The notes below the pieces were generated by a model, which saw nothing but the letters and a program-made list of their open reading frames with translations, was not told where the DNA came from and did not search any database. Both the position numbers and the translations under genes were made by a program. From the NCBI RefSeq assembly GCF_020520425.1, contig NC_079487.1, forward strand, positions 126,936,385 to 127,000,384: DNA of 64,000 nucleotides, written 5' to 3'. Positions 1 through 64,000 of this stretch are shown here, piece after piece (position 1 is the first letter of the stretch; each line of letters starts with the position of its first letter). Origin of the DNA: Spinacia oleracea (lineage: Eukaryota > Streptophyta > Magnoliopsida > Caryophyllales > Amaranthaceae).

Positions 1-379
1 ACTTTTATCGACTTTATTTTTATATGCAATATATGACGCAAAAAATAATACAAGATTAACGATTAATTTGACAAATAATACAAGTACACGAATTTGATCA
101 CCGTATATTGTATAACATGTTTTATTTTAGGCAATGCTCTTTTATATAATTGAGTCGGCATTATATGCATTGTTAACACTAGTAATTGTGGCCGGCCTGG
201 TGGATAAGTTTGGTTCGCTAACACTATTAATTGTTAACAAAAAATAGAATTTCCAATCCACTATGTTGTCCAAAGAATTAAGCATAATGAAGTTTTGAAA
301 AGTTTGTAAAAGGAGTGTAGCTACTTATGACCACTTAGACAAACAATTCTTAATAGTATGAGATTTGTGTACTATTACT

Positions 380-419
<40 letters not shown>

Positions 420-2646
420 TGGGATAAACGGAGTGGGATGAGCTATTTTAGCTCAATGAGGAGGACAGCACACAAAGCAATACAAAACCTCACAAAATGT
501 AATTACTTTTTCAATAATATTACACTTGGTTGAAGATAAATAAAGAAAACCATTTGCTTTTTAATACAATTTGATGCGAAAACTATCAAATGATATAGGC
601 AGCCTTTAGGTTTACAGATAAACATTTGATGCATTTCCTTTAATTTAGAAAGCTGACAAAATCACACGTCGGTCGGTTTGATTAATGTCTATTTAAATAC
701 TCAAGAGTGCACAATCCTCACTATCCATCATCTAAATTGCGAAACATCTATAGTTCTCCACCCTAAAGAATAAGAGAAGAAGAAATGCATCCTCTTCTAA
801 TTGCTAATGTTTAGATTGTGCTATAAAATTATATTGATATTAGTGATTGAGGATATTTTCAATGAAACGTGTGATGTAAATATGTAATATGTCTTTTATG
901 TCAAAAAGAACCACTACCAACCAACTTGATCGAACATCTTATTTGATCAATGCATGTGGGTTTTATTCCCCTTCAACAAGTAATCAACACATTTGTCGTG
1001 GAAATTATTTTGATTAAGATACAAAGATAGAGATGGGTCTTACTAGTATTAGACCACTGCCAATAAGATAAACACAGTTTAAGTTTGCTTTTCAATTACG
1101 AGTGCGTTCTCTTAATCTGATGCGATCTAAACTTATTAGAACTGATTAACTAGATTAAGTTGATTGAAACTTATTAGACATAATCATAGCGATTACAAGA
1201 GAGTAAACTCGTGGAGCTGATTGAAACTTCTATGCACTTACCTTAACCTATTAGATTTAAAACTAATATTTAGAATATGAAAAGATAGCCCTAAATACTT
1301 CCTCGGCTTGATGTGAGTCCAAAAAAACTAAAATTTCAAAGCTAATAAAAAGACTATTTTTTTAGTCCAAACCATATTAGTTATTTTAGACAATAAACCA
1401 CTATCAACTATAACTATAACTATTTATCAAACACATTTATCAAACACATCTACAACTATAACATTTGTTATTTGCCAAACAGGGCTACATAATATCAAGA
1501 TAGGAATTGAGAAGTCTCATTTACTTGATAATCTCTGTCTTTTTCCTCCCATTTTCCCTTCAACCCTATCCTTAAACATAATAATTTCATTAATTCTTGC
1601 CTACACATAATTTGATCAATTCTAATACATAATATTGTAAAAAAAAAATACTAGATGAACAAGAAGAACATAAATGTTACACTTCCTATTTCCTATTTTC
1701 GACTTCGACAAGGCTACAAGTAAAACCATTGCATTGCACGGGATGAAAACTAATTATCGTAAAATACAGCCATACAGATACAGGAGCAGGACTTCCAGAA
1801 AAGTGTTACATTCAACCAACTTACTTGTGAAATAATGGGCTTTACGTTGATAATATAACAAGCCCAATAAGGCTCGACTCAGCATTTTTTAAAATTTACC
1901 AACTGATTCTTATGATAAAGCGACATGCATTTTAAGTTTTTAACGAATCAACTAATTTGTAAAGTTTGAAGCCAATAAGGCCTTAATTTAAAGGTGATAA
2001 CGAGTAAGCATTACCTAAATTAGATTGTTATTTGTACTCTCTTTACATGGGGAACTAATCCAATCCCGCTAATTCGAGTATATGTATATCCCTCAAAGAG
2101 AAAAATAGGGCATACAACAAAGCCAGATATATCTGGAGAGAAATTGACAATTTTCACCAGAAATAGTTGAACACACTGCATTTGTTGATTTGTAGCAAAC
2201 CCTACAAACCCTACAATTCACTCACGAGTTGGAGGAATGTAAAGTAGAACCAGCGGTTCATCTTAAAATCATCATGAATATAAAAAGACATAAAACGAAG
2301 GAACATTTTGTCTCTAGACTTAATAACTGAAAGAAAACTATAAAAACAAACCAAAATATACCATTATAACTTATAAGAGGGGTCCAAAATCCACCAAAGC
2401 TGCCATTCACGTGTTGCAAAATGGGTTTTTAACTTTTAACTCTCTAAATTTGGTACTAGTGATTAGAAGCCTCAAAACCCCCCTTACAGGAAGGCAAGGT
2501 TTCACGAGCAGCTTGGAATTATGCCCAAGAGACAAAATAAACTTACATAAATTTCACCTTTTTTTTTGTTTGATTCCTCTTTTATTTCTTCAGCTTCCAA
2601 CTTTTCGGAGGGATGGAACAAAAGTTTATGTAGTAAGTTCCAATTA
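1..2646. other. AT-rich flank, no gene recognised
   Basis: No supported coding gene is seen here. A pure (AT)n microsatellite lies at about 383-416. Around 690-830 there is a TATA-like stretch followed by a purine-rich leader and a nine-codon ORF, which could be a promoter fossil but is not convincing. The last few hundred bases are probably the 3' UTR and downstream flank of the OB-fold gene that ends at 2647 on the minus strand. Confidence 0.5.
383..416. repeat. (AT)n microsatellite
   Basis: An uninterrupted run of AT dinucleotides of about 33 bases. It is directly visible and probably length-polymorphic. Confidence 0.9.
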
Positions 2647-5600
2647 TCACCCGTCGACAACAGTCACAAGCTCGAATTCAATCAGTGACAAGTTGTTATC
2701 TTCCTTCACTGTGAAATCGGGGAGCTCTGTTTCCACGTCAATGCGGCCCCACCTATCCACTGCAAGCCTCATGGATCCCTTGTAAATGTCGATCCTTGCA
2801 TTGCGCAGGGTTACTATTGTGCCCGCTTTCAACATCTCCACTGAGAAAGCGAACATCACATCCCGTCATTGATTATATAAACAACAACCAACAAAGTAAA
2901 AGCTTTATACGGAGTAGGATAAATTCCAAAACAAAAAGAACTTCAGTTTCAAATTCTATTCACATTTCATGATTCAATTGAATGAGATAAAAACCCTACT
3001 ATGCCCATGCAAGTTCATGTATTGTATATTTGCATGTGACTTAACAGGCGGTAATTTGTAGTATTAGTGTGCATGAGTACAACTGTATGCTTATAATATT
3101 ACTCTAATTAATCTTCCAGTTTACCAGACAAGAATCTCTTTGAGCCTAATTTAGAGCTTCTAAGTTCTACCCGTGCAAGTGTGCAACATTTACTTCCCTG
3201 TTTACTTTAAAAAATGAAGTACGCGAACAAAGGCACCCCGTCCAGTAGGACACGAGCAGCCTCCACACATACTTCCATTTTTTTTTTTAAAAAAAAAACA
3301 CTTCATCCACAGACCTCTGTCCTTTAGTTTATATCATTCGTCTAGAACTCTACATTTAAGTAAACCAATCACCAGATTACAGAAGCAACTTGCAACTTGC
3401 AACTTACAAGTGCCTTATCCAACGAATATTTGGGAAAAAAATCATTGGCTGAAAAGCAGATTCTCTCTTGGTAAAGAATGTAAATGAGACAAATGGATAA
3501 GGGAATATAAAGCAAAGGAATGGAAAATTGGTGGAAGCGGTGGTGGTTGGATTATGTAGAACATATTACCACCATTTATGGTAAACTATCACTCCAAGAA
3601 AACATGGGAGTAACCTCTGTAACTATTCACATAATAGCTTACTTCCCAAATTACTTTCCAGTACATATCACGCCCTAAACGAGAAGAATATGGGTCCGCA
3701 AAACCAACTAGTTGAGCTGGTAGGATTTTTAGTTTGTTACCTCCCACCACAAGAAGAACAACGTTGTAATGCTGACGTTTCACATTTACTTTCCCCTAGG
3801 TAGAGGGGACAATGAAATAGTTGGTTTAGACGAGTTAGGCCTTATGTAGACTTGGTATTCAGTTCACCTCCCTATCCAAGGTTCTAACTCCCTAAAAGTT
3901 CCTTAAAATAGTGATTGAAACGGGTGCACCAGTCTAAAAGAAACATAACTTACAAAAATGCCTCCTGCCTTTACTCGAAATAAGCCATGTAGTTTAGAAC
4001 TTCACTTTCATCACTCACCAGGAATATTCCTCCAAGCACGATGTGCTGAGATAGGAGTATAGGACACATGCTAATAAGAATCCTGAACATATATTTGAGA
4101 TTTATTACGCAGAAACTACGAAGCTAGATATGTGCTGGCCTGCTATGCTTTCAAATACCTAACACCAAGTTGATATTAAGAAAATTTACCTCACGTAAAA
4201 GAACATTGGATAATGACATACTAACTCATTTGACATGCAAATCTTTCAACTTTTACCCCTATGGGTAAAATGCCTTGAACCACAGCAGGAAGCCAGGAAT
4301 CAGTGCAGGTTGCATTTGAACATATTTATTGATCTAAACACAATTTCTCGTGGAACAACAAACTGATTTCGGGAGTCTCCACATGGTCACATGGATGGAC
4401 AATATGTTATAGCAGTACACAAGCTTGAAAAGGGTATAAGAAAACTAGTAGAGCACAATTAAGGAGATCCTCCAAACGGGAAGAAACAGATTCTCTCTCT
4501 TTTGAGGCTTTGGCATCCTTTATAGTTTATACTCATCATCTCACTTCTGCTATACCCTGAACTTAGGAAAATCTATAATTCCTATGTATACCGATCTTGC
4601 AAATCTACGTGTGATATTTTAGCCTTCCTCCAGAAAGATTTTGGCAAAGTAAACGGGCTAGAAGATACCATTCTCAGTTCACTTATCAATACAATTGTCT
4701 ATTTTGAAGTCTTTGTTATATTTAAAAAGGTGTACAATAAGATAAAGCATGAGGATATTAGTAATAATGTAATATGAAAAATTCTACCAGCATCAGAAGA
4801 CCATCTTTAGATGGCTACATGAAGATTACAAAATACTTGCATTTTGAGTCGGCGGTTCTGATGAAGCTGAAAAGAAAAAACATTATTTTCTCTTGATTCT
4901 AATTAACTACTGACTATTTGACTCCTTAAGCTGTGTGTGCTTCTTTCTTATTGCGTAATAGATGGTCATTGGATTTTGGGTCAGGGACAATGTGAAGAAA
5001 AAAACAAAGGACGTACTAAACAGAATAGCGATGAAGGAACAGATCCTGTAAGTGGAGATGGCAATTGAAACCCACCCCAGAAGAACCAGAAAAGGGTTGT
5101 GGTCCAATTTGTTCATGTTGGTCAAATCATATGCAGATATAAGGCAGGTTCTTACTTCTTAGTTCTTACAACGTTACAGGTACCACCAAGGACCACAAGT
5201 CACAACCCTGATTTTAACAGAATGATGATGGAGGATTCAATCTTGTTAGTGAAGAAGATTAAACCTTTCCTAGCTGAATCCACCTAAACAATGGATAAGG
5301 AAGGTTCTTACAGCAGAACAAGTAAAGTAAAGGACCATATCCAGTATTCTCCATAGGATAAGTACACACTCCCATGCAGAGAAAGTTTGGGTGAAAATGT
5401 CCTTTGACTATGCAGGGGAAAAGGAGTAAAAAGTTGTGAGTCTCAACTCCCTATCACTCTATATGTCAATATCTATCATCATTTCTATTCCTGTACTCTA
5501 ACATGAAAAGAGCTTGGGAAAGTTAAAACAAAAGTCCATATCATCCATCAAACGCTAATGCATAGCTAAAAACCTATTGGAGCCAAGACACAAGGCGAAG

Positions 5601-6873
5601 GTGTGGAGAATTGGAGATCATGTACATCAAGTGAATTTTAAAATCTCATTCCATGTTACTGTGTTTTCAACAAAAAGTGCCTTCTATTTTTAGTGTGTGA
5701 ACATCATGCATATGAGGTGCATTTTAAAACTCATTCGTCTTTACTTTTTTTTCAGAAAAAATTGTTTTCTAATTATGACGAGAGATTGTTATTTGAATGC
5801 ATCTTGTACACGTCAATGTTGCTGCAATGCCCAAGGTTACTTAAGGCAACACTTTTGAGAAATGAGATAGGTGAGTAATATTTTAATTGAACGAGAGAAG
5901 ATGTAATACACTAACTTCTGGAATGGAAAGAGGGAGGTAATAAAATCATAGTGGACTTGCCCCTACTATGTAACGGAGGGAGTATTATAATTGAACCAAC
6001 AATGACGACCTTAGTCAATGAATTAGTGAGTGACAGGTAAATCACTAACAGTCAATCTACCAGCAAGTAACAGGTAAATCCCAAACAGTCAATCTATCAG
6101 CAAGCGAAAGTAATAAGTAAATCTCTAATTAATGTACTCTGTATCATGTTATAGATCTAAACACAGGCAACCTGAACATTAGAATGCATTGCCACAAAAG
6201 TGCATCTTTAAAAGGGTGACTATACTGGTGCAAGAGAATATGGTTTTACCAAATTTGCTGATGACCTATATTTTTTATGATGTGAGGAGAACTGGAGGTA
6301 AAGTCAGTTGAAAAGATAGGACAACTATGAGCCGATTCCAACCTTATTGAATCAAAAAGAACTTATGTAGCATTAAAACTGGATAAAACTAGACCTTGTT
6401 GAACAAAAATGTCAGCTTCAGAAGACTAAACGTATAACCCTAACATGCTAGTAACTTCATAAAAAATAGAAAAAGCAAGATTGATAAGAGTGGACAGGCA
6501 TGAAAGTAACAATTCAGATGACACGTCAAAGTGTAGATAGGGATGAACTATGCACCAATCAAAAGACATCAGCAAAACAGCCAGATCTTATGCCAGAAAC
6601 GTTAAGCAGACAGTGGAATAAACGTAACACATTTCATTTCACACCCATAAAAAAAAGCTTACCTTGATCATTCCTAGCAGTAAAAATTATCATTCCCGTC
6701 TCATCTCCGACCAAACATTCAGCAAGTCTCATTTGACGTACTTGAGGTCCTCTTTGCATAACTAACTTTGAATCAACAACCTTGACTGTGACATTAAGAC
6801 CACTAGTTCCAGGTCGTAGTTGATCAACTTTGGTGAAAACTGGTTTCCTCATTTCTTGCTTTGATTCAGCCAT
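2647..6873 (-). CDS. OB-fold nucleic-acid-binding protein (At4g28440/At1g23750-like)
   Basis: Two coding exons, 6873-6663 and 2840-2647, join in phase to give 134 residues, the usual length for this small plant family. The first exon runs from MAESKQEMRKPVFTK to the ARNDQ strand. The second holds the diagnostic TVTLRNA..IDIYKGSMRLAVDRWG and VKEDNNLSL.EFELV blocks of the single OB fold related to the SOSS-B/RPA2-like ssDNA/RNA binders. The donor is GGTAAGC at 6662 and the acceptor CAG ends at 2841, leaving a 3.8-kb intron with nothing recognisable in it. A probable 5' UTR exon ends at 7588 (CAG/GTGATT), with its acceptor before 6887, so transcription likely begins near 7650. Its cellular role is not well defined. 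Arabidopsis relatives are only described as OB-fold-like. Confidence 0.88.
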
Positions 6874-7700
6874 TTGGTAGACACGTACTATAAATAAAAA
6901 CGATAAAACTTATAGTCAGAATAAGCAAAAGCAAACAAAATTTACCTGGCCCCCTCCTCCCTTGGAGATATTTAAACTAAGGTTTAGGCAAATCAACGTT
7001 TTTCAGCAATTCGAACACAAACCGGTGACATAAGTCGATACCTCAAACACTTCAAATAGAGAAGCTACAAATCAAATAAAGTCTCTAATACTTCTAGGAG
7101 CTCATACTTCTACATGGTTTGCAATTAATTTCACATAAATTCTAAAAAATCAATACAAATTAACCTAAAATATACAAACTCTAAGCATAGGAATCGAGCT
7201 AAATGAATCCTCATAGTCACATTGCACATCAAAAGCTTGAATCAAGATATAATAAATTAAAAATCAGCTGTCTATTACGAAGTAATTGTTTTTCCGGAGA
7301 AACCTAAGGTTTTGGCCATCAAATCGGAAACCTGATAAAAAAAACAACGGAATCTAAAGCATCTAATTCAGAACTAGTAATCATAATTGAAAATTTGAAC
7401 AACAAGAAGAAGCGAATTTCGATGATTTCTAGATTAGAGAAAGAAAAGAAAAAAGAAGTGTAGAGTAAAACCCTGAACATGCAAAATCCAAATCAATTCA
7501 CAAGAAAAAAAAAATTACAACAAATCAAGATAGAATTGATGAATTAAATCCAAGAATCAAAATTGTATGAAGAAATTCGATAATCACCTGGATATTGCGA
7601 AAGATGACGAAGATTGAAGCACAGCGATGAGATCTCGAAAGTTAGCCGTCGACCGCGGTGTTTTGGTGTTTTCCCTCTTTTAAGTTTTAAGTACGAACCG
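6663..7700 (-). promoter_or_regulatory. 5' UTR intron and promoter side of the OB-fold gene
   Basis: On the minus strand a leader exon ends at 7588 with a good donor (CAG/GTGATT). The next exon starts at 6887 after a TTTATTTATAG acceptor, 14 bases upstream of the ATG at 6873. A leader intron of about 0.7 kb therefore separates promoter and coding sequence. No clear TATA box was found upstream of 7650. Confidence 0.5.
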
Positions 7701-8392
7701 AAAGAGAGAAGAGTCGTGGACTCAAGGGATGAATTTTCTACAGTATTTATTACAATAGTACATTGTCTTCATCCTACGTTACTACGGAGTACGAGTAGTT
7801 GCTAACTTTCTACGTTCTCCGTACCCTAAAAAAGTTCCGTTGTCTATACTTGGTTAAACTTATTTTATTTAAATTTATTTTTTCTGAAAAAATTGTTTTG
7901 CAAGAATTAAAATTATCTGTGACTCTGTGAGTGAATTTTTATAACAAGTTATTATTTCTGAACTTATTTTAGTTGAACTTGTCTAAACTTATATTGTCAA
8001 TACAAAAATAAAAATAAAATAAAATTACACTAAAAAAAATCTAACATAATGAAGCCTAAGAGACTTAAGAGGTCAATTGGGTCGTTTGAGTGTGGTCGTT
8101 TTGGTTGGAAGACGGGTTCAAATCAGGTTTATCCGAGCTCAATCTTATTTGGTTGATGAGATTTGTGGTTCGAATATTGGTCAAGTTGACTATTTTCATG
8201 TCAGTCAATTTTCAATATGTTGAAATTGATTTATAATGGAAAACTAATTAATACTTCGTATTAGATATTCAAATCAATTTCGTTAGTGATTCAAAACGAT
8301 TCAGGACTAGTCAGTCCATTATTATAGATTTTTCAGAATTAGGCTTCGATCGACTTACTTTGCAGCGCAAGAAAAATACTTCATACATAGTA

Positions 8393-8736
8393 CTCCCTCC
8401 ATTCCTTTTTGATCTTCCTGTTTCTATAAATGTCGTTCCTATTTGATCTTCCTGTTTCTATTTTTGGACATGACTTTTTACCATAAATTTCTCCACCATC
8501 CCTTATTTAATTCATTCACATTTCCCCATTCACTCACCCAACCCCACTTTTATGATTTTTTATTAATTTAATAAAAATATCTTCTCTCTCCTTCATTTCT
8601 TTATTACCTTTCTTCATTTATTTATTATTTTCTCTTACACTTAATCATTACTCTTATACCCAATCATTACAAGATTCCATTTTCTTATTTTCCACCCCAA
8701 ACACCAAATAGGAAGATCATTTAGGAATGGAGGGAG
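8393..8736. mobile_element. Stowaway-like MITE, TA target duplication
   Basis: The element starts CTCCCTCCATTCC and ends GGAATGGAGGGAG, with TA on both sides. Inner sequence repeats the motif 'gatcttcctgtttc' near the left end and its complement near the right end. At 344 bp with no coding capacity, it fits non-autonomous Tc1/mariner (Stowaway) elements. Confidence 0.85.
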
Positions 8737-8841
8737 TAGTTTGTAGTCCTCTATACAAAATCGAAAAGCATGCCTTTACCTCTGAACCTCATAGCCCCTT
8801 CCCACAAAACTAATAACCACATATAGTTTACTATGGTATAC

Positions 8842-9172
8842 ACAAATTCTTATTTACAAAGGGTATACAATAAATAGTGTACACCTAGGTAAAAGTTAAC
8901 ACAAAATGCTTAAAAGTTAAGCTTATATAGGTAAAAGTTATTAATTTTTTAATGATAAGTTTTTTCATTTTAGTAAAACTTATTTTTTCAAAATCACTAA
9001 TAATGTATAAAATTAATCATTTAAACCTTTAATATGTTTACTATCAACTATTTTTTACTAATATAAAAGTTAATCAAAACTAGATTAAAGTTCCCAAAAA
9101 ATGGGTAAAAGTTATTTTGGTGTACAATAAATTTATTGTAGACCTTGTGCGCGCAATACCTTTTGTATAGTA
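8842..9172. mobile_element. AT-rich MITE-like repeat, copy 1
   Basis: The ends carry inverted 'gtgtacaataaat'-type sequence and the interior repeats 'ggtaaaagtta'. A second copy in reverse orientation lies at 36703-37015 and shares both edges (cacaaattctt/ttgtgcgcg). Repeat status rests on this pair. The superfamily is not clear. Confidence 0.6.
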
Positions 9173-9625
9173 TATACACTGTGTAGTGTAGGTGTATCCT
9201 CGTATACAAAGTGAACCTAAAATAACAATAACTTGTAACACATCCTAAAGTAAACCCTTTAAACATCTTGATTTGGCCCGTTATAGCTCCTTGTAATGAA
9301 ACTTGTTATTTGTTAACTCTTCTTTTGAACTCTTTACACTTCCAATTTTGATACTTGCCATAGCCTGATAGGCTGATAGCCACATAGTTAAAGTATTTCT
9401 CTTCGAACACACACAATAACATCCGAAAGAAGTAGATGAAGAAACAAAATTTGTACATAAACAAACCCAACTCCAAAAAGGAAAATGATACTGATCATTC
9501 CTCATAGTTATAGGTAACTTACAGTATTATTCGTTGATTACATTATCAAATGGATTGGCCTTAGATCTACTAAATTCAGACAGTGTTAATTAGAACTTGA
9601 GGAGTCTAAAACTCTGAAATTAACC

Positions 9626-12748
<3,123 letters not shown>

Positions 12749-13019
12749 TTATCTGATTGATCAAATTTCTGAAGTCACTTCTAAAACAATGTGTCATGTG
12801 TGTGTTGCATATCTATATTTATGGTCATAGATTGTATTTAGCTAAAGAAATGACACTTGTATGGTAAAGGATCAAATCCCCACCTAAAGGTTAAGTGCGC
12901 CGGGTTATACCGATTGAGTCCATCTGAACCAGCTTGGTTGAGCGGACAAAAACGGCCAGGCCTGTTGAGAAAATTGTATTATGGGCTGAGTACTCGGCCC
13001 ACTAACTAATTGTGTTTTA

Positions 13020-13297
13020 CTACTTCCGTTTCAAAATGAACTTACACAACATTATACTTTAGTCTTTTTCACAATGATCTTTACGTTATACTTTAAAAAT
13101 TTACTATCTTACCCTTTTTATCCACAACATTTACAATTTTCCACCCAATTTCTCTGATTTTATTCATTTTTTGTTACACCCAACCATTTTTTACACATTC
13201 TTTTCACTTTATCCATATTTAATTATATTCGTCCACCTTTTTTAATTTTTACACAATCTCTTCTCTTGCTGTAAAGATCTTTTTGAAATGAAGGTAG
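13020..13297. mobile_element. Stowaway-like MITE (CTACTTCCGTTTC family)
   Basis: The left end is CTACTTCCGTTTCA and the right end TGAAATGAAGGTAG, each followed by TA. The interior is shared with 50894-51205 (motif 'cacaacatttacaattttt'), so two copies of one family are in the window. Confidence 0.75.
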
Positions 13298-13419
13298 TAC
13301 TTGGTATTTGATAACTCTATTTAATTCTTAAATGAAGCAGTGTATGAAGTACTAGTTTAGTAGTATGCATTTCTTTACGAGTAGTCTTACATCATTAACA
13401 ACTACGGAGTACTACATAA

Positions 13420-13510
13420 CTTGAAGTTGTTGGTTAAGTTGTCGAGTTTGAATTAGGAGACTACGGTTCAAGTCTTCTTAGACTCACAGTACTCAACTTA
13501 ATTGCAAGAA
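13420..13510 (+). mobile_element. Possible SINE relic
   Basis: A tRNA-like A-box (TGGTTAAGTTGTCGAG) is followed by a B-box-like GGTTCAAGTC at the expected spacing. There is no clear A-tail or target duplication, so this is a weak call. Confidence 0.3.
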
Positions 13511-13749
13511 TGAAAGAAATGGCCACTTAATCACTTAGTATACAATATAGAAGAAGCGTTAAATAAATAAACGAAAACTTTTTATTATTTCTGCATTGAT
13601 GTGCATATTGACATAGATTACACAAGTAGTAACTCAAAGAACAAAACAAGGGAAACCTTGTAAAAGAACCGAAACAAAAGTAAAAGGTGATTGGTTACAT
13701 ATATATAATATATTACTCGTTCCGTATATGATTTAACATGTTTTTTTCT

Positions 13750-16700
13750 TCATACTTTTGTAGAAGTTGAAAGAGAAAAGTCAAGATTCCAAATCTCGAA
13801 ACATCCGTTGACAAAATCATAGTGTGCACCCTTTAGAGCCAGAGTTTTCTTCACTACTGCTTCTCTTACAAATGGGTATGTCAATAAGTTCCCAAGTGAG
13901 ACATTCACAGCTTCCTGTAATTTTAAATTATTTCATCAGATAATTAATTAAAATATTTAAATTACTGAGTATATAAATAGAATTTACATAGTACTCTCGT
14001 ATGTCATACTATATTCGTCAGTCGTCACTATTGATTACAGGAGTTACAAGGTTTGCTAACTTCTTTCGTCAAGAATTAATTGTCACATTGTCTCAACCTA
14101 ATAGGTAAAGATAAATAGCGGTGTGGTGTTTTAACAAAGCTTAATACTACGTATAATTCTTTGCTAGTTAGTAGTTACTCTATATATTATAATTATAAAG
14201 GTGATTACTTTTTGCCGGACTTGCAAATTTGTGTACAGAACATAGGTAGAAACTCACCTTCTCGCAGTTTTTGCATTGTTCAGTAAACTCTGCACTGTTG
14301 AGTTCTGATTTCACCTTGGACCTGGCAAGGTTTCCGATCTGGACCCAATTTTCTATGAAATCACTGCATCCCAAACACAGACAGGGGAACAACAGAGTTA
14401 GTTTATTCATAACTTTGCCTTATCTAAAACAAATTCTAACTACAAACTATTCGGGGATCTTATCACTGGCCCGAACAATGTCCATGCTGATTATGGGCGG
14501 CCCGGCCCATATCCACATTCTACACCGTTTTGAACTTTAGCCCGCTTGACTTGACAAGGTCGGGTCAAAATAGGCAAATAATATGTAAAGGTAAAAACTT
14601 TGTTTTCTAGATTTTTAGTCATTTTGTCACACTAGTGAAAGACTATTTATGTCATTATGTGCTTTACTTATAAGGTGGTTTGCCAAAATCAGATTTTATA
14701 TTACAAGTACGGAGTGCATCTTATGACTTCTAAATTCTTATAACTGGGAAAAAAAGAAAAAAAAGTTGCTATCGGACGGGTTCTAAATGTTCCTAGAGGC
14801 ATACTCCGTAGAACAAAGCAATGAAGTTGGACATTCTCTACTCCTCTCTTGCTAAATGTTCTGTTTTTTCATTGTTTTCTCTTCATGTTTTGGTTTCTTT
14901 TCCATTGGTTTGTTCTCAATTTATTCTTGAGTTTTCCCTAGATTTTTCTAGATTCTAATCGAAACAATTCGTATGCAGATTGCGAATGTCTCTACTTGGA
15001 AGAATGCAAAAACATCGAAAATCACTGCTCGCATCAAGCTAGAAGCGGTGGAGTATGAGTTGTGCTTTAGGGTGCAAAATAGTAATTGTTTTGATTGCAA
15101 CAGTTGTATATTTTCTTTGAATCTATGGTATGCAGATCTATTTTTATCATTGTGGATGTCGTATGACCGATTATTAATGATATTATTTCTTCTCGAAAAA
15201 AAAAGTTGGACATTCTCTGAAAAAGGCAGGTCAGAAAGATTTTGATACAGTAATTATCAAGTTAGATAAAGAAAAGATGCTCGTTTCAATTCCATTCATA
15301 CGGACTGTATGAGATATTCTAACAGACGAATAAGTTGTACTTTAGCATAATTAAGAAGGTTTAATAAAAGATAATCACACCAAACATAAAGTCTGGAAGA
15401 ATTAATGAAAGCAAAAGAATAAACTTACGAAGAAGTACAGCCGTCATCAGGGATGGACATTAGCCCCTTAATTCCTCCACAGCAACTGTGTCCAACCACT
15501 ACAATATTCTCCACCTACACCAAAACACCAGCCAACCAATATAATGAGGTCTTGATTTAGCGGCAAAGATTTATACATGTTAAGTTTTCAGGTTCGAATT
15601 CTCAATCCCCCATTTGTATCAAAAAAAAGGAAACCGAAATATTATTTTAAGATACCATAAAAGAAAATAGAAAAATCATTATAAGACGAAGGAAATAATT
15701 TATAATGCCCGTGTAAGCTCATTCCGAGGGAAACTACATTTTTGTGAACCTTTTTTTTTTCAGTTTTATTAACCTCATATCTTCTGCAGATAAAAAGATG
15801 ATGATAAAATTCTGATCACCCCCTTTTCCCACTTTTTTTTTTGGCCATCTTTATTAATCAGGAACAAACTTTTCTACTTTCTGACATCCTTTTTTTATTT
15901 CTTTTTGACTGATGAATGCTTTATTACTAATAAATTTAAGGATTATTTGGGAATAAAAAGGTTTATTTTTGTATTATGGAGTACATTATACTAGCCTCCT
16001 TGCCAACCCTCTAGCAATCAACAATGTTGAGTACTTATATATTGTAATTTACAGTCATAATATAGGCGGTACAGCAAAATCGTTGTGAAGTATGGTTTGG
16101 CGGATAACATTTTAAACTACATCCCGTGAAATATAGTTAAACGAAAATCAACTTTCAAACTTTATTTTTAATTTCCTTAACATAAAGCATTTTCCTTCTA
16201 ATCAAATACGGCCTATATAGACTTAATGTCACATTTTCGTACCAAAAACATTGGTTAATATCAAAATTTTACTATATAGGAGTAGTGGGAAGGTAAATAA
16301 AAATTTGGCTACTTCACCTTGAGATGCAAAACAGCATATTCAATAGCTGCTCCTGAACCAGGAAATTTTTTCTGCAACACAAAATATTATGAAGTCCAAA
16401 GTTAATATTTGACCTATAGCAATAATACAATAATTAAATACGGAGTAATGAGTTTAATTAATCCTAATTAGTCAAACTATTATTAATAATTTCATGAAGA
16501 ACGAACCTTATCATAAGGTGGGACCATGTTGGCAATATTTCTGACAGAGAAGGCCTCCCCAGGCTGAAAATCAAAGATGTGCGAAGGGCAAACTCGGGAA
16601 TCTGAACAGGCAAACACCAAAAACTGCATGTGCAACCAAACATCATTAGTTTATTTTAATTACGGAGTATATAATCAACATGAGTTTTTGGAATTAAGGA

Positions 16701-19700
16701 TCTGAAACTTCTATTCTGACAAATGATCTGTCTTTACTTGACTGGATACGAACTTTGTTTAGTTATTTAAACTAATACGGATTATATTATTGCTTAAAGC
16801 TTAAGATTTCCAACTAACTCTTGATGACCATTGGTCTCCAAGGATCCTTCAATGATGTACGCGCACTTAAAATAATAAGATTCGAAAAGTATTACACAAT
16901 ATATTATTGTAGATCAATCTTTCTGAAAAGTTTTGGATAGTTATGCACATAACATATCACATTTCATTTCTTCTCCTGAATCCAATTTCAGATCAAAATG
17001 GAAATAGAGAAATGATTAACAAATTATTTTAGTTATCTCATTGACTTTAAGTCAATAATAAGGGCAAGATACCTCTTGACGGTGGAGGAGCACATGGTAA
17101 GCAATTATGGTAACTGATCATATCTTTGTGACAGCAAACGGCTTCATCATGGGCAATTACTAATCATTATCTTCCCACTAATTGGGAGTAATTTCATTTA
17201 ATATGAAGTACTCCGTACCAAGTAGCTTATGTTAGATAACAGTTTTCTCATTTGTGTGTGGGGAGTATTCTCCCACAGAAATATGAAGTTCAGAATGTTT
17301 TTAAAAAGATCGATGTGCATCATATATTAAATATGTGATGGGTTAATAAGTTGTTGGCTCAAATAGAGCATTGGACTTGGTGTGCTAGTAGTACTCGTAT
17401 GACCGTTTGGTTGCTAATTCATCTAAAGATCTCATTTCTTCCCAAATCTTCAATATATATACCACCCATTACCCATTGGAGTAGCTTTGGGTGAGAATGG
17501 AAAGTATGAAGAAAATTTCAAATTCGGGATAAATCACGTTATTGTGGATATTATTAAATCTTCAATATATATACCACCCATTACCCATTGGAGTAGCTTT
17601 GGGTGAGAATGGAAAGTATGAAGAAAATTTCAAATTCGGGATAAATCACGTTATTGTGGATATTATAATGTTACTTTTCTTCTCAAATTACACTAAATAT
17701 ATTCTCGTATATTCTTTTATGTTTGTCGTCTTACCCATTCTTTGACACGATCACTCGGTATTAAAGCAGAGTGAAGGGTAAGATGGGTATCAAATATTAA
17801 AAGCAAGATTGGTAGGTACTCCGTAGTCCGTAGTGGTAGTACACAACAAAGTTAATCACATAAGAAATCTCTCCTTTGTAAATTGTAAAGGATGCTTTAG
17901 ATATGATTTGAAATGACTGAATGAGTTAAAGTATAGAGAGTGCAATAATACACATGCCGTAGTGAACAAATTAAAGATCTAACCTTGGGGCTTTGACCTT
18001 TGGCAAGTTCACCGTACAAAGCAGGATTCTTCCTGGTAAGAAGTAATCAATAAGTTTAATTAGCTAAATAATTTAGTAAAAAACTTTTTGAATTAATCTA
18101 TAATTGTTACGAGTAAACATTAAAGTGAGAAAAATACAAATTGAAATGAATGGGACAAATTTACTTATTTTGGCAACAGCTGCAAATGTGCCAGAATCTT
18201 GATTCTCTCACACTATGTTAACTGTTAAGTACAATTCAGTCCTTAATTGTAATGTCAAAGTACACTCCCATAAAAGTAACCATTTCTTGCAACATCTAAA
18301 GCACACCAATCGCTATATTCTCAATCATTATTGCCAAATTATGCTATAGCATATTCTCACCTAAATTATTACCCTTAAATTCTCTTTGCGCGTATGTGTA
18401 TTTATAATTGTACCAAGTACTCTCATGCTATATACCTATGCTTTCTTTTATTCTACCCCGTACTCATCAGTAATTTTATACAGTCTCCAATGCATAACTT
18501 TGACTATTCATATATTTTATCGTATATTCACATAAACATAAAAATTTGATATCGTGAAAACGCACATTAAAACGAATTTAACAAGATGATAAAGAAAAAT
18601 ATGTTTCTCTTATAAAACTCATAAAATACAAGGGAAAAAAACGGAGGTAGTATGTATATTATACTTAGTAATACAAACATTTTAGTCATTATATTATCAC
18701 TACAAGAATTTGTATCTTTAACAACAACCTAATTATGACGGGTCAAAAATCCCGTCGCAAAAACCTTTTGCGACGGGGCTAACAACCAAACAATGACGGG
18801 AATAACCGTCGCAAATGTCTTTTACGACGGGTTTACGACGGAATTTCTATTAACGACGGCCCCCTTTTATGACGGGTTCGCGACAGGAAATCCCGTCGTT
18901 AATCAACGATTATTGGCCTTTCACGACGGGATTTTCCGTCATTAATAGTACAATTTCTTGTAGTGTATACGTAATAGTTTTCAACTAACTAATTGATGAA
19001 TTCGGAATTTTCACGTACGTATTACGTATTGGATCAGGCTTGGTTTTCGTTGTCTATTACACTCTGATATGGTCGGATGTGATTTGTCTAGACTAATTAT
19101 TTCTTGTCTAGATGTTTATTTTATGAGTGTTTTTTGTTTTTTTTTTTTAATATGGTCTAATACGGAGTATTAACAAGAATAATCAATAAAAAAATCATAA
19201 TAAGTTAAAGGAGTCGACAACCATAATCCAATGCATTATTTAGTAGTATAATCCAAGATGGATCCCAGTAATGGTGAATGAGGTGTTGTAGTTATCCGAA
19301 ATGTACAACATGACAAAAGAATGTAGAGAAAAGAAGGAGAGAGAAAGAGGAACGTACTCGTATTTCTCAGTTTTGAACCGGAGGAAACCGGAAGTAAGGC
19401 GTTGGACCGGGTCGGACACAGACACATCTTTGGCAACGCCATTTTCGGTTGGTTTTCCCTGTAACTCGGCTGTTATCTGCTTTATTTTTGCGGCTGCTGC
19501 GTCATTTAATCCGTCTTTCTCACTGTTCCCAATGTAACCGAAATTAAAACCTCGTTATTTGCGTAACTGATGGGGTTACCCAAATTGATGATACCTAGGT
19601 ACTATTCATGTGGTACTGCTTTGAACTTTAACGTGCGATTCAACGTAAAACAAAACAAAACAAAAACAATACGTAATTCAACGACCCATCACAAATTCTT

Positions 19701-21698
19701 TTTTGGATTGGGCAACGTAAATTATACACTCCATGAAGAGATTCGAATCTAAAATCTATGACATACGGATCTGTAATTTTAATTATTAGATAAAGATATT
19801 ATTGATTGATCAACACAAACTTTAAAAGATAGTTGTAAAACTCAGATTTTGGTTCATATTTATAGCGTTTACTTATTTTCTTTTTATTTTATTCCCCAAC
19901 ATTTTCAGCCAAAATTACCAAAAATATAAAGATATTAATGGAGAGGAAAGGAAGGTTCATGCAAAACGTAATATTTTTACAATTTTTTTTTTCTTTAAAG
20001 GTTTTTACAACACTTTTTAATAATTTGCAGTATGGTTTTCATAAAAAAGTTTTTGATAAATTTTGTTTAGAATAATATGTTAACAATAAGGGGTAAATAT
20101 AAAAAAATAAAAGTTCACATTCATCCTTAGAAAATGAAGGTCATATTTGATTTTTATGGTTATAAATGTTGGACTCCAATTTTTTGCCAAGATAACTTTT
20201 AATAATGGTACAAGTATAGCATTTTTTAATTAAGAAACTCTACTTGAAAATGAATTTAATCATTTTTATTACTTTCACAATATATTACGTAAATCAAAAG
20301 ATTATAATTGTTCAATGTCTAAAGATAATACTCTCTCAATCCCATAATATTTTTGACGTTAATTAAAAAAAATGGAACGTTGTATGATTTGCAATTATTA
20401 TTGTACGTTTGTATTTGTATTTTTATAGGAAAATACACAATTCATTTGTTGAGAAGATACAATAATTACTCCGTAATGTTTTGTTGTTTTAACTCGTTTT
20501 TTAAATTAAATTTTTTTTTAAAAAAAATCACCATGTAAATTATTCAATATGATCACATTTTTTTTATAAAAATTTGTAGGAAAAATGTATCATTCAAAAG
20601 TTACTCCGCATATAAGTATGTTTTAGGGGGAAAAATATGAAATTAAATAGAAAATAATTAAAATAAAAAGTTCATTTTAACACACCATAAATTGAAATGA
20701 AATAACATTAAGGGACGGATAGAGTATAATGACACAAAAATAATGTAATAAAAAGCCTCTTTATTTTGAGATGGAGGCAAGAATTGCAGCTGAAATCTAT
20801 ACGGAGTACAAGTTTTTGATAATTTAAATAAAAGTCAAAACATAAAATTCCTACAATTGACTTTAATGTAATAAAAAAAATCATGAAATGAAACGTCTTA
20901 CACGAGTTAAATCAATTTTTAAAAAAGCTTAAAAGGATGACATATATATATTGAGAAATACTAGTATGAATTTTTTTTTCACATGATGAGATATATTAGT
21001 ATGAATTTCTAATAAGGGTACGTTTAAATAACTTTCTTATAAAGTCCAACCAAGTGGCTCATGCCATTTGCTCATATATACCCATCACACTACGTTATAC
21101 AAGTGCGAATGGAGGGATGTCAATTACGCAGTTGATCATATTGATCGAAGATGTAATGAATATATGGATATTTAAGCAATAATAATGATTCTCAATCAAA
21201 ATAAATAAATAAATAAATAAATAAAACAAGCCTGTATGCAAATTCATGGTAAAACATCACCTACTTTCTCTAACATTAAAAATTCAAAAACTCATTTTTT
21301 AAATACTCAACAACATTATTATTTATGATATTTTGTTGTTTTTTGGTTTGGGTATTTAAAAAAAAACTTCATAAATCAACAAAAGTTATTTTCTCAACTT
21401 AATTATTAGACGCGTATAAAGGAATTATCATAGTTGAGTGGGGTTGGTGGTAACGAAAACGGGCGGCTAATACGGGTCATACGCCCGTCACGTGGGACCC
21501 GGATGTCATGACTTGACCAATTTCCTCCTCTTATCGTGGAGTTGTCGGGTAAAAACAATGACAACTCAAATGAAATGACAAAATTTTACAGCAGCAAAAT
21601 CGGTCAAATTTAAGGAAATGATTTTTTTTTTTCTGTGCTTTTTTTTACCTTAGAAGCTTCGTCAGACCAGCTATGGCTTCCTCGTATTTGCTCCCCAT
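13750..21698 (-). CDS. Beta-carbonic anhydrase (cytosolic-type)
   Basis: Eight exons (21698-21649, 19522-19358, 18032-17984, 16623-16507, 16371-16318, 15514-15429, 14363-14258, 13914-13750) join in frame into 263 residues. The enzyme converts CO2 and water to bicarbonate. Visible active-site features are [10 protein letters not shown] (Zn ligand C94, catalytic D96/R98 pair), GHSCCGGI (Zn ligands H154 and C157) and the C-terminal [20 protein letters not shown] block. The start [16 protein letters not shown] resembles plant beta-CA2/3/4 without a plastid transit peptide, so a cytosolic or plasma-membrane-associated form is likely. The whole gene spans 8 kb because introns hold a CACTA MITE, a LINE-like insert and tandem duplications. 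Arabidopsis BCA3 (At1g23730, from memory) is next to AOR, as here. An alternative first exon within intron 1 cannot be excluded. Confidence 0.95.
14363..14600. other. GC-rich transposon-like fragment in carbonic anhydrase intron 6
   Basis: Within the intron, 14470-14570 carries 'gggcggcccggccc' and 'ggtcgggtca' patches typical of the CGGGTC-rich elements elsewhere in the window. No ends or target duplication could be identified. Confidence 0.3.
14840..15202 (+). mobile_element. 5'-truncated LINE-like insertion with A-tail
   Basis: A 363-bp insert is flanked by a perfect 16-bp direct repeat, AAGTTGGACATTCTCT (14824-14839 and 15203-15218), and ends in a short A run, the signature of target-primed reverse transcription. 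The 3' end (…tgaccgattattaatgatattattt) looks like a plant LINE 3' UTR, but no reverse transcriptase remains. It is in carbonic anhydrase intron 6, antisense to the gene. A processed transcript copy is the alternative. Confidence 0.75.
15540..15627 (+). mobile_element. SINE-like relic in carbonic anhydrase intron 5
   Basis: It carries A-box-like TTTAGCGGCAAAG, B-box-like CAGGTTCGAATTC and a terminal A run. The order and spacing fit a short tRNA-derived SINE. Target duplication is only approximate. Confidence 0.4.
17444..17667. repeat. 112-bp tandem duplication
   Basis: Bases 17444-17555 are repeated almost exactly at 17556-17667 (starting 'aaatcttcaatatatata'). The copies differ at about one position at the end, so the duplication is recent. 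It is in carbonic anhydrase intron 3. Confidence 0.92.
18698..18965. mobile_element. CACTA-type MITE
   Basis: Ends are CACTACAAGAA and TTCTTGTAGTG, with a 3-bp TAT target duplication on both sides (18695-18697 and 18966-18968). The interior carries subterminal 'gacggg' motifs in both orientations (GACGGGATTTTCCGTC and similar), as in CMC/EnSpm elements, and no transposase. It lies in carbonic anhydrase intron 2. Confidence 0.92.
21206..21228. repeat. (AAAT)n microsatellite
   Basis: Five to six perfect copies of a tetranucleotide repeat, directly visible in carbonic anhydrase intron 1. Confidence 0.85.
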
Positions 21699-21971
21699 TT
21701 TTTCTTTCTGCCCAAAAAATAAATTTATCCAATTAAACAAAATCAATTTTCTTAATTGTTTATACCAATTTTTTTGATTAAAACAAAACATAAAACCGAA
21801 AAATTAGGAGAGAGACAATCACGTAATTGATGAAATCATACCTGTTGATTTATTTTGATTTGGGAGAGAGAAAAGAGGAGAGAGGATATAGGGAAAATTA
21901 GGAGAGAGAAAATGAAGTTTGGACACACTTTTTGGTAAGAGGGTGTGGATATATGGTATCTCTATTTATAG
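21699..21971 (-). promoter_or_regulatory. Carbonic anhydrase 5' UTR and TATA box
   Basis: On the minus strand CTATAAATAG at 21961-21970 is a good TATA box, putting the transcription start near 21930. A donor (CAACAG/GTATGA) near 21842 and an acceptor (TTTGGGCAG) about 10 bases before the ATG at 21698 suggest a short leader intron. A G-box (CACGTGGG) at about 21490 is inside intron 1 and may be regulatory. Confidence 0.6.
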
Positions 21972-22108
21972 AGAGAGAAATGGATGATAAGGTATCACTA
22001 AGACACTAACTATGGTTAAAGGGTCATTAAGTTAATGATCCCAAAAGGGTAACAAACTATATGGATTAGGAAACATATTATCGATAATATTACTTCCGTT
22101 TTGTTATA
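21972..22108. other. Upstream of the carbonic anhydrase gene
   Basis: AT-rich promoter-side sequence. No further motif is recognised before the SINE at 22123. Confidence 0.4.
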
Positions 22109-22122
22109 ATTGCACCATTTGT

Positions 22123-22230
22123 GAGAGTGATGGATAGCTCAGTTGGTTAGAGCTTCCATCCCGATTCCAGGTGATCCTGGGATTGATCTCATCCCCGCTC
22201 TTGTGGCTCATTTGCACCCAAAAAAAAAAT
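22123..22230 (+). mobile_element. tRNA-derived SINE, intact target duplication
   Basis: A 108-bp unit lies between perfect 14-bp direct repeats ATTGCACCATTTGT (22109-22122 and 22231-22244). It has a pol III A-box TAGCTCAGTTGG at 22135-22146, a degraded B-box near 22180-22190 and a terminal run of ten A. The 3' part (CTCTTGTGGCTCATTT) recurs at about 43704-43720, so it is a family. Perfect flanks indicate a recent insertion. Confidence 0.88.
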
Positions 22231-23131
22231 ATTGCACCATTTGTATTTTTTTGCTATTTACATTTTGACGATTTCTTGTAATTTATACGTTAGTTGTTTC
22301 TTTTTGATGGTAACATGCCTATTGTTTTTGCATTATTATTTACATATTCTACTTTGTTTATTTTTAAAGATCTTTACTTAAGTATATATATATTCATGTT
22401 CATGTGAGTCTCGTTAGATTCGTGATATAGTATATTGATCTAATATCAATTTTTCATTACTTATCGATAATTAAAAATATTAATTGTTCAAATTATACAT
22501 TGACAAACATGAAAATCAAAATGTTGCAAGTAAAAATACCGAAAACGTACATAATAAAATATATAGTCATGTGGTATTTTGTGTAATTCATCTCAATATA
22601 TATGTTTAAAATATGAACTTTTAATTATTATTATTCTAGTTATGTATAATTAGAGAGGTTATGGCTATATTTTTAGATTAGTAAACAAGAAACATTTAAT
22701 TGTGTGATTATATATAAAAAAATGTAATATTTTGCATAAAATGTCTCAATGTCAATGTGAAGTGATGAAACTTCCTAAGTTTTGTCAAATAAAATTAAAA
22801 AAATAGAGAATTTTTTTTGGGGTGTTAACAAATTGATGAGGTGCCATGTGGTTTGTGGTTTTCTATTGTGGAAAGTTGCGCAATTCGACAAGGACCACCA
22901 ACTTGTTCTTCTCCACTTTTTTTCCTAAAAAAATAATAATAATTTCACTAGAATTTTTCTTTTAAAATTCATGTAGGAGATCACAAAAGCTCTATTGTAC
23001 CTTGAAGAGTGTATTACCGATTCACGATAAGTGTTGTAACAAACTAGTGGGTAATGCTTATGCATATACACATGATTTTAAGCACCACGCATAATCGGTT
23101 ACACTTAAATGCATTCGGTGTATTATGTATG

Positions 23132-23459
23132 CTCCCTCCGTCCCGGAATACTCGACCCGATTTGATCGGCACAGAGTTTAAGGAACTTGAATTGACTTAT
23201 TTAATTTAATAGGTAGTAGTTGATAGTGGGGTATTATTTTAATGTAGTTAGTGGGAGGTGGGTTAAGAGGTGGGGTTGGGGGAGAGTAGGGGTTGAATTT
23301 TTAATTATTTTTTGTATGGAGTAGGGGGTAGGTGGGTTAATAGGGGTGGAGTGAGAAATAATATAATATTGTTAGAATATTTCCATTTTTAGAAACAGGT
23401 CAAGTATTAAGGGACGGCCCGATAAGGAAAACAAGTCAAGTATTCCGGGACGGAGAGAG
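23132..23459. mobile_element. Stowaway-like MITE
   Basis: Left end CTCCCTCCGTCCCGGAATAC and right end GTATTCCGGGACGGAGAGAG are inverted copies of about 20 bp. The interior is G-rich (GTGGGAGGTGGG) and non-coding. TA follows the right end. Confidence 0.82.
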
Positions 23460-23985
23460 TATACGATAGATATTATAAAGTGAACGAGTCTCGAAAATAG
23501 AATGAAAGAAGACGTTTTTAGTGGCTTTATTTGTTGAGGAGGAGTCAAGAATGATACTTATATGGAAATAAAATAATGAGTGATTAAACTATGGGTTAAT
23601 GACTTAATGGCTCTATGGTGGGGGCCAGGAGACAACGTTGACTACTCTAATTATGCCCCCTTCTTATACGTAGACCAATAATATAAAGGAAGGTAAATTT
23701 AAGCCGGCAATGAGGTTAGGTTGGACTTTTCCATTATTATTTTATATGGAAGAGGTCTATTGTAATAAAGTTATAAAGTACAACACCATTTGTCACCATT
23801 CGACTGCGTACAATAGGCTTTTAGTAATTGGATTACGCATTAGCATATGGTTAAATTGGGATCACAGATAATCAACTTTTAATAATCCGGATTTTGTTTC
23901 TAAATTTGTCCACGAAAATGATCTACTCCCGTGCTCTTGAAACTTGAAAGTACTTAAGTGTACCCGTGATAATGTAGCGAATAAA
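23460..23985. other. Intergenic, nothing recognised
   Basis: AT-rich sequence between two transposon relics. No gene or repeat end was found. Confidence 0.4.
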
Positions 23986-23994
23986 TAAATTCAA

Positions 23995-24370
23995 GGAAAT
24001 TTTATGAAATACTACTTTTAAATTTGGGGTTTTGTAAATTATTACCTTATAAAAACATTTTTAAATTTAACTACCTTATAAGTTTAGTTTGTTTGACTAA
24101 CACTATTATTTAACGTTTTTCGTTAATATTTTTCGCCGTGTATTTGTTTTATTCTTTTATATATCTCTGTTCATTTGTCTTTTTGTTCATTTGTCATACT
24201 AAATAACCGTTGTAGTAGAGTTTAAAGACGGAAAACATCAATAAAAAAGGGCAAATGGTAGTGTTAGTCAAACAAACCAAACTTATAAGGTAGTAAAATA
24301 CAATTTTCTTTTTAAAGGGTAGCAATTCACAAAACCATCAAAGTTAAATGTTGTGTTTCACAAAAATTCC
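23995..24370. mobile_element. MULE-like MITE with long TIRs and 9-bp duplication
   Basis: A perfect 9-bp duplication TAAATTCAA (23986-23994 and 24371-24379) flanks a 376-bp element. Its first and last ~120 bases are inverted copies at roughly 75-80% identity, including 'accttataagtttagtttg' on the left. Long TIRs plus 9-bp duplications fit Mutator-like elements. No coding region. Confidence 0.82.
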
Positions 24371-24605
24371 TAAATTCAATTTGTTATATAAAATAAAATT
24401 TTAATAGTAAACGATCAAGTTATATGGGGATTATCTTGTTTCTCAAATGTAATGAACTAATAATTGCATGATAAGATACTGTCGTACATGTTCTAGACTT
24501 TTAAGGGGTGTTTGGAATTGTTAGGATGGTGTTTTGGAGACTAGTGTTTAAAAGTAGAAAATTTGACATTTTTATTTATATGTACGTAGGATAGGGTGTA
24601 TTGGT

Positions 24606-25634
24606 TAGGGGTGTCAAATCGGATCAACGGATCGGGTTTGGGTCGGACTCATCGGATTCGGGTTGAAACGGATCGGATTGGAACGGATTAATTTGGCTAA
24701 CGGGTCGGATCGGATCGGATTGAAAACTTAACGGACCGGATCGGGACGGATTTTTTATTCACGGATTCATATCGGATCGGGTTGTAAACGGGTCGGATTG
24801 TAGTCGGTTTGGGTCGGATCGGATCGGATTGGAATACGACGGATTGTTAACGGGTTTAGTCGGACTATAACGGGTTCGGGTTCATGTCGGTCGGATTAAT
24901 ATCGGATCGGATTCATATCGGGTCGGATTCATATCGGATCGGATTCATTTCGGATCGGATTCATATCGGATCGGATTAATCGGTAACAGACTAAAACGGG
25001 TTGGATTGAAACTAATTTAGCCTGGTTACATTGGATTCAGTTTTATATTGGTTCGGGTAATTATCGGATCGGGTTATTTGGTAGCGGGTTGGAATTTGGG
25101 GCAGTTCGTTTCCAAATTATATATTATCATATCGATGACTTAATTAGGCCGGGGACGAAAATAATAACTAACTTTTAAAAGTAATAAGAATTTAAGATTA
25201 GTAATATAAGTTATTGAATATATTATTATATCGATGGGTTGGAATTAGTTCGGATTAAACAGGTCACGGATTAAAAACGGATCGGATCTAACGGGTCACG
25301 GGTTGAAACGGGTCGGATTAAACGGGTCACAGGTTAAAAACGGATCGGATTAAACGGATATTCCTCGGGTTGGAACGGATTCGGATTGAAACGGATCGGA
25401 TCATAAACGGGTTTCGGATCGCTTCGGATCGGATTAAATGGATCCGGATTGTCACGGATCGGTCTGTTAACGGATTCGGATCTTAATCGGATCAATACTA
25501 ACGGGTTGGGTCGGATTCGGGTTGAATATAATCGGATTTCGGATTTTAACTCGCGGGTTCTAAACGGTTCGGATTCTAAACGGTCGGACAAACTCATCGG
25601 GTTCACTGGGTCGGATTGAGAATTGACACCCCTA
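24606..25634 (+). mobile_element. hAT-like non-autonomous element, copy 1, with CGGATCGG/AAACGG arrays
   Basis: The ends are TAGGGGTGTCAA and TTGACACCCCTA, flanked by a perfect 8-bp duplication GTATTGGT (24598-24605 and 25635-25642), as expected for the hAT superfamily. The 1,029-bp interior is almost entirely degenerate repeats of CGGATCGGATT and AACGGGTCGG, with at least twelve AAACGG hexamers, all on the plus strand. A non-repetitive AT-rich core lies at about 25100-25245. No transposase. ORFs inside are repeat artefacts. The copy at 30769-31866 shares ends and core. Confidence 0.93.
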
Positions 25635-25642
25635 GTATTGGT

Positions 25643-26625
25643 GTATACATGTTATAGGTTACTGGCTTGATTGAAATAGGTTCATGTTTTTGTTGAGTAT
25701 AGGTGTTGAAGTAAGATCTAGAAGGTGTACAACTTTTGAGTAAAAACATGTACGATTTTTGTTGATAAGGTGAATAAAAAACAAAGTAGTGGATACAGTT
25801 TTGGCTCGTTTAACGTACTCCTTTTATTTTAGGGAAACAAGTTTAGATAAGTTCGTACTGGTTCAGACAAGATAAGGAATGCATTCTAAATACAATTATT
25901 AAATTTTCAAGGCAAGGAATGTCAAGATGTCATGTGTCACTAACACAGTGTGAATTGGCAAGTGAAATAATGATGTGTCATGTCATGCGCACACAGTCAC
26001 ACATGCATTACTCAAATTTATTAGCACAAAAAAATGTAAGTATCAATGTTCAAACTCATGACCTCTCATTTATAATGTAAAGTTTTAACCATCTATACAA
26101 TGATATAACGTATGATTCTAAAGTAATGAAAAAAAATAAAAGTCATTATTATAAATATTAAAACTTTAATGGCCAATATATATTTGAATAATAACCTATT
26201 ATAATTTTTTAATTTAATCATTCTTAATTACTTAGATCATAGTTGAAAAAAAGAGAGTTAATTGTTACACTACTTCTGTAGCTAATCAACTTTGTGTTTT
26301 TAAAATATACTCCGTATATTTTTTTTGTTATTCAATTTATAATGATTGATACTTAGAGAATTTTCTTATGTTTATAAGTGAATTATAAAAAAAATAAAGT
26401 TTCATACGGAGTCTCAATCAAGTTAGTGTTGAAAAAATAAAGTATATAAATTTATGGACTATTCTGGAAACCCTCATAGATTTAGAGCACATGTTGTAAT
26501 ATGGCAACAAATTAAATAAAACAAATACATAAGTTTTGCAGGGAAAACAATCATTAAATAGACACAGGAGGAAAAACCGAATAACAAAAGCAATAATATC
26601 CGGGAAATCGCATGAGTCACTAACT
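25643..26625. other. Intergenic AT-rich DNA with a probable SINE relic
   Basis: At 26030-26115, read on the minus strand, GGTTAAAACTTT and GGTCATGAGTTTGAAC resemble SINE A- and B-boxes. Otherwise nothing is recognised. One TACTCCGTA 9-mer is at 26308. Confidence 0.35.
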
Positions 26626-26626
26626 A

Positions 26627-27000
26627 CTCCCTACGTTTCATTTTGTTTGTTACGTTTGGACTTTTGCACGTTTATTAACATATAATAAAGATTTTTTTCT
26701 TTTTTATTAAAAAATAAAACCAAGTAAAACCTCAATCCACTAATCATTACAACAACCAATAAGATTGTTTTATTTATCAAAATGAACCAATAATAGAAAA
26801 ACATAAAGATTGATAACAATAAATACTTGGGAAATGGTAAAGAAATTTAATGAGTTGAAAAAATTGGACCAATTAAAATTAAAAGATGGCACAAAAAATG
26901 ATAATGTAATAAGTTTATAAAATGAAAGATTCTCTCACGTAACAAACATTGTGAAACACCCTAAAAGGAATACGTAACAAACAAAAAGAAACGGATGGAG
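26627..27000. mobile_element. Stowaway-like MITE (tacgtttgg family), copy 1
   Basis: Left end CTCCCTACGTTTCATTTTG and right end AACGGATGGAG, with TA on each side. The inner 'gttacgtttggacttttgcacg' type sequence matches the element at 32153-32507. It directly abuts the partial element at 27003-27224. Confidence 0.82.
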
Positions 27001-27002
27001 TA

Positions 27003-27224
27003 GTTTACAATTAAAATGCATAGAAAAGTGAAATAAAGTACATGTGAAAGAGAATAAAGTACATAGGAAAATGGAATATAATACATTGGTGGGGTTTTCA
27101 ATGCATTTTTAATTAATATAGTACATGAAAAAGTGGGGACCTTAATAGCCAAAATTAGAAACAGGACTATAATTTTGGGACGCCCGATTTAGAAAACAGG
27201 ACTATAATTTTGGGACGGAGGGAG
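27003..27224. mobile_element. Partial Stowaway-like MITE (39478 family)
   Basis: The right part, with duplicated 'aggactataattttgggac' and the end GGGACGGAGGGAG plus TA, matches the 3' part of the element at 39478-39886. The left end is missing where the neighbouring MITE abuts. Confidence 0.7.
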
Positions 27225-30200
27225 TAATAAGTTCGATTAATATATCGCTCTATCATGCTTGGTTATGAGATTTCGATGCAAATTTGCTTGTATAATATTT
27301 CAAAAAGTTGTTTGATATGTTTGGTTAGAATTATAGCTATTGGAAAGAGCATGTTGGGTCCAAAAAACTTTAATAGAAAAAACTCAAATTTTCACTTTGT
27401 AGGAGGAGTTTTATGGGAGAGCTTCTACCTTATTTTTTTTTGGTTTTACTACGAGGAGTTTCCGGTTAACTATAATTGAAAAAGCTAACAACTATTTACA
27501 AAATACATTTACACAAATAATTAAACATAACAAGTTAGTCAAACCAGCTAACTAACAACTAATACAGAGTATGAAGTATCTCGTAACCAAATAGCGACTA
27601 AAGACATACCGGAAGTTGTTTTCCACAACATAGCAGCATCCGTTTCTTAAAACTTCCTGTCATATTTACACGCAATACTACGGCGAATAGTACGGCCTAC
27701 AGATTACTCCTTAATCAATTTCTGTAAAAAGAGAAAAGTGTCATATCTAAAAAGTTAATTGATGCGCATTCAAATTATGGAAGAAGCTATAGTATGTATG
27801 GTGTATTTAGCATGACTATTAACTAAGCGAAATGATAATCTGCATAAAAAAAACTAAGCGAAATGATAAAGGCCGCAAATGCTTGTCTAAAACAATGTTG
27901 GCTGATTTTTATTGTCACAAAAGAGTAGAACACTTCTACTACAATTAGCATTTATGTATCAACCAAACGTACCACAACTTAACAAAGTTGTTTGAGGATA
28001 GAAAATATACTACTTCGTAGTTTTCTAGTTTGGTCCTTCAATTATACTGCATTTGTTTTAAAAAGTTGCAACATCTTGACTAGCACGTTTGATAAGATCC
28101 AAATTTGAACACAATTTTATATCTAATTTTATTTTTCTTTAAAATCTTAAAATTTAATATTATATAAGTATATATTGAAATCAATTTAACGACATTTTAT
28201 TTGATAACATTTGCCTTTATCAAATTATTAAAAATATAGGATTAAAGTTAGTGTATGAATGATGACAAACTAAAAATATTGTAAATTTAAAAAACTGAAG
28301 AAGTAATACATACGTAGAAATATCACGAGTCTGGTGGAGTCTTGAGTTGACTTTAGATTGAGAAAATATGGCCAACTTAACAAAATAAATACTCTTTAAT
28401 GCTTTTTAAGTACCTAAATATTGGTAATAGTACGATTTTCGTACAATTCATATGCTAACTTTGATCATGTTTTCTGCTTTCTTAGCAATGTATAAGTATA
28501 ACAAAAAGTTAAAAGCTTTTAATGGCTAATATGTCGAGGATTAGCTTCAATGTATAATTTTCAAATATCATTGTTTGACAATAATTTAATCATTAAAGAA
28601 ATATATAATTATATATATTTATGATCAAATTTGTACATTAACAAATGTGTCAGTCTTACACGAACATTTAAAAACAGCAAGAGGGCAAGACAAATATTGT
28701 ACTCATTCGGGAAGAATACAGAAGATACTCAATGTATAGTGGGCCTTGTATGGACTTGCAAGTTTGCAAGCCCTTAATTTTGTGTGTTTGGTCAACATCG
28801 TACATTACGGCCCAACTCATATTACTAAATGCCATTAGTTATATAGTTAGTTGAGAATTTGAGACTGATCGATCAACGGTTTTTTTCCTTTGTGGCCTTG
28901 TATTGTCCATCCAAAACTCCAAACCAAGAAACTAAAAAAACACCACACATCTAAATATCTCATTTTTCATCAATAATTAGTCTACCAAAACATCATTAGG
29001 CAATTAAATTGGTTCTCACTTCTCACTTCTCACGTTGGTTACTATAAAATCAACATGTTCCATAACGAAATAATTGTACAAACAACATATAATAAAAGCT
29101 ATTTTCGTTCTCTAAATCTTTTATATATGTGTACATATATACTCGTATATACAGAGTACTTACTACTTAGTACCTAGTACGAGTAGTTGTGTTTCTTAAT
29201 TATACATGTAACGAAAACCACTTCTTCCATTTTATATTGTACTAAATCTCTAAACCGGCCAAACCGGTAATACTGTATAAGTGTGTTGATATATTTCGTG
29301 ACATAATATTGTCATGTACAGTACATGAATGGATAATATGAGCTAGAGAAAGTAATTGAAAATCATATTTACGCAATGAAAGGAGGAGAAAGAGAGATTA
29401 CCAATCACCAAGGGAGCACGCGAGGCAAGTGTATCCGAACACAATAAGGTGCATGCAAAGATATTAACCCCAAAATATAGTTACAAGTTTGATGTTTTTG
29501 CGAGGGAGAAATTATGGTGTTGAAGAAAATATAAGAGAAATGGAATATACAATTTTTTTTTTATTGAGATGAATACAATTTATTTATTTAATTTAAGAAA
29601 GACACCAAAGAAATGGGAGAGCAAAATTATGTTGACGTGTAGAGAGTAATAGGATAAGGAAAACGAATGGGGAGAAAACTTGGACTTCTAAAGGCCAACT
29701 TCCGTAGATTAGAATGTCACGTTATAGATTGGTCTAATCTCTTTCCCATGGTCCACATTTCTTTTACAAAACTTTGCATGCAAATCCAAACTCAACCCAA
29801 AAAAATTGAAGAAAATGATGCACCTTAAAAAAGTAGTCACCTTAATAGAGCCATACATGATGAGATGATGGTAAGATATATGTGTGTACACAATCAAAGA
29901 TACTAGATTGAGACTTTCTTTAGCCAGTGACGAATCTAAGATTTTTTAAATAAGACAGGTCAGGATATATAATCTGAGTACAAATTAAGCTAAACTTATT
30001 GTCATTTTTGTAGATGTAGGTACTAAATATTATTTAAAGTATTTTTAATTTACATGCCGGGCTAAAGCCTGAGTACGTATTATTTAAGACAATATCAACT
30101 TATGTTGGTCTTGTATGTATGTTTCTTATTGTTTATTGTTTAATGTGAATGTACCAACTAATCCTTGAAATGTCTCATCAATCCAACTTATACCATGGTC

Positions 30201-30760
30201 ATAGGTCTTATCTATGTAAACAAATAATACAAAGGTTAATTAATGCATACGGCATACCCATAATTAATAAGAAAAAGAAAGGAAAGTTAATTAATTAAAT
30301 AAATGGATTAGAGTGCTTAGCTTATAGCTGAATCACTAAATAATCTAGAGAAGAATGAATTATATTCAGGCCACGACTATTCTCCTTGTTCACGCATGGA
30401 ATTGCAAGGGTAGTTGAAAACCAATGTTATTTATATGTGAGTTGTCACACATTGAAGAAATATCAATAAAAGTAAATACCAACTTAAATTATAAGCTTAA
30501 AGAGTTACTTATAATATTGTCAATAGATTTTAGTGTTCGACCTCCGTTGACTTATAAGTGGACTGAACTTTGAAATCATACTCATAGGTGTCAAACTTTT
30601 GAAGACATCTCCGTTTTTATAGCTCTATAGATATAGACATGTGAAGTACTTTGTTTAACACTGCCTATTAAAGAAGAAGAAAAAAGTGTAATTGCTTACC
30701 TATGGCCTTTGCTGGACCAAACTCTTTACATGTGAAGGGCTTAAGATGCAACATATTAGT
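27225..30760. other. 3.5-kb gene-free AT-rich stretch
   Basis: No gene is supported on either strand. ORFs are short and their composition is that of random AT-rich DNA. Some TA/AT microsatellite-like patches and several TACTCGTA/TACGAGTA octamers (e.g. about 29140 and 29178) are present. No element with clear ends was found. Confidence 0.5.
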
Positions 30761-30768
30761 GGCCCAAT

Positions 30769-31866
30769 TAGGAGTGTCAATTCTCCATCAGACCCAGTGA
30801 ACTCGATGGGTATTTTCGGCCGTTTAGAATCCCGAACCGTTTAAAACTTGCGAGCTAAGATCCGAAATCCGATCCAGTCCGATTATATTCAACCCAAATC
30901 CGGCCCAACCCGTTAATATTGATCTGATTAAGATCCGAATCCGATAACATACCAATCCGTGACAATCCGTATCCGTTTAATAAAAACCGAAGTGATCCAA
31001 GACCCGTTTATGATCCGATCCATTTGAACCCGAATCCGTTCCAACCAGAGGAAAATCCGTATACTCTAATCCGTTTGTAATCCGTGACCCGTTTAATCCA
31101 AACCGTTTCAACCCATGACCCGTTTAATCCGAACCCATTTAACCCAAACCATTCACGACCCATAGAGAACATTAATTATGTTGCACTACCAATTAAGCGT
31201 ATTACTATTAGTTATACGGTGTACTTGTACATCATTCTCCCTTTATATACTCTGCTCAAATGAAACTTGTAATTGATGTAGATTTAAGGCGTAAAGAACT
31301 TTCAGGAACGGATGTAGTATTAAACTAAGTTATATATTATATACTCAATAACTTATATTACTGATGTACTATTAAATTCTTATTACTTTTAAAAGTTAGT
31401 TATCGCTTTCGTCCCCTAATTAAGTCATCGATATTTATGATTATATAATTTGGAACCAAATGGACCCGACTTGGATTCCTACCCGCTGCCGAATAACCCG
31501 ATCCGATAATAACCCGAAACGATATGAAACTGAATATGATGTAACCCAACTAAATCCGTTTCAATCCGACCCGTGTTAGTCTGTTACCCGATTAATCCGT
31601 CCCGATATGAATCCGAACCCGTTAAAATCTGTCATGTTCCAATCCGATCCGATCCGACACAATCCGACTACAATCCGACCCGTTTACAACCCGATTCGAT
31701 ATGAACCCGTGCATAAAAAATCCGACCTGATCCTGATCCGTTAAGTTTTCAATCCGTTCCGATCCGACCCGTTAGCCAAATTATTCCGTTTCAATCCGAC
31801 CTCGTTTCAACCTGAATCCGATGAGTCCGACCCAAACCTGATCCGTTGATCCGATTTGACACCCTA
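30769..31866 (-). mobile_element. hAT-like non-autonomous element, copy 2 (reverse orientation)
   Basis: The 1,098-bp element starts TAGGAGTGTCAA and ends TTTGACACCCTA between a perfect 8-bp duplication GGCCCAAT (30761-30768 and 31867-31874). Its interior is the reverse complement type of copy 1 (ATCCGATCC, about eleven CCGTTT). The AT-rich core at about 31320-31460 is homologous to the core of copy 1. It is inverted relative to copy 1 and 5.1 kb away. Confidence 0.93.
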
Positions 31867-31874
31867 GGCCCAAT

Positions 31875-32150
31875 GGATAATGGATTTCCTATATACAAAG
31901 TAAAAATGTTATAGGTGGTAATAACTAATGACAAACCAAATGTTTGGATTGAGTTTAACTCAATATTGCATTCGAGTGACAAAGTAAGAGTGATGAAGGG
32001 TAAAAAAAAAAAATCAAAAAAAAATCGAGGGAGTATAATTAGCCATTTAGGTTGTGTTCATGTGAAATTGAATGTCTATTTTGTCGCATTTCCATTGTCC
32101 AATTAAATATGAATCCACTCATTTTCAATAGTATATTAATTTTTGATAAA
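31875..32150. other. Intergenic, nothing recognised
   Basis: Short AT-rich spacer between the hAT-like element and a Stowaway-like MITE. Confidence 0.35.
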
Positions 32151-32152
32151 TA

Positions 32153-32507
32153 CTCCCTCCGTCTCTTTTTGTTTTTTACGTTTGGTATTTTGCACGCGTT
32201 TTAACGACTAATTAATGTGCATTGAGATTCTTCTAAGTTTTCATGTAAACGAGGAAAATTACGTTTATTTATAATGTTTTCACTCTTATCAAAATTATGG
32301 TATGGGGAAAATGAGAAAAAATTAATGTCTTTATGGAAAAGTGTGAGGGATTAAATGACTCAATTGATTTAATTGGTTAATATAATAATTGGGTACAAAT
32401 TTTGATAGAATATTAAATCATATATGTGATAATATTAAAGGAAATGTAAAGAACATTTTGAAACACCAAAAAAGGAAAACGTAAAAAATAAAAAGAGACG
32501 GAGGGAG
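32153..32507. mobile_element. Stowaway-like MITE (tacgtttgg family), copy 2
   Basis: Ends CTCCCTCCGTCTCTTTTTG and AAAAAGAGACGGAGGGAG are inverted copies, with TA on both sides. 355 bp. Same family as 26627-27000. Confidence 0.9.
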
Positions 32508-32569
32508 TAGTTGGTGGACGTGGAATTGTGGAAATCTAAAAATCCATTACCTTGAATGCATCATATTTA

Positions 32570-32854
32570 CTCCGTCCCTTAATACTTGCACCGCTTCTAT
32601 AAATGAAATTTTTTATCAATATTTTATTCTTTCTCACAATTACCTACTACCCTACCTACACCTCTATTCTTTACAAAAAATTATTTAAAAATTCACATCC
32701 TCCACTCACCACCCCCCACCTCTTACATATTCCCCACTAAAAATATTAAAAAAATACTCCACTATCAACTAACACCATTAAATTAATAAGTCAATTGAAA
32801 TGTCTTAAACTTCGCACCGGTCAAACCGATGCGAGTATTAACGGACGGAGGGAG
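32570..32854. mobile_element. Stowaway-like MITE (cttgcaccgc family)
   Basis: Left end CTCCGTCCCTTAATACTTGC and right end TATTAACGGACGGAGGGAG, with TA on both sides. The subterminal 'gcaccgcttctataaatga' links it to the degraded element at 60148-60468. Confidence 0.87.
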
Positions 32855-33699
32855 TAGTTGAAACTTTTGATAGGATCGAGGATTTTATATTATGTTGTTT
32901 CTTAGAGTATCATCATTCATCGCTATAGAGATTCTAAATGTGGATCAAAAATCTTTGATACGTGTTTTTATTTTTCCAATTTCTTAATCATATATTCATA
33001 TCTTCCAAATCTCCGATTAACTTGTCCAAATTAATGGGGGATTGCATTTGTTTTGCCTTTTTTAAGAAACTTGATGATCTAATGATTTGTACGGAGTAGC
33101 ATGCAGCTTGTTGAATCATAAAATGATTGAAAAAGTCGAGTCATCTTGAAGAATGGTGTAATTGCCTGTTTTTGGCCAAAATGAGGCCTAATTGGAGTGG
33201 TCTTACTTTTACAAGTAGGTAAAACGGTAAGAAAAATATTCATTTAGACATGATCCTATATAGAGTAAGAAACACGAAAATTAAGATCAATGTTGGTAGG
33301 GCAGACTTCTTAAAAATCGATAGAAAATTACGACAATTTTTATTTACAACTAGTTGATCCGTTATACCTTGAGTATAAAACTATATGGTAAAAATAGTCA
33401 GAATTGCCTATGTGCTTATGCCTTGTACGTTGTAAGGAAATAAATTGGACATTTAAAATCCTCAAACCTAACTTATCGAGGCAGCTCATACTTGATCAAG
33501 TCTAAAACAGTCCAAATAAGATGACTAAAATACCCCTCCAAACTTCCCTTGTTATTCAATTTACTTTGTAGACAGTAATATCAATAATAATTTATTAAAA
33601 AAAATTATACGACATCTACAAATTAATTACGATCAGTAATGGTCCACAAAGTTATCCCGAATTTACCCCCAAAAGATCATGAGAAACTGAAACATAGGA

Positions 33700-36142
33700 C
33701 GCCAATAAATAACCTACCGTTTATTCCATTCTCCAAATTTTTTCCCAGTTTCCCTATTCTCTTCCTTTTTCTCTCTCCTACTCCGTCGCATGCAGGATTA
33801 ACACAATAACACAGACATCAATCCCAGAAATTCCCTAAAAGGTAAGCAATTAATCCTCCCTTATCCTTAATTTCTCTTTTCATATTCCTACATGCTAATT
33901 ACCTTGTTTTAGGAGCATCATTTCTTTTAAATCTTTTTATGGGTTGCAATAATTTCAAAAGCTCTTCAATTGAACCAGTTTTGTACCTATTGTTTTATGT
34001 TCATTTTTCATTTCGATTTCTATTTCATGAGGTGGGCAAACCACACAACTTTCTTTGTCTGGGAATTTTGTTTTTATTTTTGTTCTTCTGTTTTTGTTTT
34101 TGTGCTTTGTATTAGTTGAATTTAATGAGGTGGTGCCCATTTCTTTTAAATTGGGGATTTTGCAGTTACTTTAAAATTGGGGGAGGGGAGATTCGAACGT
34201 GTGACGTATCGCACACATACCCTTAGTCATTGCTACTCAATGGTGGGTTAGACTAGTTGGTAATCGTAAGAAATTGTTATGGATGAACTTTTACTCGGTT
34301 ACTCTAGGTAGCACAGACACTTTAAAAGATATTGTAGGCAAACTTTTATTCTTTTAGTTTAGGTAGCATGAACTCTTCTATGAGAAGGTGGCATATTTCG
34401 TTATGTTGGACAAATAGACAATGACACGATTTCAGACAATTAAAATTGCCACTAAATCTATCCTTTCTGTCTTCTTGCATCATAGAATTTAGCCATGAAT
34501 GTTTTTTAGCAATAATCGCAAGGATTTCTCTATTATTGGATGATTCATGAATCATGATTGTATCAGACATTCTCTTGTTTGGTTTAAATTGATTGAATGG
34601 TGGGTTGTTGGAAGATTGGTGCTTTGACTGTCGTTGATAAGTGCTGTCTTACCTGATTTCTGAATTCTGAGGCTTGATGTTCATCATGGCTATGTTGACC
34701 TTTTGGGTGGTTTGGATAAAAGACATAGATGTTGTGATCACATATATGACAAAACCAGCCTTGTTAAATTAAATGATATGGTCTTGCCGGCTTAGTGTTA
34801 AACAAATCGATCATTATGTTTCATAAGCATCAAGAAAATACTTGGCACTTTGTAAAGGCTATATAGGAAGAAACAAGACCGCGCCAACCCAACGCGGAAC
34901 ATACTAAATGGAGTAGGGTACATGGATTCTTTGTGAGCTTGTAGTCCTGTCTTAAATTGAAGGCCCAAAATTAATTCTGATAATAATCTGTGACCATGAT
35001 TTATGAAGAAAATAATAATGTCTCTTCGTTTCAGTAGTATAAGCTGTATAGCATAGAAATTACACTCACATATAGAAAAACAAAAAGCTAATTGACTACA
35101 TTTTCCTTCCCAAACGTAATTAAACGTCCAATAATGACAAGGGAAAAGAGATGGGTAAAGTTATAAAGTATGTTAAACGTTTTATTGACTTTCAGGGAGC
35201 GATAAACGTGAACTTTTTGTAGAAACTACATATGTAAAAGATGCAAAAAGTATTTAACCTAGAAGCTATAAGCAAGTTTAACCTCATTGCTGGTTGATAA
35301 TGCAAAACTCAGTGTGGCTGGCTGGGTTAAAACTTGGGAGCGACGTTTCCCCTGTTTCTTTAAAGAGGCTTTGGTAAGGTGTTCTGGAGGAAAGGTTGAG
35401 TCATCAGATGTGCATAACCTGATAACCTAACCTATATTATACTCGTAATAGAATGATTGACTTTGTTAGATCCTTGACTCAAGCGTGACTACCACAGTAA
35501 AACAATTAGCATATATGATTTTCTTTAATTTTATTACAATCCGAAGCTTAAGGTTAATGTGACACTGAATCTCTTAGCTCCTGTATGGGCTGTGATTGTG
35601 TATCTTTTCTTGCAATTGATGAGGCTGCTTGCATGCTGTTCCTGCTTCATATGATGCATCTTGGAACTTACTGCAACTTCCTGGGTCATATCATGTTAGA
35701 CACGATCTTGTACTCTAGGAACAAATTGATGCTTTGTGTTAAGTTTCAAACTTGCACTTCCACGAAGTTGTAAATCAGATATACAAATGTTATCTTAGTA
35801 CTGTGTAACAAGCTGATAACTAGTCAGCTTCCTGAGTTTGTATCCTTGATAATGACCTGGAATAAGAAATTTCGAGTAGTAGGAATCATGGGATGTAAGG
35901 TTGTTGTCAGAATACTTACAGATGATCAGAGTTTACCTTATGGATTATGATTAGTTGCTGTTAGATAAATGTAGCTAAGGCAGAGGATGAATTAACATTG
36001 CTTTTCTATTTTACATTAGCTGTTTAGAAAAGCATTTAATGTAAAGCTTCTTTCCTTGTAAGCTATGTGCCTCAAATAAATTGTTGTTTTTTTGTACTTC
36101 TTACTTCTTGATGGTGAGCAGTTGTTTGGTCTTATGCCTCAG
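33700..36142 (+). promoter_or_regulatory. AMSH2 5' leader exon and 2.3-kb leader intron
   Basis: A pyrimidine-rich initiator region (about 33715-33785) precedes a leader exon ending at 33841 (CCTAAAAG/GTAAGC). The intron ends with GCCTCAG at 36142, 11 bases before the ATG at 36154. If transcription begins upstream of 33790, the leader contains a three-codon upstream ORF (ATG CAG GAT TAA at 33790-33801). Leader introns of this sort often raise expression in plants. That role here is inferred. Confidence 0.6.
34150..34270 (-). mobile_element. Possible SINE relic in the AMSH2 leader intron
   Basis: On the minus strand 'gtgtgcgatacgtcacacg' followed by TTCGAATCTCC resembles a pol III B-box region. 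The same motif appears at the window's end (63955-64000). No A-tail or duplication resolved. Confidence 0.35.
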
Positions 36143-36153
36143 GATTTAGGAAT

Positions 36154-39100
36154 ATGGTCACTCACTACCCTTCTGTCGCAATTTCGTGCACGGAGGTTGC
36201 ACCTTATTCTGCACAAGTTTCGCAAGTAACAGTTAGTGATTCACGATATGCTTATTCAGAATCGGCAATTCTTGGTCTCAAAAATTTACATATTGTAAGT
36301 GAACATAAATTATTCTATTATCTGCTTGTACTACGTTATATGGAGTATATGGTTTCTCACTGAGTCACAGGATTCACAGCTGTCAGAATTTATTTCTTGC
36401 TTTCCTCTCTTACAGTTTCATATACCTCTCTATTGTCAAATTCTAAGGTTGGTATTGTAATGCTATGTTTTTTCATGTCAGTCGGCTCAATTAATGGAGG
36501 ATTTTCTTGAAATTGCTCGTAACAACACTGACAAGGATCTCGAGACGTGTGGGGTTCTTGGTGCTTCTCTCGTGAGATTCTTTCCTGTTTCTTACAGATG
36601 TGTAATCTAAATTGAAATGATATGCTTCAAGGAGTTTTACTTCATTGTTACCATATACTATAAGTACTGTCATTATCATAATCCATCAATCTTTGGTCAA
36701 AAGGTCTTGCGCGTACAAGGTGTACAATAAATTTATTGTACACCAAAATAACTTTTATGCAGTTTTTCGTAACTTTAACCTATTTTTCTGTAACTTTTAT
36801 ATTATAAAATAAAAAAGTTGATAGATAAACATTTTAAAGGGTTAAATGATTAATTTATACATTATTAGTGATTTTGAAGAAATAATATTTATTCAAATGA
36901 AATAATTGATCATTAAAAAATAGATAACTTTTACACATATAAATGTAACTTTTAAGCATTTTGGGTCAACTTTTACTCCAGTGTACGATATTTATTGTAC
37001 ACCCATTGTAAACAAGAATTTGTGATCTTTGGTGGCTTGTGTATGTACTCCCTTAGGTCTCTATCCCTTTATAAGAGTGTCTTCTGCTATGAATAGTTGG
37101 GCCATATATTAAGAATTAATTCCTGCATTTTTCAGCCCCGTAAAGAAGTTCATCAATATGGATATATAAATGAAAAATTCACTGTCTAAGAGACTGAGAC
37201 TAAAATAGTTGAAAACACTTGGTCATTTCTTATGCGAAGCAAGTAGTTGAGAACTTTAGCTCATTAAACATCTAGAAATTGATGGCTAGTATCTGTCAAC
37301 ATTTTGATAAATATTTATCAGTGGATAATATAGCACTTCTTCCTGTTTTGTTCCGTTCTGAAGTGCTGTTCTAGCTGTATTGTACGCAGTTATCATAATG
37401 TTTTTATGTGCAATTGTGAAAGGATGGTCACATGCCAATGTCCATGATGCTTGTCCACCCCCCAAGAATTATTTTTCTGTATTATTTATCATTGCCACTC
37501 AATTCGATCTCCAGTGGTAATGAAAAATTTGTGAAGTTACATATGTTTGGTGATGGAGTTGCATTACCATGAACATTGGAATGGAGTTTAACTTACAAAT
37601 TAGTTACAACTTAATTACTCTACGTCTCTATCATCTATTACCACCTTCCAAATAGTCGACTGTTTAGTTGTTGGTTTACTCTTGTTGCCTGTTCTAGCTG
37701 CCTGTAAGTCTGTAACATGTTAACCTTTCAGATTTGATGAATTATATAGTGGTTTGCTAATAGCCTAATAACATCAATCTGATTCTTGAACTAATTAAAG
37801 TTTTCTGATTCGGCCATGTAGACTGAGGAGACATTCTACGCTACCACATTAATAATACCAAAACAGGAATCTACTTCCAGTTCGGTGAGTCTCTATGATG
37901 ATACCTTCATGTCGCCGTTGTCGGTACTCTAGCTGCAACTTCAATTTGATCATTTATCTTAGTAGCTTATTACCTTGCATTAATCTTATCGTTGTTATTT
38001 TAGTGTCAGGCATTACATGAAGAAGACATCTTTAACATACAAAATGACCGCTCCCTTTTGCCTGTAGGATGGATCCATGTATGCACTTCTCTTGCTTCCT
38101 CTTTGATAAGTTCTACATTCTTGTTCCTTACAAAACCAAAGAAGTTCACTGTGATTTTTGCTTGACCATTGTATTTTGAAATTGAAAACACTATCAATTA
38201 GCATTACAAGATTGCATTTAAAACACCATATTTAAACTTTATAAATTTTTTTGGAATATTTCTGCATTTTGTATGATGTTCTGTACTTCGTATATACATA
38301 GAAACACTTAGAAACTCTGTCTAAACTGTTATTTTCTACTTCTCAGACACATCCTTCTCAAAGCTGTTTTATGTCATCAATAGATCTTCACACGCAGTAT
38401 CCATATCAGGTAATCAGCTGAGGTAGTTCCATCAAAAAACTTGAAACCCACTTTTAGTTTATCCCTATATGGCTGTATGTATACTAAAGTCTTGTGTACG
38501 GAGTACAAAATTTCTTTGCAGAAACATGTATGCTGTACATTTTAGTTTCTACTTCTTTTGTGATGTAATGTCGGTACAGGCGTACAACTATATTCCTGTA
38601 ACTCGTTATCTGAATGTCTACACTGATTGAAGTCCTTTTTTTTTTTTTTCGATTGGTACTATTATTGTTTTTCCGTATCGGGTCAAATCAGTTGACGATC
38701 AACTTTTCATTGGTTTTTGAATAATGGACTAACTTAGAATGGCCCATTAAGTTACCTTTGTGCTTCTTAGTTTTTGTGAAATACTCTGTATTTTTACAGT
38801 TTAAAGGTCATCTGGAAACATTTTCTTCATTATCACACGGGTAAAAACTGTGTACATTCGACCACCTCTTGTATGGGTGCACCACATAAGGCTGGATCCT
38901 CTCTCTTTAGAGGTATTGAGATAATTTTGGTATTGATGGTTCCTTATCAGGTTTCCTGTTGATATGCAGGTAATGGTGCCAGAGGCTATCGCTATTGTCG
39001 TGGCTCCCACTGATAAGACAAGGTCTGTACTCTCTGCAGTCTAACTTGTCATTTTTAGTTCATTGCATTCATATTACTTTTGTTATGTCAAATGTGCAAC

Positions 39101-40353
39101 AGACAAATGCCAATCTATGCTTTTGTTCTTCTAGCATTTGGAAAAGAATATCTAGTTACACTCCGTATGTTTCTCCCATTGTTCTTAGTTCCCTCAGTTA
39201 GTCATTGAAACCATATGCCGGTAATTGAGAAATTTGGGTATAATAAGTATACTACGACAACCATATCTTGAATGAGAATGACATGTCATACTTCATTCAG
39301 CTCTTCGAAAGATTCAATGTTTTGTTCTGCTTTGTCTATTATTTTCTTTAGCGTTGTCTTTATGGTAAATACTACTTCCATAAGAGCGGAAAATCTCCTA
39401 TTAGGTCCAGTTAGCAAACTCATTACGAATGAACCTTGCATATTTTCTTTAGCGTTGTAGTGCCTGTTATAATACTACTCCCTCCGTCCCATATTTATAG
39501 TCCCGTTTGATTGAAAATTTTAAGAAAAGTGTAATGTAGTACATGGGAAATTGGAATGTTAAACATTGATGATTGGTTTGTATAAGAAAGTGGAATATAG
39601 ACATATAGTACATGGAAAAGAGAATATAGTACTCCAATTTCCATGGTGGAAGTTTCTTTTACATGGAAACGGAGGGAGTACTATATTCCACCATGTAGTA
39701 AGGGGATTAATGAGAATAAATGTTACGGAGTACATGCGAAAATGAAATATAGTACATGGTGGAAGTTTTGTTAGGTTTTGTATTACATAGGAAAGTGAGA
39801 AACTTAATGACCAAAAATAGAAACAGGACTATAATTTTGGGATGCCCAAAATAGAAATAGGACTATAAAAAATGGGACGGAGGGGGTACTCCGTAAGTGT
39901 GCAGATGGTCCACTTAGGAAACTCATTATCAATGAACCTTGCAGCCCTTACTGTAAGAGTGTACGTTGTGTGCTATGATCACAGCTACTGCCTCATGGTA
40001 CACGGTTGCAGAAGCTATGTCCCCAGAAAGTAAAAAGATGAAAGTAAAAATGAAAGGACAAATTATTGAGTTGATTGACGTGTTAGTTGTCGTTTATTTC
40101 ATGTTCATGTACTAGGTGCAGAAACTGTAGTTTTTACTGAGATTTACTTAACTGTGGTCTGTGGATATTACTATTCAGGAATTATGGTATATTCCGGCTG
40201 ACGGATCCAAGTGGAATGAACGTTCTCAAGGAATGTGAAGAAAAGGGGTTCCACCCTCACCGCGATTCCAGTGACGGTAGGCCGTTGTACGAACAATGCT
40301 CTCATGTTTATATCAACCCGAACCTGAGATTTGAAATTTTTGACTTGCGTTGA
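36154..40353 (+). CDS. AMSH2: AMSH-like ubiquitin thioesterase 2 (JAMM deubiquitinase)
   Basis: Seven coding exons (36154-36294, 36482-36571, 37822-37884, 38004-38078, 38347-38409, 38970-39022, 40179-40353) join in frame to 219 residues, close to the length I recall for Arabidopsis AMSH2 (At1g10600). It is a zinc metalloprotease that removes ubiquitin, in this family mainly K63-linked chains, at endosomal/ESCRT steps. The JAMM motif is complete: E68 (ETCGVL), H123-x-H125 (GWIHTHP), S133 and D136. The AMSH-specific C-terminal block CEEKGFHPH…FEIFDLR is present. The N-terminal MIT/dimerisation region of AMSH1/3 is absent, as in AMSH2. Introns carry MITEs at 36703-37015 and 39478-39886. All splice sites are GT-AG. 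Confidence 0.93.
36703..37015. mobile_element. AT-rich MITE-like repeat, copy 2
   Basis: Reverse-oriented relative of 8842-9172. The left edge 'gtacaataaatttattgtac' is itself palindromic and the right edge is 'atttattgtacaccc'. It is in AMSH2 intron 2. Confidence 0.6.
39478..39886. mobile_element. Stowaway-like MITE (tatagtcccgttt family)
   Basis: Left end CTCCCTCCGTCCCATATTTA and right end AAATGGGACGGAGGGGG, with TA on both sides. An extra internal CGGAGGGAGTA at about 39669 suggests an internal rearrangement or nested end. It is in AMSH2 intron 6, and the right TA is shared with a TACTCCGTA 9-mer at 39887. Confidence 0.85.
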
Positions 40354-41940
40354 TACGACCGACCCTTGCTTCATGATAGATAAATTCATTTGTGAATAGA
40401 AAATAGAGGTATACTTTGGAACCATGCACGTGAAGCTCAGTACGTCCTGCATCAGTTCAAGTGCTGTACTGACATTTGTGGAAGATAAGGTAATATATAT
40501 AGTGATGCACTCATATAGATGAACTCAGATCTCCTGTAAATGCACCCAGTTGATGCACATATCAGGGGGAAAATACAGATGTATTTTTTTGCAATTTGCT
40601 ACCTGTTCAAGTTGCTCCGGACCAATTTACGGCCTTGTTCTCTTCAACTTAAATAAATTAGTTTTGTTTTAAGTAAAGTTAAGTTTCGATCAATAGCCAA
40701 TTATGACAAAAACTGTACAGAATAAGTTGTAATTAGTAAAAACTAGTTTCAAGTAGTTTAAGAGAACATGATCTACCTACAAAGTACTCTGTATATTGTT
40801 CTTAATGTAAAGTACCTGTATTACTGTATTGTGTGTGTGTTGGATGGAGATTTTCGTGTTTAAAAACAGTCGTCGTCGTAGGAATTTATCTAAGATTACT
40901 ACTTACTAGTGTAGCATACAAACATCATAGTGTTTATCACAAACTTGTGTAACATCATGTCCACGGTACATTCACACTCATTTTTTGTTCAGTAGAAAGT
41001 GACCTTTCCAAATGAGCAAAGTTCAAAAAATGAGCATAGATGCAAAATATTTAAATTTGGAATGCTACACTCGGGTGTACAATGAAAATATCGGTACAAC
41101 CGTACATATACATCGTTGCAATATTCGTTTTCTCTTGTATTACTCCACTAAATACTTCGATAAGGAACATAAAATATCCAATTCTGAGCAAAATGTTGGA
41201 TATTATTATCTTTTAAGTGGTCAAGAATGGTAAGCACCTACTTGCATTACTAGCTGCTACTGAACTGTCACTGTGTTGTGTTTCTTTTTGGTACGGAGTA
41301 CCATATTGGACTTTGGTAGTGGTACTACTCTCTGTAGGACCATCCTGTTCTAAAACCGAATTTGCCTAATTTGTTACTCCGTAACTTATTTATGTATTCC
41401 TTAATTACTACTCTATTAGGTTAATCTCAATAAATATTTTTAAAATATCTAATGTTTATAACTTTATTACTTAATTAAAGATATTAATGGTCAAAGTTAC
41501 TAGTATATAAATAGTGTAGAAAGATAAAATGATGCATTTATTGTGAAACAGGGGAAATAGGAGGTAGGTGACGTGATATGTGATTATGACAGTTTTCCGG
41601 AGGACTTTGACGCGAATTTGTAACTTTAAAATATGTATTGCAATTATTACAGGATAGAGGGCAACTTGAAATTATTAGATGTATTTAATAATGTGAAGCA
41701 TTTAGATTCCAGCGCAGAGCTCGTACACTTAGACGTTGGTGTATTACTCCATATTTGTTATGGGAGATGAAATCACAAACTGATCGAGTGTATGTAACAA
41801 ATCCCTATGATTATTGGTTTGCATGGAGATTAGAGAGGCACTAACATACATGATTTTAGATGAGTTTTTTTTCTTAACTTGGGAATTGTGAATTAACCAA
41901 ATCGTTCATTACTTTTAAGGTCGTTTGGTCTCCATCACGG
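40354..41940. other. AMSH2 3' flank and intergenic DNA
   Basis: The first few hundred bases are probably AMSH2 3' UTR. The rest is AT-rich with two TACTCCGTA/TACGGAGTA 9-mers (41292 and 41375). No gene is recognised. Confidence 0.4.
40631..40772. mobile_element. Small TIR element (ccttgttctcttcaact family)
   Basis: Left end CCTTGTTCTCTTCAACTTAA and right end AGTTTAAGAGAACATG are inverted copies about 140 bp apart. Similar ends occur at 10158-10314 and at 50195. Target duplication not resolved. Confidence 0.5.
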
Positions 41941-41952
41941 AAGAATATAAAT

Positions 41953-42138
41953 GACGGTAATAATGAGAACAACATTTCCTTAAATACACAAAATATATTG
42001 AATCCAGAGTTCTAAAAGCTACGTTTTCATACATCCATTAAGAGTAATTCCTGGATTCAATATATTTTGTGTATTTAAGGAAATGTTGTTCTCATTATTA
42101 CCGTCAATATATTGAATCCAGAGTTCTAAAAGCTACGT
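41953..42138. repeat. 55-bp perfect fold-back plus 33-bp direct repeat
   Basis: Bases 41953-42007 are the exact reverse complement of 42051-42105, separated by a 43-bp loop. Immediately after the right arm, 42106-42138 repeats 41992-42024 exactly in direct orientation. The pattern (sequence, inverted copy, direct copy) suggests a template-switch replication error. Confidence 0.93.
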
Positions 42139-42573
42139 AGTCTACACATGAAGGATCAATCACGATTTAATTCCTCCCTTTGGACTTTGGTAAATGATCT
42201 AACAACTCATTTCCTATGTAATGGTATTCTACATCAAATTGTTACTCGTATAGTCGTATCAATAATCTCTATTAATTAGTCATTTCATAGGGTAATTAAC
42301 TGTGTGTTATTTGGACTTATTGAAACTAATCAAACTTGATTGATCCTACTGTAACTGACTAAACTTGAATGGCCATGTTATGTGTGATTAAACTTGATTG
42401 CAATAGTGTGAGACTATAAGCTTGATAGAGTAAGATTACATATACTAGTTGAAACTAATTGTACATAAAACTTATTTTTCTTAAGGTGATCGAGCATGTG
42501 ATCTACCTAGCCTCTTTGTATATATCATCCAGACAACTACTAGTGAAATACAGTTGTATTAAAACATCACATA

Positions 42574-42826
42574 CTTCCCCCGTTTCTTAAATATCACACG
42601 ATTTTTTTTACACTATTCTCATTGAATTTTTTATTATCTTTTGTGATTCATACGTAAGATAATTTGTAGCCATTTTAGATCTTTTTAGATTCTTATGACA
42701 AAAAATTTAAATATCAATTTCTTTTTATAATTTTTACTTATCCAACATTCGAGATATTAAGAGTCAAAGTGACGTGTTGAAGAACGTAAATTCAACCATA
42801 GTGTAGTATTTAACGAACGAAGAAAG
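42574..42826. mobile_element. Degraded Stowaway-like MITE
   Basis: Left end CTTCCCCCGTTTCTTAAATA and right end ATTTAACGAACGAAGAAAG are imperfect inverted copies, each next to TA. 253 bp, AT-rich, non-coding. Confidence 0.65.
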
Positions 42827-43011
42827 TATTACTCTTGATGTCGTGCGTAGAAAAAAAAAATTAAACCCTCATTTATTGAATGTTAGTCCATTTTTCGCAT
42901 AGGTTTTTTTTATTAGTCTATGTTACAATCTTTCTTTGTTTGTCCAACATTTATCCACATTATACCCTCATAAATATTTAAATAGCCTACTTATTTACTT
43001 CAATATAAGTA

Positions 43012-43267
43012 CTCCCTCTGTATTTATTTAAGGGATACACTTGCCTTTTCCGGCCGTATTTATTTAAATGATACACTTGCCATTTTTAGTAACTTATCAA
43101 CCCACCATCTAATTAATTAAATAATATATCTACACCCCATCCCCACCCCCATTCCCTAAAATGACATGGTCCCCACTTGTTTTTCTTATTGAAATATCTA
43201 CTCAACCCCACTTGTTTTATTACTTTATTTCATTCAATTTTTTTTCTTTAAATAAATACGGAGGAAG
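43012..43267. mobile_element. Stowaway-like MITE
   Basis: Left end CTCCCTCTGTATTTATTTAA and right end TTAAATAAATACGGAGGAAG are inverted copies, with TA on both sides. 256 bp. Confidence 0.85.
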
Positions 43268-43311
43268 TAACATTTATTCTCATTATTCCCCTTACTATTT
43301 CTCTCTCCTTT

Positions 43312-43451
43312 TCACATAGGTTAAATTTATTAATAAGTGTACTTGTATTGAATTGTCTTACATCTCAAAAGCGACTAACATTCACATAGGTTAAATTTAT
43401 TAATAAGTGTACTTGTATTGAATTGTCTTACATCTCAAAAGCCGCAGCGAC
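43312..43451. repeat. 70-bp tandem duplication
   Basis: The segment beginning 'cacataggttaaatttatta' at 43313 recurs exactly 70 bases later. The two copies appear identical, so the event is recent. Confidence 0.9.
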
Positions 43452-43659
43452 TAACATTCAACAACAAAGGTACTCCGTAGTAAATAAAATGAGTTTTGGA
43501 TAGCATATGCTTAATAAATATTTTTTGTCCTCTTCTACCCTCAACAACCTTAGGTACAAGATTTTCGCCAAAGTTGTTATTAGTCACTTATTACTTACGG
43601 AGTATTAAGCATTAATAAGACAAATTTCATTACCAAAAAAAAATAAGACAAATTTGTTA

Positions 43660-43730
43660 CCAATAAGACCACATATACATTAAGTCTCAGGTTTGAATCT
43701 CCCACTCTTGTGCCTCATTTACAATAAAAA
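43660..43730 (+). mobile_element. Truncated SINE copy
   Basis: B-box-like CAGGTTTGAATCTCC is followed by CTCTTGTGCCTCATTT, nearly the same 3' part as the SINE at 22123-22230, then an A-rich end. Confidence 0.5.
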
Positions 43731-44241
43731 TCTAAGACAAGCTTGTTTCATTGGAGATAGACAATGCATAACTTAATTATGTTTTCTCTTTTATCAAGTT
43801 CGTGTTGATGTCTTAGTAATTCTAAACAAATCAAAATTCACGTCATTGGATTCCAAATAAAAAAATACTGTGATAATTTCGTTAGAATGTATGGATATTA
43901 GTTTATATATATACACTTTGACCATGATCACAAGATAAGCTTGCATAAATACTCCAAAATTATTTGATAATGGATCACTACATCGCCTTCGCAATCACTT
44001 CCTAAAGGTGGATAGATGTTTTTAAAAAAAAATTAAAAATGGCCGCCCCAAAGATCAAATAAATGAACAAAAAAATATCAGATCTAAAAAGAGACAAATT
44101 TAGCATCACATATCCTCTAATATCAACAAAAATGCAAGCCATTAGTCATCATTATTACTAACTCACAACTCACATTTTTCTTTTTACAAGATAATAAACA
44201 AATTAATAATAATTAATTAATACTATAATTATTAGCATTAA

Positions 44242-45021
44242 TTAATAAGGATGAACATTCCTACTCAAAGCACTACCATTCGTAAAAAAACCCACCAAAT
44301 CTTGACGATATGGCAAATACGATTTCCCACCGCCTTTCTTTTTGTCTTTACCTCCACCATACAACACCTCGTACGCCGACTTCTTCTTTTTATTCCTCCC
44401 CTCTTTTCTCTCTCCACCGTGCGCCGCCGTATCAACCACTTTTCTCTCCACCACATCTAACTTCTCCAGTTTCATCTTATTCTTCTTCTCCTCCTTCCTC
44501 TTTGCCTTCGCTGCCGTCGTTGCATCGTCGCCTTTTCCGTTTAAAAACACGAACGCGTCTTTTCCGTCACTGTTACTCCTAGCTAGCAAATCTCTCATCT
44601 TCCACAGCTTCGAGAATCCAGTCGAGTTGCTCTTTTGGCTCATCTCCGGCGTCGGCGATTTCCACAAGCAGTACTGTCCTTCCGCCACATCATCATTTTC
44701 CGACGAATTCGATACCACGAACAGATTCTTCACTGACGGAGCATACGACGATGACGACGATTCTCCTTCGCCGGAATCTTCACCAGGAAACGGAGAAATT
44801 ATCCGGATCTGACCGTCTTCAAACACTTCTTCAGCTGATACTGGCGATTTTAGGTCTCCTCCGAAAAAAGAGAACTCGAATTCCTCATTTTCATCATCTT
44901 CCTCTTCTTCATCGTCGGATTGAGGCGGTGATGATGGTTCTAGGGTTAGGTTTTTGTCCATTTTTTCATAAATCTCCAATAATTCATCTTTTTCATCCAA
45001 CGTTTGGTTTTCTGACATCAT
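44242..45021 (-). CDS. DUF1645 family protein
   Basis: Intronless gene of 259 residues. It has an acidic N-terminus (DDEEEEDDENEE at about 36-47), then FEFSFFGGD, an SKLWKMRDLLARS block at about 140, a Lys/Glu-rich middle with nuclear-signal-like KRKEEKKNK, and the C-terminal SYLPYRQDLVGFF..…LSRNVHPY that marks the plant DUF1645 family. Function is unknown. Family members in other plants are reported as stress-related, and the nuclear location is inferred from basic clusters. Two Met codons open the ORF, and the first is used here. A TATA box and three ACGT elements lie upstream. Arabidopsis At1g23710 (from memory) is a DUF1645 gene near BCA3. Confidence 0.92.
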   Translation of the reverse strand: MMSENQTLDEKDELLEIYEKMDKNLTLEPSSPPQSDDEEEEDDENEEFEFSFFGGDLKSPVSAEEVFEDGQIRIISPFPGEDSGEGESSSSSYAPSVKNLFVVSNSSENDDVAEGQYCLWKSPTPEMSQKSNSTGFSKLWKMRDLLARSNSDGKDAFVFLNGKGDDATTAAKAKRKEEKKNKMKLEKLDVVERKVVDTAAHGGERKEGRNKKKKSAYEVLYGGGKDKKKGGGKSYLPYRQDLVGFFTNGSALSRNVHPY

Positions 45022-45150
45022 TTTTGCTGAAAAATTACCTGAATTTATCCTTAAAACTGTTTTTTCAGAGGAGAGAGAAAATTAGGCCAAAATAATTTTT
45101 CAGAGGAAGGAGAGAGAGAAAGGGGTAAATGACGATAGCTAGATCGTGGG

Positions 45151-45241
45151 ATTATATATAAACGGCAAAGGTTAGCATTTTCCAGGACAACAGTCCACGT
45201 CATGGGCCCTACACGTGGGTTCCAGAAGCTGGGTCCACGTG
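45151..45241 (-). promoter_or_regulatory. DUF1645 promoter: TATA box and G-box/ABRE cluster
   Basis: On the minus strand GTTTATATATAAT at about 45151-45162 is a TATA box about 130 bases upstream of the ATG. Beyond it are CACGTG at 45212-45217, CACGTG at 45236-45241 and CCACGTCA at about 45195-45202. Clustered ACGT cores are typical of ABA- or light-responsive bZIP/bHLH targets. That regulation is inferred. Confidence 0.75.
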
Positions 45242-45663
45242 GAATGCGACCGTGTGAAAATGAGAAAATTCAACCCAAATTATCTTGAACGATTAATTGT
45301 TCAGAATTTAAAAATGTTGGGGGGAAATTTCGTTTGATTTAACAATTAATTGTCAATTATTAGTGGTGGTAATTGGTAAAACGTGACTATTATTAATGAT
45401 AATGAACTTTTTAGTAAGTGAAGTGAACCTCGCTTTTTGTTGTTAATTGTTATGGTAATATTGGTAAATGTTTTGATACTTTTCCTTAAAAATCATATTT
45501 TCTTGGAAGGATCCTTAATTAGGAATATCCATGATTTGGATTTAGGGTTGAAAATGATGTATCCAACTGGGATTTAAGACGATTAAATATCTTAAATTTT
45601 ATGGAGATAAATTTTTATTGATGTTTGAAGAAGTTAGAAAAGTATCCGCATATGTATAAAAAG

Positions 45664-46832
45664 TGTATCGCTATTCGATGCCCGCCCACGCTAAAATCGC
45701 CCTACTATTCATAGCGAAAGTACAGAATTACCCTTATAAAATTTTACCCCTCCCTTTCATTTTTTTTACCCTTCTCACCTCACCTTTCCCTCACCTCTCT
45801 CTCAACCCCCCTTCCCCACCAAGATGGCTCCCGGATTTTCGCCGGAAAACTGAAATTCCGGCGAGAATTTTTTTTCCCCTCTTTAACTCATTATGGTATC
45901 TTAACTTGTAATTCCGTCGAAATAAGTTGTTGGCAACGTTAGTTTCTTCATAATTCATGTGAGAGTTGCGGCGGTGGTTATAGTCGTGGAAGTTGTCCCG
46001 GAAAATCGGCTCGTAAGCTTCAATGGAGGAGGTAAAAATGGTGTTTTTTTATTTATTTATTTTTTTCATTTCTGGCGCACAAGATTTGCACCGTACACAT
46101 GGTAGTGGCGCACAGATTTTGCACCGTGCACATGGAAGTGGCGCAAAATATGTGTGCCAGTGACATGGAACTGGCGCACATAATTTGCGCCACTTCCATG
46201 TGCACGGTGCAAAATCTGTGCGCCACTACCATGTCGTTCATGCAAAGTTTGTGCGCTAGTCCCATGTCGCTCATGCAAAGTTCGTGCGCGGGAAGTAAAT
46301 CTCAAATTCAAATTTGTTTAAATAAAATTTTAATTTTTAATGTAAAGTTATTCGAATTAATATTATAATTAGTTAATTTAATTTTTATTTTTTTAAGAAA
46401 ATTATGTTAGTGATTTTAGAAATTTCTAGAAATTATGTAGTTATTTTAGAATTTATTTATTTTAGAATTTATGTATTTTAGAAATTATGTTAGTTATTAT
46501 GCGCAAAATTAATATTATAATTTGTTAATTTAATTTTTATTTATTTTTGAAAATTATGTTAGTGATTTTAGACATTTCTAAAAATTATGTGCAAATATAT
46601 GGTCTATTGTTACTGTGATGGAGGCGGAGATGGACGACCGGAGTTGGGCTGGGATTTGGCGGCGACGTTGATGGAGGGGTGCCGGCAGGAGGAAGGGAGG
46701 GAGGGAGGGAAAGAGCAGAGAAGGGGAAGGGTGATGAGGGGGGGGTGAATTTGATTTTAAAGGGCAGAATCGTACTTTCACGTAATAAAGTAGGGCGTTA
46801 TTAACGAAACAGGGCGTCGAATAAAAATCCCC
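45664..46832. mobile_element. MULE-like non-autonomous element with long degenerate TIRs
   Basis: The outer ~100 bases are inverted copies at roughly 70% identity (left 'gccctactattcatagcgaaagt', right 'actttcacgtaataaagtagggc'). Flanks TATAAAAAG (45655-45663) and TATAAAAAT (46833-46841) match at 8 of 9 positions. The interior includes a 33-bp-period array and AT-rich spacer. ORFs inside are repeat-derived. Superfamily call is tentative because the flanks are simple sequence. Confidence 0.6.
46073..46295. repeat. 33-bp tandem array with 47-bp perfect palindrome
   Basis: CATG recurs every 33 bases at 46098, 46131, 46164, 46197, 46230 and 46263. Bases 46101-46147 are the exact reverse complement of 46184-46230 around a 36-bp loop. 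Units carry TGGCGCACA/TTTGCGCCA motifs. Because 33 is a multiple of three, both strands appear to encode 11-residue repeats, which are likely spurious. Confidence 0.93.
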
Positions 46833-46841
46833 TATAAAAAT

Positions 46842-47669
46842 GGGTAGTTGTTCAAAATCAATAGTATGAAAAATACGGAGTAGAAAGACTCAACCTATAT
46901 TAACATTTCAAAACTAAAGATGCAATATTCTCAATTAAATATTACTTTCTTACTCTTATTTTAGAAAGAATAATGTTTCGAAAGATTTTTTGAAATTTAC
47001 ATTTTCTATAGGGTCAAAGACAAACAATTATTGTGAATGTATCATGGGTGTTATTTAGATAACAAAATGATAAACCATACTACATATGTGATAGAGTTAT
47101 GTTATAATTTAGCTATATGCATGATACAGCATATGCCGGTCACCTCAATAAGTATGAAATATCAAACTATCAACCAGTGAAAATGATAAAGGTCGCAACA
47201 TGCGACCTTTAAGCCATGTCACAATAATGACATGACATGTTTATGTGTCATGATTTAAATTGGAAATTAAAATATTTAACTTATATAACCTATTATACAT
47301 GTTTCAAAAAAAGTAGAAAAATCTTAATATTCTAATTTGTTTCCTTCTTTATATCGATTACCTTATTTACATATTTTCATAGTAAAAATATTGCATTCAT
47401 AGTAAAAATATTCTGATGACGCATAGTCTATGTGGCGCCTATATGTACCAATTAAACTGCGACACGTAAAATTGCGACAATTAAATATTATCGCAACTTG
47501 CGACCTTTATGATCACCCTTAGAGATATAAAGCTATGAAGGAAGAGGAAAGAAAAGGATGGACAACAACATATATTAGTCCCGATAAGTGATGAATTACG
47601 TGAGGCAAGGAACAACATGCAATTATATTGGTTTCCTTGAAAATACTTCTAAATTTCGAGCTAATATCT
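46842..47669. other. Intergenic, nothing recognised
   Basis: AT-rich DNA with one TACGGAGTA 9-mer (46874). Around 47185-47215 and 47450-47515 the phrases 'ggtcgcaacatgcgacc' and 'gcgacctttatgatca' hint at a small inverted-repeat element of unknown limits. Confidence 0.35.
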
Positions 47670-47677
47670 GTAGTAGG

Positions 47678-48225
47678 TAGACCTGTCAAACGGGTCGGTC
47701 GGGTCGGGTTGTAAAAATTTACTTTCGGGTTCGGGTTGAATCGGGTCGGTCACTTTCGGGTTCGGGTTTACAAATGCTTGTTCAAGACCCAGAACTTTCG
47801 GGTTCGGGTCGACCCAACGGGTTGAGAGATTTTAAAACGCGCAATATATTTTCATTAATTTAGGTGAAAAATATACAAAATATTAGCACAAGTTAACAAA
47901 TTATCCTACGAAAGTTTATATTTTGTCAAATTCAATCATAAAATGGCGTATAATTCAAATTAAAATCATATTACACAGAAAAATAGTAAAAACAACGTGT
48001 CTTTTATGCTTAAATTTTCTCATAATCTCATTTATTACTATAAATACAATGATTTTCAATCGGTCGGGTCTAAAACGGGTTCGGTTGGGTTTTGACCCAT
48101 TCCTTTTCGGGTTGTTCGGGTTCGGATAAAATCGGGTTACGGGTCACAAAATCTTGTTCAGGACCCAGTATTTTCGGGTCGGGTTCGGGTCGGTTTTCGG
48201 GTCGGGTCGATTTTTGACAGCTCTA
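47678..48225. mobile_element. hAT-like non-autonomous element, CGGGTCGGG type
   Basis: Starts TAGACCTGTCAA and ends TTTGACAGCTCTA between a perfect 8-bp duplication GTAGTAGG (47670-47677 and 48226-48233). Both subterminal regions are arrays of CGGGTCGG/TTCGGGTT, and the middle is AT-rich. 548 bp, non-coding, a different family from the 24.6-kb element but of the same design. Confidence 0.9.
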
Positions 48226-48653
48226 GTAGTAGGTAACGAAAGTACGAAACCATGCCAATTGCACCAACCCTACCCCAAACCTTGTTGGTTGTTGAATACC
48301 CCAATTTTCAAGAAAGTAAACAAAAATATCATATTTCCTCGGTTCTTTATTTAAGGTGCAAATGAGTCTATAATAGGGCAATACAAATTACATACGGAAG
48401 AAAGGAGATTCAAACTTGAGACCTATTAGTACATAAACCATAGATGTATTGGCATCTTGATTTTTGACTATATACTACTCCAATCCATAGTCCATTAATC
48501 TTATATATACGTTGATCATTCTAGCTTTTATGTATCTTTAATATGAGATTACTAGTCTCAAAAAATAATTTATGTGGATTGGTCGGTGTTAAATAATGCC
48601 TTGAATCGGTCAAGCCCCTTACTGCAACGCCCCAGCACGGGGATCTCGCTATC

Positions 48654-48899
48654 TGTTATTTTGGATACGGGTTATCTGTTTTGGGCCTATTTTCTGGGCT
48701 TTTCCGCATCTGTCTAGAGAGTACTATATAAACTCTTTAGGTGATAACCTAGCCGTATTCTGTAATTTGTATTCCTCAAGATCAATAAAACATTCCTCCC
48801 CTCCACCTGTGGACGTAGCTAACACATTGTTAGTGAACCACGTTAAATCTCTGCGTTCTTTAATTACGTTATTTAATCTTTCTTTGATCCGTTATAACA
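48654..48899 (+). mobile_element. Candidate solo LTR, Copia-like
   Basis: A segment begins TGTTAT and ends ATAACA, with a TATA-like TATATAAAC, a polyadenylation-like AATAAAA and a downstream 'gtggacgtag…gtgaaccacg' stretch, all in LTR order. No internal domain, primer-binding site or partner LTR is seen nearby and no clear 5-bp duplication was found, so it is a fossil fragment. Limits are approximate. Confidence 0.5.
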
Positions 48900-49003
48900 G
48901 TCGGATATATTCCTCTCAATTACAGAGTAATATATCGGAGTATTTTCTGTATGCGAGGGAGTAGCTGATTAGAAAGATTAAATTCTGATAAAATTAAAAA
49001 CAA

Positions 49004-49560
49004 GGCAAATTTGCTAAAAATGACCTTTTATAACCCAACTTTTGCGAGAAAGGACCTTATATAATTTTTTTTTTTGTGAAATCACACCTATTGTAAATTT
49101 ATTTTGCGGGAAAGGACCTTATATAATTTTTTTTTTGTGAAATCACACCTTAATGTAATTTTTTTTTTGCAAAAGACAACCAAAAGTAAGTTCTGGCATT
49201 GACTGAGCTTTTTCGGCCATTTACTTGCACGTGAGAAGCACGTGTGGTTTTATTTTGCTAACCACACTAAAATTTCCTCCAAAATTTTAAGCTTTAAAAT
49301 CTAAAGTTGAAAAAAATATCAAAACAAAATCAAGTTTGAAAATTCTAGACTCGGAAAAATTAGTGTCTTTAGCCAAATTAAGTCACATGTGCTGCTCACG
49401 CACAAGTCAATGGCCGGAAAAACTCAGTCAATACTGAGAACTTACCTTAGGTCCTTTCTCGCAAAAAAATTAATATTACGGTGTAATTTCACAAAAAAAT
49501 TACATAGGGTCTTTTCTCGCTAAATTTGAGTTATAAAATGTCATTTTTTACAAATTTGTC
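49004..49560. mobile_element. MULE-like MITE with ~200-bp TIRs and 9-bp duplication
   Basis: A perfect duplication TAAAAACAA (48995-49003 and 49561-49569) flanks 557 bp. The left and right thirds are inverted copies (e.g. 'ctgagctttttcggccat' against 'atggccggaaaaactcag'). The left arm has an internal tandem copy of 'aaaggaccttatataattt'. No coding region. Confidence 0.85.
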
Positions 49561-50893
49561 TAAAAACAACTACAATTTGGCTAGGAAGGCATCGACTGTC
49601 TCATATTTTACTGTACAAAAAATGGAGGGTAAAAAAGGTGGTCAATTGCTTCAAGTGGTCAACATTGACTAAAATGTAAAGTTGACCATTCAAGCAGTAA
49701 GATCTGACCAGTGACCAACTAGAAATGTTTGTTAATTGTTAGGATGGTCTTCCATTCCAGTTGAGTAGTTGACTCTCCTTTTTCTTCAATCTTACTACAT
49801 TCCTACGTTCTTCCTAACATTCTAACATGTGCAAACATTCATCACTAAACAACAATCTTCAACGGTATCATACTGATACTACTAATAATGTTTCATTTTT
49901 GCATATTTATTACTCCATCACTTCCTTTTGAAAATCTTTGTACTTTCCGTTATATATACTATCCATGTATTATACCATTTCTTCCTACAATCACTTCGAT
50001 CTTTATTTTGTAATACTAATACGTAATAATATAAACTTTTCACTCGAACCATACTCGAAAGTCGAAACTAGATGATCCAAAACTAACATAAATCGAAATG
50101 GACAAGACTTGAAGCGAAGTGTTCTTACTTTACCCTAGTATATATGACATTGAGTCTTTTGTATACCAGAATGAATTTGACATGAGCGGCTAAATCCTTG
50201 TTCTCTTCAACTAGTCTGGTCTAGTTTATATATTTTGCCTGGTCTGATTGTTTTTATTTATTTTTCTAATATGGTCTGATCTGATCTAATAAGCAACAAA
50301 AAAAAAATAAAAAATTTTAACTCACACATGATCCAAAAGTCTCACTACCTGAATCTGACCCGAGACTGATTGAATCCCATAATAATGAGGAGATTTTGTG
50401 AAGCCATGGACGGCTGTTTATGAAGACGAGTACGCGAGATTTTTTCCTTTTTGTATTCGATCATGTCCGAACAATTCCTCATCGCATAAATGCTACGGGG
50501 TTTAATCCAATCAAATAACTAATGAAGTATAATAATTCATAATTACTTGGGCTACAACTTTGATTAGTAGCATCTTATATGTTGTCTTTTTATTTTGTTA
50601 GCTTTGAAGCTTTCTACAATCCTTTTGTAAATTGATGTAGTGGAGGTTCAATATTAATTCATGAAATATACCTTTTATAACTTTGACGAAAATCGATTTG
50701 ATTTAATTAAATGCTCGAACGTTTTCCTTAAGAAAAAAAAGTACACCTTTTATTAAATTTAACCGACTAAATTAGTTAACATTCACAAATCCTATCTCCC
50801 ATGCTAGCTTGTGAGGGGCCTTATTAAGAAGGAAGACCTAATTAGTACTTAAAAAAAGGAAAAATATATAACAAGACTTAATTAGTACGTACT

Positions 50894-51205
50894 ATCCCCG
50901 TTTCAAAATGATATCTACACTTTCGATTTATTCCGTTTCATTATGTTATTTATACTTTGCTTTATTTTGTTGTTGGACATGAAAATTTTCTATATTACCC
51001 ATCTTACCCGCACAACATTTACAATTTTTCATGCACTAACTTTCTCCTACTTTATTCATTTTTTTCTCTCACCCACCCCCTTTTTACCCATTAACCATAC
51101 TTCATCCAATTTTATTATATTCACCCATCTTTTTATACACTTCCCCCTACTTATCATTTGTGCAAATAGTAACTGTAAAAATCAATTTGAAAAAAATGAA
51201 AATAG
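50894..51205. mobile_element. Degraded Stowaway-like MITE (13020 family)
   Basis: Left end TATCCCCGTTTCAAAATGA and interior 'cacaacatttacaattttt' match the element at 13020-13297. The right end is eroded. Confidence 0.55.
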
Positions 51206-51347
51206 TATGCTACTCTTTTTACAAAATTGTACGAAGTATTGATCATATCCAATTATGGAGTACAAAGTTTGATACTGTACGCATATACACCAGATAGTCA
51301 GCTTGCCCTTTATAACTCTCTCTATACCCAAAAAAAAATACGCTTGC

Positions 51348-51888
51348 TAAGGGCTGACCATAACTATCCGAAAAAGTAAAAATTCGAAACTCGACCGGTA
51401 TCCGATCCAAAAAAGTGGGTACCCGAACCGATATAGTTATCGGTTCGGGTACCCGATTCGAAATTTGGTTATTGGATATGGTTACGGATATCATTTTATA
51501 AATACCGGGTACCCGATAATTATCCGATAAATCCTTTTTTAAAGTTTTTCCCAATAGCTCAAAATCCTAAATGCTAATAATCAATGTATAATTTGAGTAA
51601 ATTCTAATTTCATTAGTAAGTAGTCAAAATCATGTGTTAATGTTGGTATTTAGTGTTGAATGATATTACAATAATCTAGTTATAAAGTCTATTAGTTTCC
51701 AATTTGTTATCATAACGGGTACCCGATATCCGATCCGAAAGTTTAGGTACCTGAAGTACGGGTACCTAAACTTAACGGTTCGGTTCATGGATATCAATTT
51801 TATCCTTATTGGTTATCGGTTACCCGGTCCGATAATGCTATCGGTTCGGGTACCCGACCCGATCACCATGCTCAGTTGCTCACCCCTA
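51348..51888. mobile_element. hAT-like element relic, GGGTACCCG type
   Basis: It starts TAAGGGCTGACC and ends GCTCACCCCTA. Subterminal regions repeat CGGGTACCCGA and TATCGGTTCGG. No clean 8-bp duplication is seen, so the limits are approximate. Same design as the elements at 24.6, 30.8 and 47.7 kb. Confidence 0.6.
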
Positions 51889-52297
51889 TTGCTAGTTGAG
51901 TAGTTGCTGCCTTAGTTTGACATAATGGCCCTTGAATACGATTATCTCATCTACCATGGGCTTTCTCTAGGCTAGGATGTTGTTGGGCCTTTGTAATCCA
52001 GTGATTTCATAATTTCTCCTATCCATAGGAAAACCTTTAGTAAAAACATCGGTAAACTGAACTTGCTATATACTTCATATTTGGTAAGTACTTGGATTGT
52101 AACTATTGTACTCCGCTATATACATAAAGAAAGGATAAGAGTTCAACTACAAACTACAAACTACAAACCAAGAACAGAAGGGTAGCTGCTAATTACAGAG
52201 AAGATCAAATCTCGAAAGGTTAACTAACTATAACACAATAACTATTGCCCAAGTTGCTGGGTGAAATATGTTGCTGATCTTCATGGGGAGCATACTT

Positions 52298-54979
52298 TTA
52301 TCCTGTTAGGCTAGCCAATGATTCCCTCAAGTCCTTCTCTCGAATATCTTTCTTGTTCGACTACAAAACACACAGCAGCAAGACTATGGTTATTGGTTTA
52401 ATTAAATAATCATCAAATAACCAAAGCAAGTTTTAGATGCATGAACAGACTCATGTTTTATCTTCAGAAAAATTGATATTACCTGCACCGTAAAAATGGT
52501 TGATACTTTTCCATCACATGTCGTGAGATTGGCATCTTTTATGGGCAAATCTAAAGCACCTAAAGCCTCGAGCAACTTTGTATACACACCGGGTTTTTGT
52601 TGACATACAATTTTCAGCAAGAAGTTACCACTACCAAGCTCATTTACTTGTACATGAACCTAAGAGTGAAAATGGTTTAAGATTAATATTGTTAAAACCA
52701 AACAACTTCAAACTCGAATTAATAAATGTACATAAACACAGTTAAAGCCTTGAAGGAACTTTTGTTCCTCTTAGGACATTACATACCTCCAGTTTTGGCC
52801 TTTCTGTGATAGAAGAATTAGCTTGTTTAGGGTTGCTGATATTTTCATTCAAATGGGAAATGTTCAGCTTTGATGTATTCTTTTCGTCAGAGTCCTCTTC
52901 CATCAAACTTTTAAGCTCATCTTGGAGTTTCTTGATCTCATTATTTAGCTCTTCTATATAATCAATGGCATCTGCTAGAGTTGCAGCTTTGTGCATCTAA
53001 GTCAACAGAAAATTAAGTATATGAATGTAATTATGCAGGAGGGAAACCGTGGCAATTTATCTGCAGTAAAAATCAGGCCGAGCAGTAAGTAAGTATTTAC
53101 CTTGGTGATCTTAGGGACCAAAGCACGCAAGGAAAGAAGGCCATTGCTAATCCTTTGTCTCCTATTCCTCTCAGTTAAAAGATTCTTAGATTTTCCTGTT
53201 CCTCTCTCTGGCTTGTGTTTAATCTCCACTACTCGTATGTCTTTCTCAATGGTAGAATTGTCGTGACAGACAGTAAGCGGCTTGAAGAATGTATCTTGAG
53301 ATACAGAACAAGGGTTGGAATCAGGAGAAGGACGCTCATCTGAAGGAAACGAACCAGTGGAGGATCCATCCAAAGTGGATTGAGGCCAAGCTGGCATGTT
53401 GGATTGATTTAAGGACGATAGACAACTATTTGATTTTGTATCGAAAATTGGATCAATGGATTGTCCATCAAAGCTTATAGTAGAGGTTGACATGGTTTCT
53501 AGCTCTGCGTAGATGTTGAACTGACCCTTCACATAATCTATAACACTTTCATCCTCTTCTACCTAACAAATCAGTAAATTTATTCAAAGAAAAACGCAGA
53601 ATTAGTATACACCTAGCACTTGCTCATTCATCTGAGATCAGGTAATCTAAGAAAATATAAGCGAAAACAGCCTCTTACATGTTTTGATGAGTACAGTTCT
53701 ACTAAACCACCAAGCACAGGGATTAAAACATGAGTTCCACAGGATTCCTGGTAGGAAAAAAAAACAGAATTTTGTCTGAATCAGTTCTAGTAACTCTTGA
53801 ATAGGAAAGAGAAGATTTCATTGCAATTTGCAATCAATTGATAAACTTTCTACTTCGAAAAAATAAAGAACATATTCATGAAATCTTAGAGCACCATTAT
53901 AATTTATACATAGACACAGACACAGACACAGACAATCTCATAAACATTAAAGAATACCATATCCATACCCACTTAACATGTCACAAAATGAAGGGAATAT
54001 TAAGAATATCATTAAGATACCAGATTTGAGCTATTATTGATTTATTTCATCCAAGAGGTATAATTGCAATTTCTTTGAATTGATCATAAGAGGGAGGGAA
54101 TGAAAGAAGAAACCTCAGTCGACATCTTATAAAATCTTAAAATACCAACGTAATTCATAGAAACAGGCAATCTCATGATTCAAATGTGACCATACCATCC
54201 AAAATACAAGATTAAACCTATTATTTCATCTAAGACTCAACCAGTAAATAAGCAAGAATGTCAAGATAAAAAATATAAGATTCAAGCTGTTAATCTGTTA
54301 TACTTAAACTACCAAACAGTATTCAGTAAACTAAAGGAGGAAGGGGGTGAACTCGACCTCGGTTGACACCTTCAAATCAGATATCTCAGAAGTACTAGCA
54401 AGCCACCGAGGTTGACACGAAATCACAACTTCTCCGTGAAGCCTGCAATTCAGTCCGAAATAATTTAAACCATTGCAATATCAATCTAATTCGTTCACAT
54501 AATCACTCATTCATTCAAATATAATATAAACAGAACATTAAGGGAAGATTACCCAGAATAGATTGACATAAATTGAGGCAAATTGGCAAGAGATTGACAA
54601 GATGTTGTATTAGCGAAGTGAACAAAAGTAGCATCCCTGCAAAATTGGAATGTGTTGTTCTTCTCTTTCTTCCTCTTTTTTAAACCAATGTCCTGTTTCC
54701 CACCACCATTGCAGCAACAACCCAGCCACTCTATAAACCTACAAAAACACACAAAACCCACATCAAATTCAACTATGAAAATCACCCAATTCAAATGAAA
54801 ACAAAACCCCCCACCAAATTAAACAAAAAATTTGCAGAATTCAGAACTAAAATGAATAAATTTTAAAAAGGGTACCTGGAAGGATCATCACCAAGCTTCC
54901 AGAGAACACAATAATCCCAAATATTAGAGTTCAAAACCAAAGGCCTTAACCATTCTAATGCTCTTTCTAAGTGACTCAT
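52298..54979 (-). CDS. bHLH90: bHLH transcription factor, bHLH90-like
   Basis: Eight exons (54979-54876, 54738-54553, 54442-54370, 53747-53679, 53562-53101, 52996-52787, 52659-52483, 52360-52298) join to 447 residues, near the 441 I recall for Arabidopsis bHLH90 (At1g10610). The N-terminus (LRPLV…WDYCVLWKLGDDPSRFIEWLGCCC) is the bHLH-MYC_N-like domain of this clade. The bHLH region is at about 269-345, with SKNLLTERNRRQRI as basic helix (Glu and Arg-Arg for E-box contact, Asn where many have His), followed by a leucine-rich coiled coil and an ACT-like domain at about 369-427. The start at 54979 aligns with the family. An in-frame Met at 55132 would add a hydrophobic 51-residue extension and is less likely. 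The exon 3 donor is uncertain: AAG/GTGTCA was chosen, while GAG/GTCGAG would add three codons. Confidence 0.9.
53910..53932. repeat. (ACAGAC)n microsatellite
   Basis: Short perfect hexanucleotide-like repeat in bHLH90 intron 3. Confidence 0.7.
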
Positions 54980-55132
54980 TTCGTCAAACACTTGGTGTGC
55001 AACTCTCTGCTTTGAACTCAAAACCTTCTTCTCCAAGGAAAATACCAAGAACTTTTTGATCACCCCAGAGAAATCAACCACCCAAATTTTTATACCCAAG
55101 TTAAGAAAAACCAATAACAAAATCAGTACCAA

Positions 55133-56520
55133 ATCATTGCTGTGTCAGAAAAAACCTGACACTTTCTCTCTCCTCTCTTGACTAACAGAAAGAAAGGGGA
55201 AGTAGGGGTTTAACGGCCTAAAGAACGGTTCAAAAAAGCGGGAAAGCTACAGGTAACGATCGAGAGAGAGAAAGTGAGAGATGATGGTGATTTGGGGGAC
55301 ATGTGGAGATCAGGGGAGGTAGTCTGCATGTGATTTGATGAGGGTGTGATGCAGAGGATCATAGCATGCGGAAGAATTGCGAGGTTTACGCTTCTGAAAA
55401 TGGCGCGTTGGGTGGGACCACTGTGGTGGTAGTACGCTCGTACAAGACATGGACGGAGACTCCGGAATCTTTTGCATATTCCTAATTTAGAAAGTTTTTT
55501 TTACCGTGCCTTGTTTTTTTTTTTACTGTACTGTAGCACTAAAAATTGAATGGGTAAATTATGAAAAGTAACTTGGATTAGGACAATTAATTACTAGAAA
55601 AAATAGTCTAGGACTCTAGCCTTGATCAAATTAGCTTAATGACAGTAAAATTAATTCCGATTAGTATTCCGTTCATTATAACCGCTTGTTTTAAAGTTGT
55701 CGGACTCGCTTTGCAACTTTTATCTAGACTGTCTTGTACTGATTACCAACTTTTTTAAAAGTTATATTTTTTTTTTGTAAATCACAAAATATACAGAGTA
55801 GTTGTTAATTTGACCCGAATGAGTAATCGGGCTAAACATTCCTCATTTTGACGTTGTATCGTCCGAGAATAATATCATGTCAATTCTACATTTGGTTTGA
55901 ATTAAGTCAAGTTTATAATGGTTGTAACTTATAGTTAAACCAAATTAAGGTAGGCTTGGTTTTTGGCGTGAACTAACTAATTTCCCACCTATGTAAATAT
56001 CTTTATTGTTACAATTGGAGTGGTAAATATCTAATGAATTGAATCCTTATTGTTACAATTTGAGTGGTTAATTTGGTAACTAATTTGGTACTTGCATAAT
56101 GTGAGTCCTTGTTTCTGAAAAAGGAGAGAGAAACTGACTAGTTTCTGTGAATTGGCATACAATATTACGTGTATATGACATCAGCTTGGACGATTGAGAA
56201 TCAAAGTACAGCAGTAAAGTCTAGAGAGAATATCTACTGTAGCTGTTTTCGTTCTTCTTTTGTGCTTACGAACTTTCCCATTTGTGGCTTTCTTAATTAA
56301 GTTTCGCACTTATTTTCTTTGTACGAACGAGCCATGAAGCCCATGAACTTAATGCAAATTAGTGAATTACAAATAGAAAGGGTGATTGTATACATATGTC
56401 CTTCATTTTAACCACTAGGTTAAGAGTGTCTGATTGGTCTTCATGTCTTTAGTTGCAAAGGATGCACGATTTGATTATTTAGTAAGCAATCTATCGTCAG
56501 TAAGCTAACAATTACGTGTT
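55133..56520. other. bHLH90 upstream region
   Basis: Promoter-side DNA. The stretch just upstream of the coding region is rich in GAGAGA/CTCTCT on either strand, common in plant leaders. No TATA box could be placed with confidence. The remainder is AT-rich with no gene. Confidence 0.4.
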
Positions 56521-56529
56521 ATATATATG

Positions 56530-56898
56530 TAAATATGGTTGTGTGCCGGGTCGGGTTTTGGGCCGAGCCCACGGGTCGTGGGCCTAACCGGTCCGGGTCC
56601 AATCTAGGCTCGCGTTGTATCGCGCGGGCCGAGCCGAAAAATTCAAAACAAGGCCCTGGCACAGCCCGAGCCCACAGGCTTTTGCGTCAGGCCAGGTCAG
56701 CCCGTCGTGCTTAAGGCTAATTTACAAAATTTAGCGTGCTTTGTCGTAACGGATCGAGTCGTGCAGTACCTTGTCGTGATTTTTTCCAAAATATTGAGGC
56801 CCAGATCCGACCCACGACTTCGTGTCTGTGCAGGCCCGGGCCGGACTTTTTTCGTGTCGGGTCAGGCTTCGGGCCGGCCTTGCCCACATCCATCTTTA
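56530..56898. mobile_element. hAT-like element relic, CGGGCC type
   Basis: Left end TAAATATGGTTGTGTGCCGG and right end inverted (…CCACATCCATCTTTA) agree at most positions. Flanks TATATATG and GTTATATG match at 6 of 8. The interior is a GC-rich array of GGGTCGGG, GGGCCGAGCC and GGCCCGGGCC. Non-coding. Confidence 0.6.
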
Positions 56899-57563
56899 GT
56901 TATATGTAAGCCATCTTACGTATGTAACATATTTTTAGAGATAGATGGTTATCACAAAATATTATTAGACAATATCACAAGTCATGCTGCACTCGATATA
57001 CTTATCCAACAATAACATACACTACACTTAAAATAATGTTAATCTCTCAAAAAAAGAATTTTGGAAAAAAAATCTATGTTAGAATCTTGTATTAATTAGC
57101 TGGGATCACTAAACCATGTATAATTGCCTGCTAAGCTAGATCCGACACCTTAATGATTTTGATATAGCTTAATTTGAGTTAAAAACAGAGAAATTGGTGT
57201 AAAGTAAAGTTTCCAACCCCACAATCCAAAGCAATGGTCAGTGCTTTGAAAGTCCTTCAAATTTTAAATTTATTTTTCCATTTAATTTATTCCGGTGGCG
57301 GTTATAGTAGCCGGAGGGGTGGTGGGCTGGTGGCTGATGCAGAGATCGAGAGAGGTGGTTGCCATGGGTGGTGTTTATCTATTGATTTTCTTTACTACTT
57401 GGTATGTAATAAAAGAAAATATCCGATTCTTTTATATCGAAGGAATTAATTTTTACACTCCTATTACGAGAGTAGAAATTTCTACAGTGGAAATACCATA
57501 TACCAAATTTATACAAGTGGCTTTGTTTCAAGAAGTGATTTTTTTTTACACAGGTGACATTTT

Positions 57564-58492
57564 GGGCCTTTTACCAAAATGGCTATTTTTACAAATTTAT
57601 TTACCAAAATAACTACTTTTGAATTCTATTTTCCAAACTAGCTACTATTTTGATTTTGAAGTAAAAATCAATGAATTGGTTTGATTTTTTTAATTGTGAA
57701 CCGGTTTGGTTTTTTTTTTAATAGTGAACCGGTTTGGGTTTTTTTTAATTGTGAACCAGTTTGGATTTTTTTTAATTGTGAACTACTGAACCGGTTTGGT
57801 TTGAGTTTTTTGTTTTTTAGAATAGGTGATTTTGTTTAATAATACAAGTTATTTTTCATTAATAATAAAGTAATTATTATTTGGTTTGTAATTTATGTTT
57901 TGGGTTGATTTTATTTGAGAATGCTTTACGGCTAGTAGCAAAAATTACATGTTTTTTAGTCCAAACTCATAATTGAGTCGGACTCCGCAATCGCGGTAAA
58001 GTGGTGTAACGAGATTAATGGTGGACCGCGGAACCTCAACTTCATCACTATCTATATTCGGGGCGCATCGGAGGACGGGGATGGCATTGAAACCATCCAC
58101 AAAACCAGAAAGGACTCACGAGAGCTGATGATTTCATTAGCTTGGCTGTAACTAAGGGCCAGCGATTTTTGTATTTTGATTATTTTGGTTTGTAAGTCTT
58201 AAGACTGATTTGTACTCTGAGTTTTCACAATGATTGGGCAACCGTCCAATTCTATGGCTCCTTCCTACTTAATAAAACAAACCTCAATCATCAAAAAAGA
58301 AAAAACCGGTTCAATAGATATATATATATATATAAAAAAAACCCAAACCAAATCGGTTCATTGTTTTTTTTTTGCCTCAAAGTCAAAATAGTCGTTTTGG
58401 TAAATAAATAGTAGCTAGTTTGAGAAATAGAATTCAAAAGTAGCTATTTTGGTAAATAAAATTATAAAAGTAGTCATTTTGGTAAAAGATCC
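57564..58492. mobile_element. MULE-like element carrying foreign internal sequence
   Basis: A perfect 9-bp duplication TGACATTTT (57555-57563 and 58493-58501) flanks a 929-bp element with ends GGGCCTTTTACCAAAATG and CATTTTGGTAAAAGATCC and TIRs of over 100 bp. The left arm is followed by tandem 'aaccggtttggttttttt' copies. From about 57955 to 58304 the composition changes to GC-richer, gene- or LINE-like sequence that ends in an A-rich tail (atcatcaaaaaagaaaaaa). Confidence 0.82.
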
Positions 58493-58501
58493 TGACATTT
58501 T

Positions 58502-59090
58502 TACCCATTTCCTTACCTCTGGTACCAATTCTCATCTAACTAAGATTTTACAAAGGAGTACATATGTACAACATCACTTGTGAGTTGTGACGACAAAATG
58601 TTTGGTTATTGGTAGTAAAGACACATTTATATTCTTCCAATTCCGATGTACGGAAATAGTGTACGCGTTGAGTAGTAAACACTCCTCTTAACGTCCAAAA
58701 TTAAGAACTACGTACGTAGTACATCATTGTTATTGTAAATTTGTAACTAGTTAAATTAGAAATGTTCAAATTCAAAGAAAAAAAACAGAGTTATTGATTG
58801 GCCTTGCAATTAATATCCAAACCCATATTAATTAAACACTATCACTTAATTCAGATGACAATCTTTGTCATGGAAAAATATACGAATACACATCTTCACC
58901 CCTCAAGCATAGTAATAAAAGGTCGTACCCATTACACAATTCAGGCTCCGCTATTTAATACAGGATCCGAGAAAGGTCCAAATCTAACTAATAATTTAAA
59001 AATAAAAAAAATATAGAAGGAAAGGTAATTAAATAAGTTGTTTATGAACGAGATCTTCAATAAGATGATAATTAATTTAGTTAACAAAAT
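58502..59090. other. Intergenic, nothing recognised
   Basis: AT-rich DNA. The last part is probably the 3' UTR of the minus-strand gene that ends at 59091. Confidence 0.4.
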
Positions 59091-59819
59091 CTAAGGAAAA
59101 TCTCTAGGATTTCCATGATGATGATGATTCTCCATACCTCTTCCCATGCTATCAACTCGAAAATCTCTAGGGTTGTTTCCATGATGATGATGTTGAGACT
59201 CCATGTTACCTCTTCCCATACTATCAACTCGAAAATCTCTAGGGTTGTTTCCCTGTTGATAATGAGACCCCATCATGTTATTACCTCTTCCCATGCTATC
59301 AACTCGGAAATCTCCATTGTTATTAGCAACTTTAGCACTACTAGGCATCGACTTCATCTTAGTATCGAATCCCATCATGATATCGCCTTCCTTAGACCGG
59401 TACCCAAACTCGAGGTCTCTGTCCTTAGGCCGCCCTCCTCCGCCGCCGTGGTGCGGCTTACCACCACCCTTGTGGTGGTTCATCATGTGGTTGTGGTTAA
59501 CGTTGTGGTCGTGCTTACCCTTCTTAGACCCCTTATGAGGCTTATTAGGGTGGTGGGATTTGGATGACTTGTCGGATTTCTTACTACAAAACCGGCCAAG
59601 TACACAAGCAACGGCCGATACCACGAGGATTATCGCTAGGACGACGAAAACCATCCCGAATGACCCGGTTGAGTGGTCGGGCGGGCCCGTGTTTTGCACA
59701 TTTCCGTCTGTTGTTGATGAGGCGGTTGTTGGTGTTGGGTAGAACAGCCCAGGTTGCTGTTGCTGTTGCTGTTGCTGGGGTGGTCCGGGATTTGGAAGGG
59801 TTTGAAATGAGGCAGACAT
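59091..59819 (-). CDS. Single-pass membrane protein with His/Lys/Gly-rich repetitive tail
   Basis: Intronless, 242 residues, product not recognised by name. It has a Pro/Gln-rich N-terminus with eight consecutive Gln (about 15-22), one strong membrane helix (MVFVVLAIILVVSAVACVLG, about 55-74), then a CSKKSDKSSK basic stop-transfer flank and a long tail rich in His, Lys, Gly and Asn. The tail ends in three imperfect repeats of DFRVDSMGRG separated by HHHH or QQGNNPR. The predicted topology is N-terminus outside, tail in the cytosol, by the positive-inside rule. The poly-Gln and repeat DNA may vary in length between individuals. Codon structure and the continuous ORF support a real gene. Similar short plant proteins have a helix plus variable tail and no known role. 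Confidence 0.78.
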   Translation of the reverse strand: MSASFQTLPNPGPPQQQQQQQQPGLFYPTPTTASSTTDGNVQNTGPPDHSTGSFGMVFVVLAIILVVSAVACVLGRFCSKKSDKSSKSHHPNKPHKGSKKGKHDHNVNHNHMMNHHKGGGKPHHGGGGGRPKDRDLEFGYRSKEGDIMMGFDTKMKSMPSSAKVANNNGDFRVDSMGRGNNMMGSHYQQGNNPRDFRVDSMGRGNMESQHHHHGNNPRDFRVDSMGRGMENHHHHGNPRDFP

Positions 59820-60147
59820 TTTTCAAGATTTTTTTCGAATTTTCTAGTTTATCGAAAGAGGGTTGAGATTGGAGGTTTTTAAAGGAGAATAAAGGAGAAG
59901 CTAAGCAAAATGCAAGAAGCACTAGTCTCCTACAAGTTATGGTTTATGTAGAAATGGATATATTAGGCTTTTATTTGTTTTAAATTATTTTTTTAATTTG
60001 AATTCAAAAAGGGGAGGAGCTTAAGATAATTTGCTTTTCTTTTTCTTTATTAAAGAAAAAAACAAAGGAGATCAGAAGCTAAGTTAAGTAAAGATTATTC
60101 CTTGTAAATGAATGTATATATTCCGATGTTGTGTACGAGAAATACCT

Positions 60148-60468
60148 AATACTGTCTCCGTTTTGGAATACTCGCACCGCTTTTCTTATAAAGTTGTCTT
60201 GAAATACTTACACCGCTTTTATAAATGACATAATTTTTCTAATTTTAAATTGTTTTTCTCACTTACCATAGGTCTCACATGTATTCTTAACATCTAAAAT
60301 AAACATTAAAAAAATCACTCCACACCCTAAAAAAGTGACACATTTTCCACCAACTATATTAAAAAAAAGTACTCCGATCCGTACTCAATATCAACCACCA
60401 CATAATTAAATAATAAGTCAACCAAATTACTTTAAACTATGTGTGGATTAAACCGGTGCGAGTATTGC
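60148..60468. mobile_element. Degraded Stowaway-like MITE (cttgcaccgc family)
   Basis: Left end CTGTCTCCGTTTTGGAATAC with 'tcgcaccgcttttcttata' and right end ACCGGTGCGAGTATTGCA. Related to 32570-32854. The left subterminal region is duplicated internally. Confidence 0.6.
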
Positions 60469-62580
60469 AATGTAAGATTCTCTTAATGGTCATAGTTTGA
60501 TTCAATGTGTTATGTATTCGGTATTTGTTAAATTCGATGTTTATTGATTTTTTGAATTGATGATTTTACTTAAAAAATAAAAGAGTAAAGATTATTCCTT
60601 ACTGTTTCTTTGCTGCAGAATAGAAGGAATTCTTAGACCAGTTCTTTTTTCCTGAATTTGCTGCTTTGTATGAAGAGAAAGCAATCATTTTTTGCTGTAG
60701 TTTATCATTCCACATTCTCAAGTGTGTCCCCAAGAAAGTGTTTGTTTTTAGTTCAGATTTGATCATTAGCTTTTGCTTTTTTGAATTAGTGCTTCTCAAG
60801 GGGTCCATGTTTCATCTTAATTTGAGTCTTATTGATATTATTTAGACCTTAACTTGATAGTGGATTTTAACATTGATTGACACCTTAGCATGCACTCCCT
60901 CCGTCCAAAATTGGTATTTAAATTAATAACGTCACAACTCACTAGCTTCTCATTAGATAGAGTGGTATGGATTAGAATTTATTAATTAATATCTGTAATA
61001 GAATTAACCGTTTAGATTTTTAGTGGTTTGATTTTCAAACGGGCGATTGAAGAGGTAAATTAATGGAGGTGATCCTTAGAACGATAACTCAAATGCGTGT
61101 TCACATAATTTCAATAGGCTACTTTCTTGTCTCCAAGACAATTTTCTATGTGCAACTATCTGGATGTATATGTTCATGACGAGTTGAAGACAATATCTAA
61201 GTATATAATTTGTTTACATTCTAAATATGGAATTGTGATTTTGACATACTCAGCACATGAAACAATCTGCCTATACTCACATAAAAATGTAACAACATCA
61301 ATAAAGTGGTACACCAAAATCAATTTTCGTCAATTTGGATGAAAAAAGGGAGTAGTTGCTCGACTAAAAAGGATATTACAGAAATACAGAATAAAAATAT
61401 TAATGTGGGAAAATGCCTTAAGAAATTCCATTATGTACAACATTGAGCCAGTCACAACTCAGAAATGACAATATTCTTTTGAGAGATATTGCTTTTGCCT
61501 ACCAAAAGGAGACACTTAACACGCCGAACAATACTAAAAAAATCAAAAATAAAAAAAAAAATAAGAAAAAAAACAGTGTTATCTTTATTCTTTGCTTTTT
61601 TCTACAGATCGAATGATTCTGACAGAATGTTGTAGCATAGGCCTTTTTATTTTGTTTAGGATGATTACTTCATTACTTGGATTTTTGATCGCTTAATCAT
61701 TGTTATATTATCATCACTACCCCTGATTTATCAGAAAAGAATCCAGGTAGCTCTGTTCTCAAAGAATAGTTACCGTTAATAGATGCCAACTAGCTTAATT
61801 GATCGTTAAAACTACGAGGATGAAACGGACTTATGACCTAGCATAAAATCCCCTCTACGTTATTTGCCTCTTAACAATACTACTTAGCTAAATGCACGGT
61901 GTCTTTATGGATAACTTTCAAATAACTCGTATTCTGCAGGTAGCGCTGTCCTCAAGGGCTCAAGATATGGACTATTAGTTGTCGTTAGCGGATGCCAACT
62001 TAATCAGTTAAAGTCAAAAGAGTGATACCGAGTACTAATTAGCTAGCTAACCACACTACTGTATGATCTCTTTATAAATATTTTAAAAGTATGTGGCCAA
62101 ACTTTCCTCCGATGTAATATGTCTAGTCTGTGTATCCGGTGACTGGGGATGTTGATGTTTTAGCTTGGGAAGATATGGGCACCAAGCACAATCCTGGAAG
62201 TTACTAGAGCATATATAGTATAGTCTTGGTCCAGCATGCCAAAAGTGAGTTAAAAGCAAAGTAAAACAGTGTTCTTCAGCTCCGATCCATTGCTTGTTTG
62301 AGTGAGCATCTTTAAAGGGTTAAGCTTAACAACATACTATAAGAAAGGCAATCTGTCCCTATTACAAACAAAGTAGACAAATTATCGAATATATTCCTTG
62401 TAACAAAACATGAAAATTAGTGGCCTTTTGGTAACTTGATCAAACAAACTGATCGAACCTTAATTGAGTGTTAGTTTACTTTCGTATAAAACCGCAAGGG
62501 TAACGATTTCATTTTCAACCTCATGATTTATCGAAAAATGTTAGACCATGCTCAGAGGTACGTATCTACAATCTAATAGA
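60469..62580. other. Gene-free AT-rich stretch
   Basis: No gene is supported. A weak diverged direct repeat occurs between about 61745-61830 and 61938-62020 (both hold 'ctcaa', 'gatgccaac' and 'aggtagc' in order). A lone CTCCCTCCGTCC at about 60896 is a MITE end without a partner. Confidence 0.4.
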
Positions 62581-62700
62581 TAAGAGATGAGTGACGTGAC
62601 ATGTGATCTGACACTAAAGTTAAGAGATGAGTGACGTGACATGTGATCTTACACTAAGGTTAAGAGATGAGTGACGTGACATGTAATTTGACATTAAGGT
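62581..62700. repeat. Three 40-bp tandem repeats
   Basis: Units begin 'taagagatgagtgacgtgac' at 62581, 62621 and 62661. Units 1 and 2 differ at about two positions, unit 3 at a few more, giving a simple order of divergence. Confidence 0.93.
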
Positions 62701-62756
62701 TATAATCAAGAACTTGTATAAAAAAAAAACATACGGAGTAATAATATAAAAAACAA

Positions 62757-62777
62757 ATAATAATAATAATAATAATA
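62757..62777. repeat. (AAT)n microsatellite
   Basis: Seven perfect trinucleotide repeats, directly visible. Confidence 0.85.
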
Positions 62778-62962
62778 GAGGTAGGTAAAACTTGTAACAG
62801 CTTCCATTTGGTTTTTTTACCTGGTTTGGTTTATGAAATTCTCTATGAAAATTAATCAGTTGATTGGGAGGATACTTTTGACGGAGGATAGGACCACCTT
62901 CCAACAGGGAAATACAATTCGATCGATTGATTTTTTTGTTCTGTTACATCTGCTACATGCTA

Positions 62963-63313
62963 CTCCCGTTCCTAAATAAGTGTCCAGTTTTCATAAATAG
63001 CGTTTTCTTATAAGTGTCCAGTTTCCATTTTTGGACATACACCTTTCCCACTTTTCTATACACTTTTCCCACTTTTCCACACACTTTTCCCACTTTTCTA
63101 TAAATCATTATTACTTTTTCTTACACATTCTACACTTTTCCCACTATTCAATCCCTACATCCCTTTTTATTTGTACCTTTAACATTAAACAATTATATAC
63201 TTTTTCTTTTTCCCAAATAAAACATTCTCAATCATTACATCTTACGCACAATTCAGTTTTATTAAATCCCGCGTAAATGTCCAAAGTGGACACTTATTTA
63301 GGAACGGAGGGAG
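62963..63313. mobile_element. Stowaway-like MITE
   Basis: Left end CTCCCGTTCCTAAATAAGTG and right end CACTTATTTAGGAACGGAGG are inverted copies, with TA on both sides. 351 bp. The interior repeats 'cacttttcccacttttc'. Confidence 0.9.
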
Positions 63314-63954
63314 TATTTCATTTGGCCTTTGAGGGCTTCAATTGTGTCGATCTGAAACGAGATATGATTTATTTAATCCATAAACTTGATACAGAGTATC
63401 ATTAATTACCTAATAAAGTTTGGCTCGAGTTTGAACCATCAATCTTCCGAGCTCCTTATTTAAGTTTGACGCGCTTGTGAATTACTCCGTACTTGGCATT
63501 AGGCTAGCTCAGAATCAATTCAAACCCAATTAACATTTGTATCAATTTCTACTTCGGTTTCTTTAAATATTTCGGATTGTTATAAATTGTGCCACGGGCC
63601 ACGGCTATGTAATTGTGTCTATTTAACTTTTCACATCCCCAAAATGTTACTCCGTATTGTCTTTGATATTAAAGTTTTTTTATCTTAAAATTTCCCCCTT
63701 TTGCGCTTGTAATTTAAACGCATGAAATCGACTGTTTTACATTAACATGGTGACAAACTATATAGTCCTTCGTACATAGCAGAATGTGTGAGAACTGACA
63801 AGGACTATTCCGAAACATCAAGCAAGCCGTACGTTTGGTCCAAGTCAACAGTAAGAGTTATTTGGTCCCAAGGAACCACGCCCCACATTCTCAAACTCCA
63901 GACTTTTTTTTCCGATGCGAATGAGCCACAAGGGTAATATAAATTATAAATAAT

Positions 63955-64000
63955 TAAGGGCGGTGGAATTCGAACCTGAGACATATCGCACACAGACCAT
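63955..64000 (-). mobile_element. SINE-like end cut by the window edge
   Basis: Read on the minus strand it gives 'gtctgtgtgcgatatgtctc' then AGGTTCGAATTCC, like the relic at 34150-34270. It runs off the window. Confidence 0.4.

Follow-up and report, generated by a model that had tools for sequence, protein, structure and literature searches.

A hAT MITE family of spinach with one-directional CGG arrays, its transposase-coding partner and a sister family whose left array differs at the base after CGG

The stretch of DNA analysed here, referred to as the window, comprises 64,000 nucleotides of the Spinacia oleracea genome (NC_079487.1, positions 126,936,385 to 127,000,384 of the forward strand). 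It contains an intact hAT element of 1,029 bp with exact boundaries at 24606-25634, flanked by two copies of a perfect 8-bp target-site duplication (TSD), GTATTGGT (24598-24605 and 25635-25642). The terminal inverted repeats (TIRs) are TAGGGGTGTCAA on the plus strand at 24606-24617 and, on the minus strand at 25623-25634, a repeat that reads TTGACACCCCTA on the plus strand; they are perfect across 12 bp and agree at 93% across 15 nt. These ends and the perfect duplication bear out what had been noticed in an earlier reading made from the letters alone (the sequence-only reading). We take the perfect end TAGGGGTGTCAA to be of the TAGGG/CAGGG type of hAT TIR. Inside the TIRs lie two subterminal arrays of short CGG-containing units on the plus strand. 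The left array (24620-25087) has 49 CGG in WCGGRTY units that point inward, towards the spacer, and the right array (25250-25614) has 39 CGG on the same strand, with units pointing outward, towards the right end. They are separated by a plus-strand spacer at 25088-25249, about 160 bp long and AT-rich by eye, which holds one CGG and the junction of the internal deletion. The earlier description of repeats filling almost the whole interior thus holds for the two one-strand arrays and is slightly overstated in view of the spacer. The element has 89 CGG versus three CCG, and no open reading frame of 150 aa or more overlaps it.

A longer element with the same left end is found at C2:33673623-33679879 (L048). 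It measures 6,257 bp and has perfect TIRs and the TSD CTTGTGAG. Its open reading frames are open, and a GT-AG intron (GTAAGT...CCTTAG) joins two exons in frame, as judged by eye; exon 1 encodes a zf-BED and a hAT-like RNase-H domain and exon 2 a Dimer_Tnp_hAT domain, all scoring above the Pfam cut-offs (loci L048 and L079). The 8-bp TSD, the short TIRs and a transposase with BED, RNase-H-like and dimerisation domains on a same-ended element are the features of the hAT superfamily. The sequence-only reading presupposed a hAT transposase with matching ends in the genome, and the element on C2 provides it. Two further transposase copies lie about 3 kb downstream of an exact left 20-mer. One is 99% identical and open, and its right end was not found where expected; the other is 96% identical with one stop, and has both ends and a perfect TSD, TTTGGAAG. 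A sequence search of the PDB gave no relevant relative (best E 0.8).

The two halves of the window element align to positions 1-635 (90%) and about 5850-6257 (93%) of the 6,257-bp element. Because its halves match both ends of this element, the window element is evidently an internal-deletion derivative of a coding element of about 6.3 kb (6.26 kb in the copy found). It is gene-less, has many near-identical copies and shares its ends with a longer coding element, as a non-autonomous MITE of the Ds type does. The arrays, too, were inherited. The long element is represented by one genomic copy, which along its left side shares only about 90% identity with the window element. Positions 1-560 of the long element contain 53 CGG and positions 5766-6257 another 48, with CGG:CCG ratios of 53:0 and 48:1, compared with 49 and 39 CGG in the window element. 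The proposal that the array had over-grown in the small element is ruled out by this comparison, as the long element is richer in sites (101 CGG, 53 plus 48, versus 89).

The sequence-only reading regarded AAACGG, the hexamer bound by the maize Ac transposase, as the array unit and counted at least twelve copies on a single strand. The count is correct, with twelve on the plus strand and none on the other, three of them in the left array and nine in the right. The hexamer is, however, a subset of the sites, accounting for 12 of the 89 CGG in the window element. When the window element was shuffled with its 2-mers or 3-mers kept, 1.5 and 5.7 hexamers were expected and none of 500 shuffles reached twelve; when 4-mers were kept, the expectation was 11.1 and 182 of 500 shuffles reached twelve. 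The hexamer count thus follows from the repeat composition, being equalled by shuffled interiors of like composition, and the over-representation that would single out an Ac-type site is seen under 2-mer and 3-mer shuffles but not under 4-mer shuffles. On the latter, AAACGG is ruled out as the unit. By count it ranks 9 in the window element, and 24 and 3 in the left and right arrays of the long element, where it occurs four times (4 of 53 CGG sites) and twelve times, respectively.

A different word is shared by both arrays. In the two arrays of the long element, the base before CGG is A or T in 96-100% of cases, and CGG is followed by A or G (89-94%), then T (91-92%), then C or T (95-96%); the words common to both arrays are WCGGRTY and CGGATCGG. 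WCGGRTY occurs at plus:minus counts of 45:0 and 41:0 in the arrays of the long element, 2:1 in the 5.2 kb between them and 71:0 in the window element. None of 300 4-mer-keeping shuffles reached its count in the window element or in the left array, and 16 of 300 did so for the right array. In the simplest reading, WCGGRTY would be the candidate BED site of the family, and the whole array, rather than any single site, would mark the ends.

The whole-genome search covered 894 Mb in 242 contigs, and the best 40 of 1,000 first-look candidates were scored; all 40 match the window element at 93-100% identity. The exact left 20-mer is present in 123 copies. Forty-eight loci were examined, 47 of them distinct (L059 repeats L002). 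Among these 47, the 8-bp TSD is perfect at 34, has one mismatch at four, including L039 with its doubtful 173-bp pair, and was not found in the stretch read at nine, one of which is the long element on C2, whose TSD proved perfect once the right end was read. Across 32 aligned copies of 1,009-1,081 bp, four are mutually identical, and a single substitution plus ten gap columns set them apart from the window copy; they occupy four different sites with four different duplications. As copies fall into identical groups whose members stand at different sites, one such group being this close to the window copy, the window family has been amplified recently. At C1:94594987 (L006), a copy one substitution away from the identical group is without an 8-bp duplication, and by eye its flanks share only GTGG.

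The family is diverse in length. When the 100 listed left ends, of the 123, were paired with exact right ends no more than 13 kb away, at least 51 copies resulted: 30 of 1,006-1,081 bp, three shorter (164, 238 and 489 bp) and 18 longer, the last with classes at around 1.3, 2.7 and 3.8 kb among them. Two of the pairings are longer than 11 kb and may be nested elements or unrelated ends. The three short derivatives contain 17, 18 and 39 CGG, respectively, and each is represented by one copy among the 51 paired copies. The 164-bp member (C5:21893839-21894002) has a perfect duplication, GTTGCAGT, and by eye its left array passes without a break into the final bases of the right one, as though the two arrays, being of the same direction, had recombined. 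A 4,117-bp member (positions 884-5001 of L046, C1:134 Mb) has perfect ends and a perfect duplication and no open reading frame longer than 99 aa; for much of its middle no alignment with the long element is listed, and this part is perhaps captured sequence. The window itself holds a second copy of the family, 1,098 bp long on the minus strand at 30769-31866, with a perfect TSD that reads GGCCCAAT on the plus strand, 59 CGG versus four CCG, and eleven AAACGG. Its left TIR lacks one base and its right TIR has one substitution and, going by these changes, the copy is probably older. Judged by title and the opening of the abstract, none of the publications found on hAT MITEs and their subterminal repeats (including nDart1), on such MITEs in spinach, on direct repeats in hAT elements, on abortive gap repair or on hAT coevolution reports the window family, and within the literature searched the string TAGGGGTGTCAA turns up in one paper, on base editing. 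A survey of spinach repeats lists 397 hAT elements, and such a family is not named in the sections consulted (PMC6337768).

A third hAT-like family is represented in the window by a 548-bp MITE on the plus strand at 47678-48225, with the TIRs TAGACCTGTCAAA and TAGAGCTGTCAAA and the TSD GTAGTAGG. It has a one-directional CGG array at each end, with 28 CGG, no CCG and two AAACGG in total, and G is the usual base after CGG (22 of 28). All 40 scored genome matches, the best 40 of 1,698 candidates, are 99-100% identical to it. Since G follows CGG at 22 of 28 sites in this family, the A after CGG in the window family may be the derived state, which the comparison suggests without proof. At least 40 matches at 99-100% for an element with 28 CGG also suggest that an element can spread widely without a large number of sites.

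These data bear on the idea that the window element is an Ac-type AAACGG array, over-grown in a small element since more sites mobilise better. Twelve hexamers on one strand within hAT ends would fit it, as would the binding of AAACGG by the Ac transposase, for which three copies are required (PMC3260210), and the site-poor derivatives of 164, 238 and 489 bp that are single among the 51 paired copies. We nevertheless regard this explanation as very improbable, because the hexamer shows no excess over 4-mer shuffles and lies mostly in the right array, the long element combines four and twelve hexamers with more CGG, and the 548-bp family has at least 40 near-identical matches with 28 CGG. Taken by itself, better mobilisation with more sites finds no support here, the 548-bp family speaking against it and the single-copy short derivatives for it.

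Six other 3' ends in the same genome (L028, L009, L023, L030, L032 and L035), putative hAT ends judged from the 3' side only by TIR-like sequences with one or two mismatches, resemble the window family in having CGG/CCG words before the TIR-like end. Unlike the arrays of the long element, with 53:0 and 48:1, they use both strands: in the 450 bp before the 3' end, their CGG:CCG counts are 6:11, 11:6, 16:6, 5:6, 13:13 and 12:12, the last two belonging to near-copies of each other. Judging from these putative ends, the one-direction rule is not general among the hAT ends of the genome. A GC-rich segment of the window at 56540-56860 has ten CGG and eleven CCG, likewise on both strands, and is possibly another hAT-type element.

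Our main reading, to which we assign a probability of roughly 0.8, is that the window element is a recently mobile hAT MITE that arose from an element of about 6.3 kb by loss of the interior, and that its arrays are likely multiple weak BED sites. The MITE is what remained of the coding element, its two subterminal regions, once the interior had been deleted. At the ends of the long element WCGGRTY occurs 45 and 41 times, always on the same strand, and its own BED-finger transposase would most likely use the arrays as multiple weak sites in recognising and pairing the ends. With every site on that strand, the units point inward at the left end and outward at the right, and the transposase would meet two ends that are unequal by construction. 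Both the binding of the BED finger to WCGGRTY and the importance of the same-strand arrangement to the transposase are predicted, and for the latter the housefly element Hermes lends mixed support by analogy. A McDonald-Kreitman-like test of site constraint within the family gave odds ratios of 0.47-0.79, which lean the way that constraint would predict, with P of 0.075-0.53 in eight comparisons, none of which is significant. We make no claim of helical phasing of the CGG. At a period of 5.25 bp, the observed signal was reached by 0 of 500 permutations for the right array, 7 for the window element and 190 for the left array. The signal is gone at 5.3 bp (left array 401, right array 269, window element 474 of 500), and there is none at 10.5 bp (281, 60 and 169 of 500).

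The arrangement has parallels in well-studied hAT systems. The maize Ac transposase binds repeated AAACGG cooperatively, and some Ds1 elements without the hexamer still move (PMC3260210). Ac/Ds resembles the window family as a hAT system with internal-deletion derivatives and multiple short subterminal sites, and Ds2 keeps about 200 bp per end (PMC3260210). The window family differs in that its arrays span about 470 and 365 bp and are built of WCGGRTY units instead of AAACGG; its own units all lie on one strand at both ends. Hermes likewise makes 8-bp duplications and has many short subterminal BED repeats that are unequal between its ends; its octamer supplies the BED fingers and finds the left end through short subterminal sites (PMC10368747). 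Its repeats also form near-tip runs of one direction, with left STR2-7 antisense and right STR1-5 sense, whereas its proposed site is AAG(T/C), present 17 and 14 times per end, and contains no CGG in the description given there (PMC10368747). In the same account, activity showed no dramatic drop when inner left-end sites were mutated, no BED domain bound to the right end, and symmetrised left/left ends were inactive and not rescued by restoring unequal BED sites (PMC10368747). If Hermes is a guide, the mutation, right-end and non-rescue results argue against a large role for inner sites and for direction. Among hAT-derived BED proteins, most motifs contain CGG and nearly each protein has its own preference, and for all four of the four motif-bearing hAT proteins the motif matches lie in subterminal regions (PMC8097297). 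These CGG-binding BED domains are CGGBP-like and form a further parallel. This set differs in including two insect hAT proteins with AT-rich motifs; the word 'plant' is absent from the main text, and the parts consulted give no in-register comparison of arrays (PMC8097297).

A sister family allows such an in-register comparison. Nine loci, by our own grouping, have transposase matches 52-82% identical to the window-family transposase, and the sister transposase is 68% identical to it. At three of the nine, a left end, TAGGGGTGTCAAATCGGGTC, lies 3.7-6.0 kb upstream on the same strand; at the other six, no such end is that near. Of the 111 TAGGGGTGTCAAATCGGGTC ends, 100 are listed by place, and the remaining ones lie beyond all nine loci. 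By simple arithmetic, an end so near is expected by chance at about 4 in 10,000 per locus. Only this distance and the shared strand at the three loci link the sister arrays with the sister transposases, and the three left ends were compared; a right end of the sister elements (C6:5490668, C6:94003169 and C2:41357063) was sought and not found. Several sister left ends lie about 22 kb apart in a cluster at C6:17.6-18.9 Mb, which suggests a segmental duplication.

The three sister left ends contain 41-42 CGG in about 370 bp, with one to three CCG, and each aligns in order with the left array of the window family at a score above all of 300 block shuffles. Block-shuffled alignments, too, give high CGG match counts (means of 31-33 of 45, against 36-38 in the true ones), and identity at the other positions does not rise above that of shuffles, 97 of 300 of which equal it. 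Our evidence is therefore confined to the alignment score and to the base that follows CGG. This base is A at 31, G at 8 and T at 2 of 41 sites in the window family, whereas in the sister it is A at none, G at 28 and T at 14 of 42 sites; two further sister copies have A at 1 of 41 and 1 of 42. In the three alignments, A of the window family is kept after CGG at 1 of 27, 5 of 28 and 2 of 24 positions, and at other aligned positions at 38 of 45, 38 of 47 and 41 of 53 (Fisher P of 4e-12 to 1e-7). Three comparisons inside the window family gave no such contrast (30/33 after CGG versus 63/67 elsewhere, 21/25 versus 44/47 and 31/32 versus 65/67; P of 0.23 to 1.0). The two transposases have also diverged faster in the BED finger, with 21 of 46 residues identical, than in the catalytic part, with 316 of 429 over residues 90-530 (Fisher P 2e-4). 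Residues 1-43 of the sister transposase are likewise just 14/42 identical; as the whole sister N-terminus diverges fast, the BED divergence need not be adaptive.

The in-register change of one base looks like coevolution of transposase and site, and may reflect a new specificity. We tentatively propose, at somewhat short of even odds, that the sister hAT lineages record a completed change of specificity, in which the BED finger and about 25 sites of the left array (CGGA to CGGG or CGGT) would have changed in place, with number, strand and order kept, and in which one-direction arrays would make the two ends built-in opposites. The latter half is weakened by the finding in Hermes that unequal BED sites did not rescue the symmetrised element.

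Gene conversion or mutation bias could instead have spread a one-base change along the sister array without any coevolution with the transposase. Repeat arrays can be homogenised, 17 of the 24 substitutions of A at shared sites are A to G, a transition, and the two array families are the only ones compared in register, at their left ends. Such a process fits poorly with the retention of A at 77-84% of other aligned positions against 4-18% after CGG, with arrays that are still alignable in order, and with a change to both G (17) and T (7), which leaves no one converted sequence; we hold it to be unlikely, while giving it appreciable weight. A more sweeping alternative is that replication slippage inside a mobile element expanded a GC-rich word neutrally, in the manner of a satellite, and that the arrays have no binding role. 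Tandem blocks of 16 and 32 bp are clear in the window element, up to 87 gap columns separate main-class copies from the window copy, and the within-family test showed no significant constraint, all of which slippage would accommodate. Yet the long element has its two ends filled with WCGGRTY on one strand and nearly lacks the word between them (2:1 in 5.2 kb), and the sister array has stayed in order, above 300 block shuffles in each of three copies, with its sites changed mainly at one position, where slippage should presumably have replaced the spacers along with the sites. We judge neutral slippage to be rather improbable, and prefer the coevolutionary interpretation of the sister array, tentative as it is.

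What appears to be new here is the one-directional left array of the sister family, in register with that of the window family and changed at the base after CGG. To our knowledge, it is an open question how a hAT transposase can come to read a new DNA word and still keep its own dozens of sites, along with the many gene-less copies that rely on it. Because the long element, the small copies recently derived from it and a sister family whose array is apparently recoded in register all occur in one genome, the question of specificity change could be approached by pairing two BED domains with two kinds of array. Should the same-strand arrangement prove important, it would offer a simple sequence reason why the two ends of such an element are not interchangeable.
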